The position numbers and the translations under genes were made by a program. Of a stretch of 64,000 bases of DNA, positions 1 to 64,000 are shown in pieces. Position 1 is the stretch's first letter, and every line of letters starts with the position of its first letter. The notes under the pieces were generated by a model that made no database searches, had not been told where the DNA came from, and was given only the letters and a program-made list of their open reading frames with translations. This DNA comes from Halopseudomonas laoshanensis (GTDB lineage: Bacteria > Pseudomonadota > Gammaproteobacteria > Pseudomonadales > Pseudomonadaceae): contig NZ_QOVF01000007.1 in the NCBI RefSeq assembly GCF_008365385.1, positions 1 to 64,000 on the forward strand. Direction: 5' to 3'.

Positions 1-99
1 CTACAACTGGCTGAGACCACATCAATTCAATGATGGTTTAGCACCTGCCAGGGCAGAGGAAAAACTTTATCCACTGTCCGGAATCAGTTGACCACTACA
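1..99. mobile_element. Right end of an IS3-family insertion sequence (partial)
   Basis: The transposase stop codon is followed at once by a short stretch ending ...CACTACA at 99. Read from the other strand this begins TGTAGTGG, which is plausible as an IS3-type terminal inverted repeat. The exact boundary and any target duplication cannot be verified because the other end is outside the window. The IS may sit inside the Tn7-like element or beyond its far end. Confidence 0.5.
2..91 (+). CDS. IS3-family transposase (OrfB), C-terminal end only
   Basis: Reading from base 2, the frame gives YNWLRPHQFNDGLAP...EEKL..LSGIS and stops with TGA at 89-91. This tail (a tyrosine-asparagine-tryptophan-leucine run, then P.A..A.EKL) is the usual C-terminus of the DDE integrase subunit of IS3-family insertion sequences, after the catalytic glutamate. 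Only 29 residues are in the window; the catalytic core lies to the left. It says nothing about whether the IS is intact. The identification rests on remembered family sequence, not on a search. Confidence 0.75.
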   Translation, partial: YNWLRPHQFNDGLAPARAEEKLYPLSGIS

Positions 100-325
100 A
101 TCCGCGAAAGTACCCGATTCACTGAGCTAGGTTCCCCCTCTTTAGCGAAAAGCGAACCAACGAAAGGTTTCCCCTTCTGCATATGCTTGACGCGGCGGGA
201 AATTCTTTGCCCGATTGTCATAGCAAAACTCTTATCTGGGCGGAAACTGCCTCCTCAATCAATGCGCGGGGATGGCCCGCCTCTGGCGGAAACGATCGCG
301 AGTTCCGAAGCCCAATGCGACCTGT

Positions 326-589
326 CTAGCTCCCACTGTCGCCACCGCTTCCAAACCTCGGATGGTAGATCGCCATAAAGAGATCCCTCGCCTTGTCATC
401 ATGCTGTTCACTAAACAAATAATCTTCCAGCTGCCCGACTCTCAGCACATCTTCGGCAGAGGGATAGTGGCGCAGCAGACGCTTTGCTTCCCTCTTAATT
501 TCCTCCGGCATGCATGGATTCCGAACTAATTCCTGTAGGAATTCTCCGGTTTGCTTGACGCTGCGACTACGTTCACTTGGCAAGGTCAT
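326..589 (-). CDS. BPSL0761-family small protein
   Basis: This 87-aa protein starts MTLPSERSRSVKQTGEFLQEL and continues with a MPEEIKREAKRLLRHYP stretch. That layout (TLP.ER.R.V.QT.EFL.EL...P..I...A..LLRHYP) is what I know as the BPSL0761 family, uncharacterised small soluble proteins common in Pseudomonas and Burkholderia. No catalytic or metal-binding motif is visible. It lies 75 bp downstream of tniQ on the same strand, so it may be the last gene of the transposition operon or the first cargo gene. Its function is unknown. Confidence 0.7.
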   Translation of the reverse strand: MTLPSERSRSVKQTGEFLQELVRNPCMPEEIKREAKRLLRHYPSAEDVLRVGQLEDYLFSEQHDDKARDLFMAIYHPRFGSGGDSGS

Positions 590-664
590 ACGGACTCCTT
601 TTTTAGCTCGGACCCTTATGCCAGAGCGATTATTGTTCCGGTAATAATTTTCAATAATTGGGGC

Positions 665-1939
665 TCAGCCGTGTAGCGCCGAATATGCGTCCTGGATCGC
701 GTTCTTCAGCACCCATTTGGGGAGGCCAGTTACGCTTCGTAGCTGTCGATATGCCTGCTTACGAGAAAGCGAGCAACCTCCTGTCAATTCGTCGGCGAAA
801 TGCGCAACTGCTGCGTTTCGGGCGGTCAACAGCATCCTTTCTCTTTCTTTCCTTAACAAGTCCCTCCTGACGGCTCGCAGCCTCGCTACAATCGGAGCAT
901 ACCGATACTCGAGATAGCCGACCGAGACCCATAACCGACTTGCTAATTCTGGAATGGTTGGAGGCAACGCTTCGCTCGCTAGCGCCCGCTTCAATGCACG
1001 AAGAATCCTAGGGTGGTCGGTTTGGCTCCTTCGGCGCGTGAGCATGAAGCTTGGCTTTAGCTCGCATACCCAGGCAGCACTCAAAATCCCTGAACAGAGA
1101 TGCGCTTCCCCAGCCAGCAAAGGGAAGAGAGGGATCCCGAGCATATATGCGAAGCGCCTAGCGCTCTGGAAACTCATCTTTGTTTCTGAATGCAAAGCAC
1201 TGAGCAGCACGTCTCGTGATAGAAGGTCATATAGCTCCTGCTCCATGTCATATCTCCAGTAGTGATCGAAGATCTTTTCCAAGGAGATTCGTGGCCCTGA
1301 ATCCGGCAAACTATTCGGGCGACAAGTCGCCAGGTCGATGAAAAGCTGGATGACGTCGTGATCCTCTCGATCAAAATTGGTACCGCAGCTTAAGGCGGGT
1401 CGAGACACGGCATGCGCCCAGAGCGAGACGCCACAGAGCTGGCAATGATCCAGAGGCCATTGCTTTCGATAGGTTTCCTGCGGTTCAGCACAGGAAGGGC
1501 ATGTTTGTTCAAAAGGGGTTTTGTGAGTCGGGCAAGCTACAACGGAAGCCATATGCCATAGGAGCTTGAAATAGGGAGGGATACCAAACGTAGCCATTTC
1601 AGAAAAGCAATGGGGGCACCAACGGAACCCAGCGATGACTTCGTCCCCAGAAAGGCTCAATGGCCCGTTCATAAACCACAAAGTACCCTCCGTTAGAGTT
1701 ACAGACGCAGCCGACTCAAACGCTGCCACCAAAGCTGTCGTCGCCAAACTTGGCCTGACGAGTTCTTGAGGTTTCCTGTAAAAGAACATCGGTTTACGCT
1801 CCCCGTCTGTGCGAGTCACGTAGCGAATAATTTCTCCTACATAAACGCCATGCTCTAGAGCTGTACGATGCACATAAGAAGCGAACGATTCGACATCCGG
1901 GGAGCCGACGCCCTCCAAAGCCATTCGAAACAAGCTCAT
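665..1939 (-). CDS. tniQ: TniQ/TnsD-type target-selection protein
   Basis: 424 aa. TniQ/TnsD proteins recognise the attachment site (or a guide complex) and recruit TnsC and the transposase. The N-terminal half carries the expected zinc-binding pattern: RWCPHC at about 128-133, ACPTHKTPFEQTCPSC at about 155-170 and a DHCQLC pair near 184-189. The C-terminal half is helical and basic (RRDLLRKERERM) with HTH-like segments, consistent with DNA recognition by a TnsD-like rather than a short TniQ protein. The ATG overlaps the tnsC stop as ATGA, indicating translational coupling. As the only TniQ-family gene in view, it would decide the insertion site, here just behind an RND pump gene. Confidence 0.88.
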   Translation of the reverse strand: MSLFRMALEGVGSPDVESFASYVHRTALEHGVYVGEIIRYVTRTDGERKPMFFYRKPQELVRPSLATTALVAAFESAASVTLTEGTLWFMNGPLSLSGDEVIAGFRWCPHCFSEMATFGIPPYFKLLWHMASVVACPTHKTPFEQTCPSCAEPQETYRKQWPLDHCQLCGVSLWAHAVSRPALSCGTNFDREDHDVIQLFIDLATCRPNSLPDSGPRISLEKIFDHYWRYDMEQELYDLLSRDVLLSALHSETKMSFQSARRFAYMLGIPLFPLLAGEAHLCSGILSAAWVCELKPSFMLTRRRSQTDHPRILRALKRALASEALPPTIPELASRLWVSVGYLEYRYAPIVARLRAVRRDLLRKERERMLLTARNAAVAHFADELTGGCSLSRKQAYRQLRSVTGLPKWVLKNAIQDAYSALHG

Positions 1940-2994
1940 ACCGCACCCCCGCCGCCAGATCGGTTTCCCTTTTCGTAGCGTTTAGGGTTGCGATTGAATG
2001 GCTTCCCTACAGGTTTTTTTGGCGCCGCGGGACTGCTGGTGACAATTTTTGAAGGACTGCGAGGCGAGCTGTAGAGAAGTCTTTCGCCCTCGGCTATTTC
2101 CTTTGAGATTTCAAGCAAATCCGAATCAGACATCATGGTTTGTTCGAGCAACCGCAGATCTAACTGGCAGTCGTTGAGATGCGCCAGCGTCAACGCATGC
2201 TTCAACCAGCTTTTTAGTAAACCAATGCACCCGCACGTTCGCTCGTGCAAATATTGGGTGTGCGATACGAGCAAATTTGATAGCACACTGTCGCCCATCG
2301 CTTGTTCGAAAGCCCGGCAGATTTTCGCAAATTCTAATATCTCTTCTTCTGCTGCCCCGTAGCGTGAGAGGTGGATTTGTTTTTTTCTCCCAAGCATGTG
2401 CGGCGAGTTCCGCAACACTTCCAAGATGGGATATGCCCCGACAACCACCAGAACGAGACCAGCAGTCTGTGCCAGGCATTTCCACGAATCCATGACGGCG
2501 CAGGGAGCCTGGCTTTGCTTGCTGGCGTATCGGACATGCTGTGCTTCATCAATGAATAAGTATCGTACGCCACGATGTTTTAAAGCCCGTTCTAGCGCTT
2601 GCCTGAGTATGCTTTCAGTCGAACGCTCAATCTTGTTGGCGGCGGTTAAGGTTAGGGCGTCGTCTCCGTCCATGCTCAGCATCGGATGCCGCACCGCTTC
2701 TAACAATCGCAGAGTGAACGCTTTTGTAGAAAAGGCGCCATTGGGTCCGGCGTTTACTGCTTCCACGCATATCACCGGCAGCAGGCCAGTCTCGGTGAAA
2801 GCGTTTCCATTCTCAAGCTGCCGTCTCAGCTCGTGAATCAGCCTAGACTTTCCTGCTCTAGAAGGCCCGACAATACAGACGACGTCACCTGCACTGGCCA
2901 TGGTAAGAACGGCGAACGCTTCTTTAAAAGCGTTGGTCCATTGCCTGTGGCTAATTTTCATTTCCAGAACATTACCAGCGGGAGGCCTAGTCAT
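1936..2994 (-). CDS. tnsC: TnsC-like AAA+ ATPase, transposition regulator
   Basis: An AAA+ ATPase that links the target selector (TniQ) to the transposase. The protein shows a Walker A motif, IVGPSRAGKSRLIHEL, near residues 42-57 and a Walker B region, RYLFIDEAQHVRYA, near 145-158. The C-terminus is rich in Lys, Arg and Gly (KPVGKPFNRNPKRYEKG), as expected for a nucleic-acid- or partner-binding tail. I chose the internal ATG at 2994 (MTRPPAG...). It has a GGAG eight bases upstream and overlaps the tnsAB stop by 8 bp, whereas the longer frame to 3030 would overlap by 44 bp. It lies between tnsAB and tniQ. Confidence 0.88.
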   Translation of the reverse strand: MTRPPAGNVLEMKISHRQWTNAFKEAFAVLTMASAGDVVCIVGPSRAGKSRLIHELRRQLENGNAFTETGLLPVICVEAVNAGPNGAFSTKAFTLRLLEAVRHPMLSMDGDDALTLTAANKIERSTESILRQALERALKHRGVRYLFIDEAQHVRYASKQSQAPCAVMDSWKCLAQTAGLVLVVVGAYPILEVLRNSPHMLGRKKQIHLSRYGAAEEEILEFAKICRAFEQAMGDSVLSNLLVSHTQYLHERTCGCIGLLKSWLKHALTLAHLNDCQLDLRLLEQTMMSDSDLLEISKEIAEGERLLYSSPRSPSKIVTSSPAAPKKPVGKPFNRNPKRYEKGNRSGGGGAV

Positions 2995-5389
2995 AGGAAG
3001 CACTCCAGCTATCAACCTCAAGATCGTCAATCGACTCGGAAAGCAGGCTGTCCAGGTCTAGGGGTGCGTCCTCGTGTTGCTCAAAATCGACGCTAACTGC
3101 TGGCTCAACCGGAGCGCCGACATCTACGGAATATGAGCGAATAATTCGACAGAGGTCTTCGTCGTCCATCATTCGTATTTTGTTCTTAAGCCCATAGGTC
3201 TCGAGTTTGACTAGTCCCTCGCCTAGCTGCTGGGACCCGGATTTGACGTTGTATACTCGCATTCCGGTGCTTTCACAGGTAACCCACCGTTGGTTAATGC
3301 ACGCATACACTACGTGTGGGTTTTCGGGGTCCAGCCTAACCTGGAGAGAGGACTTTCTTCCGCGGACAGATGCTAGCTCAGGTGCGTAATACCAATCGGT
3401 CCCTACATGAATCCCACGTGTCTGATCGACCTTGAAAGCTTTGTAATCCACCGCCGTCATCATCATGAACTCAAGGTCATAGTTGATCTCGCGCGCAACG
3501 AACGGGTACAAGGCTTGGCGGCGCTTGAATTCTGTGTCCGCTGCGACAAGCTCACCGCCTCTGAGCTTCCCGTTCCTCCAATTGCAGAAAGCCTTTAGCT
3601 CTTCAAATGCCCGAGCTGGAAACATAATGGCTCGCTTCTTTGGCGCACATTTACCGTCAACGCTCCTGGCCTCCTTGTAGTCAGCTAGATTCCCGGGACG
3701 CTGCGACAACCATTGTTGTTTGAATTCGCCGAAGAACCGCTCAACCTGAGAGCCAAAACGCGGATGCGAAGCTGGCCTCAGCGTGTAAGTAATTCCGTAG
3801 TGAGCCGTGAGAGATGCCATGTACGTCGAGCGGAATTCAGCACCTCGGTCAACTATAACCTCGGCCGGTAGGCGCCGGTGTAGCCGAACGCACTCCCGGA
3901 AAATCTTGCTAACGGCACGAGAGGAAGGAGAAAGAAACGAGATGGTTATCGCGAGTACGTAAGAACTGTAGAGATCGATCATGGCAGTAACCCAAGGCCG
4001 CTCCACATACACTGTGCCGTCGGACGAGTAGACGACGACATAAATGTCTGCAAGGTAGTGGTCTATGGCGGCACGCTCCCAGGGCAAGCGGGAACGCAAA
4101 ACACGCTTTTCCGGGTCGGTGGGATCTGCCACCGCGTTGGCCGCGCGTTTGCCCCCCCGCTTCAGGGCGGCGTAGCGAGCAGGCATTTGCCCCAACCTGG
4201 TATCGAACGTTTTCTGGCTTACCGGATCCAGCCCTGGATGCACCTCCGCCGCCATGACCCTGTACCTGACGTATGATCGGTACTTCGACAGCCCGGCACT
4301 ATTCGCATGTTCTCCAGACAGGTATTGCGCTAAAAACTCTTCAACTTCGCGCCCCAGCCGCCGCCTACGGTTACCGCTTTGATAATATTTTGGCAGTAGT
4401 GACTGAAACGGGGAGAGACCGCAAACGGCGCCATCCGAAACGGTCTTCTTCGATCGTCTTGTAGACCGATTTTGCGGTCCGTCTTCCAAATCGCTCAGCC
4501 TTTTCAGGGCATGTTCTGCATCCCTCAGAGTCGGCACCCTTGTTATGCTGACACTTCGCTGGCTAACCGGCCCCGTCACTTGACCCGCTTTGAGTAGTTC
4601 ACGTCCCTCTCTTAACAACCTTGAATCGCGCGCCACCACGCAGCCCTCTGCCTCCGAGAGAAGCGCACCGCGCAGATCCGCTACTATTTCACCCTCGTCA
4701 ATCAGCTTTACGAGTGGTGCGAAGGTGTCTAAACCGACTGCACGACGCAACTCGTCTAGAGTCCAAGCGAACTGCTCTTCCAAAGCCGACACCACTTTCG
4801 CTCTAACATGAGCAGGCACCGGAGGACTCGATCGCGCTTGCAGCATGAGTTCGGTATTTGCTACCTGATAGGCCATATCCGTCGAATATACGAACACCTC
4901 GAACCGGATGCCTATCTCACTGAATGCTGTTTCCGCTGGAAGATAACCAACTACACCATTGGACCGGCGAACCCAGTCCGAAGGATAGCGACTTACAAGC
5001 TCATCGATGCTTTCAGAAGTCTTAACCTCCACGACTAACGGGCCATCCGTAGTCAGCAGCAGGAAGTCCGGATTGTACTGGCATCGGATTTTCCGGCCGT
5101 TCTTATCATGCCGCTCAACTTTTCTCGGCTCCGGCTGGTCCCAAAGCTCCAATACGCGGCTGTCATACTCGCTTAGAATGAAAAAGGCCGTTTCCGCCGA
5201 TCGACTCTCTATCGAAACGGATCGATTAATCTTGGACGAAACCCTCCAACTTACGAGGTTGGATATAGCGTGAGTCCCCACCATTCGTGAAGCTTCGGAT
5301 TCGCGCGTATTTTGGATGTACTGTTTTGCGTTTCTCGACAGGTTAAAGCTAATGCTCTGGTAGTGAAGCATCTCTATTTCTGTAAGCAT
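2987..5389 (-). CDS. tnsAB: TnsA-TnsB fusion transposase
   Basis: 800 aa joining the two Tn7 cleavage subunits. Residues about 60-190 form a TnsA-type PD-(D/E)xK endonuclease: a conserved glutamate region, then QYNPDFLLLTTDG and PLVVEVKTSES, giving the D...E.K signature. TnsA nicks the 5' ends of the element. From about residue 340 the protein is a TnsB DDE integrase. It has YLADIYVVVYSSDGTVYVERPWV with the first acidic residue, IVDRGAEFRS with the second, and SQVERFFGEFKQQW with the catalytic glutamate. A Mu-transposase-like C-terminal beta domain follows. The start is preceded by a strong GGGGGAG Shine-Dalgarno. Fused TnsAB occurs in several Tn7-like branches and CRISPR-associated transposons, so fusion alone does not assign the branch. 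All catalytic positions look intact. Confidence 0.92.
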   Translation of the reverse strand: MLTEIEMLHYQSISFNLSRNAKQYIQNTRESEASRMVGTHAISNLVSWRVSSKINRSVSIESRSAETAFFILSEYDSRVLELWDQPEPRKVERHDKNGRKIRCQYNPDFLLLTTDGPLVVEVKTSESIDELVSRYPSDWVRRSNGVVGYLPAETAFSEIGIRFEVFVYSTDMAYQVANTELMLQARSSPPVPAHVRAKVVSALEEQFAWTLDELRRAVGLDTFAPLVKLIDEGEIVADLRGALLSEAEGCVVARDSRLLREGRELLKAGQVTGPVSQRSVSITRVPTLRDAEHALKRLSDLEDGPQNRSTRRSKKTVSDGAVCGLSPFQSLLPKYYQSGNRRRRLGREVEEFLAQYLSGEHANSAGLSKYRSYVRYRVMAAEVHPGLDPVSQKTFDTRLGQMPARYAALKRGGKRAANAVADPTDPEKRVLRSRLPWERAAIDHYLADIYVVVYSSDGTVYVERPWVTAMIDLYSSYVLAITISFLSPSSRAVSKIFRECVRLHRRLPAEVIVDRGAEFRSTYMASLTAHYGITYTLRPASHPRFGSQVERFFGEFKQQWLSQRPGNLADYKEARSVDGKCAPKKRAIMFPARAFEELKAFCNWRNGKLRGGELVAADTEFKRRQALYPFVAREINYDLEFMMMTAVDYKAFKVDQTRGIHVGTDWYYAPELASVRGRKSSLQVRLDPENPHVVYACINQRWVTCESTGMRVYNVKSGSQQLGEGLVKLETYGLKNKIRMMDDEDLCRIIRSYSVDVGAPVEPAVSVDFEQHEDAPLDLDSLLSESIDDLEVDSWSASYD

Positions 5390-5406
5390 AAAACTCCCCC
5401 TTGGAC

Positions 5407-5440
5407 GGAGGCCTCGCTAAAAGCGCACGTGCGAGCCTCC
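5407..5440. promoter_or_regulatory. Inverted repeat in the tnsAB leader
   Basis: GGAGGC(C)TCGC at 5407-5417 pairs with GCGAGCCTCC at 5431-5440, with one bulged C and a 13-base loop. It lies about 18 bp upstream of the tnsAB start, immediately before the Shine-Dalgarno. As RNA on the minus strand it would be a hairpin next to the ribosome site; as DNA it could be an operator. It lacks a U-tract on either strand, so it is not a simple terminator. Confidence 0.45.
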
Positions 5441-5466
5441 GAACCCATTTATTCGGATAGATGGGC

Positions 5467-5496
5467 TTGACGCGGCTTTAAAGAGGGAGAGATACT
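5467..5496 (+). promoter_or_regulatory. Sigma70-like promoter facing away from tnsAB
   Basis: TTGACG at 5467-5472 and GATACT at 5491-5496 are separated by 18 bp. Directly after the -10 lies a palindrome, TGTGGCTACCACA (5496-5508), covering the expected start point near 5503. No coding gene follows on this strand before a strong terminator about 60 bp away. The palindrome could be the site of the neighbouring small DNA-binding protein; that is inference. Confidence 0.5.
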
Positions 5497-5502
5497 GTGG
5501 CT

Positions 5503-5571
5503 ACCACACCGGAGCATGTCTCCTTCAAAGAGCCGAGGCCAAGCGATAGCTTGCTTCGGTTTTTTGTTTTT
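5503..5571 (+). ncRNA. Candidate small RNA antisense to the tnsAB leader
   Basis: A predicted start point near 5503 is followed by a short hairpin (GGAG...CTCC at 5511-5523), then a terminator hairpin (CCGAGGC at 5533 pairing up to GCTTCGG at 5559) with TTTTTTGTTTTT at 5560-5571. The product would be about 60-70 nt. The terminator has a U-run only in this direction, and no plus-strand gene needs it. Minus-strand transcripts entering tnsAB from the small regulator gene would run through exactly this segment. The RNA could therefore act as an antisense regulator of transposase expression, in the way RNA-OUT controls IS10. Sequence pattern only; no expression evidence. Confidence 0.45.
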
Positions 5572-5827
5572 ACGTCATACCTTCCCCCTCTTCTTCGTTT
5601 GGCTGCTCACGCAGCGAGGCTAGCCAGCGCGCAATGTCTCTGGCTAGAGCATATTTTCCTCTCCGACGCGGTATCTCAAAAATCTCCACGGGCAGCGTTT
5701 TCTGTTCGACCGCTTTTCGGAATGCGTGACGCGAAGGGTATCCGAGGCTCCGTATTAGCAAATCGCCAGAAATAAGCGGTCCACCCTCTTTCATCAAAGC
5801 GGCTTCGAGCTCTGCAGCAAGTGACAT
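5570..5827 (-). CDS. Small putative DNA-binding protein of the transposon
   Basis: 85 aa from the chosen ATG at 5827, which has an excellent AGGAGG five bases upstream; a longer frame reaches 5863 but lacks such a site. The core reads LISGDLLIRSLGYPSRHAFRKAVEQK, then VEIFEIPRRRGKYALARDIARWL. This looks like a small helix-turn-helix / winged-helix protein of the AlpA/PrtN size class: a selection helix, then a basic RRRGK wing. It lies upstream of tnsAB on the same strand and divergent from the 333-aa gene, a typical place for an autoregulatory repressor or an accessory DNA-bending factor. I do not recognise a named family with certainty. Confidence 0.6.
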   Translation of the reverse strand: MSLAAELEAALMKEGGPLISGDLLIRSLGYPSRHAFRKAVEQKTLPVEIFEIPRRRGKYALARDIARWLASLREQPNEEEGEGMT

Positions 5828-5979
5828 GAGACCCTCCTCAGCATGCGCCGGCCATACTCGCATTCTACCGACAGGCTTTAAGATGAACTAGACTGTCATT
5901 TCGCCCGCCAAATCTAATGGAAAAAATTCAAATAATGCAATTAATTCAATCACATAGATTTCCGCGCAACTAGACCGGC

Positions 5980-6981
5980 ATGCTTTTTCGAAGCCGCGCA
6001 TCCTCTTCGGATTCGCACACAAGATCCCTCCAGACTCGGACTTGGTGCGCCGCGCTCCAAGCTGCGTCACGAATCAAAAGTGGCTGTGGTTTAGAGGCTT
6101 TGATGTCAGCTTCATGCATCAAAGCCCGAGAGGACGGCACGACATCCGGATCTGGTCGGTGGCACAAATATCTGCGAGGAGAGATCTATCCTTCTAGACG
6201 TACTATTCTTCTTGTAGAAAGTCGTTTCCCAAATACTTCTTTTTGGATTGAAGCGCCGCTATGGCGGTTAATCAGCGACGATCATGTTGAAGAAGAGGTG
6301 CTCGCGAACGTGATCGTCAATGCCAGGCCTCACCTAGCGACACATATCAAGCCGCGAGACGCGTCTCTGTCTTCGCCAATAACGATCAACTCTTTGTGGA
6401 AGCAGGGCGATTTACCCGCTTTCGAAGCGCTTTTAGGCTTGATTAGGCATGCTGAACTGACCTCGGACCTGGGGCAATACGTTGAAGCATCGTGGGCTGG
6501 GCTACATGTAGCATCCTTCTTGAGTATCAGCACTCCATTGGAAGCAGTGCGGGACGAGTTCCTACAACTGTTGTGGAGAAGATTCTTTCGAACTCTTCGG
6601 GACATCTTATCGCCACTTGGCGTCGACTATCAGCTCCAAGCAGAAGCGACCCGCCTTAAACGGATCCTTGAAACAGCGACGCGAAACGGCGTAATAACCG
6701 GACGCCGCAAAGAGAAAGCTCGCTTCGCATATTGGATAGCCAAGCAAATCCATCAAGCCAAAAATGGTAGTTCGCCATGTGAGACAGACGATCTCTTGGC
6801 TCTGTACCTGCAGAAGGGAGCGGCCAAAGCCGCGCTTGGCTCCCAAACGAATTTTATTGACGCGCTTCGTTTGTTCGAATTTAGCAGTTCATTTTCGCTC
6901 AACGATGATCGTGACTTAATGGCCATGATCAAGGAAGACGGAAGACACATTTCCAATCACGCTAGGTGTCTTTCCGGCTAA
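5980..6981 (+). CDS. Uncharacterised 333-aa protein at the transposon end
   Basis: I do not recognise a characterised family. The N-terminal part has RTWCAALQAASR and GRWHKYLRGEIYPSRRTILL followed by VESRFPNTSFWIEAPLWRLI. This recalls uncharacterised Pseudomonas proteins where a GRW..Y..GE..PS...V..VE..FPG motif precedes a long helical region. The remainder is mostly helical with no transmembrane segment or obvious catalytic motif. The start is uncertain: no strong Shine-Dalgarno precedes 5980, but the motif block begins soon after it, so the true start cannot be much further in. It is transcribed toward the element terminus, divergently from the small DNA-binding gene, so it was presumably acquired with the transposon. 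Confidence 0.6.
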   Translation: MLFRSRASSSDSHTRSLQTRTWCAALQAASRIKSGCGLEALMSASCIKAREDGTTSGSGRWHKYLRGEIYPSRRTILLVESRFPNTSFWIEAPLWRLISDDHVEEEVLANVIVNARPHLATHIKPRDASLSSPITINSLWKQGDLPAFEALLGLIRHAELTSDLGQYVEASWAGLHVASFLSISTPLEAVRDEFLQLLWRRFFRTLRDILSPLGVDYQLQAEATRLKRILETATRNGVITGRRKEKARFAYWIAKQIHQAKNGSSPCETDDLLALYLQKGAAKAALGSQTNFIDALRLFEFSSSFSLNDDRDLMAMIKEDGRHISNHARCLSG

Positions 6982-7039
6982 GCCGTGACCTCTTCGGGCG
7001 ATCGATGTCGACGCCGCCCTGGCTAGGCGTCAAGAGAGA

Positions 7040-7087
7040 GGCCAAACTATGGTATTAATTTCTGGCCAGACTATGGGTGTAAGAACA
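7040..7087. repeat. Transposon terminus with two TnsB-type binding repeats
   Basis: GGCCAAACTATGG at 7040-7052 and GGCCAGACTATGG at 7064-7076 are identical except for one base and are exactly 24 bp apart. The sequence then ends ...GTAAGAACA at 7087, which is TGTTCTTAC on the minus strand. Regularly spaced short repeats ending in TGT/ACA are the organisation of Tn7-like ends. A third, poor match may lie 24 bp further in (around 7016-7028). If 7087 is the terminus, the 5-bp target duplication here would be CTATC (7088-7092). Confidence 0.75.
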
Positions 7088-7120
7088 CTATCAGCAGCAT
7101 CCTTCCCGCTTTATCGCCAC

Positions 7121-10100
7121 TCATACATCAGCCACCGCCGACTTCTTCGTACGCCTGGCCTGAAGCCATGCGCGGGTATTGTCGCCCAGCACCAGCATGC
7201 ACGGCGTAATAAACAGCGTCAGTACGGTGGCTATGGTCAGCCCACCGGCAATGGCACTGGAGAGCTGGGTCCACCATTGGGTTGACGGTGCGCCGAAGCC
7301 CAGGCTCGGCTCCAGCAGGTTCACGTTGACGGCTAGTACCATCGGCATCAGGCCCAGCACTGTGGTGATGGAGGTGAGCAACACCGGGCGCAGCCTCAGG
7401 CAGCCGGTTTCATGCGCGGCCTCGATTGCCGAGGCGCCTGCGGCCCTGATCTGGTTGTAGGTATCGATCAATACAATGTTGTTGTTCACCACAATGCCCG
7501 AAAGACCAATGATGCCCATGCCGACCATGACGATACCGAAAGGCTGGCTGTTGATCAGTAGCCCCAGCAGTACGCCCGCGGTAGAAAACACGATAGCCGA
7601 CATCACCAGCATGGCCTGATACCAGCTATTGAACTGAATCAGCAGAATCAGCAGCATGAGGAAAATTGCGGTCACGAAGGCGGTGGCGAGGAAGCTGGCA
7701 GCCTCCTGCTGATCTGCGCCCTCACCCGCCGTGTTCACACGCACCCCGGCTGGAAACTCCAGACCACTATTGAGCAGCGCATTGAGACGTTCGCCCACCT
7801 GAGCGCCATCAGCCAGATCAGACTTGATGGTTACTGCGCGGTTGCCATCGATCCGATTGATCACACTGGTTTTAGGCGCAGGCTCCACGGTGACAAAGTT
7901 ACTGATGGGCACCTGCCCCCTGGGCGTCTGCACGGTTAACCGGGTCAACTCCTCGATGGAGCGCCAGTTTTCCGGGAAACGCACACGTATATCCACTTCA
8001 TCACTGGCGTATTCCGGGCGGTACTTCGCCAGCAACAGGCCGTTGGTGACCATTTGCACGGCGTTACCCACTGTGAGCACATCGGCACCGAATCGGGCTG
8101 CTGCGGCACGATCCACGTTCACCCGCCATTCAATACCGGGAAGACTGCGGTCATCTTCGATATCGACAAAACCGCCAAGGCTGTTCATTTTCGTAACCAG
8201 GAGCTCGACCGCTTCGTCGATGGAATCCTGGTCCACTCCCGTCACCTGCAATTCGATCGGCTTACCCGCTGCCGGTCCGCCTTCCTGCTCGCGAAACTCG
8301 AGAATGATCCCGGGAATATCTTCGGTCAGAACGCGCATATCATTTAGGATCTCAGCCGCGCGGCGCCGTTCGTGCCACTCGGTGAACTGGAACTGTACGG
8401 TCCCAACGACATCCGGAGGCAGCTCACTGTTGGCAGTCGCCAGCGACCGCGCATAAAGCGCCTTGACCTCAGACAAGCCCAGCAAGCGCTGCTCTACCCG
8501 CTGCAACAACTCATCGCGCTCATATATGGATAGATCTCCCCTGGCCCGTACCAGTACCTGCGCAGACTCAGGCTCCACTGACGGAAAGAACTCTACCCCG
8601 TGGTTGAAGCTGCCATAGGCGATAAAAATGACCACCATCGCCAACAGCATGCCGACAAAGGTCTTGCCCGGCCGCCGCAGAAACTTCGCCAAAAGGTTGC
8701 CATAGGCTTTGCCCGCACGGCTGACACCTGCGTCCGTCACCGCTGGCTTGTGCCGTTTGAGTGAGCCCAGCACCGGCAGGAATATCAGCGCCATGACCAG
8801 CGAGGCAAGCAGCGCGATAATCACGGTCGCAGGCAGGTAGCGCATGAATTCGCCGACCATCCCGGGCCAGAACAGCAAAGGCCCGAACACCACAATGGTG
8901 GTGGCGGTGGAGGCGATAATCGGCCAGGCCATACGCTCTGCAGCGTGGCCCCAGGCCTGCCGGGGGGATTGACCTTCGGCGATATTCCGGTCAGCCAGCT
9001 CGCTGACTACGATGGCTCCATCCACCAGCATGCCGGCCACCAGAATCAGCGCAAACAGCACGATCACATTCATGGTGAAACCGATCAGATAAATCACCAG
9101 AATCGCCGCGAGAAAGGCGCCGGGAATGGTAATACCCACGAGCAGCGCGGAACGCACGCCCATGGTGGCGACAATCAGAATCAGCACTAGCACTACGGCG
9201 GTCAGTACGTTGTTCAGCAGATCAGACAACATGCTTTCGACTTGCGTGGACTCGTCCATGATGTAGTGCACTTCCAGGCCCTCTGGAAAGTACTCCTTGG
9301 CTTCATCGATCAATGCGCGGGTCTGTTCGGTAGTCGAGATAATGTTCGCGCCAGCGCGCTTTTTGACTTCCAGCACCATGGCCGGTTGTCCGTTAATCCG
9401 GGCAAAGCCCAACGGGTCCTTGAAGCTACGGTTGAGAGTAGCCACGTCAGCAAAGGTCACCACCGTATCGCCATCAACCTTGACCGGCATATTCAACATG
9501 TCGTCCAGGTCCTCGACCACGCCCGGCACCTTGATTGACATGCGGCCCTCACCGGTATCCAAGCTGCCAGCCGCCACCAGGCGGTTGTTGTTGGACACCA
9601 GGTTGAACAGCTCCATATAGTCCAGGCCATAGGTTTCGAGGGCCTGGGGGTCAACCACGATCTCGAGCAGATCTTCCCGGTCGCCGCCGATTTCCACTTC
9701 CAGCACTTCCGGAATACCTTCGATTTCTTCCTGCAGCTGGCGCGCAATAAATACCAACTCACTCTGCGAAACCGGTCCCGCCAAACCCACAGACATCACC
9801 GGAAACAGCGCAACGTTGATTTCGTTTACGGTGGGCTCGTCGGCTTCGCTGGGCAGCTTGCTGCGCGCTGCATCGACCTTCTCCCGCACATCGGTCAGTG
9901 CCTTGTCAGCGTCGAAACCGGCGTCGAATTCCAGCATCACTGACGCGTGGCCTTCGCTGGAGACCGAGGTCATCTTCTTGACCCCTTCCAATGAGCGCAA
10001 CTCATGCTCCATCGGCCTTACCAGCAGGCGCTCGGCATCTTCCGGACTGATACCGTCCAGTGTCAGTGACACGTACATCATCGGGATGGCGACGTCGGGA

Positions 10101-10213
10101 TTGGCTTCCTTGGGGATGGCGTTATAGGCAACCAGCCCGCCGATGAACAGAAATACCAACAAGGTAATCACAGCGCGGCTGCGATCAATCGCGGCGTGGA
10201 TCACTCTACTCAT
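7121..10213 (-). CDS. RND efflux pump, inner-membrane transporter (second of two)
   Basis: 1030 aa, the normal length for a proton-driven RND exporter. It has the N-terminal helix and IPKEANPDVAIP entry typical of the hydrophobic/amphiphilic exporter family, two large periplasmic loops and 12 membrane segments. The TM4 proton-relay region reads AGMLVDGAIVVSELADRN, so one of the two adjacent aspartates of AcrB (DD) is a glycine here. This single-Asp form also occurs in other RND subfamilies. The start ATG overlaps the stop of the adaptor gene by 4 bp. The stop lies about 33 bp from the transposon end. Substrate unknown; it probably shares the outer-membrane channel encoded upstream. Confidence 0.9.
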   Translation of the reverse strand: MSRVIHAAIDRSRAVITLLVFLFIGGLVAYNAIPKEANPDVAIPMMYVSLTLDGISPEDAERLLVRPMEHELRSLEGVKKMTSVSSEGHASVMLEFDAGFDADKALTDVREKVDAARSKLPSEADEPTVNEINVALFPVMSVGLAGPVSQSELVFIARQLQEEIEGIPEVLEVEIGGDREDLLEIVVDPQALETYGLDYMELFNLVSNNNRLVAAGSLDTGEGRMSIKVPGVVEDLDDMLNMPVKVDGDTVVTFADVATLNRSFKDPLGFARINGQPAMVLEVKKRAGANIISTTEQTRALIDEAKEYFPEGLEVHYIMDESTQVESMLSDLLNNVLTAVVLVLILIVATMGVRSALLVGITIPGAFLAAILVIYLIGFTMNVIVLFALILVAGMLVDGAIVVSELADRNIAEGQSPRQAWGHAAERMAWPIIASTATTIVVFGPLLFWPGMVGEFMRYLPATVIIALLASLVMALIFLPVLGSLKRHKPAVTDAGVSRAGKAYGNLLAKFLRRPGKTFVGMLLAMVVIFIAYGSFNHGVEFFPSVEPESAQVLVRARGDLSIYERDELLQRVEQRLLGLSEVKALYARSLATANSELPPDVVGTVQFQFTEWHERRRAAEILNDMRVLTEDIPGIILEFREQEGGPAAGKPIELQVTGVDQDSIDEAVELLVTKMNSLGGFVDIEDDRSLPGIEWRVNVDRAAAARFGADVLTVGNAVQMVTNGLLLAKYRPEYASDEVDIRVRFPENWRSIEELTRLTVQTPRGQVPISNFVTVEPAPKTSVINRIDGNRAVTIKSDLADGAQVGERLNALLNSGLEFPAGVRVNTAGEGADQQEAASFLATAFVTAIFLMLLILLIQFNSWYQAMLVMSAIVFSTAGVLLGLLINSQPFGIVMVGMGIIGLSGIVVNNNIVLIDTYNQIRAAGASAIEAAHETGCLRLRPVLLTSITTVLGLMPMVLAVNVNLLEPSLGFGAPSTQWWTQLSSAIAGGLTIATVLTLFITPCMLVLGDNTRAWLQARRTKKSAVADV

Positions 10214-11367
10214 TCAGCGGCACCCATACCGGGCCGAGCAAGGGGCGACACCGCCTCCGATTCCGCGTCCGAGGCGGACACTAGCTTGGTTTCCACTTGC
10301 TGCCCAGGCTCTACAAATCCCGCGCCCTGGGTAATCACCTGCAGCTTTTCAGGCAAACCTTCCACCGTGGCGCCGTCATTGGTGATAGCTACTACCCGGA
10401 CCGGGTAATTGATGACCTGCCCACTCTCGTCCACCGCATGCACGCCCAGCTGGCCGTCCGGGCCGAGCCGGAGCAGCGCCGGTGAAAACTGGTGCGCCAG
10501 TACCGGCGGCAACTGAATGCGCAAGGTAGCGCTGCCACCGGCCACGCGCCAAAGCTCGGGGTTCTGCGCCTCGATCTCAACGTAGAAACTGCGGGTTTGC
10601 GGATCGGCAGCCAAGCTGATAAAGCGGACCACCCCCTGGAGTTGCCGCCCGCCAGTCACCTCCAGAGTGACCTTTTGCCCCACGGCGACCCTGCTGGCGT
10701 CCTGTTGCGGTATGTGCGCGGTGGCCTTCAAGCGCTTCACATTCACCACGGACATAAGCTCGGCACCAGACTGCACCAGCTCACCCACATCGACGTGGCG
10801 CCGATCAACCACCCCATCAAACGGAGCAACCGGCCGGTTGTACTGCACGGCCAATTCCGCCGCCTCAAGCTCGGCTCCGGCTCTGGCCAGCTCGCCCTCA
10901 AGCCGCACTATTTCCGTTTCGGTGGCATAGTTGGAGGCGCGCAGTTTGCGAGTGCTTTCAAGCTCGGTCTGACGCAGCCGGTAATTGGCTCTGGCCTGGG
11001 TCAATTGCATACTGCGCCCTTCATCGGACAGCTCCAGCAACACCTCACCTGCCGACACCTGATCGCCCTGTTGCCTGGACAGTTGTTCCACCCGGCCGGA
11101 CACTTGGGCCATCACCTCAACCTGCTGCCATGGCTGCAACTGCCCTTGCAGCACTTGCTCTCTGGCCAAGGGCTGAGCCACTGACCAGCGGGTTTCAACC
11201 TGATGCAAGGTCTCCTCGGCAGGGGCTTCAACCAATGGAGCCTCGTCCTGCGCGCTGCGCTTCTCGCCCAGCAGCAACCACAGACCCAGCACCAGCGCCA
11301 TCAGAACGGCGAGCCAAACAGGTGAAATCCGGCGGGAAAACGTGTTCTTGTTGAGAGCAGCACTCAC
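10210..11367 (-). CDS. RND periplasmic adaptor (membrane fusion protein) of the second pump
   Basis: 385 aa. An N-terminal membrane anchor (PVWLAVLMALVLGLWLLLG at about 17-35) is followed by the biotinyl-lipoyl half (VEVMAQVSGRVEQL), a coiled-coil hairpin (QARANYRLRQTELESTR...EGELARAGAELEAAE), the second lipoyl half (APFDGVVDRR) and beta-barrel domains. This HlyD/MFP architecture bridges an RND pump to its outer-membrane channel. It lacks a lipobox, so it is anchored by the N-terminal helix. It is followed by its pump with a 4-bp overlap and preceded by a 157-bp gap after the OMF gene, where a secondary promoter could lie. Confidence 0.9.
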   Translation of the reverse strand: MSAALNKNTFSRRISPVWLAVLMALVLGLWLLLGEKRSAQDEAPLVEAPAEETLHQVETRWSVAQPLAREQVLQGQLQPWQQVEVMAQVSGRVEQLSRQQGDQVSAGEVLLELSDEGRSMQLTQARANYRLRQTELESTRKLRASNYATETEIVRLEGELARAGAELEAAELAVQYNRPVAPFDGVVDRRHVDVGELVQSGAELMSVVNVKRLKATAHIPQQDASRVAVGQKVTLEVTGGRQLQGVVRFISLAADPQTRSFYVEIEAQNPELWRVAGGSATLRIQLPPVLAHQFSPALLRLGPDGQLGVHAVDESGQVINYPVRVVAITNDGATVEGLPEKLQVITQGAGFVEPGQQVETKLVSASDAESEAVSPLARPGMGAAE

Positions 11368-11524
11368 GGAAAATTCCTTACAAAAAAGTCAAACCAGATT
11401 GAGCGGCGGCATCCAGGGGCATACAACCCCATCCAACAGGCATGGCGGCGTCAAGCTCATCGGCCGGTATCAAAACGCACTTTTCCTGCGCCCACAACCC
11501 CGATAATTAACTGCCGGTAAAGCA

Positions 11525-12934
11525 TCATTGCTCCAAAGTCCCGCCGCCCAGTGCCACGTAGAGATCCACCAGATTCTGCACTTCAGCCCGCCGGGTCTGG
11601 ATAAACGCCTGCTCTGCGTCGAACAGACTCCGCTCGGCATCCAGCACCTCGATATAGTTGACCACGCCTTCCTGATAACGCTTGCGCGCAAGATTGACCA
11701 CGCGCTGCAAGGTCTCGGTATTGCGGCGCTGGGCGTCGACCTGCTCGGCCAGATAACGCCGACCTGCGAGCGCATCGGCGACCTCATTGAAGGCGGTCTG
11801 AATGGTGCTTTCATATTCGGCAATGGCGATATTGTCGCGCGCCTGGGCGACCGTCAGGTTGCCGCGGTTACGACCAAAATCGAAGATCGGCAGCGTAATA
11901 CTCGGCCCGATGCTCCAGGTTTCATCACTGCTGCTGATCAGGTTGTCCAACTCGCTGGAGGCATAGCCAAAACTGCCGATCAGCGAGACCTGGGGAAAGA
12001 AGGCTGCGCGCGCAATACCGATATTGGCCTTGGCCGCGATCAGCCGCTGTTCGGCGGCGAGAATATCCGGACGGTTGACTAGCAAACTGGATGATAAACC
12101 CGCATCCAAGGCCGGCGGGCTGGACTGCTGCTCCAGCGATAACGGCTCTGGCAGAGGTTCTGCAACCACACCCCCGGTCAATACCGCCAGCAGATTCTGA
12201 TTTTCTGCGCGGGCCAGCATGATACTCGCCAGTTGCGTTTCGGCCTGTGTCAGCAGAGCTTCTGCCTGATTAAAGTCCAGGGCCGACGTGATACCTGCAT
12301 CCAGGCGTACCTTGGCGATGCGCAACCCTTCGCGCCGGCTGATCACGGTAGCCTCAGCCAGCGCGATACGCTCCACTGCCTCTCGCAGCCCCAGGTAGGT
12401 GGTGGCCACATCACGGATCAGCGAAAGACGGAAAGCGCGTTGTGCTTCGATGCTGGCAAAGTATTCGGCGCGGGCGGCGGTGGACAGATTGGCCACTCGA
12501 CCCCAAAAATCCAGCTCGAATGCCGAGATCGTGGCGCTGACCGAATAGGTTTCGCTGATCGAACCGCCACTGCCTGCTACGCCGGCCGCGGTGCCCTGGT
12601 TGAAACGCCCACGGGTGGCATCGGCGCCAATACCGAGCGAGGGAAAGCGCTCGGCGTTCTGTACCCGATAAAGCCCGCGCGTCTCTTCGATACGGTACAC
12701 CGCGGCCTGCAGATCGCGATTGTTTTCCAGCGCCTGGCCAATCAGCACCTGCAACTGTGGATCAGCAAAAAAATCTTGCCAGGGTAGCTCTGCGGCGACA
12801 AATCCGCGCTCGTCCGTTAAAGACTCAGCGTCCGGATAGGACTCCAGAACCGGCGAATCAGGACGCTGATATTCCGGAGCCAATTGACAGCCAGCCAGCG
12901 CCAGCGTCAGCACACAGGGAATGAACTTATGCAT
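11525..12934 (-). CDS. Outer-membrane efflux channel lipoprotein (NodT/OprM family)
   Basis: 469 aa from ATG 12934. The signal sequence MHKFIPCVLTLALAGCQLAP ends in a lipobox (LAGC), followed by the OMF start YQRPDSPV. Two TolC-type repeats are visible, with motifs such as RPDILAAEQRLIAAKANIGIA and ARKRYQEGVVNYIEVLDAE. I chose 12934 because it has AAGGAG seven bases upstream and gives a clean lipoprotein signal; it overlaps the pump stop by 8 bp. The channel is placed between the two pump units and probably serves both. Confidence 0.92.
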   Translation of the reverse strand: MHKFIPCVLTLALAGCQLAPEYQRPDSPVLESYPDAESLTDERGFVAAELPWQDFFADPQLQVLIGQALENNRDLQAAVYRIEETRGLYRVQNAERFPSLGIGADATRGRFNQGTAAGVAGSGGSISETYSVSATISAFELDFWGRVANLSTAARAEYFASIEAQRAFRLSLIRDVATTYLGLREAVERIALAEATVISRREGLRIAKVRLDAGITSALDFNQAEALLTQAETQLASIMLARAENQNLLAVLTGGVVAEPLPEPLSLEQQSSPPALDAGLSSSLLVNRPDILAAEQRLIAAKANIGIARAAFFPQVSLIGSFGYASSELDNLISSSDETWSIGPSITLPIFDFGRNRGNLTVAQARDNIAIAEYESTIQTAFNEVADALAGRRYLAEQVDAQRRNTETLQRVVNLARKRYQEGVVNYIEVLDAERSLFDAEQAFIQTRRAEVQNLVDLYVALGGGTLEQ

Positions 12935-15900
12935 GCCGTGGCTCCTTTTCATCAGCCGGGCCCGGCTCGTCTTCATCCATCTCGGCGCCTGGTGGCTTCT
13001 TGCGGGTCAGCCAACGGCGGACCGCAAGGTAGAACAACGGCGTAAAGAACACGCCCAACACCGTGGCCATAATCATGCCTCCCATTACCCCGGTGCCCAC
13101 TGCAATACGACTTGCCGCACCAGGGCCGGTGGCGACAATCAATGGCAGCATGCCGAGAATAAAGGTCAGCGAGGTCATCAGGATCGGTCGCAAACGCAGT
13201 TTCACGGCGGCCATGGTGGCGTCCATCAGCGACTTGCCCTTGCCTTCCTCCTCAATGGCGAACTCGATGATCAGAATGGCGTTCTTGGCTGACAAGCCGA
13301 TCACCGTGATCAAGCCGACATTGAAGTAGACGTCCGATGGCAGCCCACGCGTCATCGAAAACAGCACCGCGCCGAGCACGCCCAAGGGCACAACCAGCAA
13401 CACCGCCAGTGGAATAGTCCAGCTCTCGTACAGCGCCGCCAATACCAGTAGAACGATCAGAATCGACAACCCCATCAAGGCGCCAACCTGACCAGATGCC
13501 TGCTGCTCCTCGTAGGACAATCCAGTCCATTCAAAGCCAAAGCCTTCCGGCAGATCCGCCGCCAATCGCTCCATTTCGTCCATCGCCTCGCCGGAAGAGC
13601 GCCCGGGCGCCGCGCTGCCGGAAATGGTCGTGGCCGGGTAGCCGTTATAGCGCTGCAACTGAGGCGAGCCCGCCGTCCAGGAAACAGAGGTAAAGGCGCC
13701 AAAGGGGACTATATCGCCCTCATCGGTACGCACGGTGAGATCCAGCACATCTTCCGGGGTCATGCGGAAGGGCGCGTCAGCCTGAAGCATCACCCGGTGA
13801 ATGCGGCCTTCCCGACTGAAATCGTTAGCGTAGGCACTGCCGAAGGTAATGCTCAGCGTGGAATTGATATCACTGATCGACAACCCCAGTGCTCGTGCCT
13901 TGATCCGATCCACATCGACGCGCAGGCGCGGGGCAGTTTCTTCACCCTCAGGTCGGACCCCGGTGAGCAGTTCGCTCTGACTGGCCGCAGCGAGCAACTG
14001 ATTGCGTGCATCCAGTAATGCGTCGGTGCCGGCACCGGAGCGGTCCTGCAACTTGAAGGTAAAACCTCCAGCCACACCCAGAGAGGGAATCGACGGCGGA
14101 TTCAACACAAAGACAGTGGCATTCTTGATAGTGCTCAACGCCCCCATGGCTTTCTGCACCAGAGTCTGGGCGCTGTTTTCCACGCCTGGCCGTTCATCCC
14201 AGGGCAGCAGACTGACAAATGCCATGGCGTGTGCCTGGCCTTGGCCAAAGAAGCTGAAACCCTTGATAAACACCACGTTATCGACCTGGGGTAACTGGTC
14301 GTAATAGGCTTTAACCTCTTCCACGACCAAGTCAGTACGGTCGCCGGTAGAACCGGAAGGGCCCTGCACCGCAGTAATCATCGAGCCCTGATCCTCGGCG
14401 GGGATGAAACTGCCCGGCAAGCGCAAGAACAGCAGACCGGCGATCACCACCAAGGCTACGAAAAGCAGAAGAAAGCGCAGAGGTCGCACCAGGATGGCGC
14501 CCACACCGCCCTGGTAACGCGACGTGGTGCGGTCGATAAAGCGGTTGAAAGGCGCGAATATCCGTTTGCCTAGCGGCGGACGCTCACCCTCCCGAACGGG
14601 CGGACGCAATAACGCCGCACAGAGAGCGGGAGTCAGTGACAGCGCCAGAACCGTCGACACGCCAACCGATATCGCCAGCGTCACCGAGAACTGCCGATAG
14701 ATGCCGCCGGTAGAACCGGGGAAGAAGGCCATGGGCAGAAACACCGCGATCAATACCAGGGTGGTTCCGATCACCGCCGAAGTCACCTGATCCATTGCTT
14801 TGACGGTAGCCCTGTAAGGACTCAAGCCCTCTTCTTCCATCAAGCGCTCGACGTTTTCGACCACCACGATGGCATCGTCCACCAGGGTACCGATAGCGAG
14901 GATCATCGCGAACAGACTCAGCAGATTGATCGAAAAGCCGAAAAGCCACAGCCCCATGCAGGCGCCAGCCAATGCGATGGGGACGACAATGGTCGGGATA
15001 ACGGTGGCGCGCCAGCTTTGCAGAAACACGAACATCACCAAAAAGACCAACAGCATGGCGACCGACAACGTGATCAGTACTTCCTTGATCGATGCGCTGA
15101 TGAAGGGCGTGCTGTCATACGGGACGATCCAGCCGATGTCCTCGGGAAATCCACGTTCCAGCTCAGCCATGCGGTTCTGCACGCCTTCGGCGACTGACAG
15201 CGCATTGGCGCCTGGCGTCAGTTGCACCGCCATACCTGCGGCTTCCTGACCATTGATTTCCAGGCGGGTCAGGTAACTTTCCGCTCCCAGCTCAATCCGG
15301 GCGACGTCATCCAGACGCACGGCTGAACCGTCGGAATTGGCCCGCAAAATAATCTGCGCAAACTCTTCGGGCGTGCTCATTCGCCCCTGGGTCTGAATGG
15401 TAGCGGTGATTTCGATATTCTCGGCGTTGGGCAGATCACCCACGGCACCACCAGCGGACTGGCTATTCTGTTCCCGGACTGCGGCAAGCGCATCGGCCGG
15501 CGACAGCCCGAAGCTGGCCAGCTTGTCCGGATCCAGCCAGATGCGCATCGCGTACTGGGTGGAGAATTCCCTGATATCACCTACGCCGGGGACGCGCCGC
15601 AGCTCATCGACAACCTGAGAGGAGGCAAAGTTGCCCAATTCCAGCGCCGAGTTTTCACCATTCTTGGACGTCAGCGCGACAATCATCAGAAAGCTGGAAG
15701 ATGCCTGGTTGACCTGCACGCCCTGGCGCCTGACCTCCTCGGGCAGACGCTGTTCCACGCGGCTGAGGCGGTTCTGCACCTCCATCTGCGCGTTGTCTAT
15801 ATCAGTACCGGACTCGAAGGTCAGTTCAATGGAGGCGCTACCGTTCGAACGGCTTGTGGCCTGCATGTACAGAAAGCCTTCAACGCCGTTCAACTCCTGC

Positions 15901-16100
15901 TCGATGATCTGCGTGACGTTGGTTTCCAGCACCGAGGCATCCGCCCCTGGGTAGGTCACGCTGATGCTCAGCGAGGGTGGCGCAATGCTTGGATATTGCT
16001 CCACGGCCAGATCGTTCAGCGCCAGCAACCCGCCCAGACCGATAATCAGCGCAATAACCCAGGCAAACACTGGGCGCTTGATAAAGAAATGCGGGGTCAT
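12927..16100 (-). CDS. RND efflux pump, AcrB/MexB-type transporter (HAE1 family)
   Basis: 1057 aa. The protein begins MTPHFFIKRPVFAWVIALII and carries EQYPSIAPP. In TM4 it has the paired aspartates in GTLVDDAIVVVENVERLM, the proton-relay signature of drug-exporting AcrB-like pumps. The periplasmic porter segments and the FxGF.F.GQ..N/H-like region (KGFSFFGQGQAHAM) are present, as is TM11 (RPILMTSLTFILGMLP). The ATG overlaps the upstream adaptor stop (16097-16100), so adaptor, pump and channel form one tripartite unit. Expected substrates are amphiphilic drugs, solvents or bile-like compounds; the sequence does not specify. Confidence 0.93.
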   Translation of the reverse strand: MTPHFFIKRPVFAWVIALIIGLGGLLALNDLAVEQYPSIAPPSLSISVTYPGADASVLETNVTQIIEQELNGVEGFLYMQATSRSNGSASIELTFESGTDIDNAQMEVQNRLSRVEQRLPEEVRRQGVQVNQASSSFLMIVALTSKNGENSALELGNFASSQVVDELRRVPGVGDIREFSTQYAMRIWLDPDKLASFGLSPADALAAVREQNSQSAGGAVGDLPNAENIEITATIQTQGRMSTPEEFAQIILRANSDGSAVRLDDVARIELGAESYLTRLEINGQEAAGMAVQLTPGANALSVAEGVQNRMAELERGFPEDIGWIVPYDSTPFISASIKEVLITLSVAMLLVFLVMFVFLQSWRATVIPTIVVPIALAGACMGLWLFGFSINLLSLFAMILAIGTLVDDAIVVVENVERLMEEEGLSPYRATVKAMDQVTSAVIGTTLVLIAVFLPMAFFPGSTGGIYRQFSVTLAISVGVSTVLALSLTPALCAALLRPPVREGERPPLGKRIFAPFNRFIDRTTSRYQGGVGAILVRPLRFLLLFVALVVIAGLLFLRLPGSFIPAEDQGSMITAVQGPSGSTGDRTDLVVEEVKAYYDQLPQVDNVVFIKGFSFFGQGQAHAMAFVSLLPWDERPGVENSAQTLVQKAMGALSTIKNATVFVLNPPSIPSLGVAGGFTFKLQDRSGAGTDALLDARNQLLAAASQSELLTGVRPEGEETAPRLRVDVDRIKARALGLSISDINSTLSITFGSAYANDFSREGRIHRVMLQADAPFRMTPEDVLDLTVRTDEGDIVPFGAFTSVSWTAGSPQLQRYNGYPATTISGSAAPGRSSGEAMDEMERLAADLPEGFGFEWTGLSYEEQQASGQVGALMGLSILIVLLVLAALYESWTIPLAVLLVVPLGVLGAVLFSMTRGLPSDVYFNVGLITVIGLSAKNAILIIEFAIEEEGKGKSLMDATMAAVKLRLRPILMTSLTFILGMLPLIVATGPGAASRIAVGTGVMGGMIMATVLGVFFTPLFYLAVRRWLTRKKPPGAEMDEDEPGPADEKEPRHA

Positions 16101-17320
16101 GGGGCGTCAGTCCCCTCGCTTTCTGCTCCGTCAACTTCGTCAACGCTGGTCTGGGCTGGCGCCCCGGGCGCATCCGCATTGGACTTTTCAGCTTCAGCAA
16201 CCCGCACTTTTTGGTCGGGACGCGCCTTCTGCAGCCCGGAAATAATGACGCGATCTCCCGGCTCCAAGCCGGAGGTGATAATCCATTTGCCGTCACGCTG
16301 CTCCCCGACCTCGATTGGTCGCACCGTCACGACATCTTCCGCATTCACCAGTCGCACTGTAGGGCCCTGCTCAGTCATCTGCACTGCGCGCTGGGGCAGG
16401 ATCATGCCCTCTTCGCGGGTACCGGCCTGAATGCGTGCATTTACAAACTGGCCGGGCAATAACAGACGGTCAGGGTTGGGAAATTCTGCGCGCAAGGCTA
16501 CGGTGCCGGTTGCTTGGTCAATCGTCATCGCATAGAAATTCATCTTGCCGACCTGGTCAAACTCACTGCCATTTTCCAATGTCAGCGTGACTGCGACATC
16601 CCCATTCTCCGGACGCGTCAGTTCTCCGGAGGCCAACTGCGAGCGAATGGACAGCAGTTCCGAGCTGGATTGGGAAAAATTCACGTAAACCGGATCGAAT
16701 TGTTCGACGGTGGTCAGCAATGTGCCGTTGGCGGCACTCACCAGGGCACCTTCGGTCACCTCCGCGCGCCCGGCGCGCCCGGCAATGGGTGAGCTGATCG
16801 TGGTGTAATCCAGATCCAGCTGCGCGGCATCAAGCTGCGCCTTGGCCTGCGAGACATCCGCCTGCGCAGTGCGCAGACGGGCGACTGCGGTGTCGTATTC
16901 CTGTTGGCTGATCGCCTGCTCTTCTACCAACCCTTTGTACCGCTCCACGTCCTGAGCCGCGTTGGCTTCAGTAGCCTGGGCACGATCCAGTGTTGCCTTG
17001 ACTGCGCTGAGGCTGGCCTGCATCTCACGCGGGTCGACCGCGAACAACTCTGCGCCAGCCTCCACATCACTGCCTTCACGGTACAGGCGTTGCTGAATAA
17101 TCCCGTCGACCCGCGCGCGAATTTCCGCTGTGCGCACCGCCTGTACACGGCCCGGCACTTCAATGATGTTGTCTACCGCCTCAGTGCGCATCACCTGAAC
17201 CTGGACCTCCGGCGCCGGTGGCGCCTGGGCCGCTGCCGGTCCGGCCTCTTCGCTATCACAAGCGCCCAGTAACAAAGCCGAGAGAAGGAGCAAGGCCCTG
17301 GAGGCGGTTCGATCGCGCAT
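16097..17320 (-). CDS. RND periplasmic adaptor lipoprotein (MexA/AcrA type)
   Basis: 407 aa from the ATG at 17320. It starts MRDRTASRALLLLSALLLGACDSEEAG, with a lipobox LGAC, and is preceded by AAGGA at good spacing; the longer frame to 17443 adds an implausible N-terminus. The lipoyl halves (GRVQAVRTAEIRARVDGIIQQ and SPIAGRAGRAEV), a coiled coil (LDRAQATEANAAQDVERYKGL) and a C-terminal membrane-proximal domain are clear. First gene of the efflux operon; the presumed operator lies about 115 bp upstream. Confidence 0.92.
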   Translation of the reverse strand: MRDRTASRALLLLSALLLGACDSEEAGPAAAQAPPAPEVQVQVMRTEAVDNIIEVPGRVQAVRTAEIRARVDGIIQQRLYREGSDVEAGAELFAVDPREMQASLSAVKATLDRAQATEANAAQDVERYKGLVEEQAISQQEYDTAVARLRTAQADVSQAKAQLDAAQLDLDYTTISSPIAGRAGRAEVTEGALVSAANGTLLTTVEQFDPVYVNFSQSSSELLSIRSQLASGELTRPENGDVAVTLTLENGSEFDQVGKMNFYAMTIDQATGTVALRAEFPNPDRLLLPGQFVNARIQAGTREEGMILPQRAVQMTEQGPTVRLVNAEDVVTVRPIEVGEQRDGKWIITSGLEPGDRVIISGLQKARPDQKVRVAEAEKSNADAPGAPAQTSVDEVDGAESEGTDAP

Positions 17321-17433
17321 TGAGTAATCCTTTTGATAATAAGATGGCAGAGCTGTATCGCATGCTGGTGATACCACGCCCAGCCTGGTCAGGAATGCAG
17401 CCGCTGCAATTATGCCACTGGCACGCCGGGCAA

Positions 17434-17455
17434 AACTAGACAATCAACTCTAGTT
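17434..17455. promoter_or_regulatory. Perfect inverted repeat, likely operator of the efflux operon
   Basis: AACTAGA (17434-17440) and TCTAGTT (17449-17455) are perfect inverted copies separated by 8 bp, a size suited to a TetR- or MarR-type dimer. On the minus strand a CATAAT hexamer (17409-17414) lies about 20 bp downstream and could be the -10 of the efflux promoter, which would place the repeat over or just upstream of the -35. No regulator gene lies next to the operon here; it may be elsewhere or beyond the transposon. Confidence 0.5.
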
Positions 17456-17514
17456 CTGCCTCCAGACCCGGCTGAGTTGCTACAAGGCGTGTCTGTTTGC
17501 GCCACCGCAGCCTA

Positions 17515-18957
17515 TCACGACGCCCTCCTCGATGACCTGCGCAACAGGCTCAAACCGATCACCGCCAACAACACATGCGCCAGTCCCAGCAATGCCACCA
17601 CAGCGTGCTTGACATTGTTGCCGAACAATCCGAGCAGTTCCCATTTATGTAGATAACCGAAGACCCAGCTTTCAAGCCGATCAGCATCCTGCACGCGGGC
17701 TGCCAGCGCGCCGTCCAGCGGGTCGATAAACAGCGTGGTATGGGCAGCGTCGGTGTACTCCCGTTTGAACACCGGCAGACGCTTGAACACAAAGCCGTAC
17801 TCATGATCGAAACCATGCTGCATCGCCGGCTCGCCGCCCTCGCCCAATCCCAGCGCCTGGGCGTAATGGTCCAGTCGCTCGCTAGCGTAGCGGCGCGGGG
17901 TGTCGTCGGTCATTTCATCACCGGCTGCGCTCAGGTAATGCAGGCTGTCCATGACGCCGTACTGATTACCCTGCGCGCGCCAGACCGGCTGGCCGTCAAG
18001 CTCGATCAGGCTAAGTTGGTAGAGGCTTTCGCCGGGCAGCAGCCATGCCTGCTCGGGCGCCGCCGCCAGGTCAGCAACAGCAAAGTTGGCGTGAAATGGC
18101 CTGGGCATAGGTTCGGCACGCTGCTTGTGCAGCAGGTGGTAGGCGCCGCTGCTGGCAAAGCTTAGCGTTGCCAGTGCCAGGCCGAGCCCGGCCCATCCAT
18201 GCCAACGGCGTAATCCGCTCACCGCACGCTTGCGCGCGACGAATATACCCAGCCCCAGCAGGGTTGCTGACATAACGCAGGCCAACAAGATAAACATCAA
18301 CAGCGGCCGCAACGGACCAGCCGCTTCCAGCCAACCGAAACTGTGCAGCGTCTGAAAAAAACCACTGAACCAGGCCTTGCGCTGATCCACCAGTGTGCCG
18401 AGCCGGTCATGGTAGAGATCAAGGTACAGACGCAGCCGGTTTTCCCGGCCGGTATCCACCCGCGCCACCGGCAGCAGCCGATTGATAAAGGCATATTCCC
18501 CTTTGTAACCGGTCAACGTGCCGGCATAGGCCAAGGGTTCGTCTGATGCCAGATAATGCCTGGCCAGGGCTTCGGCGTGCCGGGCCAACACGTCAGCGTC
18601 GTTGCCGTTGCGCGCATGCCAGTAGCGTGGCTCGTCGGCGCTTGGCAGACGCGCCTGATAGTAGGGCTCGCCCTCGATCTGCACCAATCGCAGGCCCTGC
18701 ACCTTGTCTATACCCGCAGCTCCCAGCACCGCCGCGGGCGAGAGCAATTCCTCCAGCGGCAGGGCCTGTTGCGGTGGCGACATAGTCGCGGGACGCGCCT
18801 GCATAAAGCTCATCAATGGGTGGAGCATGCCGCTACCCGCCCAACTGAATATGCCGACACAGGCGAGTATCGCCAGCCTACGATGCCAGGGCATCAACCG
18901 CAGCAACCATTGCCGCCAGCGCGGAGCGCGCGCGCCGCTGACGGCAGCGTTGCTCAT
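17515..18957 (-). CDS. PepSY-associated transmembrane protein
   Basis: 480 aa. Four or five hydrophobic helices (LLRLMPWHRRLAILACVGIFSW, LLMFILLACVMSATLLGLGI, WHGWAGLGLALATLSFASSG, VVALLGLAHVLLAVIGLSLL) surround large periplasmic segments with histidine-containing helix ends. This is the pattern of PepSY_TM (PiuB/FsrB-like) proteins found next to TonB receptors, which are thought to help reduce or pass metal across the inner membrane. I use ATG 18957, which overlaps the receptor stop as ATGA; a frame two codons longer is less well placed. It is the last gene of the TonB receptor cluster. Confidence 0.8.
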   Translation of the reverse strand: MSNAAVSGARAPRWRQWLLRLMPWHRRLAILACVGIFSWAGSGMLHPLMSFMQARPATMSPPQQALPLEELLSPAAVLGAAGIDKVQGLRLVQIEGEPYYQARLPSADEPRYWHARNGNDADVLARHAEALARHYLASDEPLAYAGTLTGYKGEYAFINRLLPVARVDTGRENRLRLYLDLYHDRLGTLVDQRKAWFSGFFQTLHSFGWLEAAGPLRPLLMFILLACVMSATLLGLGIFVARKRAVSGLRRWHGWAGLGLALATLSFASSGAYHLLHKQRAEPMPRPFHANFAVADLAAAPEQAWLLPGESLYQLSLIELDGQPVWRAQGNQYGVMDSLHYLSAAGDEMTDDTPRRYASERLDHYAQALGLGEGGEPAMQHGFDHEYGFVFKRLPVFKREYTDAAHTTLFIDPLDGALAARVQDADRLESWVFGYLHKWELLGLFGNNVKHAVVALLGLAHVLLAVIGLSLLRRSSRRAS

Positions 18958-21011
18958 AGCCGCCACTCCAGGCCGGCGAACAGACCGCGACCGTCGCCGG
19001 GCATGAATTGTGCGCTGTCAGCGCCGCCAGCATCGGCCACCACGCCAGTCGTCGCGACGTAGCTGCGATCTGACAGGTTGCGCCCCTCAACAAAGAAGCC
19101 CAACCCCTGCCTCTGCCGATAACCCGCTTTCAGACCCCAGGTCGAATACCCCTCGGCGTATAACGTCTCAGCATGATCCACTGCGTAGTGACTTGGCACC
19201 CACTCGAAGGTCGGACCGGCATACCAGCCGCGTTGCTGCCACAGCGCCTCGCCTTTAATGAACTGGCGCGGCACGCCAGCCAGGCGGTTGCTGCCATACA
19301 CCGGATCATCGTCAAAACGGAAGTCGTTGAACAAATACTGCCCGCGTACGACCACCTTGCCAAGCGTCAGCCCACCGCCCAGCTCGATCCCCTGATGCAG
19401 CGTGCGATCGGCGTTCACGGTACCCTCAGGGTCGCCATTGGCATCGTTCAACGCCAATAACTCATCACGGATCTCGCTACGGTAAGCGGCCAGATCCAGC
19501 TCCAGACTATTTCCGCTCCAGCGCATGCCGACTTCCAGCGTATTAGCCCTCTGCTCGTCGTTGGCACTGATCACCTGCCCGCCGGTCAGCTCGCTAAAGG
19601 TCGGCGGTTCGGCGCTCTGGCTGATGTTGGCGAACAACTGCACGCCTTCGGCCAGATCATGCCGCACCCCCAGCCGACCCAGCTCACCGCGGTAGGTGTT
19701 GTTGAAGGACTCATCCTGCGGCACACACACCGCGGTGACGAAGGCGTTACACTGCAGCCGATCATCGACATCACGCTCCTGGCGCATCCAGGCCAGCCCG
19801 CCGATTACCGCCCAGCGCTCGGCTACCGGCACTTCCAACTCGGCAAAAGCATTCAGGTTGCTGGCGGTCTGGTGTAACGCGTTAACGCGCTGGCCTTTCT
19901 GCCCACCCAGATTGATATAACGCTGATCGGTATTGCGCCCTTCCACCACCTCGGCGCCCATGCTCCAACGCCAGCCCGCATCATTAGCCCAACGATGCGT
20001 CAGCCGAACGCCCATATCTTCCGTGTCCACGTCCAGAACCTGAAAGATCGGATGAAACAGGGATTTTTCGCTGTAAAAACTGCTCAGCTCGAGGCTGTGC
20101 CCGCCGTCGAGGGCCAGGACCGTCATATTGCCCAAGCGGTTAAGGATGAAATCGCGGCGATTGTCGCCCGTCACACTGCCTGGATTTGCCTGGCGCGGGT
20201 CGTCACGCAATTGCGCCAGGGTCAGGCTACCGGGCAAGGCCGAATCGGTATCCACATGGGTGAGATAGAAGCGCGTGGCAATGCGCTGGTTAATGCGCCC
20301 GCCCAGATTGGCAAATAACCGCTGGTTTTCCTGCTGCGCGTGCTCGCGATAGCCGTCCTGCTCAGAATGCGACAAGCTGACGAACCCGTCCCAGTTGCCA
20401 AAATCCTCGGCGAAGGCGCCATACAATCGATGGTAGCCAAAGCTGCCGCCTTCGTAGCGCAAGTCTACTGGCGCAGCGGTTTTGCCCGTCGGGCTGACGA
20501 AATTGATCGCCCCGCCGAGATTGGTCGCGCCATAGCGCCAGGCGTTGGCGCCGCGCATCACCTCAATGTGGTCACTCGCCAACGGCTCGATACTCTGGAA
20601 GTCGAAACTGCCATCCGCCAGATTGACTGGCACACCGTCTTGCATCAACAACAGGCCGCGGCCGTGGAAGGTGCGCTGCAGGCCTGAACCACGGATCGAA
20701 AGCCGCGCCTCCTCAGCACCAAAACGCGGCTGCACGAAAACACCAGCAGTCAATCCCAGCGCATCCTGCAGGGTGCTGCTGCGCCCGGTTTTGTAGGTCT
20801 CGGCATCGACGATCGAGGCACCGCCCGGAATAGCCGCGAAGGTGGCCCGCTTGTCTCTGAGCGTGGGTGCGGTCGGATCGCTCTGGCGGCTGGCCGAGAC
20901 CGTCTGATCGGGTAAACGCAAGATGTCACTTTGCGCCTCGGCGTAAGCAACGGGGTGAATAGCAACGCAGATGCTGCAGGCCAAAAAGCCTGACCTTGAA
21001 AGACAATGCAT
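18954..21011 (-). CDS. TonB-dependent outer-membrane receptor
   Basis: 685 aa. A signal peptide (MHCLSRSGFLACSICVAIHPVAYAEA) leads to a TonB-box-like LPDQTVSASR, a plug domain (GASIVDAETYKT..STLQDALGLTAGVF, IRGSGLQRTFHGRG, IEVMRGANAWRYGATNLGGAINF) and a 22-strand beta-barrel ending in GLEWRL with a terminal hydrophobic/aromatic pattern. These receptors import iron-siderophores, haem or other metal complexes. The substrate is not evident from sequence. Neighbours are a DUF2946 protein upstream and a PepSY membrane protein overlapping downstream, suggesting metal uptake. I see no clear Fur box. Confidence 0.9.
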   Translation of the reverse strand: MHCLSRSGFLACSICVAIHPVAYAEAQSDILRLPDQTVSASRQSDPTAPTLRDKRATFAAIPGGASIVDAETYKTGRSSTLQDALGLTAGVFVQPRFGAEEARLSIRGSGLQRTFHGRGLLLMQDGVPVNLADGSFDFQSIEPLASDHIEVMRGANAWRYGATNLGGAINFVSPTGKTAAPVDLRYEGGSFGYHRLYGAFAEDFGNWDGFVSLSHSEQDGYREHAQQENQRLFANLGGRINQRIATRFYLTHVDTDSALPGSLTLAQLRDDPRQANPGSVTGDNRRDFILNRLGNMTVLALDGGHSLELSSFYSEKSLFHPIFQVLDVDTEDMGVRLTHRWANDAGWRWSMGAEVVEGRNTDQRYINLGGQKGQRVNALHQTASNLNAFAELEVPVAERWAVIGGLAWMRQERDVDDRLQCNAFVTAVCVPQDESFNNTYRGELGRLGVRHDLAEGVQLFANISQSAEPPTFSELTGGQVISANDEQRANTLEVGMRWSGNSLELDLAAYRSEIRDELLALNDANGDPEGTVNADRTLHQGIELGGGLTLGKVVVRGQYLFNDFRFDDDPVYGSNRLAGVPRQFIKGEALWQQRGWYAGPTFEWVPSHYAVDHAETLYAEGYSTWGLKAGYRQRQGLGFFVEGRNLSDRSYVATTGVVADAGGADSAQFMPGDGRGLFAGLEWRL

Positions 21012-21126
21012 GGTAAATCCTCCATACGCCTGTACCCGCGCTCAGTAGCGCAATGTAGCCAGGCGTTGATTCGCTTAAACCTTTATCAGCAGCTGCCGGG
21101 CAAAGCGCCAGACAGCGGTATAGGAT

Positions 21127-21513
21127 TCAGGCGAACAGCGGAGGAGCTCGAGGATTGGCGGGAGGCCAGGCGACACGGTGGGGCTTGTTCGCCAGAAACA
21201 GATACAACGCAGGTGGACTATGGCGTAGTGCCAACCAGCCCAGCAGACCAAAAAAAGCGGCAAGCGCCAGCGCTACAAAGGCGGACACCAGGGAGCAGTC
21301 GACGCTGGCAGTGGCGCCAACCGCGGAGGGATCGAGTAAAAGATCTACCCCCGACAAGCCGGGGTTATCGGTATTACAAAACAGGATTCCAGAACCATTG
21401 AGCTGTAACGCAGACATCTGTCCGTGCCCCATACTGCAATGGAATGCGCTGAGCATGATGCAAAAATACAGCATCAGGGCAACATGGGCGCGTTGGGATC
21501 GAGTAATTGTCAT
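21127..21513 (-). CDS. DUF2946 family protein
   Basis: 128 aa. An N-terminal signal or membrane segment (VALMLYFCIMLSAFHCSMGHGQM) with a Cys-Ser-Met-Gly-His-Gly motif, then ILFCNT and DCSLVSAF, and a second helix (FVALALAAFFGLLGWLAL). DUF2946 proteins have this Cys/His/Met-rich form and often sit beside metal-linked TonB receptors. That arrangement fits copper or iron handling, but the function is unproven. The ATG lies inside a 7-bp inverted repeat (ATGCTCG 21512-21518 and CGAGCAT 21530-21536), and no good Shine-Dalgarno is seen. It probably starts the receptor operon (115-bp gap). Confidence 0.7.
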   Translation of the reverse strand: MTITRSQRAHVALMLYFCIMLSAFHCSMGHGQMSALQLNGSGILFCNTDNPGLSGVDLLLDPSAVGATASVDCSLVSAFVALALAAFFGLLGWLALRHSPPALYLFLANKPHRVAWPPANPRAPPLFA

Positions 21514-21647
21514 GCTCGAAATATAGCACCGAGCATTTCGCCCGCGCTATGACTGCTTCAGCTTCGTTGCTGCTTCAAGCCGGGCCGATTCGGCGCTTTG
21601 CCAGGGGCAAATATGAACCTGCGGCAGGTGCCGCAGGCCGACTGAGC

Positions 21648-21950
21648 TCAGACGTAAGTCTGATCACCAAAGCCTCGAGGCAAGCGCTGAGTACCCGGCA
21701 TGGCTGTCAGTCTGTCGGTCCAGAAGCCACGCCAATCAAATGTTGGCTGCTGGGTCTCGGTTTTCTTGACTGTCTTGGTCTTGCTGGCAGCGCGGCGTTT
21801 AGCGTTGCGCGAGCGGCGCTGCGCTTCCTGGAATGCTTCAGTCCGGCGGCAGTTGCGACATTTGACGCGACTGACCTTATTGGTGGACTCCAGATGCGAA
21901 CCTTCACTACCACAGGCGAGGTGCCCAGCCGTTTTGTAATGAGTAACCAT
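21648..21950 (-). CDS. Small zinc-ribbon-like basic protein
   Basis: 100 aa, start supported by a strong GGAAGGAG upstream. It has HLACGSEGSHLESTN followed by VKCRNCRRTEAFQEAQRRSRNAKRRA. The single early cysteine plus CxxC could bind one metal, and the Lys/Arg-rich middle would bind nucleic acid. The C-terminus (WRGFWTDRLTAMPGT) is aromatic. I recall similar unnamed proteins in Pseudomonas but no assigned function. It stands alone, between the DUF2946 cluster and a solute-binding protein gene on the same strand. Confidence 0.65.
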   Translation of the reverse strand: MVTHYKTAGHLACGSEGSHLESTNKVSRVKCRNCRRTEAFQEAQRRSRNAKRRAASKTKTVKKTETQQPTFDWRGFWTDRLTAMPGTQRLPRGFGDQTYV

Positions 21951-22062
21951 GGGTGATTCTCCTTCCCAATGCCGTTTTCATGAATCTGGTTCAGCCAATG
22001 GGGAGGCTGTTACAGACTCGTCCGTTGAACGGTCACGATCCCGTCATGGGTTGGACAACTCA

Positions 22063-22977
22063 TCACCTGCCCGGTTCGATAGCCCAACTTTGCGGATACT
22101 GAAGTGATCGCGGCAGGCGCAGATCAATTACCCGTCGTTCCTCCAGGCTTACCGGCGGTTTCTTTACATCGGCAAAGAATTCGGCCGCCAACTCGGCTAT
22201 CAACCCCGAATCGCGCGCCTGAACCAGCAAGCCCTGCAGCAGGGTATGTAGCTCGGGATCAGTCGGTGACACGTACATGATGTGGTCCTGGTCGTAAACC
22301 AGCACCAGATTGCGCTCTACGTCCAGGTCCGGATGAAGGCGCCATTCCTCCGACATTTCGTGCGCACCGCGTGGCAGGTAATCCATCCCCCGATCCTGCG
22401 AGGCGACCATTTGATACAGTCGCTTCCAGTCGCCGCCCATGGTCCGTACCGGCAAATCATTCGCTACCCAGATAGGGTGATCTGCCCAGGCGACGCCCAG
22501 GCCGGCGACCACGCCCAATTGCCTGAAATCCTCAAGCGTCTGAACCTTGTCATAGATGACCTGAGCGCCCTTGGGAATGAACAAAATGCGCTGATTGACC
22601 AGATCGTCAGTCATGCCCACATTGACCGGCAGGAACCTTCCATCTCGCTGCGGCGTTCGCCCCAGAATAAATGCGCTGATCTCGCCGTGCTCGAGCATGA
22701 CCTCCAGACGCGTGGTTGGAAAATTGCCCACATTGTGAACACGCACGCTGTGGCCCTGCTGTTCAAGCGTGCGGGTCAGTAAGCTGGAAATATAGGCAAA
22801 GGCTGCCGGCGTGCCGCCAAGATGGAGCACCACCTCCTTGGCTGACGCGTCGGCCGAGCGCATCGGCGCAGCGGAACCACTCAAGTCTGTACCGGCTGAG
22901 GCAGCGTGGGCGAATGCTGCTACAGATAACAGCGCCAGCCAAGAGCTGGCGACCGATAATATGCGATGGAAAATCAC
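22063..22977 (-). CDS. Periplasmic solute-binding protein (family 3-like)
   Basis: 304 aa from a GTG at 22977, preceded by AAGGA at six bases and giving a standard signal peptide (MIFHRILSVASSWLALLSVAAFAHAASA). The longer ATG frame to 23091 adds a non-signal stretch. The mature part resembles amino-acid-type binding proteins: RLEVMLEHGEISAFILG, KVQTLEDFRQLGVVAGLGVAW, MDYLPRGAHEM. No ABC permease or sensor domain is next to it, so it could be an orphan binding protein or signalling partner. Ligand unknown. Confidence 0.7.
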   Translation of the reverse strand: MIFHRILSVASSWLALLSVAAFAHAASAGTDLSGSAAPMRSADASAKEVVLHLGGTPAAFAYISSLLTRTLEQQGHSVRVHNVGNFPTTRLEVMLEHGEISAFILGRTPQRDGRFLPVNVGMTDDLVNQRILFIPKGAQVIYDKVQTLEDFRQLGVVAGLGVAWADHPIWVANDLPVRTMGGDWKRLYQMVASQDRGMDYLPRGAHEMSEEWRLHPDLDVERNLVLVYDQDHIMYVSPTDPELHTLLQGLLVQARDSGLIAELAAEFFADVKKPPVSLEERRVIDLRLPRSLQYPQSWAIEPGR

Positions 22978-23087
22978 TTCACGTCCTTGATGACAGCCAG
23001 TAAGCCAGCATGCGGCTGGCAAGCCGCGCATGATAAGCAGTTTAGCTGGCCAAGTCCCTCTCTGCGTCAATCGGCCGCTAGCGACAG

Positions 23088-23429
23088 TCAATCCTCGCGG
23101 GTCAACACTTCCAGCAGCTCGATTTCAAATACCAGGTTTGAGTTCGGTTTGATATGGGGGCCGAACTGGCTGGCGCCGTAGCCCAGATGCGCCGGGACAA
23201 AAAGTTTGCGCTTACCGCCAACCTTCATGCCCATCATGCCCAGATCCCAACCTTTGATTACCCGTCCGGTACCGATGACACACTGGAATGCCTTGCCACG
23301 ATCATAGGAGGAGTCGAACACTGTCCCGTCTTCCAACATGCCGGTGTATTGGGTCGTGATCAATGCGCCCTTGACTACTTCCTTACCCTCACCAACCAGG
23401 ATATCGGTTACTTCAAGCTCTTCACTCAT
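23088..23429 (-). CDS. FKBP-type peptidyl-prolyl cis-trans isomerase
   Basis: 113 aa, a single FKBP domain of standard size. Motifs VKGALITTQYTGMLEDGTVFDSSYDRGKAFQCVIGTG, VIKGWDLGMMGMKVGGKRKLFVPAHLGYG and NLVFEIELLEV match the FKBP active-site aromatic pocket (Tyr, Phe-Asp, Val-Ile, Trp, Tyr). No signal peptide, so cytoplasmic; catalyses proline isomerisation in folding proteins. Monocistronic in appearance, about 110 bp upstream of the binding-protein gene on the same strand. Confidence 0.92.
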   Translation of the reverse strand: MSEELEVTDILVGEGKEVVKGALITTQYTGMLEDGTVFDSSYDRGKAFQCVIGTGRVIKGWDLGMMGMKVGGKRKLFVPAHLGYGASQFGPHIKPNSNLVFEIELLEVLTRED

Positions 23430-23537
23430 ACATCACCTATTCATTGGGGTGCTCAAACTGTGACTGGTGGACCGCTACCGTGGTCACAATTAATCCCTGC
23501 TCTGCAATTGGGGTCGAGTTTCCCCAGCCAAGTCTGA

Positions 23538-24632
23538 TCAGTCGCTCAGCCCTTGGAGTCCGGCCCGCTCGATAACATAGCCGAGGCTGTCGAAGTTGAT
23601 ATTGGCGCCGGAATTGATCGCCACCAGGACCTGATCACGGCATTGCTCGCGAGCCACGTATTTTTTCAATCCGGCCACTGCCAGCGCGCCAGAGGGCTCA
23701 GTGATAGAGCGCGTATCGTTGAAAATATCCCGCAGCGCGGCGCAGGTTTCATCGGTGCTCACGGTAATCACTTCATCCACCCAGTGCCGGCACAGGGCAA
23801 AATTGTGCGCGCCGATCTGGGCCACGGCCACACCGTCGGCAAAGGTGCCAACCTTGGGCAATACCACCCGTTTACCCGCCGCCAGCGCTTGCTGCAGGCA
23901 ATTGGAATCCTCGGGCTCCACGCCAATCACCCGGATATCCGGGCGCAGATACTTCACGTAGGCGGCAATACCGGCGATCAGACCACCGCCGCCGACCGGG
24001 ACAAATATCGCGTCCAACTGGCCGCTGTGCTGCCGCAACACTTCAACCCCAACGGTTCCCTGACCGGCAATCACTGCCGGGTCGTCATAGGGCGGCACGA
24101 AGTTCAGCCCGCGCTCTTCAGCCAACGCCAGAGCGAAAGCCAGCGCCTCAGGAAACGCATCACCGTGTAGCAGCACCTGAGCGCCCCGGGAGCGTACGCC
24201 GTGCACCTTGATCGCTGGGGTGCTGACAGGCATGACGATGACGGCGACGATCCCGAGTTTCTGCGCTGCCAGCGCCAGACCCTGGGCATGATTGCCGGCA
24301 GAAGCAGTGACAACGCCCCTGGCGCGGGCCTCTGCACTCAATCGCGAAACCTTGGTATAGGCGCCACGGATCTTGAACGAGAACACCGGCTGCAGGTCTT
24401 CACGCTTGAGTAATACCTGATTGCCGAGCGCCGCCGTGAGCCGTGCCGCCGGCTGCAACGGCGTTTCGATCGAAACGTCGTACACCGGCGCGGACAGGAT
24501 TTGCGTGACCGTATCGCGCAGCAGTTGCTGGCGTAGCCCCGGGTCGTCGCCGACCGTATCCGGATCGGAAAGCGAACTCGCGCCCGCAGGCCAGGCTCGA
24601 GCGGAACTCAGTTGGAAAGAGGAAAGTGACAT
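23538..24632 (-). CDS. ilvA: Threonine dehydratase, catalytic domain only
   Basis: 364 aa PLP enzyme converting threonine to 2-oxobutanoate, the first step to isoleucine. The PLP lysine lies in VFSFKIRGAY (Lys about 87), the phosphate loop is VPVGGGGLIAG, and SAGNHAQG and the terminal AINSGANIN are conserved. The protein stops soon after this last motif, where typical biosynthetic IlvA (about 500 aa) continues into two ACT-like regulatory domains. It also has an unusual N-terminal extension of about 35-40 residues. The start has GGGAG upstream. The preceding attenuator suggests control by branched-chain or threonine supply despite the missing allosteric domain. Confidence 0.88.
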   Translation of the reverse strand: MSLSSFQLSSARAWPAGASSLSDPDTVGDDPGLRQQLLRDTVTQILSAPVYDVSIETPLQPAARLTAALGNQVLLKREDLQPVFSFKIRGAYTKVSRLSAEARARGVVTASAGNHAQGLALAAQKLGIVAVIVMPVSTPAIKVHGVRSRGAQVLLHGDAFPEALAFALALAEERGLNFVPPYDDPAVIAGQGTVGVEVLRQHSGQLDAIFVPVGGGGLIAGIAAYVKYLRPDIRVIGVEPEDSNCLQQALAAGKRVVLPKVGTFADGVAVAQIGAHNFALCRHWVDEVITVSTDETCAALRDIFNDTRSITEPSGALAVAGLKKYVAREQCRDQVLVAINSGANINFDSLGYVIERAGLQGLSD

Positions 24633-24672
24633 GTTGTCTCCCTAATCGATCTTTAGCCCAGGAGACAGAAAC

Positions 24673-24700
24673 AAAAAACCCGCCTCGGAGGCGGGTTTTT
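24673..24700 (-). terminator. Attenuator terminator before threonine dehydratase
   Basis: On the minus strand a CCCGCCT stem, 3-base loop and AGGCGGG stem (24679-24695) run into six U residues (24673-24678). It lies after the leader peptide stop and about 40 bp before the dehydratase start, so it would stop transcription prematurely unless an antiterminator forms. Confidence 0.8.
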
Positions 24701-24713
24701 CAGTGGCCGAAAG

Positions 24714-24779
24714 TCAGCCCGCCAGTACTGGAATGGCGGTCATAATCATTCGGCTGAAAAAGGCATTTGTGTAAGTCAT
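24714..24779 (-). CDS. Leader peptide of the threonine dehydratase attenuator
   Basis: 21 codons, ATG 24779 to TGA 24714, starting MTYTNAFFSRMI and ending TAIPVLAG. It contains Thr, Ile, Val and Leu codons (ACC, ATT, ATT, GTA, CTG), several clustered just before the stop, and is followed by a 13-bp gap and a strong terminator. Short leader peptides rich in the regulated amino acids upstream of a terminator are how ribosome-mediated attenuation works in ilv, leu and thr operons. The sequence is not the E. coli ilvL peptide, and the number of control codons is modest. Confidence 0.7.
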   Translation of the reverse strand: MTYTNAFFSRMIMTAIPVLAG

Positions 24780-24864
24780 GGGATGAATCTACTGCGAGCT
24801 GGGGGTAGAGTCAAGATCACCTCAGCAATCCTGCCCACGGCACCCGACCCATTCAGGCGGCAAT

Positions 24865-25611
24865 ATGAGCAAGATCATAATCATCACCGGCGGTAGCCGC
24901 GGCATTGGCGCCGCTACGGCAATACTCGCAGCGGCGCGCGGCTACGCGGTATGCGTCAACTACCTGCGAAACCACCTGGCCGCCCAGGCCACAGTGGACA
25001 TCATCCGCAGTCAGGGTGGCAAGGCCATCGCAGTAGCGGCGGACGTATCCCAGGAGAGTGGCGTCGCGCATCTGTTCAGCAGCGTCGATAGCCAGCTCGG
25101 TCCGGTGACGGCATTGGTCAACAACGCAGGCATTCTGGAACAACAGACTCGCGTGCAGGATATCGATGCCGCCCGCCTTCAGCGCATCCTCACGGCCAAT
25201 GTCATCGGCCCCTTCCTGTGTGCGCGAGAAGCGATCAAGCGCATGTCTACCCGCCACGACGGCAAGGGTGGTGCCATCGTCAACGTCTCATCGGCCGCCG
25301 CGCGCCTGGGTTCCGCCGGAGAGTATGTTGACTACGCGGCGTCCAAGGGCGCCATCGACACCTTCACCACCGGCCTGTCACAGGAAGTCGCCGCCGAGGG
25401 TATTCGCGTCAACGCGGTGCGGCCGGCGTTTATCTATACCGACATGCACGCCAGCGGCGGCGAGCCGGAGCGCGTTGATCGCATCAAGGCATCGCTGCCG
25501 ATGCAGCGCGGCGGTCAGCCTGAGGAGGTGGCCAACGCGATCCTCTGGCTACTCTCCGAAGAAGCCTCCTATACCACAGGCAGCTTCATCGACCTGGCAG
25601 GCGGGAAATAG
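24865..25611 (+). CDS. Short-chain dehydrogenase/reductase
   Basis: 248 aa classical SDR. The dinucleotide loop TGGSRGIGAATA is near residues 8-19, LVNNAG near 87-92, VNVSSAAARLGS near 140-151 and the catalytic tyrosine-lysine pair in EYVDYAASKGAID near 155-165. The arginine SRGIGA loop and the Asn-Tyr after the first beta strand suggest NADP(H) preference. The substrate is unknown; the overall form is close to glucose-1-dehydrogenase-like or 3-oxoacyl-ACP reductase-like SDRs. It is divergent from the dehydratase leader, with about 85 bp between. Confidence 0.88.
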   Translation: MSKIIIITGGSRGIGAATAILAAARGYAVCVNYLRNHLAAQATVDIIRSQGGKAIAVAADVSQESGVAHLFSSVDSQLGPVTALVNNAGILEQQTRVQDIDAARLQRILTANVIGPFLCAREAIKRMSTRHDGKGGAIVNVSSAAARLGSAGEYVDYAASKGAIDTFTTGLSQEVAAEGIRVNAVRPAFIYTDMHASGGEPERVDRIKASLPMQRGGQPEEVANAILWLLSEEASYTTGSFIDLAGGK

Positions 25612-25664
25612 CGGCAGGCCTTCCAACTCGCCACGACTTGCCGAACGGATCACGCTAGAGACCC

Positions 25665-26762
25665 TCAGTACCCGGTCATCTCCAGATAACCCTCGCCCTG
25701 ATGGGAGCCGGCAAACCGCACTGACCCCTCCCAGTAGGGAATGCCGGTGCCCATCCAGGCCTGATCGTTCAGCGCTTCTGTGGTGACATCCAGTCCCTGC
25801 GAAGGTACCTGCAGGCGCCAGCGCGTAGGCACCTCGCGCTCGGCCACGGTGACGCTATTGAGCGGCTGCATGCTGATCTGCTCACGGCGCAGCGGCGTGG
25901 TTTCACCTGCGGCGGTGATCCAGGTGCCGGAGTAATAGTGGTCGCCTGCATCACTGCGCAGACGGAACAACATCAACTTGTTGCCATCGTCCATGTGCAG
26001 TGAAAACCAGTCCCAGCCCTGCTGATCTGGGGCCAGCGGTTGGCTGCTCCACTCCCGGTCCAGCCAGGCCTGGCCGCTGACTTTATGGGTCTGCCCCTGC
26101 CATTGAATCTCGCCCTGTACCTGATAAAACGGCTGGCTCATATACCAGGAGGCCTGGTCACTGTCGGACTTGCGGCTATAACCCTCCTCGCCCTGGAGTA
26201 CCATGGGCAGGTCGGAGGTCAGCTGCAGCTGATAACTGAAACCCTCACCGCTGGCGCTAACCCGCAGGGGGCTTAAGCGCTGATTGGCCTGGCCTTGTAG
26301 AGACCAATCGTCGATCCAGGCTTCAAATGGCTCCAGCGTGACCCCCGCCTGTCCGACGCCGCCCCGGGCCAGGCGATCAGCATGTAAATGGCCATCGGCA
26401 TGGGTCAGGGCCGCATGTCCGAGCCAGATCTGTTCGCTCTGCCAACCGGCCTCTGCCTGCTCCGCAGTCTGTGCGCTCAATGCCTGGCGAAACAACGTCC
26501 ATTGCGCGCCCCAAGGCTTGCCTTGCTCATCGGTCAGGTTGGCAGTGACGTACCACCACTCGATGCGGTAATCCGGGTGCGCGGCGTGATCGCGCGGCAG
26601 CACGATCGGCGCGCCGGGCACAACCTGGGTAAAGCCGTCGGATGCCTGCCCCAGACCGGCAAAGCCAGAGCTTGGCGGGGGTGGCGATTCTTCGCAGCCG
26701 GCCAAGGCAAGCAGCATCACAGCGAATCCCACCAGCGTCACACTTCTCAGCTCAGCTTTCAT
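25665..26762 (-). CDS. AttH-like lipocalin-domain lipoprotein
   Basis: 365 aa from ATG 26762: MKAELRSVTLVGFAVMLLALAGCEESPPPP, a lipoprotein signal with LAGC. The body has the CrtC/AttH (carotenoid 1,2-hydratase-like) lipocalin pattern: HPDYRIEWWYVTANLTDEQGKPWGAQWTLFR, SWYMSQPFYQVQGEIQWQG, GQAWLDREWSSQPL, DWFSLHMDDGNKLMLFRLR. The start overlaps the permease stop (ATGAAAGCTGA), so it is coupled to the ABC genes. In attEFGH-type systems an ATPase, large permease and AttH-like lipoprotein occur together; the cargo is unknown. Confidence 0.85.
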   Translation of the reverse strand: MKAELRSVTLVGFAVMLLALAGCEESPPPPSSGFAGLGQASDGFTQVVPGAPIVLPRDHAAHPDYRIEWWYVTANLTDEQGKPWGAQWTLFRQALSAQTAEQAEAGWQSEQIWLGHAALTHADGHLHADRLARGGVGQAGVTLEPFEAWIDDWSLQGQANQRLSPLRVSASGEGFSYQLQLTSDLPMVLQGEEGYSRKSDSDQASWYMSQPFYQVQGEIQWQGQTHKVSGQAWLDREWSSQPLAPDQQGWDWFSLHMDDGNKLMLFRLRSDAGDHYYSGTWITAAGETTPLRREQISMQPLNSVTVAEREVPTRWRLQVPSQGLDVTTEALNDQAWMGTGIPYWEGSVRFAGSHQGEGYLEMTGY

Positions 26763-29238
26763 TGGCAAAACTCCTGAGCAGGCTGCCGGGCTGCGCACGT
26801 GCAATACGCCATACCGGCCCCAGACTGGCCAACAGCACGGCCGCCAGCGCGAACCCGCCCAGCGTTGCCCACTGCGCCGGGAACCAGTGCCAGGGCAACC
26901 GCCAGCCAAACGCCTGTACATTGACCACATCAATCAGACACCAGGCCAATAGCAGCCCTAACGGAATCGCCATCAAGCAGGTGAACGCCGCCAGCACCAG
27001 CATTTGCAACAGACTCAGGCCGGCCAACTGCGACGGCCGCAAGCCCATGGCCCATAGCGGCGCCAATTGGCTCAAGCGGCTGTCAGCCAAACTGAGCAGA
27101 CTGGTCAACAGGGCGATGGCGGCGACGCCCAGCGTCAGAGTATTGAGTGCGGCGGTCGCGGCGAAGGTCTGCTCGAAAACGTCACGCGAGTAGCGTTTCA
27201 GCGAGGCCTGATCGATGACCCGATTACCCGCCAGGGCAAAATGACTTTGCAGCTCGCTCGCCAGCTCGGCAGCCCGGCCCGGTGCGCTGAGCACGCCAAG
27301 ACTGGTAATCGGCTGATCAATCCAGCGCTGCGTCAGCCCCGTAGCCGAGACCAACAGTTGCCCGCGGGGATTGCCGTAATCGGCGTAGCGACCCAGCACC
27401 TTCAAGCGCCATTCACCGGCGGGCGTAGTCACCACCAACTGATCCCCCAGCGCCAACCCCAGCCGATAGCCCAGCTGTTCGCTGACCATAGCACCCTGCC
27501 CGGCAGCCAGGGCCTTCCAGGCTTCTGGGACAGACTCGAGCAGCGGCCAGGTCTGGGCATACAGCGGGTGGTCAATCACGCCGCTGAGTTCGGCCGGCCA
27601 GCCCGCGATGCGCGTGTCCAGTTGCCAACTGGGCAGCTGCGCGCGCACCTCCGGGCGTGCCTGTAACCAGGTCGTGATCTCGGCCGCCTGCTCTTCGCTT
27701 TCCGGGCGAATATAGATATCCGCAGCCAGACGCTGATCTAGCCAGCCGGTAAAGGTCTGGCGAAAGCCTTCGGTCATGCTGCCGACGCCGACGTTGGCGG
27801 CCAACGCCAACAGCAGAGCCATCAACGCCATACTCAGACCGGACAACTGCTGCTGACTGTCGGCCCAGAACCATTGCCCAATCGGGCCCCGCGCCGACCG
27901 CGCGCCAAGCCGCAACATCCCCTGGAGAAACACCGGCAGGAGCCAGGCCGCTCCCAGCAGCAGGCAGGCCAGCAGCGCAAACCCGGCCAGCAAGCCGCTA
28001 CCAAACTCTATCAGCAGCAGCGCAGTACTCAGCAGCAGCACACCCAAAGCGCTCAAGCGCGCCACCACGCGACCTTGGGCTTCGCGCCAGGCCTGTGGCC
28101 GCGCCCAGGCCAGCACCGGCATGCGCAAGGCGGTCAGCACACTACTGCCGCCGGCCAGCAAGGTGCCGAGCAGACTCATACCCAACCCGGCCAGCCACCA
28201 GCCGGCACCCAGTGACAACTGCCCGGCCACCTGTGCACCGTAAAGGCCACGCAGACTGGCCGCCACATCCCCCATCAGCAACCCCGCCAGCGCAAAACCG
28301 CTAAGCACTCCCAGACTGCCGCCAATTAGCGCCAGCAGCACCAGCTCAACCAAGAGCGCCGCCACCAGCATGCGCAGACTGGTGCCGCAGGCACGCAAGG
28401 TCTGCATCACGCCACGGCGCTGTTCCATCGCCAGCCCGGCGGCCGCATGTACGATAAACAGCCCGACGACAAAAGCCAGCAGCCCTAATGCCGTTAGATT
28501 GAGATGAAAACTGTCGGTCAGCCGCTGCAGATCCGCCTCGCCCCGGGACTCCCAGATCAGCGGCAGGTCATTGGCAATGGCCGGCTGCCCGGCAGCGAAC
28601 TGATTGTCGACCAACAGCTCGCTGAGCAAACCCGCCTGGTTCAGCAACTGTTGTGCGCGTCCTATATCCACGACCAGCACGCCGGGCGGCATATCGGCAA
28701 CCACCTGCAAAGGTGGCAATACCTGGCCTTCAGCGAGCGTCAGCGGAGTGGCGGCGTTCACGCCCAGATCAGCCAAGGTATCGGCTGCAACCCAGGAGCG
28801 CCCGGGGGCGCGAATAAATTCCGCCAGGGCGTCGGTACTCTGCATACCAGACGCCAGCGCCCCACCGCTCGGCAAACTCAGAGGGTCGATACCGGTAAGT
28901 TGCAGCCGCCGCTCGCCCCCTGGCGTAGCCACGCTAACACTGCCCTGCAAGACCGGCGACACCGGCCAACCAGCGCGCCGCAGTTCGGCAAAACGCTGCT
29001 GCGGGATCAGCTGCCCACCCGGGCTGACCAGCACGGACTGGCCGCTGCCGCCGAACAGCTGCGCAGCGCGATCATAGCTGTCACGCGCCTGGCTGTTGAG
29101 CGCCTGCACACCGGTCCAGAGCGCGGTCGCCAGCCACAACCCGACCAACAGGCAAGCCGCCTGCAGCGGATGCCGACGCCAGTGACTGAGCAGACTGTGC
29201 AGCGTCCAGCCCAGACGTCCGAGCACGCCGCCGCTCAA
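26752..29238 (-). CDS. ABC transporter permease, FtsX/MacB-like, duplicated (AttF/G-like)
   Basis: 828 aa. One N-terminal helix with a following periplasmic domain, then two sets of three to four FtsX-type helices (LTALGLLAFVVGLFIVHAAAG, LVAALLVELVLLALIGGSLGVLSG near 240-300; TLTLGVAAIALLTSLLSLADS and FTCLMAIPLGLLLAWCLIDV near the end) and a middle hydrophobic block. This large double-FtsX design is used by exporters of lipids or lipoproteins rather than by importers. The ATG overlaps the ATPase stop by 4 bp, and the lipoprotein gene overlaps its own stop. Confidence 0.87.
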   Translation of the reverse strand: MSGGVLGRLGWTLHSLLSHWRRHPLQAACLLVGLWLATALWTGVQALNSQARDSYDRAAQLFGGSGQSVLVSPGGQLIPQQRFAELRRAGWPVSPVLQGSVSVATPGGERRLQLTGIDPLSLPSGGALASGMQSTDALAEFIRAPGRSWVAADTLADLGVNAATPLTLAEGQVLPPLQVVADMPPGVLVVDIGRAQQLLNQAGLLSELLVDNQFAAGQPAIANDLPLIWESRGEADLQRLTDSFHLNLTALGLLAFVVGLFIVHAAAGLAMEQRRGVMQTLRACGTSLRMLVAALLVELVLLALIGGSLGVLSGFALAGLLMGDVAASLRGLYGAQVAGQLSLGAGWWLAGLGMSLLGTLLAGGSSVLTALRMPVLAWARPQAWREAQGRVVARLSALGVLLLSTALLLIEFGSGLLAGFALLACLLLGAAWLLPVFLQGMLRLGARSARGPIGQWFWADSQQQLSGLSMALMALLLALAANVGVGSMTEGFRQTFTGWLDQRLAADIYIRPESEEQAAEITTWLQARPEVRAQLPSWQLDTRIAGWPAELSGVIDHPLYAQTWPLLESVPEAWKALAAGQGAMVSEQLGYRLGLALGDQLVVTTPAGEWRLKVLGRYADYGNPRGQLLVSATGLTQRWIDQPITSLGVLSAPGRAAELASELQSHFALAGNRVIDQASLKRYSRDVFEQTFAATAALNTLTLGVAAIALLTSLLSLADSRLSQLAPLWAMGLRPSQLAGLSLLQMLVLAAFTCLMAIPLGLLLAWCLIDVVNVQAFGWRLPWHWFPAQWATLGGFALAAVLLASLGPVWRIARAQPGSLLRSFANES

Positions 29239-29915
29239 CGAACAGCTCCCTGCACGCGGCCGTTGCTGAGCAAGATCTGTTGATCGAGTCGGCTCGCCAA
29301 CCGCGAGCTGTGAGTCACCATCAACAGGCTGGAGCCGACCTTGTCGACCAGCGCCAGCAACAGGGCCATTACCTCATCGGCGGTGCGCTCATCCAGGTTG
29401 CCGGTGGGTTCATCTGCCAGGATCAAAGGTGGGCGCAGGGCCAGTGCGCGGCCCACCGCGACCCGTTGCTGCTGGCCTCCGGAGAGTTGTTCCGGGTAGC
29501 GCTGCAGCAACGCCTCCAGGCCAAGCTCTGCCGTCAGCGAGGCCTGCCATTCGGCATCCAGCCGGCCTGCCAGACGTGCCTGAAAGGCCAGATTGTCGGC
29601 AACGGTTAGCGAGGGAATCAGATTGAATTGCTGAAAAATTACCGCCACGCTGTCACGGCGATAAGCCGCACGGGCCGCTTCGTTCAGTGCGTCGAGGCGC
29701 TGCTCACCGACCCGAATCTCGCCACTATCAGCCTGATCCAGCGCGGCCACCAGATGCAGCAGCGTACTTTTGCCGCTGCCGGATTCACCCATCAGCGCCA
29801 AGGTCTGGCCGCGCTGCAGCTGCAGATCAATTCCATCAAGAATCTGCAACCGGCCCTGGGGACCGCTGTAGCTTTTACGCAGACCGGTAATCTCAAGCAT
29901 GCCGGTGGGATTCAT
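29235..29915 (-). CDS. ABC transporter ATP-binding protein (LolD/MacB-like)
   Basis: 226 aa from ATG 29915 ([18 protein letters not shown]), which overlaps the AraC stop as ATGA; the longer frame to 29993 is not needed. Walker A is [13 protein letters not shown], the Q-loop is [14 protein letters not shown], the signature [15 protein letters not shown], Walker [13 protein letters not shown] and the switch histidine MVTHSSRL. Its size and motifs match the LolD/MacB class that powers FtsX-type permeases, and the permease is the next gene. Confidence 0.92.
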
Positions 29916-30979
29916 AAGCGGTTCTCGTAAGACATGTCTGCCAGCGCGCCTGCCAATGCACTCAAAGGCTGGGTGCTGCGTTGGCGCCGCCATTGATCAG
30001 GGGAGCATCCAGCCCAGCGTTTGAACGCCCGAGAGAAACTGGCGGCCTCGGCATAGCCCAATTGCTGAGCGATGCTGTCCAGCCCCAGGGTGGTGTCGCC
30101 CAGTAGCCGTTCCGCCAGATTGCGCCTTACCCGCTCATCCAATTGCCGGAATGGATGGCCTTCTAGCGCCAGACGCCGGTGCAACGTGCGCTCGGACAGG
30201 CCCAGCCAACCGGCCACGTCTCGCGCCGGATGAATACGCCCGGAGTGACTCATCAGACTCTGCAGTACCTGTCGCGCCAGCGGCGCCTGAATATCATCCA
30301 GGCTGTCACATAAATGCTGGCACAGGTTGGCGCAAGTGCGCTGGGTCATGGCATTGGCTAGCGGCAGGGCGCTATGCAGATCCTCCCAGGCTATCAGCAT
30401 CGCATTGCGTGCTGCGTTCATATCTGCCGCACATTCGAAGTGCGCGTTATACAGCTCGGCCGGCCCGGCAGAAGGAACACAGATTTCGATGGCCAGGGGC
30501 ACAAACGGCCGCTGTAACAGCTCACTGTACACGCACTTCCATGCCGCCATACCACGCTCGACCACCAGGCATCGGGCATCTTCGGGTAACACACTGGCGT
30601 CCAGCACCATCCATAGCCCAGACTTATCCGGATGCAGACTGACAGGGCAGATCGACATCGCCAGCGGCCGAAACTGGCTGGTGATTTCGATAGCATCCAT
30701 CAAGTTGCGGCTGGCCAACATGGTGTAACCGAGCAAGCCCAGACTGGTCAAATGATAGCGTTGACCGAGCCGCAGACCCGTACCCGGCTGACTATGCTGC
30801 GCGACCAGATTGCGAATCACCGCCAGCTCCTGCCACAGCTGTAGAGAGCTGAGCTCCTCAAGCGGGCGATCCTGCAGGCCGGTATTGGCCAGACACTGCC
30901 GGGCAGGCACGCCCAATTCCGCTGCGAGCTCCAGCAGCAACCTCACGTTGGTATTGTCACGACGCTGTCGCCAGTCCAT
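29912..30979 (-). CDS. AraC-family regulator (arabinose-binding-type N-terminal domain)
   Basis: 355 aa from ATG 30979 (MDWRQRR); an upstream TTG at 31003 would add eight residues. The N-terminal ligand domain has LLLELAAELGVPARQCLANTGL and RLGQRYHLTSLGLLGYTMLAS, the OruR/PF12625-like pattern. The C-terminal AraC domain shows DVAGWLGLSERTLHRRLALEGHPFRQL and IAQQLGYAEAASFSRAFKRWAGCSPDQWR. It is the first gene of the minus-strand ABC operon and divergent from the dioxygenase operon, so it may control both. Two direct repeats in the shared upstream region are its likely sites. Confidence 0.88.
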   Translation of the reverse strand: MDWRQRRDNTNVRLLLELAAELGVPARQCLANTGLQDRPLEELSSLQLWQELAVIRNLVAQHSQPGTGLRLGQRYHLTSLGLLGYTMLASRNLMDAIEITSQFRPLAMSICPVSLHPDKSGLWMVLDASVLPEDARCLVVERGMAAWKCVYSELLQRPFVPLAIEICVPSAGPAELYNAHFECAADMNAARNAMLIAWEDLHSALPLANAMTQRTCANLCQHLCDSLDDIQAPLARQVLQSLMSHSGRIHPARDVAGWLGLSERTLHRRLALEGHPFRQLDERVRRNLAERLLGDTTLGLDSIAQQLGYAEAASFSRAFKRWAGCSPDQWRRQRSTQPLSALAGALADMSYENRL

Positions 30980-31011
30980 CCGAGTATTCCGTTTCGTCGT
31001 CAAGAAAGAAT

Positions 31012-31048
31012 ATGGCAGTAAATGTCATAGCATGGCAGAAGTTATCAT
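31012..31048. promoter_or_regulatory. Two direct repeats in the AraC / dioxygenase intergenic region
   Basis: ATGGCAG-N6-TCAT occurs at 31012-31028 and again at 31032-31048, a 20-bp period, i.e. about two helical turns. Tandem direct repeats at this spacing are the usual operator layout for AraC-family activators. They lie between the AraC start and the dioxygenase start (64 bp upstream of the latter). Confidence 0.65.
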
Positions 31049-31111
31049 GGCCGCAGTATAGGCGTTGGCGCATGCTGATCTGGCAAAAACCTATAACAAG
31101 AGGTAACCGCC

Positions 31112-32020
31112 ATGCCCGAGTTTTTCTACACCACCGCGCGTAACAACCAAGCCCGGCCAACTCAGCACTTCCGTGTCACGCCGGTCGCCGGCTCGCTGGG
31201 CGCGGATATTCATGATATTGACCTGAATGACCTGTCCGACGCGGGCCAGGCCGATCTGCGTCAGGCGCTGATGGATCATCAGGTGCTGTTTATCCGCGAT
31301 CAATCGCTGAGCGTGGAACAGCTAAAGGCTGTTTCCCTGCGCTTCGGCGAATTTGGCGTCGAGCCCTACGTCAAACCCATGGCCGACCATCCGCACGTGG
31401 TGCACGTAGTCAAGGAAGCCGGCGAAGGCACGCCTTTTGTGTTCGGTGGTGCCTGGCATTCCGACTGGACCTTCCAGGAACGTCCACCCGCATTCACCTT
31501 GCTCTATGGCCATGATGTGCCTGAGATTGGCGGCGACACCCTGTTCAACAACATGTACCTGGCCTGCGAATGGCTGTCACCGGCGCTGCGCAAAATGCTG
31601 CTTGGGCTGAACGGCGTCAACAGTCCGGAATTCGGCTATGGCCCGAATGCCAAGCACAACGCCGGCCTGGAGAGTATGCAGATCCTCTACGGGGAAAATG
31701 TCGACCATGATGTGCGCAGTCACCCACTGATCACCCGGCATCCTGAGACTGGTCGCAACGTACTCTTCGCCAACCCGGCCTATACCCTGGGTATCGAAGG
31801 CATGAAGGCCGAGGAAGCACGGCCGATACTCGACTACCTGTTCAGCATCGCCACCGCCCCGGCCTTCACCGTACGCATGCGCTGGACCCCCGGCACGCTG
31901 GCGATCTGGGATAACCGCTGTGTATGGCATCAGCCGGTATCCGATTATTTTGGTAACCGCCGGGAGATGTTCCGTACTACCGTAGTGGGCGACAAACCAC
32001 AACGCGGGAGTGAGGAATGA
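31112..32020 (+). CDS. TauD/TfdA-family Fe(II)/2-oxoglutarate dioxygenase
   Basis: 302 aa. The iron-binding triad is visible: GGAWHSDWTFQERP supplies His and Asp near residues 110-112, and CVWHQPVSDYFGNRREMFRTTV near 275-296 the distal His and the arginine that holds 2-oxoglutarate. FTLLYGHDVPEIGGDTLFNNMY is typical for the TauD/TfdA family. Substrates in the family include taurine, alkyl sulfates and 2,4-D-like ethers; this one is unassigned. The gene has a GAGG ribosome site and overlaps the next gene by 4 bp. Confidence 0.9.
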   Translation: MPEFFYTTARNNQARPTQHFRVTPVAGSLGADIHDIDLNDLSDAGQADLRQALMDHQVLFIRDQSLSVEQLKAVSLRFGEFGVEPYVKPMADHPHVVHVVKEAGEGTPFVFGGAWHSDWTFQERPPAFTLLYGHDVPEIGGDTLFNNMYLACEWLSPALRKMLLGLNGVNSPEFGYGPNAKHNAGLESMQILYGENVDHDVRSHPLITRHPETGRNVLFANPAYTLGIEGMKAEEARPILDYLFSIATAPAFTVRMRWTPGTLAIWDNRCVWHQPVSDYFGNRREMFRTTVVGDKPQRGSEE

Positions 32021-32805
32021 AGGCAGATCTGTTCAACGCCAAGGGCGCGGCAGAGGTATTATTCACGGCGCGGCAGAATGCAGCGCCGTGCGATCCGGTG
32101 GCCGGTCCTTTCGGCATTGAGACACTGGAGCAGGCTTATGCAGTGCAAGCGGAACTGGTCAGCCAATGGGGCTATAACGACCAGACCCAGGCGGGCTATA
32201 AACTCGGCGTAACCGATACCCGCGTGCAGGAAGCCATGGCGCTGGATCATCCGCTCTTTGGCCACCTGCTGTCGGGCTGGGATTATCTGGACGGCGATAC
32301 TATCCCCGCCTCGCGCCTGATTACCCCCAAGCTGGAAGGGGAAGTGGCATTCCTGTTCAGAGCCACGTTGGACGACCCGAAGCTAACCGAAGAAGCACTA
32401 CTCGATGGCCTGAAAGGCGTATTACCCGCACTGGAGATTTGCGATTCGGCCTTTGCTGGCTGGCCAAAAAGCCTGTTTGACGCTGCGGCCGACAACCTTT
32501 CTTCCGGCCTTTACGTGCTGGGTAGCGAGCTGAAGGACCCGCGGGAGCTGGATCTGGCCAATCTGGAAATGAAGCTATACCGCAACAATGATCCGGTGGT
32601 GACCGGCCATTCTCGCCAGTGCATGGGCAATCCACTTACCGCCTGTTTGTGGCTGGTGCGCGAGCTGGCACGCAGAGGCACGCCGATTCGTGCTGGCGAG
32701 TTGATTCTGTCTGGCTCACTGGGGCCGATGGTCGAAACCAGCGCGGGTGACAAAATACGGCTGGAAATAGGCGCGCTGGGCAATCTGGAGTGTCGTTTCA
32801 GCTAA
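32017..32805 (+). CDS. 2-keto-4-pentenoate hydratase / fumarylacetoacetate hydrolase-family protein
   Basis: 262 aa. KLGVTDTRVQEAMALDHPLFGHL, then a metal-binding KLEGEVAFLFR, a LPALEICDS segment, and C-terminal SGSLGPMVETSAGDKIRLEIGALGNLECRF fit MhpD/FAH-type hydratases of meta-cleavage pathways, which use a divalent metal. The enzyme probably acts on the product of the co-transcribed dioxygenase, hydrating or cleaving a 2-oxo acid. ATGA overlap with the dioxygenase. Confidence 0.85.
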   Translation: MKADLFNAKGAAEVLFTARQNAAPCDPVAGPFGIETLEQAYAVQAELVSQWGYNDQTQAGYKLGVTDTRVQEAMALDHPLFGHLLSGWDYLDGDTIPASRLITPKLEGEVAFLFRATLDDPKLTEEALLDGLKGVLPALEICDSAFAGWPKSLFDAAADNLSSGLYVLGSELKDPRELDLANLEMKLYRNNDPVVTGHSRQCMGNPLTACLWLVRELARRGTPIRAGELILSGSLGPMVETSAGDKIRLEIGALGNLECRFS

Positions 32806-32877
32806 AGCTGAGCCGAATGGATGGATGCCGGCGTTGAAAACAAGTGGAGGGAATAAAACAGGACAGGCAGATAAAAG

Positions 32878-32902
32878 AAAACCCCGCCTAGGCGGGGCTT
32901 TG
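32878..32902. terminator. Bidirectional intrinsic terminator
   Basis: CCCCGCC-TA-GGCGGGG (32882-32897), flanked by AAAA on the left and CTTT on the right. It ends the dioxygenase/hydratase operon on the plus strand (short U-run) and transcripts from the acyl-CoA dehydrogenase on the minus strand (TTTTCTTTT after the stem). The rest of the gap 32806-33122 shows no convincing gene. Confidence 0.8.
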
Positions 32903-33095
32903 CAGAACTTTGTTCCTGATCATCCTTAAATCGTGGTGCCTCCAGGCACTGTCCCTGCTCCGTGTTATTTTTTGGCGCTTCCTGCGTTGCTCCTAGCGAA
33001 CACAATGTTACGCAAAACAGCAGGTTGCGCCCATAGCTGATTGCCACCAGGGCATGTAAGCCATAACTTACAATTTGATACATTCAAGCTAATCA

Positions 33096-33113
33096 CCCGG
33101 GCTTGCGCCCGGG
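33096..33113. terminator. GC-rich hairpin just downstream of the acyl-CoA dehydrogenase
   Basis: CCCGGGC-TTGC-GCCCGGG is a perfect 7-bp stem; on the minus strand the loop is GCAA, a stable tetraloop. It lies 9 bp after the dehydrogenase stop but has no U-tract, so it may protect the mRNA 3' end or act as a partial terminator. Confidence 0.5.
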
Positions 33114-33122
33114 AAATCCGGA

Positions 33123-34910
33123 TCAGAACTGCGCCGCGTCCAGCTCATACAGTGATTCACTACCAGCCCGCACGGACTCGCTCAGCGAATGAATCCGTGG
33201 CAGCAGACGTTTGACGAAGAACCGCCCAGTGCCGATCTTGGCCAGGTAGAAACCGTCGCTGTCGTCGTTCAGACGTGCATTGGCGGCTTTGGCCATCTTT
33301 GCCCACATGTAGGCGTAGGCGGTATAACCGAACACATGCAGATATTCGACCGAGGCGGCGCCAATTTCATTCGCGTTGGTCTTGCTGCGGTCAATCACCA
33401 CGCCCGTCAGCTGTTCCAGATTATCAATAGCCTTGGCCAATGGCTCCACGAACTCGGCAAGCGCCTGATCTGAATTCTCGCTGATAAAGTCGCGCACTTC
33501 CTGGATAAACACATTCACAAAGGCGCCGTTGTTAGCCACGGTCTTGCGCCCCATCAGATCCAGCGCCTGAATACCGTTGGTACCCTCGTAGATCTGCGCA
33601 ATGCGTACGTCACGTACCAACTGCTCCTGACCCCACTCGCGCACATAGCCGTGGCCACCAAACACCTGCTGGCCGTGCACGCAGTTTTCCAGACCTACAT
33701 CGGTAAAGAACGCCTTGGCTACCGGCGTCAGCAGCGCAACCAGGTCTTCACCCTTCTTCTTGATCTCGGCATCATCAGCATACTTGCTGATATCCAGCTG
33801 CGAGCCTACATAGGTAGAAAACGCGCGACTGCCTTCGGTCATCGCCTTGATCGTCAGCAGCATGCGACGTACATCCGGGTGCACGATGATCGGGTCAGCT
33901 GCTTTCTCTGGCTGCTGAGCACCGGTCGGCGCGCGGCTCTGAATACGATCACGGGCATAGGCCACGGCGCTCTGGTAGGAAGCCTCGGAGCAACCAATGC
34001 CCTGAATGCCGATTGACAGACGCTCATAGTTCATCATGGTGAACATGGCATTCAGGCCCTTGTTCACTTCACCGATCAGATAACCCTGGGCGCCATCAAA
34101 GTTCATCACGCAGGTAGCAGAGGCCTTGATGCCCATCTTGTGCTCGATCGAACCGCAGCTGACCGGATTGCGCTCGCCCAGACTGCCGTCTGCATTAACC
34201 AGAAACTTGGGTACCAAAAACAGCGAAATACCCTTGGGACCGGCCGGTGCGTCAGGCAGCTTGGCCAGTACCAGGTGAATGATGTTATCGGTCAGATCAT
34301 GCTCGCCGCCGGTGATGAAGATCTTGGTACCGGTCACTGCGTAGCTACCATCCGCCTGCGGCACTGCCTTGGTACGGATGATGCCCAGATCGGTGCCGCA
34401 GTGGGGCTCAGTCAGACACATGGTGCCCGCCCAGGTACCCGCGTACAGATTTGGCAAATAAGCCTGCTTGAGCTCTTCACTACCATGGGCGTCAAGCGCC
34501 AGACAGCAGCCAGCCGTCAAAGCAGGATAAAGCGCAAAACTGTTGTTCGCGCCGTAGACCATTTCCTCGACCTGCACGCCGAGGGTCTTGGGCATCCCCA
34601 AACCACCAAACTCAGGATTGCCGCCCAGACCTACCCAGCCGCCCTCGGCGTAGGTGCTGTAAGCCTGCTTGAAACCAGCGGGAGTGGTGACCACGCCGTT
34701 ATCCCACTTGGCACCCTCTTCATCACCGCTGCGGTTCAACGGCGCAATGGTCTGCGAGGTGATCTTGCCAGCTTCTTCCAGCATCGCGTCTGCGGTTTCC
34801 GCATCTATCGCGCCGTCCAGCCCTGGCAGACTCTGCCACAACTTGTCGGCTTCAAATACTTCATTCAATACGAAACGAATATCACGCAGGGGTGCTTTGT
34901 AGTCAGCCAT
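33123..34910 (-). CDS. Acyl-CoA dehydrogenase, long C-terminal-domain type (first paralog)
   Basis: 595 aa from ATG 34910 (MADYKAPLRDIRFVLNEVF), with AGGAG five bases upstream; the longer frame to 34976 lacks support. This MADYKAPLRD start is the AcylCoA_DH_N extension of the about 600-aa FadE class. FAD-binding segments MCLTEPHCGTDLG and KIFITGGEHDL and the catalytic glutamate in IYEGTNGIQALDLMGRK are present, followed by the PF12806-like C-terminal domain. It oxidises acyl-CoA to enoyl-CoA in beta-oxidation. From memory it resembles the PA0506-PA0508 group. Its paralog is the next gene on the same strand. Confidence 0.9.
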   Translation of the reverse strand: MADYKAPLRDIRFVLNEVFEADKLWQSLPGLDGAIDAETADAMLEEAGKITSQTIAPLNRSGDEEGAKWDNGVVTTPAGFKQAYSTYAEGGWVGLGGNPEFGGLGMPKTLGVQVEEMVYGANNSFALYPALTAGCCLALDAHGSEELKQAYLPNLYAGTWAGTMCLTEPHCGTDLGIIRTKAVPQADGSYAVTGTKIFITGGEHDLTDNIIHLVLAKLPDAPAGPKGISLFLVPKFLVNADGSLGERNPVSCGSIEHKMGIKASATCVMNFDGAQGYLIGEVNKGLNAMFTMMNYERLSIGIQGIGCSEASYQSAVAYARDRIQSRAPTGAQQPEKAADPIIVHPDVRRMLLTIKAMTEGSRAFSTYVGSQLDISKYADDAEIKKKGEDLVALLTPVAKAFFTDVGLENCVHGQQVFGGHGYVREWGQEQLVRDVRIAQIYEGTNGIQALDLMGRKTVANNGAFVNVFIQEVRDFISENSDQALAEFVEPLAKAIDNLEQLTGVVIDRSKTNANEIGAASVEYLHVFGYTAYAYMWAKMAKAANARLNDDSDGFYLAKIGTGRFFVKRLLPRIHSLSESVRAGSESLYELDAAQF

Positions 34911-35110
34911 GGAAACTCCTCTTGCCGTCATTGCGCCCGGGACAGTCCGGAACATGAGACGATTGTAACGCCGCAACGATTTTGGTTACAGCGTCTTTAA
35001 ATGACTACTTTGTAAAATCCGGTCACAGCAGAAAACCTCCGCGCTGGGATTCTCCCGCCAATTCGCCCACGCACCGAGAAAGACTTTTAGCTGCCCGCAC
35101 GAAGACCGGC

Positions 35111-35223
35111 TGCCGCAGCACCAACTGGTCTGCAGATGACCGTCAGAGCACAGGGATGTGCGATGACGAGCCCCAGGGAAGGCCCCGGAGCGTGTCATCT
35201 GCAGGCCAGTTGGTGCTGCGGCA
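35111..35223. repeat. Three-way-junction hairpin repeat, copy 1
   Basis: An outer stem of 30 pairs (35111-35140 with 35194-35223; 29 Watson-Crick plus one G-U) encloses a 53-base core. The core has one hairpin (CGTCA...CACA-GGGA-TGTG...TGACG, 35141-35168) and a weaker second one around CCCCAGGGAAGGCC, then AGCGT. The core is shared with copy 2 at 42577-42684, while the outer stem sequence is different. It lies in the 402-bp gap between the two acyl-CoA dehydrogenases, after the terminator of the upstream gene. The rest of that gap holds nothing I can identify. Confidence 0.85.
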
Positions 35224-35258
35224 ATCACTCCCAGCCATTGCCAGACATCAAAAACAAC

Positions 35259-35283
35259 AAAGCCCCGAACCAGTCGGGGCTTT
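35259..35283 (-). terminator. Intrinsic terminator of the second acyl-CoA dehydrogenase
   Basis: AAAGCCCCGA (35259-35268), loop ACCAG, TCGGGGCTTT (35274-35283): a perfect 10-bp stem. On the minus strand it is followed by GTTGTTTTT. It lies 30 bp after the stop of the upstream dehydrogenase. Confidence 0.85.
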
Positions 35284-35312
35284 GTTTATAGCTTGCAGCT
35301 TATAACGAGAAC

Positions 35313-37103
35313 TTAGAACTGCTCAGCCGTCATCTGCATCAATGAATCAGCACCAGCTTCCAGTGCTTCGACGTGTGCGCGGGCACGCGGCAATAAACGC
35401 TTGAAGTAGAACTCCTGAGTCGCCAACTTGGCCTTGTAGAAGTCCTCCTCAGAGGTTCCTGCATCCAATGTTGCCTGAGCAGCGACCGCCATCTTCAGCC
35501 AGAAGAACGCCAGCGTCACATAGCCTGAGTACATCAGGAAGTCCATGGCCGCCGCGCCGACTTCTTCGCGGTTCTGCATCGAGCGCATGGCGATTTTCTG
35601 CGTCAGCTCGCCCCACTCGGCATTCAGCTTGTTCAGCTTGGTAACGTACTCACCCAGTGTGGCATGGCCCTCGTTGGCCTGGCAGAACTGATGCACTTCC
35701 TTGGTGAAGGCGCGCTGCATCTTGCCCTGGCTCATCAGCACCTTGCGTCCGAGCAAATCCAGCGCCTGAATGCCGTTGGTGCCTTCATACAGCAAGCTGA
35801 TACGGCAGTCGCGCATCTGCTGCTCCTGGCCCCATTCACGGATGTAACCATGGCCGCCGAAAATTTGCATACCGTGGTTGGTCACTTCCAGGCCGGTCTC
35901 GGTCATGAAGGCTTTGCAGATCGGCGTCAAGAACGCCAACTGATCCTCGGCATTGGCACGTACCGACTCGTCTTTGGAATAGTGTGCCTTGTCCAGCAAC
36001 TGCGCGGTGTAATACGCCAGCGCACGGTTGCCTTCATTGAAACCCTTCATGGTCAGCAACATCCGACGCACGTCAGGATGCACGATAATCGGATCAGCAG
36101 GCTTGTCCGGCGCCGCCGGACCCGACAATGCACGCATCTGCAGACGGTCTTTGGCGTAGGCGATGGCGGTCTGGTAGGAAGCCTCACCGTGACACAAACC
36201 CTGCATACCGGTACCCAGGCGAGCATGGTTCATCATGGTGAACATGCAATTCAAACCCTTGTTGATCTCACCGATCAGGAAGCCCGTGGCACCGTCAAAG
36301 TTGAGCACACAGGTGGCGGACGCCTTGATGCCCATCTTGTGCTCCAGGGAGCCGCACTTCACACCATTGCGCTCACCGACCTCGCCATTGGCGTCGGGCA
36401 GAAACTTCGGCACGATAAACAGCGAGATGCCCTTGGTGCCGGCCGGGGCGTCAGGCAGCTTGGCCAACACCAGGTGCACGATGTTTTCGGCAAAATCATG
36501 CTCGCCACAAGAGATAAAGATCTTGGTGCCGGTGATTTCGTAGGTGCCGTCCTCGCGGGGTACCGCGCGCGTTTTGGTCAGACCCAGGTCGGTACCGCAA
36601 TGCGGTTCGGTCAGGCACATGGAACCAGTCCAGGTGCCGGGCACCAGCTTATTCAGATACAGCTTTTTCTGCTCCGGACTACCGTGCGCACGAATGGCCG
36701 CCGAACAGCCCTGGCTCAAACCCGGATACATGCTCCAGGCATAGTTTGCCGATGCAGTCATTTCCGCCACCACCAGACCCAGCGACGCGGGCAGACCCTG
36801 CCCACCGTATTCAACCGGACCGGTCATCGAGCCCCAGCCATTGTCTACATACTGTTGATAGGCTTCTTTGAAACCCTTGGGCGTGGTAACGACGCCATCA
36901 TCGATATGACAGCCTTCCTCATCACCGCTACGGTTCAACGGCGCCAGTACTTCACCTGCGAACTTGGCACTTTCTTCCAGAATCGCGCTGACCATATCCG
37001 GCGTGGCGTCGGTGAGACCATGAGTTTCATAACCCGTGGCGAAATCAAACACTTCGTCCATGACGAAGCGCATGTCACGGAGGGGGGCTTTGTAAGTCGG
37101 CAT
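35313..37103 (-). CDS. Acyl-CoA dehydrogenase, long C-terminal-domain type (second paralog)
   Basis: 596 aa from ATG 37103 (MPTYKAPLRDMRFVMDEVF), with a GGAGAC ribosome site. Same architecture as the neighbour: YKAPLRD N-terminal extension, MCLTEPHCGTDLGLTKTRA, KIFISCGEHDF, catalytic Glu in LYEGTNGIQALDLLGRK, and an extended helical C-terminus. The two proteins share many blocks almost word for word and clearly arose by duplication, but differ enough to suggest different chain-length ranges. A terminator separates them, so they are probably separate transcripts. Confidence 0.9.
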   Translation of the reverse strand: MPTYKAPLRDMRFVMDEVFDFATGYETHGLTDATPDMVSAILEESAKFAGEVLAPLNRSGDEEGCHIDDGVVTTPKGFKEAYQQYVDNGWGSMTGPVEYGGQGLPASLGLVVAEMTASANYAWSMYPGLSQGCSAAIRAHGSPEQKKLYLNKLVPGTWTGSMCLTEPHCGTDLGLTKTRAVPREDGTYEITGTKIFISCGEHDFAENIVHLVLAKLPDAPAGTKGISLFIVPKFLPDANGEVGERNGVKCGSLEHKMGIKASATCVLNFDGATGFLIGEINKGLNCMFTMMNHARLGTGMQGLCHGEASYQTAIAYAKDRLQMRALSGPAAPDKPADPIIVHPDVRRMLLTMKGFNEGNRALAYYTAQLLDKAHYSKDESVRANAEDQLAFLTPICKAFMTETGLEVTNHGMQIFGGHGYIREWGQEQQMRDCRISLLYEGTNGIQALDLLGRKVLMSQGKMQRAFTKEVHQFCQANEGHATLGEYVTKLNKLNAEWGELTQKIAMRSMQNREEVGAAAMDFLMYSGYVTLAFFWLKMAVAAQATLDAGTSEEDFYKAKLATQEFYFKRLLPRARAHVEALEAGADSLMQMTAEQF

Positions 37104-37544
37104 GCTATTTGTCTCCAGAGATCGGCCGGACCATACCGGCCGATGCGAATTCATACAGTTGTTTGAACATACGGCCAGGCTGCCAGCAGGGTCAAGCTAT
37201 TGGCCTGCGCATTACATTGATTGATACAAAGTCATAAGGTAACTGGCAGCCCCTCCGCTGCCTGGTTGTATCGGGTTCAAGACAGTTATAAACCGATACT
37301 GAACTGCATCCTGAACGCCGTCCGCAAAATCACTGTTAGCAACCGACTCTTGCCTGATTAGGGGCAGCGCTGCGAAGCCCAGGCTGCGGCGCTGAAGCTC
37401 CATTATCCATTCAATCTCTTATTCCATAAACGAATATGAAAATCAGTTTTCGTGCTTGGACAGCCTTAACAATCCCTTTTATTGTGGCGGCCTGATGGGT
37501 TCCGGTACGCGGACCCGATACCTCATACGAGATTCAGGTTACCG
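37104..37544. other. 441-bp intergenic region between divergent genes
   Basis: Holds the promoters of the acyl-CoA dehydrogenase (leftward) and the permease (rightward). An AT-rich stretch at 37420-37451 contains ATTCCATAAACGAATAT and the inverted repeat GAAAA-TCAG-TTTTC (37438-37451). This is a candidate regulator site about 95 bp before the permease start. No convincing coding sequence is seen. Confidence 0.4.
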
Positions 37545-39341
37545 ATGAACTGGGATTCCCTGCCAATGATTGGCGTCGCCGCCCTGCTGTGCTGGGTGTT
37601 CTATGCCTTTGCCCGCGAAAAGTTCAGCCCGGACATAGTGGTCGGCATAGCTGTAGCGGTGCTTCTGGTTAGTAGCCTGCTGACCCCTGGGGACGTGCTC
37701 AGCGTTCTGTCCAACAGTGCTCCGATTACCATTGCCTGCATGTTCATTCTGTCCGCCGCGCTGGAACGCACCGGCTGTGTGGATGCGCTGGGCAAATGGC
37801 TGGCAAAGCTCGGCGGCGGCAGCCCATTACGCACGCTGTTCAGCCTCATGATCACGGCTCTGGTGCTCTCGACCTTTATCAATAACACCCCGGTGGTCGC
37901 TATCCTCACGCCAGTCGCCGTTACGCTGGCTGCCCAGGTTGGCAGCAAAGCGTCGAAGCTACTCATTCCGCTGTCCTACGCCACTATTCTGGGCGGCACC
38001 ATGACCATGATCGGCACTTCGACCAACATCCTGGTCGACGGTGTGGCGAGGGAGGCCGGCATGGAGCCCTTCGGCATGTTCGACATCTTCCTGCCGGGGC
38101 TGATCATGGCGGTCATTGGCGTGGGTTTTATTATGCTGGTTGGCCACCGGCTGCTGCCGGACCGGGAAAGCCTGTCGAAGCAGTTGCGTCCGGACCAAAG
38201 CCGGCCGTTTATGACCGAACTGCTGGTGCCACATGACTCGCCGATCATCAATCAGACGATTGCCGACGCCAAACTCAACGGCAACAGCGGCATTCAGGTA
38301 CTGAAGATCTTCCGCGGCGATGAAGAGCTCTCAACGCCGTTGAACAGCACTCTTCTCAACGCCGGCGACCGCTTGGTACTGCATACCAATATGAAGGATT
38401 TTATGGAGCTGCGGCAGAACGGTCTGCTGACCTTCAACCGCGACCAGGCCGCCAACTTTGAGACCATATCCACCCGCGACGTCGTGCTGGCCGAGGCGAT
38501 TGTCGGGCGCAACTCACGTTACAGCCATCGCCCCATGCGCGACCTTAACCTCACCGCGCGCTATGGCATGCACGTGCTGGCCATCCATCGCCATAACGAA
38601 AACATTCAGGACAACCTGGACGACTTCCAGTTGCAGTTCGGCGATGTGATGCTGGTTGAGGGCTCGCCAACACAGATTCGCAAATTTGCTGACAACGGCG
38701 ATCTGATCAGCCTGAACACTGTGCACGAACGCGCCTATCGGCGTGACAAGGCGCCAATCGCGATCGCGGCTGTGCTGGCGGTGATGCTGCTGGCTGCTTT
38801 CAAGATCATGCCCATTGAAGGCCTGGCCATGATCGCCACTGCCATTGTGCTGGCGACCGACTGTCTGGACACGGAAGACGCTTACAAGGCGATTGACTGG
38901 CGAATTCTGACGATCATTTTCGGCATGCTGGCGATCAGTATCGCCATGAACAAAGTCGGGCTGGTGGACACGGTAGTAGACCAGGTCATGAGCCTGTCGC
39001 CGCTATTGGGACCACTGTTCATGCTCTCGTTTATCTACCTGCTGACGTCGATTCTGACCGAGGTAGTCAGCAACAATGCGGTCGCAGTATTGCTGACACC
39101 CATCGCGATTGGCGTGGCGCAGCAGCTCGGAGCCGACCCGCGGCCCTTCGTGATCGCGGTGATGTTCGCCGCCAGCGCCAGCTTTGCCACCCCCATTGGC
39201 TATCAGACCAACACCTTCGTCTACAGCGCCGGGGGCTATAAATTCACCGACTTCATGCGCATAGGGGTGCCCATGAACCTGATCATGTGGGCTACCGCTA
39301 CTCTAGTCATCCCCTGGATATGGCCGCTATTCCCGGCTTGA
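37545..39341 (+). CDS. SLC13/DASS-type permease with two TrkA-C domains
   Basis: 598 aa from ATG 37545 (MNWDSLPMIGVAALLCWVFYAF); the longer frame to 37482 has no membrane or signal logic. About 11-12 helices are split by a cytoplasmic section carrying two RCK_C/TrkA-C-like domains (around residues 205-285 and 300-385: PIINQTIADAKLNGNSGI...GDRLVLHT and RPMRDLNLTARYGMHVL...GDVMLVEG). The paired SLC13 substrate motifs appear as INNTPVVAILTPV and SNNAVAVLLTPIAIG. Relatives carry sulfate, dicarboxylates or other anions with sodium; sulfate is plausible for the TrkA-C-bearing type, but not proven here. Confidence 0.85.
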   Translation: MNWDSLPMIGVAALLCWVFYAFAREKFSPDIVVGIAVAVLLVSSLLTPGDVLSVLSNSAPITIACMFILSAALERTGCVDALGKWLAKLGGGSPLRTLFSLMITALVLSTFINNTPVVAILTPVAVTLAAQVGSKASKLLIPLSYATILGGTMTMIGTSTNILVDGVAREAGMEPFGMFDIFLPGLIMAVIGVGFIMLVGHRLLPDRESLSKQLRPDQSRPFMTELLVPHDSPIINQTIADAKLNGNSGIQVLKIFRGDEELSTPLNSTLLNAGDRLVLHTNMKDFMELRQNGLLTFNRDQAANFETISTRDVVLAEAIVGRNSRYSHRPMRDLNLTARYGMHVLAIHRHNENIQDNLDDFQLQFGDVMLVEGSPTQIRKFADNGDLISLNTVHERAYRRDKAPIAIAAVLAVMLLAAFKIMPIEGLAMIATAIVLATDCLDTEDAYKAIDWRILTIIFGMLAISIAMNKVGLVDTVVDQVMSLSPLLGPLFMLSFIYLLTSILTEVVSNNAVAVLLTPIAIGVAQQLGADPRPFVIAVMFAASASFATPIGYQTNTFVYSAGGYKFTDFMRIGVPMNLIMWATATLVIPWIWPLFPA

Positions 39342-39404
39342 GTCCTCAGCCGGCTCCACGGTGCAAAGGAGAGGTGTAAACCGGAGGCCGTCACCAGCCC
39401 GCCC

Positions 39405-39599
39405 TCAACAGTTGGCCATTGGCAGGTGAGGAAGGTCGTTGGTCGGATTCATAATCCGCGAATAGATATTGAACATATCTGCGCTATGCTGAGTGCTGTC
39501 AACGGCATAGGACATGGTTTGATAGATCGGCACCGCCACTGCTCTGGTGGTAGGGTCCAGGGAATGACCGGCGTGTATTGCGAGGGTTTCGAGCTTCAT
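39405..39599 (-). pseudogene. metY: metY (O-acetylhomoserine sulfhydrylase) remnant, N-terminal 55 codons
   Basis: Begins [20 protein letters not shown], then [20 protein letters not shown] and [11 protein letters not shown], which is the start of MetY-type PLP enzymes (normally about 425 aa). About six residues between the DMF and NIY parts are missing compared with the family, and similarity ends abruptly after NPTND; the frame stops eight residues later. It is therefore a truncated remnant with an internal small deletion, not a working enzyme. In P. aeruginosa, as I remember it, metY lies next to the same Usp and ParA-like genes, so this is probably the decayed ancestral copy. Confidence 0.85.
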
Positions 39600-39754
39600 G
39601 CTCTCTCATGAGGTTCACCCCACGCATGCCCATCCCGGCGTTCGCAGTTCAAGATGCGCGATGGGTTAGATCAACCGGCTTTGCTCTAGGTCAAATATCT
39701 AGCTCGCTAGTGCGGGGACACGGCGATGCGCATCCGCTCCAAGGAGCTAACGCC

Positions 39755-40588
39755 ATGTCCCCCATCATTGTCGCTACCGATCTCAACCCTGAGTCTGACC
39801 TCGCCCTCAGCCGTGCCAGCGCCATCGCACGTGAGCTGGACGCGCCGCTCATCGTAATGCATACCGTTGATGATCAGCTGCCGCTATTGGCAAGGGACAA
39901 CGTATGCAAGGAAACCAGGCGGTTGCTGGAGGATCAGCTCAGCCGCTGTGTGCCAGACAGTAGCGTGCATACACAACTGATCGTGAGCCCAGGCCGGGTG
40001 GCGGAAAGCACACTCCGCTTGGTCAGCGAGGAACGTGCCCAGCTTCTGGTATTGGGCAAGCATCATCAGCGCAGTCCGGAGCGGGTTGTTTACACGACGG
40101 CAGAGCGTGTCAGTCGGCTCTCCTGTGCGCCGGTACTGACGGTGGCGACGGCTGGTGGCAAGTATCAAAGTGCGCTGTTGGCACTGGATTTTTCCGCCTG
40201 TGCCAGCGAAGCGTTGCGCTGCGCAGCGCGCCTGCTTGATGGCGGCAGGCTACACGCCTTGCATGTGTGCAATCCGCCGCTAGCTAAGCGTCTAGCCGGG
40301 CCTGCCGTGCAACGGGCGTATATCGATGAACAGAGTGAGATGCTGGATTATCTGCTGAAGGACGAATTGGAAACTCTGAAGCTGATCGGAACAACCGCAC
40401 CGCAGATCGAACTACAAATCACCTGCGGCGAGATGCGGGAACAGTTTGACCAGGCGATCGCCCAATTTTCCCCCGGCTTTGTCGCCCTGGGCAGCCATAG
40501 CCGCGATGGCTTGACCCACGCGCTACGCGGCAGTCTGGCCCAAGCTTTGCTTCGCGATTCGCCGTGCGATGTGTTGATCGCGCACTAG
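39755..40588 (+). CDS. Universal stress protein, tandem UspA domains
   Basis: 277 aa from ATG 39755 (MSPIIVATDLNPESDLALSRA), preceded by AAGGAG. Two UspA domains: residues 1-135 and about 140-277, each starting with a beta strand (PIIVATDL; QSALLALDFS) and ending with a Gly-rich motif (LLVLGKHHQRSPERVVYTTAERV; FVALGSHSRDGLTHALRGSLAQALL). The second resembles the ATP-binding G-2x-G-9x-G(S) pattern better than the first. Double-domain Usps support survival under low oxygen or stress in Pseudomonas. Sequence upstream shows only a weak half-site for Anr, so regulation is open. Confidence 0.88.
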   Translation: MSPIIVATDLNPESDLALSRASAIARELDAPLIVMHTVDDQLPLLARDNVCKETRRLLEDQLSRCVPDSSVHTQLIVSPGRVAESTLRLVSEERAQLLVLGKHHQRSPERVVYTTAERVSRLSCAPVLTVATAGGKYQSALLALDFSACASEALRCAARLLDGGRLHALHVCNPPLAKRLAGPAVQRAYIDEQSEMLDYLLKDELETLKLIGTTAPQIELQITCGEMREQFDQAIAQFSPGFVALGSHSRDGLTHALRGSLAQALLRDSPCDVLIAH

Positions 40589-40594
40589 GCCAAT

Positions 40595-41365
40595 CTATCT
40601 GTTTTCGATATGGTCGTGCAGAGCGATAAACTGCTGGGTCAGTTTATGCCGGCCATCGAGGAAGATCAGCGGTGTATTCACCTGGTGTGACTCACGCATG
40701 CGTACCGAGCTGGACAGATACGCGGGCAACACCGGCAACCCCTCTGCCACCAGTTCATCCAGCATCTGTTGCGGCAGGCTGGCGCGGGACTGGAACTGGT
40801 TGACGACGATGCCCTCCACCTCCAGATCCTCGTTGTGCTCCTCGCGAATATCTTCCAGCTCCTTGAGCAAGCCGTACAAGGCCTGGCGCGAGAAGCTGTC
40901 ACAGTCAAAGGGGATCAGGCAGCGGTCGGCAGCAATGAGCGCAGAGATGGTGTAGAAATTGAAGCTGGGAGCGGTGTCGATATAGATACGCTCGTAGTTG
41001 CCATCCAGGTCTTTCAGCAGCTTGCGCAGCTTCTGGATCTTGTAGCGCGACTCAAGCTTGTGCTGCAGCTCCGCGAGTTCTGGAGCGGCCGGCATGACCC
41101 AGAGATTTTCAAAGGGCGTTTCAGTGACGAACTGCTCAGCCTTCTTGTTGAACAGGCTGGTGGAAAGCGTCTGGGCGAAAAAGTCGGCAATGGTCAGGTC
41201 GACATCCTGCAAGCCATCACCCAGCAGGTAGTGACTGGAGTTGGCCTGCGGATCCAGATCAACCACCAGGGTCTTGTAGCCCGCTGCGGCACTGACGGCG
41301 GCCAAGTTGCAGGCGATGCTGGATTTACCCACACCACCCTTCTGATTGAAGATCACCCGACGCAT
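40595..41365 (-). CDS. ParA-family ATPase without ParB partner
   Basis: 256 aa. The deviant Walker A is [21 protein letters not shown] at the N-terminus, followed by [18 protein letters not shown] (A' motif) and [17 protein letters not shown] (Walker B). No DNA-binding N-terminal helix domain, so it is the small Soj/MinD-like type. There is no parB or parS-like repeat nearby; it sits between usp and hemE as in P. aeruginosa. Such orphan ParA-like proteins position cellular cargo (chemotaxis arrays, chromosomes, pili), but the cargo here is unknown. Confidence 0.85.
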
Positions 41366-41398
41366 GACACCCCTCCCCCGAATCTGTCCGAAACCAAC

Positions 41399-42481
41399 TC
41401 AGACTACGATAGCAGAGGGATCATGATAGATCGCAGACATTTCATGTACTGCTTCGATAAAGGCGCCGGCATGCGCTGGATCGACCTCCGGGGTAATGCC
41501 ATGGCCCAGATTGAAAACGTGGCCGTTGCCCTTGCCGTAGCTCTTGAGAATACGCGCGACTTCTTCGCGAATCGCAGCGGGTTTGGCGTAGAGCACGGTG
41601 GGGTCCATATTGCCTTGCAAAGCGACCTTGGAGCCTACGCGCGATCGCGCCACACCCATATCCATGGTCCAGTCCAGACCCAATGCATCTGCACCGGCGT
41701 CGGCAATACTCTCCAACCATAGCCCACCGTTCTTGGTGAACAGAATGACCGGCACGCGACGACCCTGATGCTCGCGGATCAGCCCCGACACGATCTTGCG
41801 CATATAGGCCAGGGAAAACTTCTGGTAGGCATCGGAAGACAGATTGCCGCCCCAGGTATCAAAAATCTGTACCGCCTGAGCACCTGCCAGAATCTGGCCG
41901 TTCAGATAGGAGGTTACCGACTCAGCCAGTTTATCGAGCAGCATATGCATGGCTTCAGGCTGGTCATAGAGCATGGCCTTGGTCTTGCGGAAGTCCTTGG
42001 AAGAACTGCCTTCAACCATATAGGTCGCCAGCGTCCAGGGGCTGCCGGAGAAACCGATCAGTGGCACCCGACCATTCAGCTCGCTGCGGATAGTCCGCAC
42101 GGCGTTCATCACATAACCCAGATCCTGCTCCGGATCGGGCACCTTGAGCGCTTCTATATCAGCGGCGGTATCGATACGCTTGCGAAAGCGCGGGCCTTCA
42201 CCGGTTTCAAAATACAGACCCAGGCCCATCGCATCCGGGATAGTCAGAATGTCGGAAAACAGAATCGCCGCGTCCAGCGGGTAACGCTCCAGCGGCTGCA
42301 GCGTCACTTCACAGGCCATCTCTGGGTTGGTACACAGCCCCATGAAATCGCCAGCCCTGCTACGTGCTTCGCGGTACTCAGGCAGATAGCGCCCGGCCTG
42401 GCGCATCATCCACACCGGGGTAACGTCCACAGGTTGGCGCATAAGGGCACGGAGAAAGCGATCGTTCTTCAATTCGGACAT
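41399..42481 (-). CDS. hemE: Uroporphyrinogen decarboxylase
   Basis: 360 aa from ATG 42481 ([13 protein letters not shown]). It has the HemE signature [16 protein letters not shown] near residues 20-35 (with Arg and Asp in the active site), [17 protein letters not shown] and [16 protein letters not shown]. Catalyses removal of four carboxyl groups from uroporphyrinogen III to coproporphyrinogen III in haem synthesis; cytoplasmic homodimer. The longer frame to 42532 is not needed. Downstream of gltD on the same strand, separated by a terminator and a repeat. Confidence 0.96.
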
Positions 42482-42576
42482 GGAGTAGGTATCCAGTTGC
42501 GGGATCAGCGGGCATTGTACCGGGAAAAGCACGGAAGATCAGGCTGGTAACGTCTGTTAACGACTCGGTCGATCAG

Positions 42577-42684
42577 TGGCTGCGGGGCAAGGCCCTGACG
42601 GGACCGTCGGCGCACAGGGACGTGCGCCGACGAGCCCTAGGGATGGCTCGTAGCGTGTCCCGTCAGGGCCTTACCCCGCAGCCA
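42577..42684. repeat. Three-way-junction hairpin repeat, copy 2
   Basis: A 28-bp outer stem (42577-42604 with 42657-42684, one mismatch) encloses a 52-base core. The core holds a perfect 11-bp hairpin (CGTCGGCGCAC-AGGGAC-GTGCGCCGACG, 42605-42632), a 5-bp hairpin (GAGCC-CTAGGGAT-GGCTC) and the tail AGCGT. It has the same core as copy 1 at 35111-35223, including both AGGGA loops and the CGTC/GACG stem with an A-T to G-C paired change. It lies between the gltD terminator and hemE. Confidence 0.87.
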
Positions 42685-42710
42685 ACCCAACCAGGAGCCA
42701 GAAACACAAA

Positions 42711-42735
42711 AGGGCGCCCGAAGGCGCCCTCTTTT
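42711..42735 (-). terminator. Intrinsic terminator of the gltBD operon
   Basis: AGGGCGCC (42711-42718), loop CGAA, GGCGCCCT (42723-42730), a perfect 8-bp stem; on the minus strand the loop is TTCG, followed by TTTTGTG. On the plus strand it is followed by CTTTTT, so it can work both ways. It lies 21 bp after the gltD stop. Confidence 0.85.
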
Positions 42736-42751
42736 TACATTCTGAAACGGC

Positions 42752-44200
<1,449 letters not shown>

Positions 44201-44272
44201 TCAAGCTGCGACTGCAGGACTCATCAGGGCAAGGCAGCAGACCTGTCGAGCAGGTCTGCCATCGGCCTCTAG

Positions 44273-47200
44273 TTATTGCGGGTTGGCGCGGGTGCTGGTC
44301 AGCAGGGCGCGCAGACTGGCGGCCTTGGGTTTGACCAGCCAGAAGCGGCGGATGTAATTATCCAGATTCTCCAGCACTTCCTCCCCCCAGGCACTCCCGG
44401 TCTCGGCGACGTAATCAGTCAGCACCATGGTCAGGTGACTGCGATAAGCTTCCATCGACTCGCTGCTGATCCGGTGCAACTCCACCAGCTCATGGTTGAG
44501 CTTGTCGAAGAAGCTGTTGTCCTGATCCAGCACAAAGGCGAAACCACCGGTCATACCGGCACCGAAGTTGTGCCCGGTTGGCCCCAGTACGCAGACCATA
44601 CCGCCGGTCATGTACTCGCAGCAATGATCACCAGCGCCTTCGATGACTGCATGCGCGCCCGAGTTACGCACCGCGAAACGCTCGCCTGCGGTGCCCGCCG
44701 CCAATAGCATGCCACCGGTGGCGCCATACAGACAGGTGTTACCGATAATCGCCGTTTCTTCGGAGCGGAACGGGCTGCCCTTAGGCGGCACGATGACCAA
44801 TTTACCGCCAGTCATACCCTTGCCGACGTAGTCGTTGGCGTCGCCTTCCAGGTACATGTTCAGGCCGCCTGCGTTCCATACGCCGAAGCTCTGGCCAGCG
44901 GTACCCTTGAAGCGATAGGTGATAGGCGCGCCGACCATGCCCTGGTTACCGTGCACACGGGCGATCTCGCCGGAAACCCGGGCACCGATCGAGCGATCAC
45001 AGTTGGTCAGGTTCATCTCGAAGTCGCCACCGGTCAAACCGTCGATACTGGCGCGAGCCAGCTCGACCATCTTCTCGGCAGTCAGACCTTTGTCAAACGG
45101 CACGTTGCGCGGCGACTCGCAGTACTGCGGTTTGTCCGCGGGCACATCCTTGCTGAACAGCAACGGCTCCAGATCCAGGTTCTGCTGCTTGCTGGTGGCG
45201 CCTGGCAGAATCTCCAGCAGATCAACGCGACCAATCAGGTCCTGCAAGCGGCTGACACCCAGTTGAGCCATCAGCTCACGAGTTTCGGTCGCGACGTAGG
45301 TGAAGAAATTCATCACCATTTCCACGGTACCGATGTAGTGGTTGTCACGCAGGTGCTTGTTCTGTGTAGCCACGCCGGTCGCGCAGTTGTTCAGGTGACA
45401 GATACGCAAGTACTTGCAGCCCAGGGCAATCATCGGCGCGGTACCGAAGCCAAAGCTTTCTGCGCCCAGGATCGCGGCCTTAATCACGTCCAGACCGGTC
45501 TTCAGACCGCCATCGGTCTGTACCCGAACCTTGCCGCGCAGATCGTTGCCACGCAGGGTCTGGTGCGCTTCGGAAAGACCAAGCTCCCAGGGCGAGCCGG
45601 CGTAACGGATAGACGTCAAGGGTGAAGCACCGGTGCCGCCGTCGTAACCAGAAATGGTGATCAGGTCGGCGTAGGCCTTGGCCACACCGGCAGCGATAGT
45701 ACCAACACCGGGTTCGGCTACCAGCTTGACCGAAACCAGCGCGCGCGGATTGACCTGTTTAAGGTCAAAAATCAGCTGCGACAAATCTTCGATCGAATAG
45801 ATGTCATGGTGCGGCGGTGGCGAAATCAGCGTAACGCCGGGCACCGCATAACGCAGGCGGGCAATCAGCTCGTTCACTTTACCACCGGGCAACTGACCGC
45901 CCTCGCCGGGCTTGGCGCCCTGCGCGACCTTGATCTGCAGCACTTCGGCGTTGACCAGATACTCCGGCGTAACACCAAAGCGACCAGAAGCGATCTGCTT
46001 GATCTTCGACATGCGCTCGGTACCGTAGCGGGCGGGATCTTCCCCACCCTCACCGGAGTTGGAGCGCGCACCCAGGCGGTTCATCGCCTCGGCAATGGCT
46101 TCGTGCGCTTCGGGCGACAACGCGCCCAGCGAAATACCCGCCGAATCAAAGCGCTTGAAGATCGACTCCAACGGCTCAACTTCATCCAGCGTAATCGCCT
46201 GCTGATCGCCACGCACTTTCAGCAGGTCGCGCAGCGAGGCTACCGGGCGGGTATTGACCAGGGCCGCGTACTCCAGGTACTTGTCATAGCTGTCGCCCTG
46301 CACCGCGTCCTGCAGCGCGCGCACCACATCCGGGTTGTAGGCGTGATATTCACCGCCAAACACGAACTTGAGCAAACCGCCCTGCTGGATGTTCTTGCGC
46401 GGGTTCCAGGCTTCGCGGGCGAGCAGCGACTGCTCAGCCTGCAGGTCGCTGAAACGCGCGCCCTGGATCCGACTGGCAACGCCCTTGAAGCAAACGTCGA
46501 CGATTTCATCAGCCAGACCTACCGCTTCAAACAACTGCGCACCGCGGTAAGACACCACAGTGGAAATCCCCATCTTCGACAGGATTTTCAGCAGCCCTTT
46601 GGAGATACCCTTACGGTAGCTCTTGAACACTTCATACAGATCGCCGATCACTTCACCGGTACGGATCAGATCACCGAGGATCTCGTAAGCCAGGTAGGGG
46701 TAGACCGCCGTCGCGCCAAAACCGATCAGCACCGCATAGTGGTGCGGGTCACGCGCCGTGGCGGTCTCGACCAGAATGTTGCAATCGCACCGCAGGCCTA
46801 CCGCAATCAGATGGTGATGCACCGCACCCACGGCGAGCGCAGCATGCACCGGCAGCTTGCCTTCGGAGATAAAGCGGTCGGTCAACACCAGCAGCGTCTT
46901 GCCTTCACGCACGGCCGCTTCGGCCTGCTCCGCAATCGCTTTGACGGCTTCGCCCAACGGCATGTCGGCCGGGGCGTTCAGCTCAATGCGTTGATGCGCA
47001 AAGCCCGGACGCTCCAGATTCATCAGCGTCCGCCACTTCGCCGGAGAAATGACCGGGCTGCTGAGAATCGCACGGTTAGCGTGATCAGCCGTCTCTTCAA
47101 AGACGTTCCGCTCAGCACCAATACAGGTTTCCAGCGACATCACGATAGCTTCGCGCAGCGGATCGATGGCCGGGTTGGTGACCTGGGCGAACTGCTGGCG

Positions 47201-48721
47201 GAAATAGTCGTACACCGAGCGCACACGGGTCGAAAGCACAGCCATCGGCGTGTCGTCGCCCATGGAGCCCACCGCTTCCTGGCCATTTTCGGCCAATGGA
47301 CGCAGTACCTGGTCGCGTTCTTCGAACGTGACCTGGAACATCTTCATATACTGCTTGAGCTGTTCCGGGCTGAGGAAGTCGGAGCCATGATCACGGTCGT
47401 TCATGGTCGCCTGAATGCGCAGCGCATTTTCCTTCAGCCACTTGCGATACGGGTGCCGCGACTTCAGACGGCCTTCCACATCGCTGGTGTGCAGCACTTC
47501 ACCGGTCTGGGTATCGACCGCCAGAATCTGACCCGGGCCAACACGGCCCTTGCTGATCACATCTTCAGGCTGGTAATCCCATACACCTATCTCGGACGCC
47601 AGGGTAATGTAGCCATTCTTGGTCACTACATAGCGCGCAGGACGCAGACCATTACGGTCGAGCAGACAGACCGCGTAGCGGCCTTCGGTCAAAACGATAC
47701 CGGCCGGACCGTCCCAGGCTTCCATATGCATGGAATTGAATTCATAGAATGCCTTCAGATCGGCATCCATGGTTTCCACGTTCTGCCAGGCGGGCGGCAC
47801 AACCATGCGAATGGCACGGAACAAATCCATGCCACCGGCAATCAACAGCTCGAGCATGTTGTCCATGCTCGAGGAGTCGGAGCCGGTTACGTTGACGATC
47901 GGCGAGATGCTTTCCAGATCCGGCAGCATCTCGTTGGTAAATTTATTGCGCCGGGCATGCGCCCAGTTGCGGTTGGCAGTGATGGTATTGATTTCACCAT
48001 TGTGCGCGATCAGCCGGAACGGCTGGGCCAGCGGCCACTTGGGCAGCGTGTTGGTGGAGAACCGCTGGTGGAACACGCTGATAGCGGTTTCCATGCGCTC
48101 ATCGCTCAGATCCGGGAAGAACTGCCCCAGATCGGCGGGCATCATCAGGCCTTTATAGGAGATGACCTTGTGCGACAGGCTGCAAACGTAAAAATCCTGG
48201 TCGGCCTGCATGGCGATTTCGGCCTTGCGGCGGGCGTAGAACAGCTTGATGCCGAACTGCTGCTCATCCAGGCCTTCACCGGACACAAACACCTGCTCGA
48301 TACGCGGCATGCAGCTCAACGCCAAAGGACCCAGCACGCTGCTGTCGAAAGGCACTTCGCGCCAGCCAACCAGCGGCAAACCCTGATCTACAAGCGCAGC
48401 TTCGAAAGCTTGACGAGCAGTGGCCGAAGCCGCCTGATCGACGCCCATAAACACCATACCCACAGCATATTGCTCAGGGAGCTCGGTACCCAGAGACTCT
48501 TTGGCAACCGCACGCAGAAACCGATCGGGCTTCTGAATCAGCAGGCCACAACCGTCACCGGTCTTGCCGTCGGCGTTGATGCCACCACGGTGTGTCATGC
48601 ATGTCAGGGCTTCAATGGCCGTCAGTAACAGGTGATGACTGGGCTCACCCTGCATGTGGGCAATAAGGCCAAAGCCACAGTTATCCTTGAACTGATCAGG
48701 CTGATATAAACCTGCTTTCAT
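44273..48721 (-). CDS. gltB: Glutamate synthase, large (alpha) subunit
   Basis: 1482 aa, full family length. Starts [19 protein letters not shown]; the Cys before GFGL is the Ntn amidotransferase nucleophile after removal of a short pro-sequence. The glutaminase domain fills the first 400 residues, a central domain follows, then the FMN/glutamate-forming domain ([19 protein letters not shown]) with the 3Fe-4S cysteines in [17 protein letters not shown]-terminal beta-helix ([24 protein letters not shown]) ends the protein. It makes two glutamates from glutamine and 2-oxoglutarate. Start of the gltBD operon. Confidence 0.97.
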
Positions 48722-48984
48722 AGGCACACTCTCAAAATGCTATAGGATTCAGGCGCTTACGAGACTCAAACAAGACTGGATCTGGCTCGGCGCCGGACAA
48801 AAGGGGAGTAATTGTACACAGCAGCAACAATGCCCACAATTTTTTTTCGGGCCATCGTGCCGCAAAATCATATCCAAATGTCGTAAATAGGAAAGCTTTT
48901 CACTAGTGCGGCGAGCAAAAGAGCTGGGGCGAGACCTCGCGCATGAGATTCCAGCCCCCAAAAAACCGAGGGCTGGACCGCCAT

Positions 48985-50529
48985 TTAACGCAAGGACTGT
49001 TTGATCGCGCCAACGCCCTTGGGCCAAGGGTTCTGTCGCCGCAGCGCTTCCGGCAATGCACTGACGCCTTGCTGCGCCTGTTGGCGAGTGCCGTATAGGC
49101 CCTGGGTTACCACAAACCAGGGGCGATCTTCATGCAGTGTTTCGAAGTAACCAATATTTTCCAACCCTGATTGCTGCTTGATGAAACTCAACGCCGCGTC
49201 CCGACTGCGCGTACCCAATAGCTGCAAAACAAATGCGCTGGAGTCTAGCTGGCGATACCAATCAGCCGTACGCATCGCTTGTGCCGCCGGGGCTGCAGCA
49301 GGTGCGACCGATGTTGGTTCTGGCTCAACTGCCACGGGCGCCGCTTGTGCCGACGGAACAGGCGCAGCCGGAGTAGCATCCACAGGTGCCTGCGCCAGAT
49401 CTACCGGCTCCGCCGGCTCGGGCGCTACCGTTACCTGCTCAGGGGAAGCTGAGGAAGTGCTTGGAGCCTCTGCTTCCGCCTCGGCGACGTCAGCGACCGG
49501 TGGCGCAGCGATCTCAACAGTCTCTGGTTCAAGGGTAACTGCATTCAGCTCCGTCAATTCGGCCAGTTGCCGATCTTCTTCGACGTTGACCGGATTCACT
49601 GGCTCCGGTAGTTCAAGCACGGTGCGGGAAGGCTCATCGACAGTCTCGTTGCTGCCCATCAGCCAAGCGACACCGATACCTACCGCAACCAGCAACACGG
49701 CAATCATTGAGCGTACTGGCACCACTCCGCCTGAACGCCTGCTGGGGCGAGCTGCTGGCTGCTCCATCGCATCTTCCATAACCTGTCTGGCGACAGTATT
49801 GATGCGCCCAGGCCAACCACTGCTGCGGCGATGAATTTCTTGCAACTGCTCGTCATCCAGCAAAGCCAGTTCCTGGCCCGCCGCTTCGAGGCGCTGAGCA
49901 ATATAGTCGCGCGTCTCCTCAGGTGAATAGGGGTCCAGATCAATTCGATGCACCCACTGTTCTGCAACACCATCGGTATCAATCTGCGGCAACAACAGGG
50001 AAATATTTTCGTCAGCAAACAGGAAGATCCTGACCGGCGAATCCGCGCCTGCGCTCAAACCCAGGTCAGCCAGATCCTGCAGGGCCTGCAATTCCAGCAA
50101 CTGGGCATCATCAACGATCAGATACAATTGCACGCCGCTTTGCTTCAGCTGCTCGGCACGTTCAAGCAATGCGTCCGTGGAACGGCCCTTGCCGTTGACT
50201 GCCTGACAAAGGTAACCAATCAACGCGGACTCTTCGGAAAATTCGCGAGCGGTGGCCACCACACACTGGGTCGTATCCTTGTTGCTACTGGCCACCAGCA
50301 CCTGGCGCAGCAAGGTCTTGCCACTTCCCTGAGGACCGGTCACCAGTAGAAGACGGTCACCAAAACGGGCCAAATGGTGCAGCTGTGCCAATACCGTTTT
50401 GCGTTGCGGTGTAAAAAAACGAAATCCCGGCGTGCGGGCCGCAAAGGGATCATGGCTCAACTGATAATGATCAAGAAACTCATCGAGTCCGCCCGCGGCG
50501 CTGATATTGATATCCGGTTCAACTGTCAT
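48985..50529 (-). CDS. DamX-like AAA ATPase with SPOR domain
   Basis: 514 aa. An N-terminal ATPase of the ExeA/TniB type: [13 protein letters not shown]-like start, [18 protein letters not shown] (Walker A, about residues 60-77) and [16 protein letters not shown] (Walker B). A single helix ([19 protein letters not shown], about 255-275) is followed by a long Ala/Pro/Val/Glu-rich linker and a C-terminal SPOR domain ([21 protein letters not shown]). SPOR binds denuded peptidoglycan at the division site. Gene order aroK-aroB-damX is conserved in Pseudomonas. The ATG overlaps the aroB stop. Confidence 0.88.
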
Positions 50530-51605
50530 GACTGATCTGCCGCGAGTGTTGCCTGCAAGGAAGCAGAATCGAATTCTGCGCTGACGACGGCCTGCCCTAA
50601 CGCCTTGAGCAAAACCAGGCGCAACTGTCCGTCGAGTACTTTTTTATCTACTGCCATCAAATCCATAAAATCGTTGGCCTGCATATTCCCGGGCGGTGAA
50701 ACCGGCAAACCCGCAGCAGCAATCAACGCTGTCGCTCTATCGACATCGGCCCGGCTAATCCAGCCCTCCCGACAGGACATATCCAGCGCCATGACCATCC
50801 CAGCGCCCACCGCCTCGCCATGCAACCACTGACCATAACCCTGATGCGCTTCGATCGCGTGGCCAAAAGTGTGACCCAGGTTCAGAATCGCGCGAACACC
50901 ACCCTCACGCTCATCCGCCGCCACTACTTCGGCCTTGATCTGACAAGAGCGGGCAATGGCTTCGGTAACCAGGCTCGGATCGAGAGCCCGCAGACCGCTA
51001 ATATTGTCTTCAAGCCAAGCTAAAAACGCGACGTCACGAATCAGCCCATATTTGATAATTTCAGCCAGGCCGGCACTGACTTCACGCGCAGGCAGGGTTT
51101 TCAGGCTGTCGGTGTCGATCAATACCGCTTTGGGCTGATAAAAAGCGCCAAGCATGTTCTTGCCCGCCGGGTGGTTAATCCCGGTCTTGCCACCCACCGA
51201 TGAGTCCACCTGGGACAACAGCGTAGTCGGCATCTGGATGAAATCCACACCGCGCTGGTAACAGGCAGCAGCGAAGCCAGTCATGTCGCCGATCACTCCT
51301 CCACCGAGCGCTATCAGAGTGGTCTTGCGGTCATGCCGCGCAGCAAGCAGCGCGTCAAATACCTGCTGCAAAGTCGACCAGGTCTTGAATGCTTCACCGG
51401 TCGGCAGCACCACTTGTAGAACTTGATACCCCTGGAGGGCCTGACACAGCGCATCAAGGTATAACGGCGCTACGGTGTCGTCAGTCACAACGCACACCTG
51501 TTTCCCACTGATATGCCGAGCAAGCAACCCTGACTGGGAAAGCAGGTCGCTACCTATATAGATCGGGTAACTGCGATCACCCAGTTCAACGTTTAATTGC
51601 TGCAT
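50526..51605 (-). CDS. aroB: 3-dehydroquinate synthase
   Basis: 359 aa from ATG 51605 ([18 protein letters not shown]), with GGAGAG upstream. NAD-binding [20 protein letters not shown], metal/substrate block [20 protein letters not shown] and [12 protein letters not shown] (zinc His) are all present. It forms 3-dehydroquinate from DAHP in the shikimate pathway. Its 3' end overlaps the damX-like gene by 4 bp. Confidence 0.97.
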
Positions 51606-51704
51606 CAATTTCTCTCCGACACGACTCCGGCAAGAATACAACAGGCGCACATATTGTGCTCAGCCCGAATGCGACTCATGAATGGAATTGGATACTGGAA
51701 CGAT

Positions 51705-52220
51705 CTAGTCGTCAGTGCCTTGCAACCGGCTCAGAATGGTATTGACGACAATTTTAGGTCCGCGCTGGTCGGTGTCGATAGTGACGTCGGCTATCTCGCT
51801 GTAAAGCGGGTCACGGCGTGCCATAAGATCGCGCAACACCTTCTCTGGATCAGCATTCAACAACAACGGACGCTGCCGGTCCTTGGAGGTGCGTTGCAGC
51901 TGCTGATCGACACTGGTACGTAGATACACGACCAGGCCGTTGGCACTCAGGGCTCGCCGATTCGCCTCGCGCATGACCACGCCGCCACCGGTGGCCAGGA
52001 TGATCCCGTGCTCTTGCACCAGCTCGGCAATCATCGCTTCTTCACGCTCGCGAAAACCCTCTTCGCCTTCCACGTCAAAAATCCAGGGTATGTCGGCGCC
52101 AGTACGCGCCTCGATCTCCCGGTCCGAGTCCTTGAAAGGGTATTTGAGTTCTTTGGCAAGCAGACGCCCGATGGTGCTTTTTCCAGCGCCCATCGGGCCG
52201 ATCAGAAACACATTACGCAA
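51705..52220 (-). CDS. aroK: Shikimate kinase
   Basis: 171 aa. Walker [16 protein letters not shown] at residues 8-22, [13 protein letters not shown] (shikimate Asp), FREREEAMI and LATGGGVV (Gly-rich shikimate site), and LID-region RPLLL. Phosphorylates shikimate with ATP. Placed between pilQ and aroB, the standard Pseudomonas order; 5 bp after pilQ. Confidence 0.97.
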
Positions 52221-52225
52221 GGTGA

Positions 52226-54370
52226 TTACCTGGCAACCGTAATAGCTCCATTGTTGATGATACGAGGCGTCAGGAAGATAAGCAGTTCCGACTTGTTTTC
52301 CAGAGAGACGTCACGACGGAAGACTTTGCCGAGAACCGGCAGGTCGCCGAGGAAAGGTACCTTTTCACGAGTAGTTTGAGTTTCGCTGGAAAACACGCCA
52401 CCGATCACGATTGTTTCACCATCACCAACCAGGATCTTGGCATTGACCTCATTCTTGCGAATCGTCGGCACGCCGTTAACCTCGTTGGTAAAGTCCGGCT
52501 CATCCTTGGTCACCACAACTTCCATGATCACCTGATTGTCCGGGGTAATCTGCGGCGTGACTTCCAAAGACAGCACGGCTTCAGCGAAGGCTGTAGTAGT
52601 CGCGCCGCTGGAGCTGGCTTCCTGATAGGGGATCTCCGAGCCCTTGAGGATCTTGGCAGTTTCCTTATCAGAGGTAACCACTTTCGGCTGGGAGATAATT
52701 TCACCGTTACCGGTGCTTTCCATCGCTGACAGCTGCAGGTCAAGAATGGTGTTGTTGGTGATAAAGCCGATACCGATACCCGAAGTCGCGCCCGCTACAC
52801 CCATATCAACAAAAGGTGAGTTAGCTGAAGGGGTGGGCATCTGGCCCGTGCCGCCAGGATTACGCCCGAACACATCGAAGCGATCACCGGCATTGATGCT
52901 GCCGCCCCAACGAACGCCCAGCGCCTTGTCAAAACCGACGTTGGCTTCAACGATGCGAGCCTCGATCATTACTTGGCGAACCGGGATATCCAGCTGCACG
53001 ACGATACGACGCAGCTCGTCCAGCTTCTGCTGCGTCTCCAGTGCGATGATGCTATTGGTGCGATCATCGACCGTAATCGAGCCGCGTTGCTCACCGTCAC
53101 CGGCGGTCACTGAAGCAAACAGGCTGGCGATGTCGGCAGCTCGAGCGTAGTTGACCTGGATCAGCTCACGCCGCAAGGGCGCCAGCTCGGCAATTTGCTG
53201 CTGGGACTCCAGCTCTTGACGCTCTCTGGCGGCAATCTCGTCTGCCGGAGCTACCAAGAGCACATTACCTATCTTGCGCTGGTCCAGACCCTTGGTTTTC
53301 AGTACCAGATCAAGCGCCTGATCCCAAGGCACGTTCTGCAGGCGCAGCGTAATACTGCCTTGAACCGTGTCACTGGCGACCAGATTCAGATCGGTAAAGT
53401 CGGCGATCAACTGCAGCACCGAACGCACTTCGATGTCCTGGAAATTCAGCGACAGCTTCTCGCCAGTGTAGGAAAAAGCCTCAGAGCGACGCTGTTCGAC
53501 TTCGGTCTGGGTCAACGGCTTGAAACTGACAATCAAGCGATTATCCGCCTGGTACACCAAATGCTCATAAAAGCCGGCTGGCTCAATGTTGATCACGCTG
53601 TTGCCGCCGCTGGTGGTGGCGTTAACGAAATTCACCGGAGTGGCAAAGTCCTTCACATCCAGGCGCACGCGCAGCGCATCAGGCAACTGAGTATCTGGGA
53701 ATGTCAGCCTGACACGCCCGCCCTGCTCAGCCACATCAACCTTTACCGAAGGATCGGACAAGTCAACGATGACGTTGCCTTCGCCCTGCTCACCACGACG
53801 GAAATCCAGGCTGGTGATAGAGCGTCCTGCCATGGCCGCCGGGCTGGTGACGGCAGGCTCTGACGTGGCGCGCCAGTCAGTGGTGGCCGCTGGAACTGGC
53901 TGGGCTACGCTGGCTGCTGCAGGCTGCGGTGCGGCCTGGGCATAACCAGGGGCACTGTCGGAGCCGACCATGACATATAGATCGTTGCCATCTACTCGGG
54001 TGGCGTAAGGCACCAGATCGGTAAGGTTAATGATCAGACGGGTACGGTCGTTAGCCTCTACCACAGTCACGCTACGCGCATTCCCCAACCCCAGATCTCG
54101 GGTACGCTCACCGAGCTCGTTCTTTACACCAGGCAAATCGATAGCAATCCGCGCCGGCTGATCAATGGTGTAACCCTTTGGCGCCGAGTTTATTGGCTCG
54201 TCAAAAGACAGTTTCAACTCAACCCGCTCCCCAGGCAGAGAGGCAACATCCAGATTCTCAAGATTGGCGGCCAAGGCCAAGGGGCTAAGCAAGGCCACCA
54301 TGGCAGCAAGCGTAATTTTTTTGGTTAAAGGCATTTGATTGCGTTCCACGCGTGACTGTTTGCAGTTCAT
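52226..54370 (-). CDS. pilQ: Type IV pilus secretin
   Basis: 714 aa. AMIN domains at the N-terminal end ([24 protein letters not shown] and a second at about 190-290) bind peptidoglycan; an STN/secretin N0 region ([28 protein letters not shown]) and N1 follow. The secretin core ends with [36 protein letters not shown] and [17 protein letters not shown] keep the first ATG (54370) because GGGAGAG lies eight bases upstream; an ATG at 54334 would give a cleaner signal peptide but a weak ribosome site. Forms the outer-membrane pore for pili. Confidence 0.95.
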
Positions 54371-54390
54371 TTTGTCTCTCCCTGGTTGAC

Positions 54391-54921
54391 TTATCCGCGC
54401 TCAGGCAAGCTGAGCGTTCGCGGGCGCTCCAACCAACCACCTTCCCCGTCCGGGACGATTTCGACTACGTCGACACGGCCTTCTTCAATACTGGTAATAC
54501 GGCCGTGGTTACGACCCAGATAGTCACCAATCCTTACCCTATGCACGCTGCCCGCCCCGCGGACCAAAGCCTGCATACCATCCTGATTACTCAGGATGCC
54601 AACCATCTCGAATGCCTCGATATTGAAGCCTTCCAGAAACTGTTTTACCCGATCTTCATCTGGCTTCAAATCCTGCGTCCCACGCTCGCGCTGACTCAAA
54701 TCAATCTTGATCGGCGGCTGGAAGGGGCTACGCAACGAGGTCGCACTGTAAGTGAAGGCCTCGTAGGGCGCAAAACGGGGCAGCGGCTCGATATTGCCAG
54801 CGGGCCGTGCACGTGTTTCCGCCATGAAGGCTTGCAGATCACTGAAGCTACCGTCACTACAACCGGCCAACAGCATTGGCAATGCGAGGGCGAGGCCCAA
54901 TACGCGCTTTTGCATGATCAT
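54391..54921 (-). CDS. pilP: Type IV pilus assembly lipoprotein
   Basis: 176 aa. Signal with lipobox MIMQKRVLGLALALPMLLAGC, a disordered linker, then a beta domain with FKPDEDRVKQFLEGFNIEAFEMVG-like pattern and IGDYLGRNHGRITSIEEGRVDVVEIVPDGEGGW. It links the inner-membrane PilNO complex to PilQ. The start overlaps the pilO stop by one base (TAATG). Confidence 0.94.
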   Translation of the reverse strand: MIMQKRVLGLALALPMLLAGCSDGSFSDLQAFMAETRARPAGNIEPLPRFAPYEAFTYSATSLRSPFQPPIKIDLSQRERGTQDLKPDEDRVKQFLEGFNIEAFEMVGILSNQDGMQALVRGAGSVHRVRIGDYLGRNHGRITSIEEGRVDVVEIVPDGEGGWLERPRTLSLPERG

Positions 54922-55541
54922 TATTGGCCCCCTGCTTCGTTGTAGCGATAGGTTCTCGCAAGAATGTTCATTTTCAGCAGATCAGGGTTGCCCTCGGTAA
55001 CCGGAACAATGTCGAAATCATGCAGCGTAACAATACGCGGCAGGCCTGAGACGCTGCTGACAAATGTGGCAATGTCATGATAACTGCCTTGCACCACGAT
55101 TCTGATCGGCAGTTCGATATAGAACTGCTGAGCCGACTCCGGTTGCAGGGTAATGGATTCGAACTCCAGACCGCTGTTAAGGCCCATCTGGGTAATGTCT
55201 TCAAGCAGACCGGGCACTTCGGTGTCGCTGGGCAACTGCTTCAACAGGGCACCGAAGCGCTCTTCGATTTCAATCAACTGTTCCTTGTAGGCTTCCAGAT
55301 TGGCCGCCCGAAAGGATTTATCGGTAAAGTCCTGGCGCAAAGCCACTTCTCTGGCTTCGGTCTGTTCCAGACTGGCCTTCATATCTTTCAAATGAAAGTG
55401 ATAGCCAGCGAACAAAAGGGCGATGAACAGGAGCAGGCCGACGATAAACTTTAACGCCCCAGGCCAGACTCCGACATTGTTGAAGTCGATATTATTGATA
55501 TCGATCTTGCGAAAACTATCCTTGATTTGAGACATACTCAT
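54921..55541 (-). CDS. pilO: Type IV pilus alignment protein
   Basis: 206 aa. One N-terminal helix (ALKFIVGLLLFIALLFAGYHF), a coiled coil (MKASLEQTEAREVALRQDFTD) and a ferredoxin-like domain (VPGLLEDITQMGLNSGLEFESI...IVTLHDFDIVP). Forms heterodimers with PilN in the inner membrane. Overlaps pilN by 4 bp. Confidence 0.95.
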   Translation of the reverse strand: MSMSQIKDSFRKIDINNIDFNNVGVWPGALKFIVGLLLFIALLFAGYHFHLKDMKASLEQTEAREVALRQDFTDKSFRAANLEAYKEQLIEIEERFGALLKQLPSDTEVPGLLEDITQMGLNSGLEFESITLQPESAQQFYIELPIRIVVQGSYHDIATFVSSVSGLPRIVTLHDFDIVPVTEGNPDLLKMNILARTYRYNEAGGQ

Positions 55542-56112
55542 TGCTGCTGCGCTCCCTCAGCAGAAGCCTTCGGCTCAGTCTGACGGACTGAGAGCTCGAA
55601 AACGTTAGCCTGATCAACGCCGCCCGAAGTAACCGCGCGCACAGCAGTCAGGTTCGGCGAAGTCATCCATTCAGAGGCATCCATCTGACGCATCAGATTG
55701 GAAACCCGACTGTTGGATTCGGCACCACCTTTGATATTGACGGTCGAGCCACGCATGTTGACCGAGGTAAAGAACACGCCATCTGGCAAAGTCCGCGCCA
55801 TCTCGTCAAATACCCTAACGATGATTGGACGATTACCCTGCAGATCCTGAATGATCTTCATGCGGTCAAGCAGTTGCGTGCGTCGCGCCTGCAGCTGTTC
55901 GATTTCCTTGATGCGCGCTTCCAGCAGCGTGATTTCGTCCTGCAGGAATTTATTACGCGCGTTCTGATGATCAATTTTGCCAGCGTAAAAGCGGTCGCCG
56001 AGGAAGATCAGTGCACCCGCCACAATCACGATCAAAGCCAGAATGGTCAGAAACTCTTTCTTGCGCTCTTCCCTGAGCTGCTCGCGCCAGGGTAATAGGT
56101 TAATGCGAGCCA

Positions 56113-56113
<1 letters not shown>
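55538..56113 (-). CDS. pilN: Type IV pilus inner-membrane protein
   Basis: 191 aa. The MARINLLPWREQLREERKK N-terminus is the PilM-binding INLLP motif, followed by a helix (FLTILALIVIVAGALIFLG), a coiled coil and a ferredoxin-like domain (VRVFDEMARTLPDGVFFTSVNMRG). Shares one base with pilM (TAATG). Confidence 0.96.
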
Positions 56114-57204
<1,091 letters not shown>

Positions 57205-57283
57205 TTACGGACGGTTTATGTTTTCCTACATTAAATAACAGTCCTTGTACAAGCGCAAATAGCTAAAACAAAAAAAATACGCT

Positions 57284-57289
57284 TATAAT
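57284..57289 (+). promoter_or_regulatory. -10 element of the mrcA promoter
   Basis: TATAAT at 57284-57289 in the pilM/mrcA divergent region; the -35 is weak. Transcription starting near 57296 supports the internal ATG (57363) as the mrcA start and argues against the ATG at 57288. Confidence 0.5.
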
Positions 57290-57362
57290 GCAGACTGTTA
57301 ACCCGTTCTCATCGCACCACACAGCTAACCAATTCATTTGTCAGGGAATTTGCCTGTCCCTT

Positions 57363-59774
57363 ATGCGCTTTCTAAAAATTCTATTCTGGTCTCTACTCGC
57401 CCTGATAAGCGCCCCAATCATGGGCCTTACCGCTATTGCGCTGTATCTGAGCCCCGGCTTGCCGGACGTTGAAACGCTGCGCGATGTGCAATTGCAGACG
57501 CCGTTGCGGATATATAGCACAGATAGCAAATTGATAGCAGAATTCGGTGAAATGCGCCGCATACCTATCAGTTACGGCCAAGTGCCGGAAAACTTTATTA
57601 ATGCAATTCTCGCAGCCGAGGATGACAACTTCCTCAATCACCATGGTGTGGACCCCATGGGCCTGCTGCGCGCCGTTACCGAGCTGGTGCAAACCGGGAG
57701 CATTCAAACCGGCGGTAGCACCATCACCATGCAGGTCGCAAAAAATTATTTTCTCACCAGCGACAGGGTCTTTTCTCGCAAACTCAACGAGATACTCCTG
57801 GCACTGCAAATCGAGCGATCACTTAACAAGCGCGAGATTTTCGAACTCTACGTCAACAAGATCTATCTCGGCAACAGAGCTTACGGCATAGAAGCTGCCG
57901 CTCAGGTTTATTACGGCACCTCGATAGACCAACTGCCACTCTCCGACCTGGCCATGATCGCCGGCCTGCCCAAGGCGCCATCACGCTACAACCCGATCTC
58001 CAACCCCGAACGCACGTTGTTGCGCCGCGATTGGATCCTGGGTCGTATGCTGAGTCTGGGGTATATAGACCAGGCCGAGCATGACGAAGCTGTTGCCAGC
58101 CCCATCACGGCTACCAACCATGGCTCCAATCCCGAGCTGGAAGCGCCCTATGTAGCTGAAATGGCACGCCTGGAAATGCTCAGCAAGTTCGGCGACAAGG
58201 CTTATACCAATGGCTATCACGTGTACACCACAGTCGATAGCGAGCTGCAGGCGTTAGCCAACGTATCACTGCGCACCGGCCTGATGAGTTACGACCAGCG
58301 CCATGGTTACCGTGGCCCCGAAGCGCGGCACCCGGACAGCAAGCCTGACGAGTGGCCAGCACTGCTGAAGGATTACCGCGGCCTGGGCGGCCTGCTGCCG
58401 GCAATAGTAACCGGCGTGGCCGATGACAAGGTGACGCTGCTGCTGCGTGGCGGAGTGCTCGGCGAAATCAGCTGGGAAGCGATGCGCTGGGCTCGCCCCC
58501 ACCTCAATGCCAACAGCATGGGACCCAACCCGGATAAACCCGCCGATGTATTGGCAGTGGGCGATATTGTTCGGGTAGTACCGATCGAAGGCATACAATT
58601 CCGCCTCACCCAGGTACCCGAAGCCCAGAGTGCGCTGATTTCCATCTCCCCGCAGGATGGCGCAATTCAGGCTCTGATCGGCGGCTTCTCTTTCGTTGAA
58701 AGCAATTACAACCGGGTCACTCAAGCACGCCGCCAACCCGGATCGAGCTTCAAGCCATTCCTCTATGCCGCCGCGCTTGATAACGGTTACAGCCCGGCAA
58801 GCATGGTCAACGATGCACCACTGGTGTTCTTCGATGACTACCTGGATTCTGCCTGGCGACCACAAAACTCCGGCGGTGATTTCCTCGGTCCGATACGCCT
58901 TAGAGAAGCCTTGTATCGCTCGCGCAACCTGGTGTCCATCCGCTTGATGCAGGACCTGGGGGTAGACAAGGCTCTCAGTTATATCGAGCGCTTCGGCTTT
59001 AGCCGCTCGGACCTGCCACGTAATCTGTCTGCCTCATTGGGCACGCCCGAACTGACACCGTTGCAGATCGCCCAGGGCTACACCGTCATCGCCAACGGCG
59101 GCTACGCCGTTAAACCCTACCTGATTGAGCGGATCGAGGATTATAACGGACAGATACTGGAGGTCACCGCCGCTGCAGTGACGCCAGCAGCCCGTGAACG
59201 CCATGAGGAACGGTTGTCGCGTTACGCTCAGGCGGCCAATTTTACCGATGCCGATTTTACTATTCCCGAGCTGCCCATCGCGGAGGAAGTCGTCGACCCA
59301 CGCACGACCTATCAGCTCACCAGCATGCTGCAGGACGTCATTACCCGCGGTACGGCAGTACGAGCAAGAGCGCTTCAGCGCAAGGACCTGGCTGGAAAAA
59401 CAGGCACCACCAATGACCAGAAAGATGCCTGGTTTGCTGGATACAACGGTGATTTCGTAACCGTCGCTTGGGTCGGCTTCGACCAGCCAAGTACGCTTGG
59501 CCGCCGCGAGTACGGCGGCACCGCTGCGCTGCCGATCTGGATGGAGTTCATGGCTGGCGCATTGGATGGCAGGCCTGAGCACAGTCAACCCATCCCCGAA
59601 GGGCTGACCAGCGTACGCATAGATCCGGCCACCGGTCGCACCTCACGACCCGGCGCCTCCGACGGTTTCTTTGAGATATTCAAGGAAGAGGACGCGCCTC
59701 CGGCCTGGGACGAAATTGAAAGCGGCGCCTATCCGTCCGGCGGCAGCGACTCACTGCCCCAAGGCTTGTTCTAA
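57363..59774 (+). CDS. mrcA: Penicillin-binding protein 1A, bifunctional
   Basis: 803 aa from ATG 57363 (MRFLKILFWSLLALISAPIMGL). N-terminal anchor; glycosyltransferase domain with AAEDDNFLNHHGVDPMGLLRA (catalytic Glu) and GGSTITMQVAKNYFL; transpeptidase with GSSFKPFLYAAAL (SxxK), SRNLVSIRL (SxN) and LAGKTGTTND (KTG). A PBP1A-specific OB-like insert is present between. It polymerises and cross-links peptidoglycan. Its position next to pilM is conserved in Pseudomonas, where it is called ponA. Confidence 0.96.
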   Translation: MRFLKILFWSLLALISAPIMGLTAIALYLSPGLPDVETLRDVQLQTPLRIYSTDSKLIAEFGEMRRIPISYGQVPENFINAILAAEDDNFLNHHGVDPMGLLRAVTELVQTGSIQTGGSTITMQVAKNYFLTSDRVFSRKLNEILLALQIERSLNKREIFELYVNKIYLGNRAYGIEAAAQVYYGTSIDQLPLSDLAMIAGLPKAPSRYNPISNPERTLLRRDWILGRMLSLGYIDQAEHDEAVASPITATNHGSNPELEAPYVAEMARLEMLSKFGDKAYTNGYHVYTTVDSELQALANVSLRTGLMSYDQRHGYRGPEARHPDSKPDEWPALLKDYRGLGGLLPAIVTGVADDKVTLLLRGGVLGEISWEAMRWARPHLNANSMGPNPDKPADVLAVGDIVRVVPIEGIQFRLTQVPEAQSALISISPQDGAIQALIGGFSFVESNYNRVTQARRQPGSSFKPFLYAAALDNGYSPASMVNDAPLVFFDDYLDSAWRPQNSGGDFLGPIRLREALYRSRNLVSIRLMQDLGVDKALSYIERFGFSRSDLPRNLSASLGTPELTPLQIAQGYTVIANGGYAVKPYLIERIEDYNGQILEVTAAAVTPAARERHEERLSRYAQAANFTDADFTIPELPIAEEVVDPRTTYQLTSMLQDVITRGTAVRARALQRKDLAGKTGTTNDQKDAWFAGYNGDFVTVAWVGFDQPSTLGRREYGGTAALPIWMEFMAGALDGRPEHSQPIPEGLTSVRIDPATGRTSRPGASDGFFEIFKEEDAPPAWDEIESGAYPSGGSDSLPQGLF

Positions 59775-59786
59775 CAACGTGAAAAT

Positions 59787-59822
59787 GCCTGGTCGAGCGG
59801 ACGCGCGTCTGCTCGACCAGGC
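59787..59822. terminator. Long hairpin after mrcA
   Basis: GCCTGGTCGAGC (59787-59798) pairs with GCTCGACCAGGC (59811-59822), continued inward by G-U and GAC/GTC pairs to a GCGC loop, about 16 pairs. No U-tract follows, so it is a likely transcript end or mRNA stabiliser rather than a classical intrinsic terminator. The rest of the gap to 60006 shows nothing clear. Confidence 0.55.
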
Positions 59823-60006
59823 GGCCCACCTCAAGCATGCTCTGACCTGCAACCGCTGGTGACAGGCAATCCATTCGGTCAGACGATAACGTCTTATTCC
59901 TTTCACTCATGTCTCTCTGCTAAACCAGCACCCATTGCAATAAAGCCGTAGGATTTCCCTTATCGGAAACAAATGATCGGCAAAAAAACAATATCAGGTG
60001 TCCGCC

Positions 60007-61697
<1,691 letters not shown>

Positions 61698-61698
<1 letters not shown>

Positions 61699-64000
61699 TG
61701 ACCTTCAAGAAAATACTGATCGCTAACCGTGGTGAAATTGCCATCCGTCTGGCCCGCGCCGCCGCCGAGCTGGAGATGCTCAGCGTGGCGGCATTTGCCG
61801 AAGACGACGCCCAGTCCCTGCATGTGCGCAAGGCCGATCAGGCCGTGGCGCTCACAGGCCGGGGTGCCAGTGCTTACCTGGATGCCGAACAACTGGTCCG
61901 GCTGGCGCAAGAACATCAATGCGATGCAATTCATCCCGGCTACGGCTTCCTTAGCGAGAACGCGCGGTTTGCCAGACTCTGCGATGAAGCCGGCATTACT
62001 TTTATCGGCCCGGCTGCGAGCGTACTGGAGACTTTCGGCGACAAGGCCAGCGCCCGGCGGTTGGCGCTGGAGCACAATGTGCCACTGGTACAGGGCACCA
62101 ACCAGAGCACCAGCCTGGAGCAGGCGCAAGCCTTTATGCAGGAGCTCGGCGCAGGTAGCGCCATCATGCTCAAAGCCCTGGCTGGCGGCGGCGGACGGGG
62201 GATGCGTGCGGTGCTGGATATCGCTGATCTGGAACAGGCCTTTGCCCGCTGCAGCTCCGAAGCCAAGGCGGCCTTTGCCAGTGGCGAGCTCTATGCCGAA
62301 AGGCTGATTCGCAATGCGCGCCATATCGAAGTGCAGATCATCGGCGATGGGCGGCAGGTCAGTCATCTGTGGGAGCGCGACTGTACCCTGCAGCGGCGCA
62401 ATCAGAAGCTGCTTGAAATCGCCCCGGCGCCTAGTCTAGACCCGGCCCTGCGCCAGCGCATGCTGGAAGCCGCGATCAAACTGACCGGCGCGGTGGCCTA
62501 CCGCGGACTCTGCACTGTGGAATTTCTGCTGGACGAGGACACTGGCGACTTCGTCTTTATGGAGGCCAACCCGCGCATTCAGGTCGAACATACCGTGACC
62601 GAGGCCGTTACCGGCATCGACCTGGCACAGACGCAGATCCGCCTGGCTGCCGGAGCCAGCCTTGAAGAGCTGGGACTTACCCAAGCGCAGATCCCCGCCG
62701 CCCAAGGCTACGCCGTGCAACTACGGATCAATCTGGAAAGCATGGGCAGCGATGGCAGCGCCAAGCCGGCGGGGGGCACCCTCAGCGCCTATGAGCCACC
62801 GAGCGGCCCTGGAGTGCGGGTGGATGGCTATGGTTACAGTGGCTACACCACCAGCCCTAGCTTTGATTCACTGCTGGCCAAACTGATCGTGCATGCCAAC
62901 GCCGACTATCAGGCAGTGCTACGCCGCGCTTATCGAGCGCTCTGTGAATTCCGCCTGGAAGGCGTCAGCAGCAATCTGCATTTTCTGCAGAATCTGCTCG
63001 CCCACCCGCAGGTGCAGAACAATCAGGTAACCACCGGCTTTATTGAAAACCATGCCGCGGAATTGATCGCCGCTCGCGCTGGCGAGAGCAAGCAGGCCCA
63101 CCCCCATCTGTATTTTCAACACGCAGGTCATGCCCTGTCAGCGCCAGTAGCGGCAGTGGATGCGCCGGCCGGCACTGAGCCGCTGAACGCCCCGGTGCAG
63201 GGCGTACTGATCAGCCTCGACGTGCAACCCGGTGACAGCATTGCCGCTGGTCAGCAAGTCGCGGTGATGGAAGCGATGAAGATGGAATTCGTGGTCAAGG
63301 CCGAGCGCAGCGGTATCGTCCGCGTGCTGGCCTGCGCTCCGGGCGACAACCTGTTTGAAGGCAACCCGCTACTGTTTCTGGAGCCGGCTGACGTTGAGGG
63401 TGGCGAGGCGCTGAATGAGGAGCAGATCGATATTGCGCATATCCGCGCCGACCTGGCCGAACTGCTGGAGCTGCACGCCAATCTGACCGATGAGCGCCGC
63501 CCTGACGCCGTAGCCAAACGCCGTAAAACCGGGCAGCGCACCGCGCGCGAGAACCTCGCCGACCTGCTCGACGAAGGCAGCTTTATGGAATACGGCGGCC
63601 TGGCCTTGGCCGCGCAGCGCACCAGGCGCAGCCACGAGGATCTGCTGAAGATGAGCCCTGCGGACGGACTGATTACCGGCATCGGCACGGTGAATGCCGA
63701 CCTGTTCGGCGCCGTGACCGCACGCTGCATGGCGATGAGTTACGACTACACGGTATTCGCCGGCACCCAGGGCGCGATGAACCACAAGAAGACCGACCGC
63801 ATGCTCGAGCTGGCGGAGCAATGGCGCCTGCCGCTGGTGTTTTTTACCGAAGGCGGCGGCGGCCGGCCCGGTGACATCGACAAGGTCGGCGTCGCCGGAC
63901 TCGATTGCACTACCTTTATGCGCATGGCGCGGCTGAGCGGTCAGGTACCCCTGGTGGGCGTGGTCTCCGGCCGCTGCTTTGCCGGTAACGCGGCGCTGTT
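61698..64000 (+). CDS. Multidomain biotin-dependent acyl-CoA carboxylase (BC-BCCP-CT), 3' end outside the window
   Basis: At least 767 residues; the frame is open to the last base. Residues 1-450 are biotin carboxylase: MTFKKILIANRGEIAIRLARAA, ATP-grasp LAGGGGRGMRAV near 165, EANPRIQVEHTVTEAVTG near 290. A BCCP domain follows with VMEAMKMEF, biotin lysine about 528. From about residue 600 comes a carboxyltransferase of the acyl-CoA carboxylase beta/AccD-like type (RRKTGQRTARENLADLLDEGSFMEYG...FAGTQGAMNHKKTDRM). The three functions, usually on two or more proteins, are thus in one chain. It is coupled to the acyl-CoA synthetase by a TGATG overlap. The substrate (acetyl-, propionyl- or longer acyl-CoA) cannot be told from the visible part. 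Confidence 0.92.

Follow-up and report, generated by a model that had tools for sequence, protein, structure and literature searches.

A Tn7-like transposon end lies next to an RND efflux pump gene (7121..10213, minus strand; ACR_tran 583 bits) in the window, the whole 64,000-nucleotide stretch of Halopseudomonas laoshanensis DNA that was analysed, which raises the question of whether the 3' end of the pump gene is the attachment site of the element, as the original prediction had suggested, or only its neighbour. The identity of the end as Tn7-like was borne out by open reading frames, Pfam matches and individual residues. On the minus strand lie genes for a TniQ/TnsD-like target selector (424 aa, 665..1939; Pfam TniQ 51 bits, cut-off 27), for TnsC (TniB-like AAA+ ATPase, 364 aa, 1936..3030; TniB 43 bits, AAA_22 48 bits), with Walker A at residue 55 and Walker B at 158, and for a TnsA–TnsB fusion transposase (800 aa, 2987..5389), assigned from its reading frame, Pfam, residues and profile. 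Within TnsAB, the integrase core scored 32.6 bits, equal to its Pfam cut-off, the Mu C-terminal domain stayed under threshold (18.8 bits, cut-off 21.7), and the NCBIfam TnsA-like match to the N-terminal part was weak (23 bits, cut-off 110). The fusion nevertheless carries TnsA-type D108, E121 and K123 together with TnsB-type D443/D448, D514 and E550, which we take to be catalytic and which were invariant across six aligned TnsABs, that of the window among them; a profile of these six matched the chain named 'Integrase' of PDB entry 9bw1 (E 1.5e-77). A predicted TnsB-type DDE transposase is accordingly accompanied by TnsC and TniQ, the combination expected of a Tn7-like element. One TniQ was counted in this genome, and no cas genes were found among the proteins that were scanned, seven from the window and 10 from the 45 cargo ORFs.

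The predicted terminus at 7087 was likewise confirmed: the element ends in ACA (7085..7087, plus strand), preceded by two minus-strand pattern matches to TnsB-like sites whose starts are 24 bp apart, site 2 (CCATAGTTTGGCC, 7040..7052) and site 1 (CCATAGTCTGGCC, 7064..7076), the latter 11 bp from the terminus. With up to two mismatches, this two-site pattern occurred at one place in the genome and the reversed pattern at none; across genomes it matched in 11 of 14, where nine places (one each in nine genomes) were taken as real right ends and the remaining six were treated as chance matches. When the right end was used as a query against its own genome, the left end was not recovered; the 13-base site pattern located it on another contig, at C9:861434, with 24 bp separating it from the 3' end of a tRNA gene (C9:861333-861409) whose anticodon is CAU. 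A further left-end candidate, near position 4309500 of the same-genus genome G165, was dropped as it fell inside what looks like a coding gene. The two ends share the same kind of site, with TGT at an identical 11-bp offset, and CTAT directly follows the right terminus (7088..7091) and directly precedes the left end, as a target-site duplication would. The earlier expectation of CTATC at both ends thus held for four bases and failed at the fifth, the left end being preceded by CCCTAT. We infer that the two contigs (genome G000) carry a single element, given the shared CTAT, the pieces of C9 that match the single-contig element of G165 at 98.7–99.95%, and the insertion sequence ends, with unlike flanking bases, found at the edges of both contigs. 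The element would then span at least 76.6 kb (C9:861434-930914 plus window positions 1-7087), broken at the insertion sequence, and its cargo is probably metal resistance. The tns genes of G165 are 98–100% identical to those of the window per 200-bp block, and its end is of like form.

Whole-genome searches yielded ten near full-length TnsAB loci in nine genomes. Insertion proved to be site-specific and oriented beside a conserved gene, since nine of the ten loci lie in elements with one end 22–25 bp behind a CAU tRNA, the sole locus elsewhere being G490. In six of the nine, a single contig carries tnsAB and the two ends (G165, UBA7310, G262, G486, G388_C31 and G685), and three were paired across contigs by inference (this genome, G173 and G388_C27). 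Adding G134 and G046, which lack TnsAB and were both located via the tRNA, brings the elements with two assigned ends to 11, every one of which sits at this distance. TGT/ACA ends with repeated sites, presumably bound by TnsB, were found in this element and overall in nine of the 11 at the tRNA, the exceptions being G262 (TGG and TGA) and G486 (TGG). No right end turned up for G157 (60 kb read) or G058 (20 kb read), and both were excluded from the repeat counts, as were G035, G004 and G066, whose left ends have decayed. The insertion-site comparison also set aside four cyanobacterial loci (29–37%), six partial matches (26–31%) and the plasmid matches, which comprised 730 records, all below 60% identity (29 of the 30 listed, at 24–30%, were cyanobacterial). 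No relatives were confirmed in viral contigs.

The host tRNA is most likely tRNA-Ile2, judging from two comparisons with E. coli. ARAGORN labelled it tRNA-Met, a label that was set aside as the program gives the same one to an E. coli gene annotated as tRNA-Ile, behind rpoD and mug. In addition, the tRNAs of three hosts, those compared with E. coli, had only tRNA-Ile among their listed matches (10, 6 and 6 matches at 88–87%, 80–79% and 87% identity, respectively).

Exact 4-bp repeats flanked six of the 11 elements at the tRNA, and 5-bp repeats none, while only one of 110 mismatched flank pairs shared 4 bp. The exact repeat was present in two of the six single-contig elements (G262 and G685) compared with four of the five paired across contigs, and was absent from G165, UBA7310, G388_C31, G486 and G046. 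The same procedure recovered a 5-bp repeat in the sister element G490. From these flanks, the lineage at the tRNA seems to duplicate 4 bp of its target and not the usual 5, the latter length being called characteristic of Tn7 and all its relatives in PMC11406308. The 5-bp repeat, a signature of Tn7-like transposons and not a trait that defines the family, was thus missing at the tRNA. A possible explanation is that the true duplication is 5 bp, as in Tn7, and appears shorter through mutation or a terminus set one base too far out; indeed, assigning the T of the left TGT to the target makes 5 bp possible as well for G173, G388_C27 and G134, and assigning the final A of ACA to it does so for G173 and G134. 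However, G000, G262 and G685 accommodate only 4 bp, whichever of the two one-base shifts is applied, and together with the 5 bp recovered in G490 this makes a true 5-bp duplication unlikely. Literature searches, to which subscription papers and supplements were out of reach, gave no recognised report of a 4-bp duplication or of homing to this tRNA.

Since tRNA genes are common integration sites, the left end could in principle be part of a tyrosine-integrase island or of some other element, and in four genomes of the genus (G021, G004, G066 and G139) the 3' half of this tRNA gene recurs as a 46-bp duplicate, of the kind integrase islands leave. The like sites and common 11-bp offset at both ends in this genome, its single TniQ, the 4-bp repeat common to both flanks in six of the 11 pairs, and the six contigs that hold both ends and tnsAB make this very improbable. 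Homing to the pump gene through recognition of its 3' end by TniQ is scarcely credible: the same pump stands beside the ends of G000 and G165 only, at 33 and 39 bp after its stop and hence 6 bp apart in spacing, the far-end neighbours are others in G173, G262, G486, G134, G046, both G388 elements and UBA7310, and the constant neighbour, in 11 of 11 elements, is the CAU tRNA at the opposite end. The 33 bp that were predicted between 7087 and the stop codon (7121-7123) are correct, and in prototypic Tn7 the recognised sequence does lie outside the right, tns-side end, as stated in PMC11406308; it is the varying neighbours of related insertions, an outcome that the original prediction had itself named as refuting, that lead us to reject the pump as attachment site. 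The nearness of pump and tRNA is old, as G153, which has no left end, already has the two about 5.9 kb apart. No empty site in which the tRNA adjoins the pump was seen at 30 tRNA loci (30 of 31 genomes; up to 1500 bp per side, less at contig ends). A bystander can evidently pass for an attachment site when one end alone is read.

We are highly confident that the sequences describe a large Tn7-like, presumably cut-and-paste transposon that homes behind the CAU tRNA, duplicates 4 bp and has the pump as a bystander. Its position, orientation and repeat length and the variety of its far flanks were established by comparison of the elements; target binding by TniQ and transposase activity are predicted from sequence. 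TniQ most likely binds the tRNA gene (probably tRNA-Ile2) through C-terminal helix-turn-helix modules and would recruit TnsC, whereupon the fused TnsAB would be directed to insert 22–25 bp behind the tRNA CCA end in a single orientation. The end at which two TnsB-like sites lie close together as an inverted pair would face the tRNA, 4 bp of target would be duplicated with the tRNA left intact, and the pump would be merely the next gene along.

A role of the TniQ C-terminus in reading the tRNA gene is likely from its conservation. Residues 392–419 are invariant at 20 of 28 positions in five TniQs, that of the window included, and the most conserved stretch, 391–420, has 20 of 30, with every other 30-residue block at 11 or fewer. 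G173 and G388_C31, which have different end sequences, retain this C-terminus; in G685 it is looser, and the TniQ of G490, the element away from the CAU tRNA, lacks it. A profile of the five TniQs matched TnsD of 8v32/9bw1 (E 2.1e-31), the nearest solved selector, in entries that we take to be PmcCAST. The TniQ model had a mean pLDDT of 48, with only about residues 311–424 mostly above 70, and gave one PDB match below E 0.001, again 8v32, at a TM-score of only 0.30.

The element resembles Tn7 in its TnsA and TnsB activities, as predicted from sequence, its TnsC and TniQ-domain selector, its insertion downstream of a conserved gene in a single orientation and at a near-constant spacing, and its TGT/ACA ends with repeated sites. 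It differs in that Tn7 targets glmS and duplicates 5 bp, whereas here TnsA is fused to TnsB, the target is a tRNA gene and the repeat is 4 bp; moreover, unlike in Tn7, the recognised gene is found past the tnsAB-distal end in all TnsAB-bearing elements at the tRNA except G685. The cyanobacterial PmcCAST (type I-B2) and CyCAST (type I-D) combine fused TnsAB with a tRNA-homing TnsD, as here, according to PMC11406308 and PMC10293859, the second of which places CyCAST insertions about 30–33 nt behind tRNA-Leu, compared with 22–25 bp behind the CAU tRNA. Both have a TniQ–TnsD pair and 5-bp repeats, in contrast to the one TniQ in this genome and the 4-bp repeats here. The element is a gammaproteobacterial variant of this known TnsAB-fused, tRNA-homing, Tn7-like kind, of which the 4-bp duplication is the unexpected part, and it extends such homing to gammaproteobacteria, in this genome with a single TniQ. 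Islands at tRNA-Met are reported in PMC6360697, which in the part available does not describe them as Tn7-like.

Duplication size mirrors the way in which the transposase positions the two transposon ends on its target, and a lineage with 4-bp repeats whose sister makes 5-bp ones would allow asking which residues determine this geometry. These elements also offer natural contrasts in the presence or absence of the TniQ C-terminus, in end polarity (G685) and in possible mobilisation in trans. We lean towards a scenario in which the strand-transfer stagger changed from 5 to 4 bp in the lineage homing to tRNA(CAU), the inverted TnsB-like pair and not gene order sets the target-facing end, and islands without TnsAB or TniQ (G134, G046, perhaps G058 and G157) are mobilised in trans by the elements of this lineage. 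In G685 the tns genes run in the opposite direction, yet the end next to the tRNA is again the one with the inverted pair. Joining the G685 flanks restores a 13-bp stem with a run of T behind it, resembling a tRNA terminator interrupted by the element; among the five joined flanks that were folded, only this one gave a terminator-like hairpin.

Two accessory genes lie between tnsAB and the right end, neither product with a family match found. The first (97 aa, 5570..5863, minus strand) has an 85-aa counterpart in G165. The second (333 aa, 5980..6981, plus strand), divergent from tnsAB, has counterparts in G165, G173 and UBA7310 at 58, 40 and 19% identity, respectively, and was modelled as mostly helical at low confidence (mean pLDDT 61).

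The fused TnsAB, TnsC and TniQ genes claimed in the original prediction were all present in the window (2987–5389, 1936–3030 and 665–1939, respectively, all on the reverse strand), as were a right end at 7087, in which the repeats are spaced by 24 bp, and a distance of 33 bp from this end to the stop of the RND pump gene (7121–10213, reverse strand). The further claim, that the 3′ end of the pump gene is the attachment site, was contradicted, as the neighbours of the far (TnsAB-side) end differ among related elements. The pump adjoins this end only in H. laoshanensis (G000) and the same-genus genome G165 among the elements compared, and this candidate site was therefore rejected. According to Pfam, the neighbour is a GGDEF/EAL gene in G173, the end of a GGDEF gene in G486, an ApbE gene in G134, a NicO-type nickel-transport gene in G046 and a KfrA-like gene in one of two elements of G388 (G388_C31); in G262 it is a 254-aa gene without Pfam match, and in UBA7310 and the second G388 element (G388_C27) it is another left end, 4 bp away. 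Because of this variation between related elements, the pump is a bystander.

It is very likely that the pump borders a Tn7-like element homing to a position behind a CAU-anticodon tRNA gene. In the 4.1-Mb draft of G000, the window begins at base 1 of contig C14, and the remainder of the element must therefore lie elsewhere. The second place matching the 13-base site pattern in this genome is C9:861445, where a left terminus (TGT at C9:861434) lies 24 bp behind a CAU tRNA gene and precedes one site, with an inverted second site 18 bp further on. From this left end to the end of contig C9, four pieces match the G165 element at 98.7–99.95% identity, the exceptions being ~11 kb found only in G000 and ~1.7 kb found only in G165, and the match resumes in window 97–5834 at 98.8%. 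G165 carries the whole element on one contig (4260750–4333354, 72.6 kb), with the tRNA to the left and the pump to the right; summed over both contigs, the G000 element measures at least 76.6 kb. An IS3-like insertion sequence has its edge in window 1–99, and a matching inverted end is located at C9:930817–930914, 98 bp before the end of that contig, with different flanking bases. Approximately 5.6 kb of the G165 element, lying between the matches, is absent from these two contig edges, where it was looked for; this gap at matching IS3-like ends points either to a deletion linked to the IS or to a contig that was not placed. In genome G153, which lacks the left end, pump and tRNA already lie ~5.9 kb apart in unchanged relative orientation.

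TnsAB was searched in samples of larger groups, with G000 common to them, giving matches in 9 of 198 genomes of the family (whole-length only in G000, G165 and G173), 6 of 390 of the order and 2 of 369 of the class, one of the latter being G000. Ten near full-length loci were found in nine genomes (G000, G165, G173, G262, UBA7310, G486, G490, G685 and, twice, G388), nine of which lie in elements with one end 22–25 bp behind a CAU tRNA. Both ends and tnsAB share a contig in six of these (G165, UBA7310, G262, G486, G388_C31 and G685); the ends lie on different contigs in G000, G173, whose TniQ is located on the left-end contig, and G388_C27. That the left end behind the tRNA belongs to another element or to a tyrosine-integrase island is very improbable. 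The homing explanation is rated no higher than very likely, and this rival no lower, because three of the nine tRNA elements have ends paired across contigs, the tRNA itself led to two of the 11 elements, and a terminator-like fold is seen in only one of the five joined flanks. The far ends of UBA7310 and G388_C27 abut an older element in tandem; the older left-end hairpins lie 4 bp past the right end (L087 4786 and L082 4647, respectively), with the newer insertion between tRNA and older element. The G490 element is not at a CAU tRNA; its neighbours are a bioB-like gene on one side and a gene with a phosphoribosyltransferase domain on the other. Behind the CAU tRNA of G490, 193 kb from that element, lies a sequence resembling its ends (C2:26863–26939, locus L114; TGTG...GCATAAGTTG).

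The two ends differ in architecture. By the convention in PMC11406308, the right end lies upstream of the transposition genes, and the tRNA is found beyond the left end in eight of the nine TnsAB elements at CAU tRNAs. The left ends inspected (G388_C31 was unscored) carry two inverted sites within 31 bp, and the right ends two direct sites 24 bp apart; in G685, the inverted pair is again on the tRNA side, with the tns genes turned round. The same review notes that the attachment side varies and that the attachment site is nearest the end with overlapping sites, a remark which the inverted pair facing the tRNA fits and extends.

The same criterion, 11 bp ahead of the first site, defined all termini except those of G388_C31, for which the TGTGCGG ends were used. 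The 4 bp that precede the left end recur directly after the right end in six of 11 elements (G000 CTAT, G173 GTTC, G388_C27 TGTG, G262 CAAG, G134 AGTG and G685 AAAT), compared to one of 110 mismatched left/right pairs. No element showed 5-bp equality, so that the 5-bp duplication held to be a signature common to all Tn7 relatives is missing in the CAU-tRNA elements; G490, treated by the same procedure, has an exact 5-bp repeat. When a terminus was shifted by one base, G173 and G134 fitted 5 bp under either of the two shifts and G388_C27 under one of them, whereas G000, G262 and G685 never did. Exact 4-bp repeats occur in two of six elements with both ends on one contig, against four of five paired across contigs (G000, G173, G388_C27, G134 and G046). 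Among the five without exact repeat (G165, UBA7310, G388_C31, G486 and G046), the G388_C31 flanks agree at three of four bases, and in UBA7310 ATTT does recur, but its distance from the left end is 4 bp greater. The right end of G165 was probably exchanged, since its last 1.3 kb (C1:4332058–4333354, including a 333-aa gene) is ~59–77% identical per 200-bp block to window 5834–7087, as opposed to 98–100% for the adjacent tns genes; this mosaic perhaps arose when elements occupying one site exchanged segments.

The joined flanks of G685 are predicted to fold as a tRNA terminator would (13-bp stem, 4-base loop, T run; −18.0 kcal/mol). Placing the joint at 3 or 5 bp instead yields almost equally stable folds (−17.9 and −17.4 kcal/mol), and the fold thus supports the insertion site and not the repeat length. 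No terminator-like fold was found in the joined flanks of G000, G134, G262 and G173 (−2.7 to −9.6 kcal/mol). The G685 element (C10:240001–283582, L145–L147) splits the T-run hairpin behind the tRNA, which a strong hairpin in its own end may replace.

The target is most likely tRNA-Ile2(CAU). ARAGORN labels it tRNA-Met from the CAT anticodon, a label set aside because the most similar E. coli gene among the matches listed, annotated tRNA-Ile and located behind rpoD and mug, is also called Met; rpoD likewise precedes the tRNA in G685 (Pfam) and UBA7310 (inspection). tRNAs of this type read isoleucine codons after modification. Four genomes carry a second copy of the gene's 3′ half, 46 bp long and ~3–14 kb from the full gene (G021:C1:402703, G004:C27:51055, G066:C15:284346 and G139:C11:28781); these copies are of the sort left by integrase islands, making the CAU tRNA gene an insertion hotspot for a different type of element too.

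Sequence and, weakly, fold point to the TnsD of 8v32/9bw1 as nearest to TniQ, whose C-terminus would read the tRNA gene. Within residues 392–419, five TniQs agree at 20 of 28 positions, and the model places helix-turn-helix-like units in residues 309–423, with low confidence elsewhere. The C-terminus is kept in G173 and G388_C31, looser in G685 and absent in G490. It is well supported that the system works like a tRNA-homing Tn7 relative. PMC11406308 and PMC10293859 describe cyanobacterial TnsAB-fused elements with tRNA-homing TnsD, and PMC8649781 mentions insertion downstream of tRNAs; among the papers listed by literature searches, none was recognisable as dealing with Tn7-like elements that duplicate 4 bp or that home to this tRNA.

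The CAU tRNA flank was examined in 28 of 37 genus genomes, namely 26 of 27 listed ones plus G165 and G173. Seven carry an intact left end 22–26 bp behind the tRNA (G000, G165, G173, G058, G134, G046 and G157); in G035, G004 and G066 the left end has decayed, and only G000, G165 and G173 of these ten have TniQ and TnsAB matches, G157 being assumed to be among 169 unlisted genomes without TnsAB match. G134 (C44, L134) and G046 (C21, L135) carry right ends as well, with no tns genes found within 1.5 kb inside them, and neither genome gave a match to TnsAB or TniQ; a CAP12/Pycsar-type TIR protein adjoins the G046 right end on the inside. These islands may be non-autonomous and moved in trans.

The cargo of the G000 element is probably metal resistance, a reading based on 10 of the 45 ORFs of at least 150 aa listed on its C9 part: three heavy-metal-type P-type ATPases, two multicopper oxidases, two CusB/HlyD-type fusion proteins (one with a CusF domain), an outer membrane efflux protein, an RND pump and a Tn3 transposase. 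The accessory proteins at window 5570–5863 and 5980–6981 had no match in Pfam, NCBIfam or PADLOC; counterparts of the larger occur in G165, G173 and UBA7310, and in all three they sit in the stretch from tnsAB to the right end.
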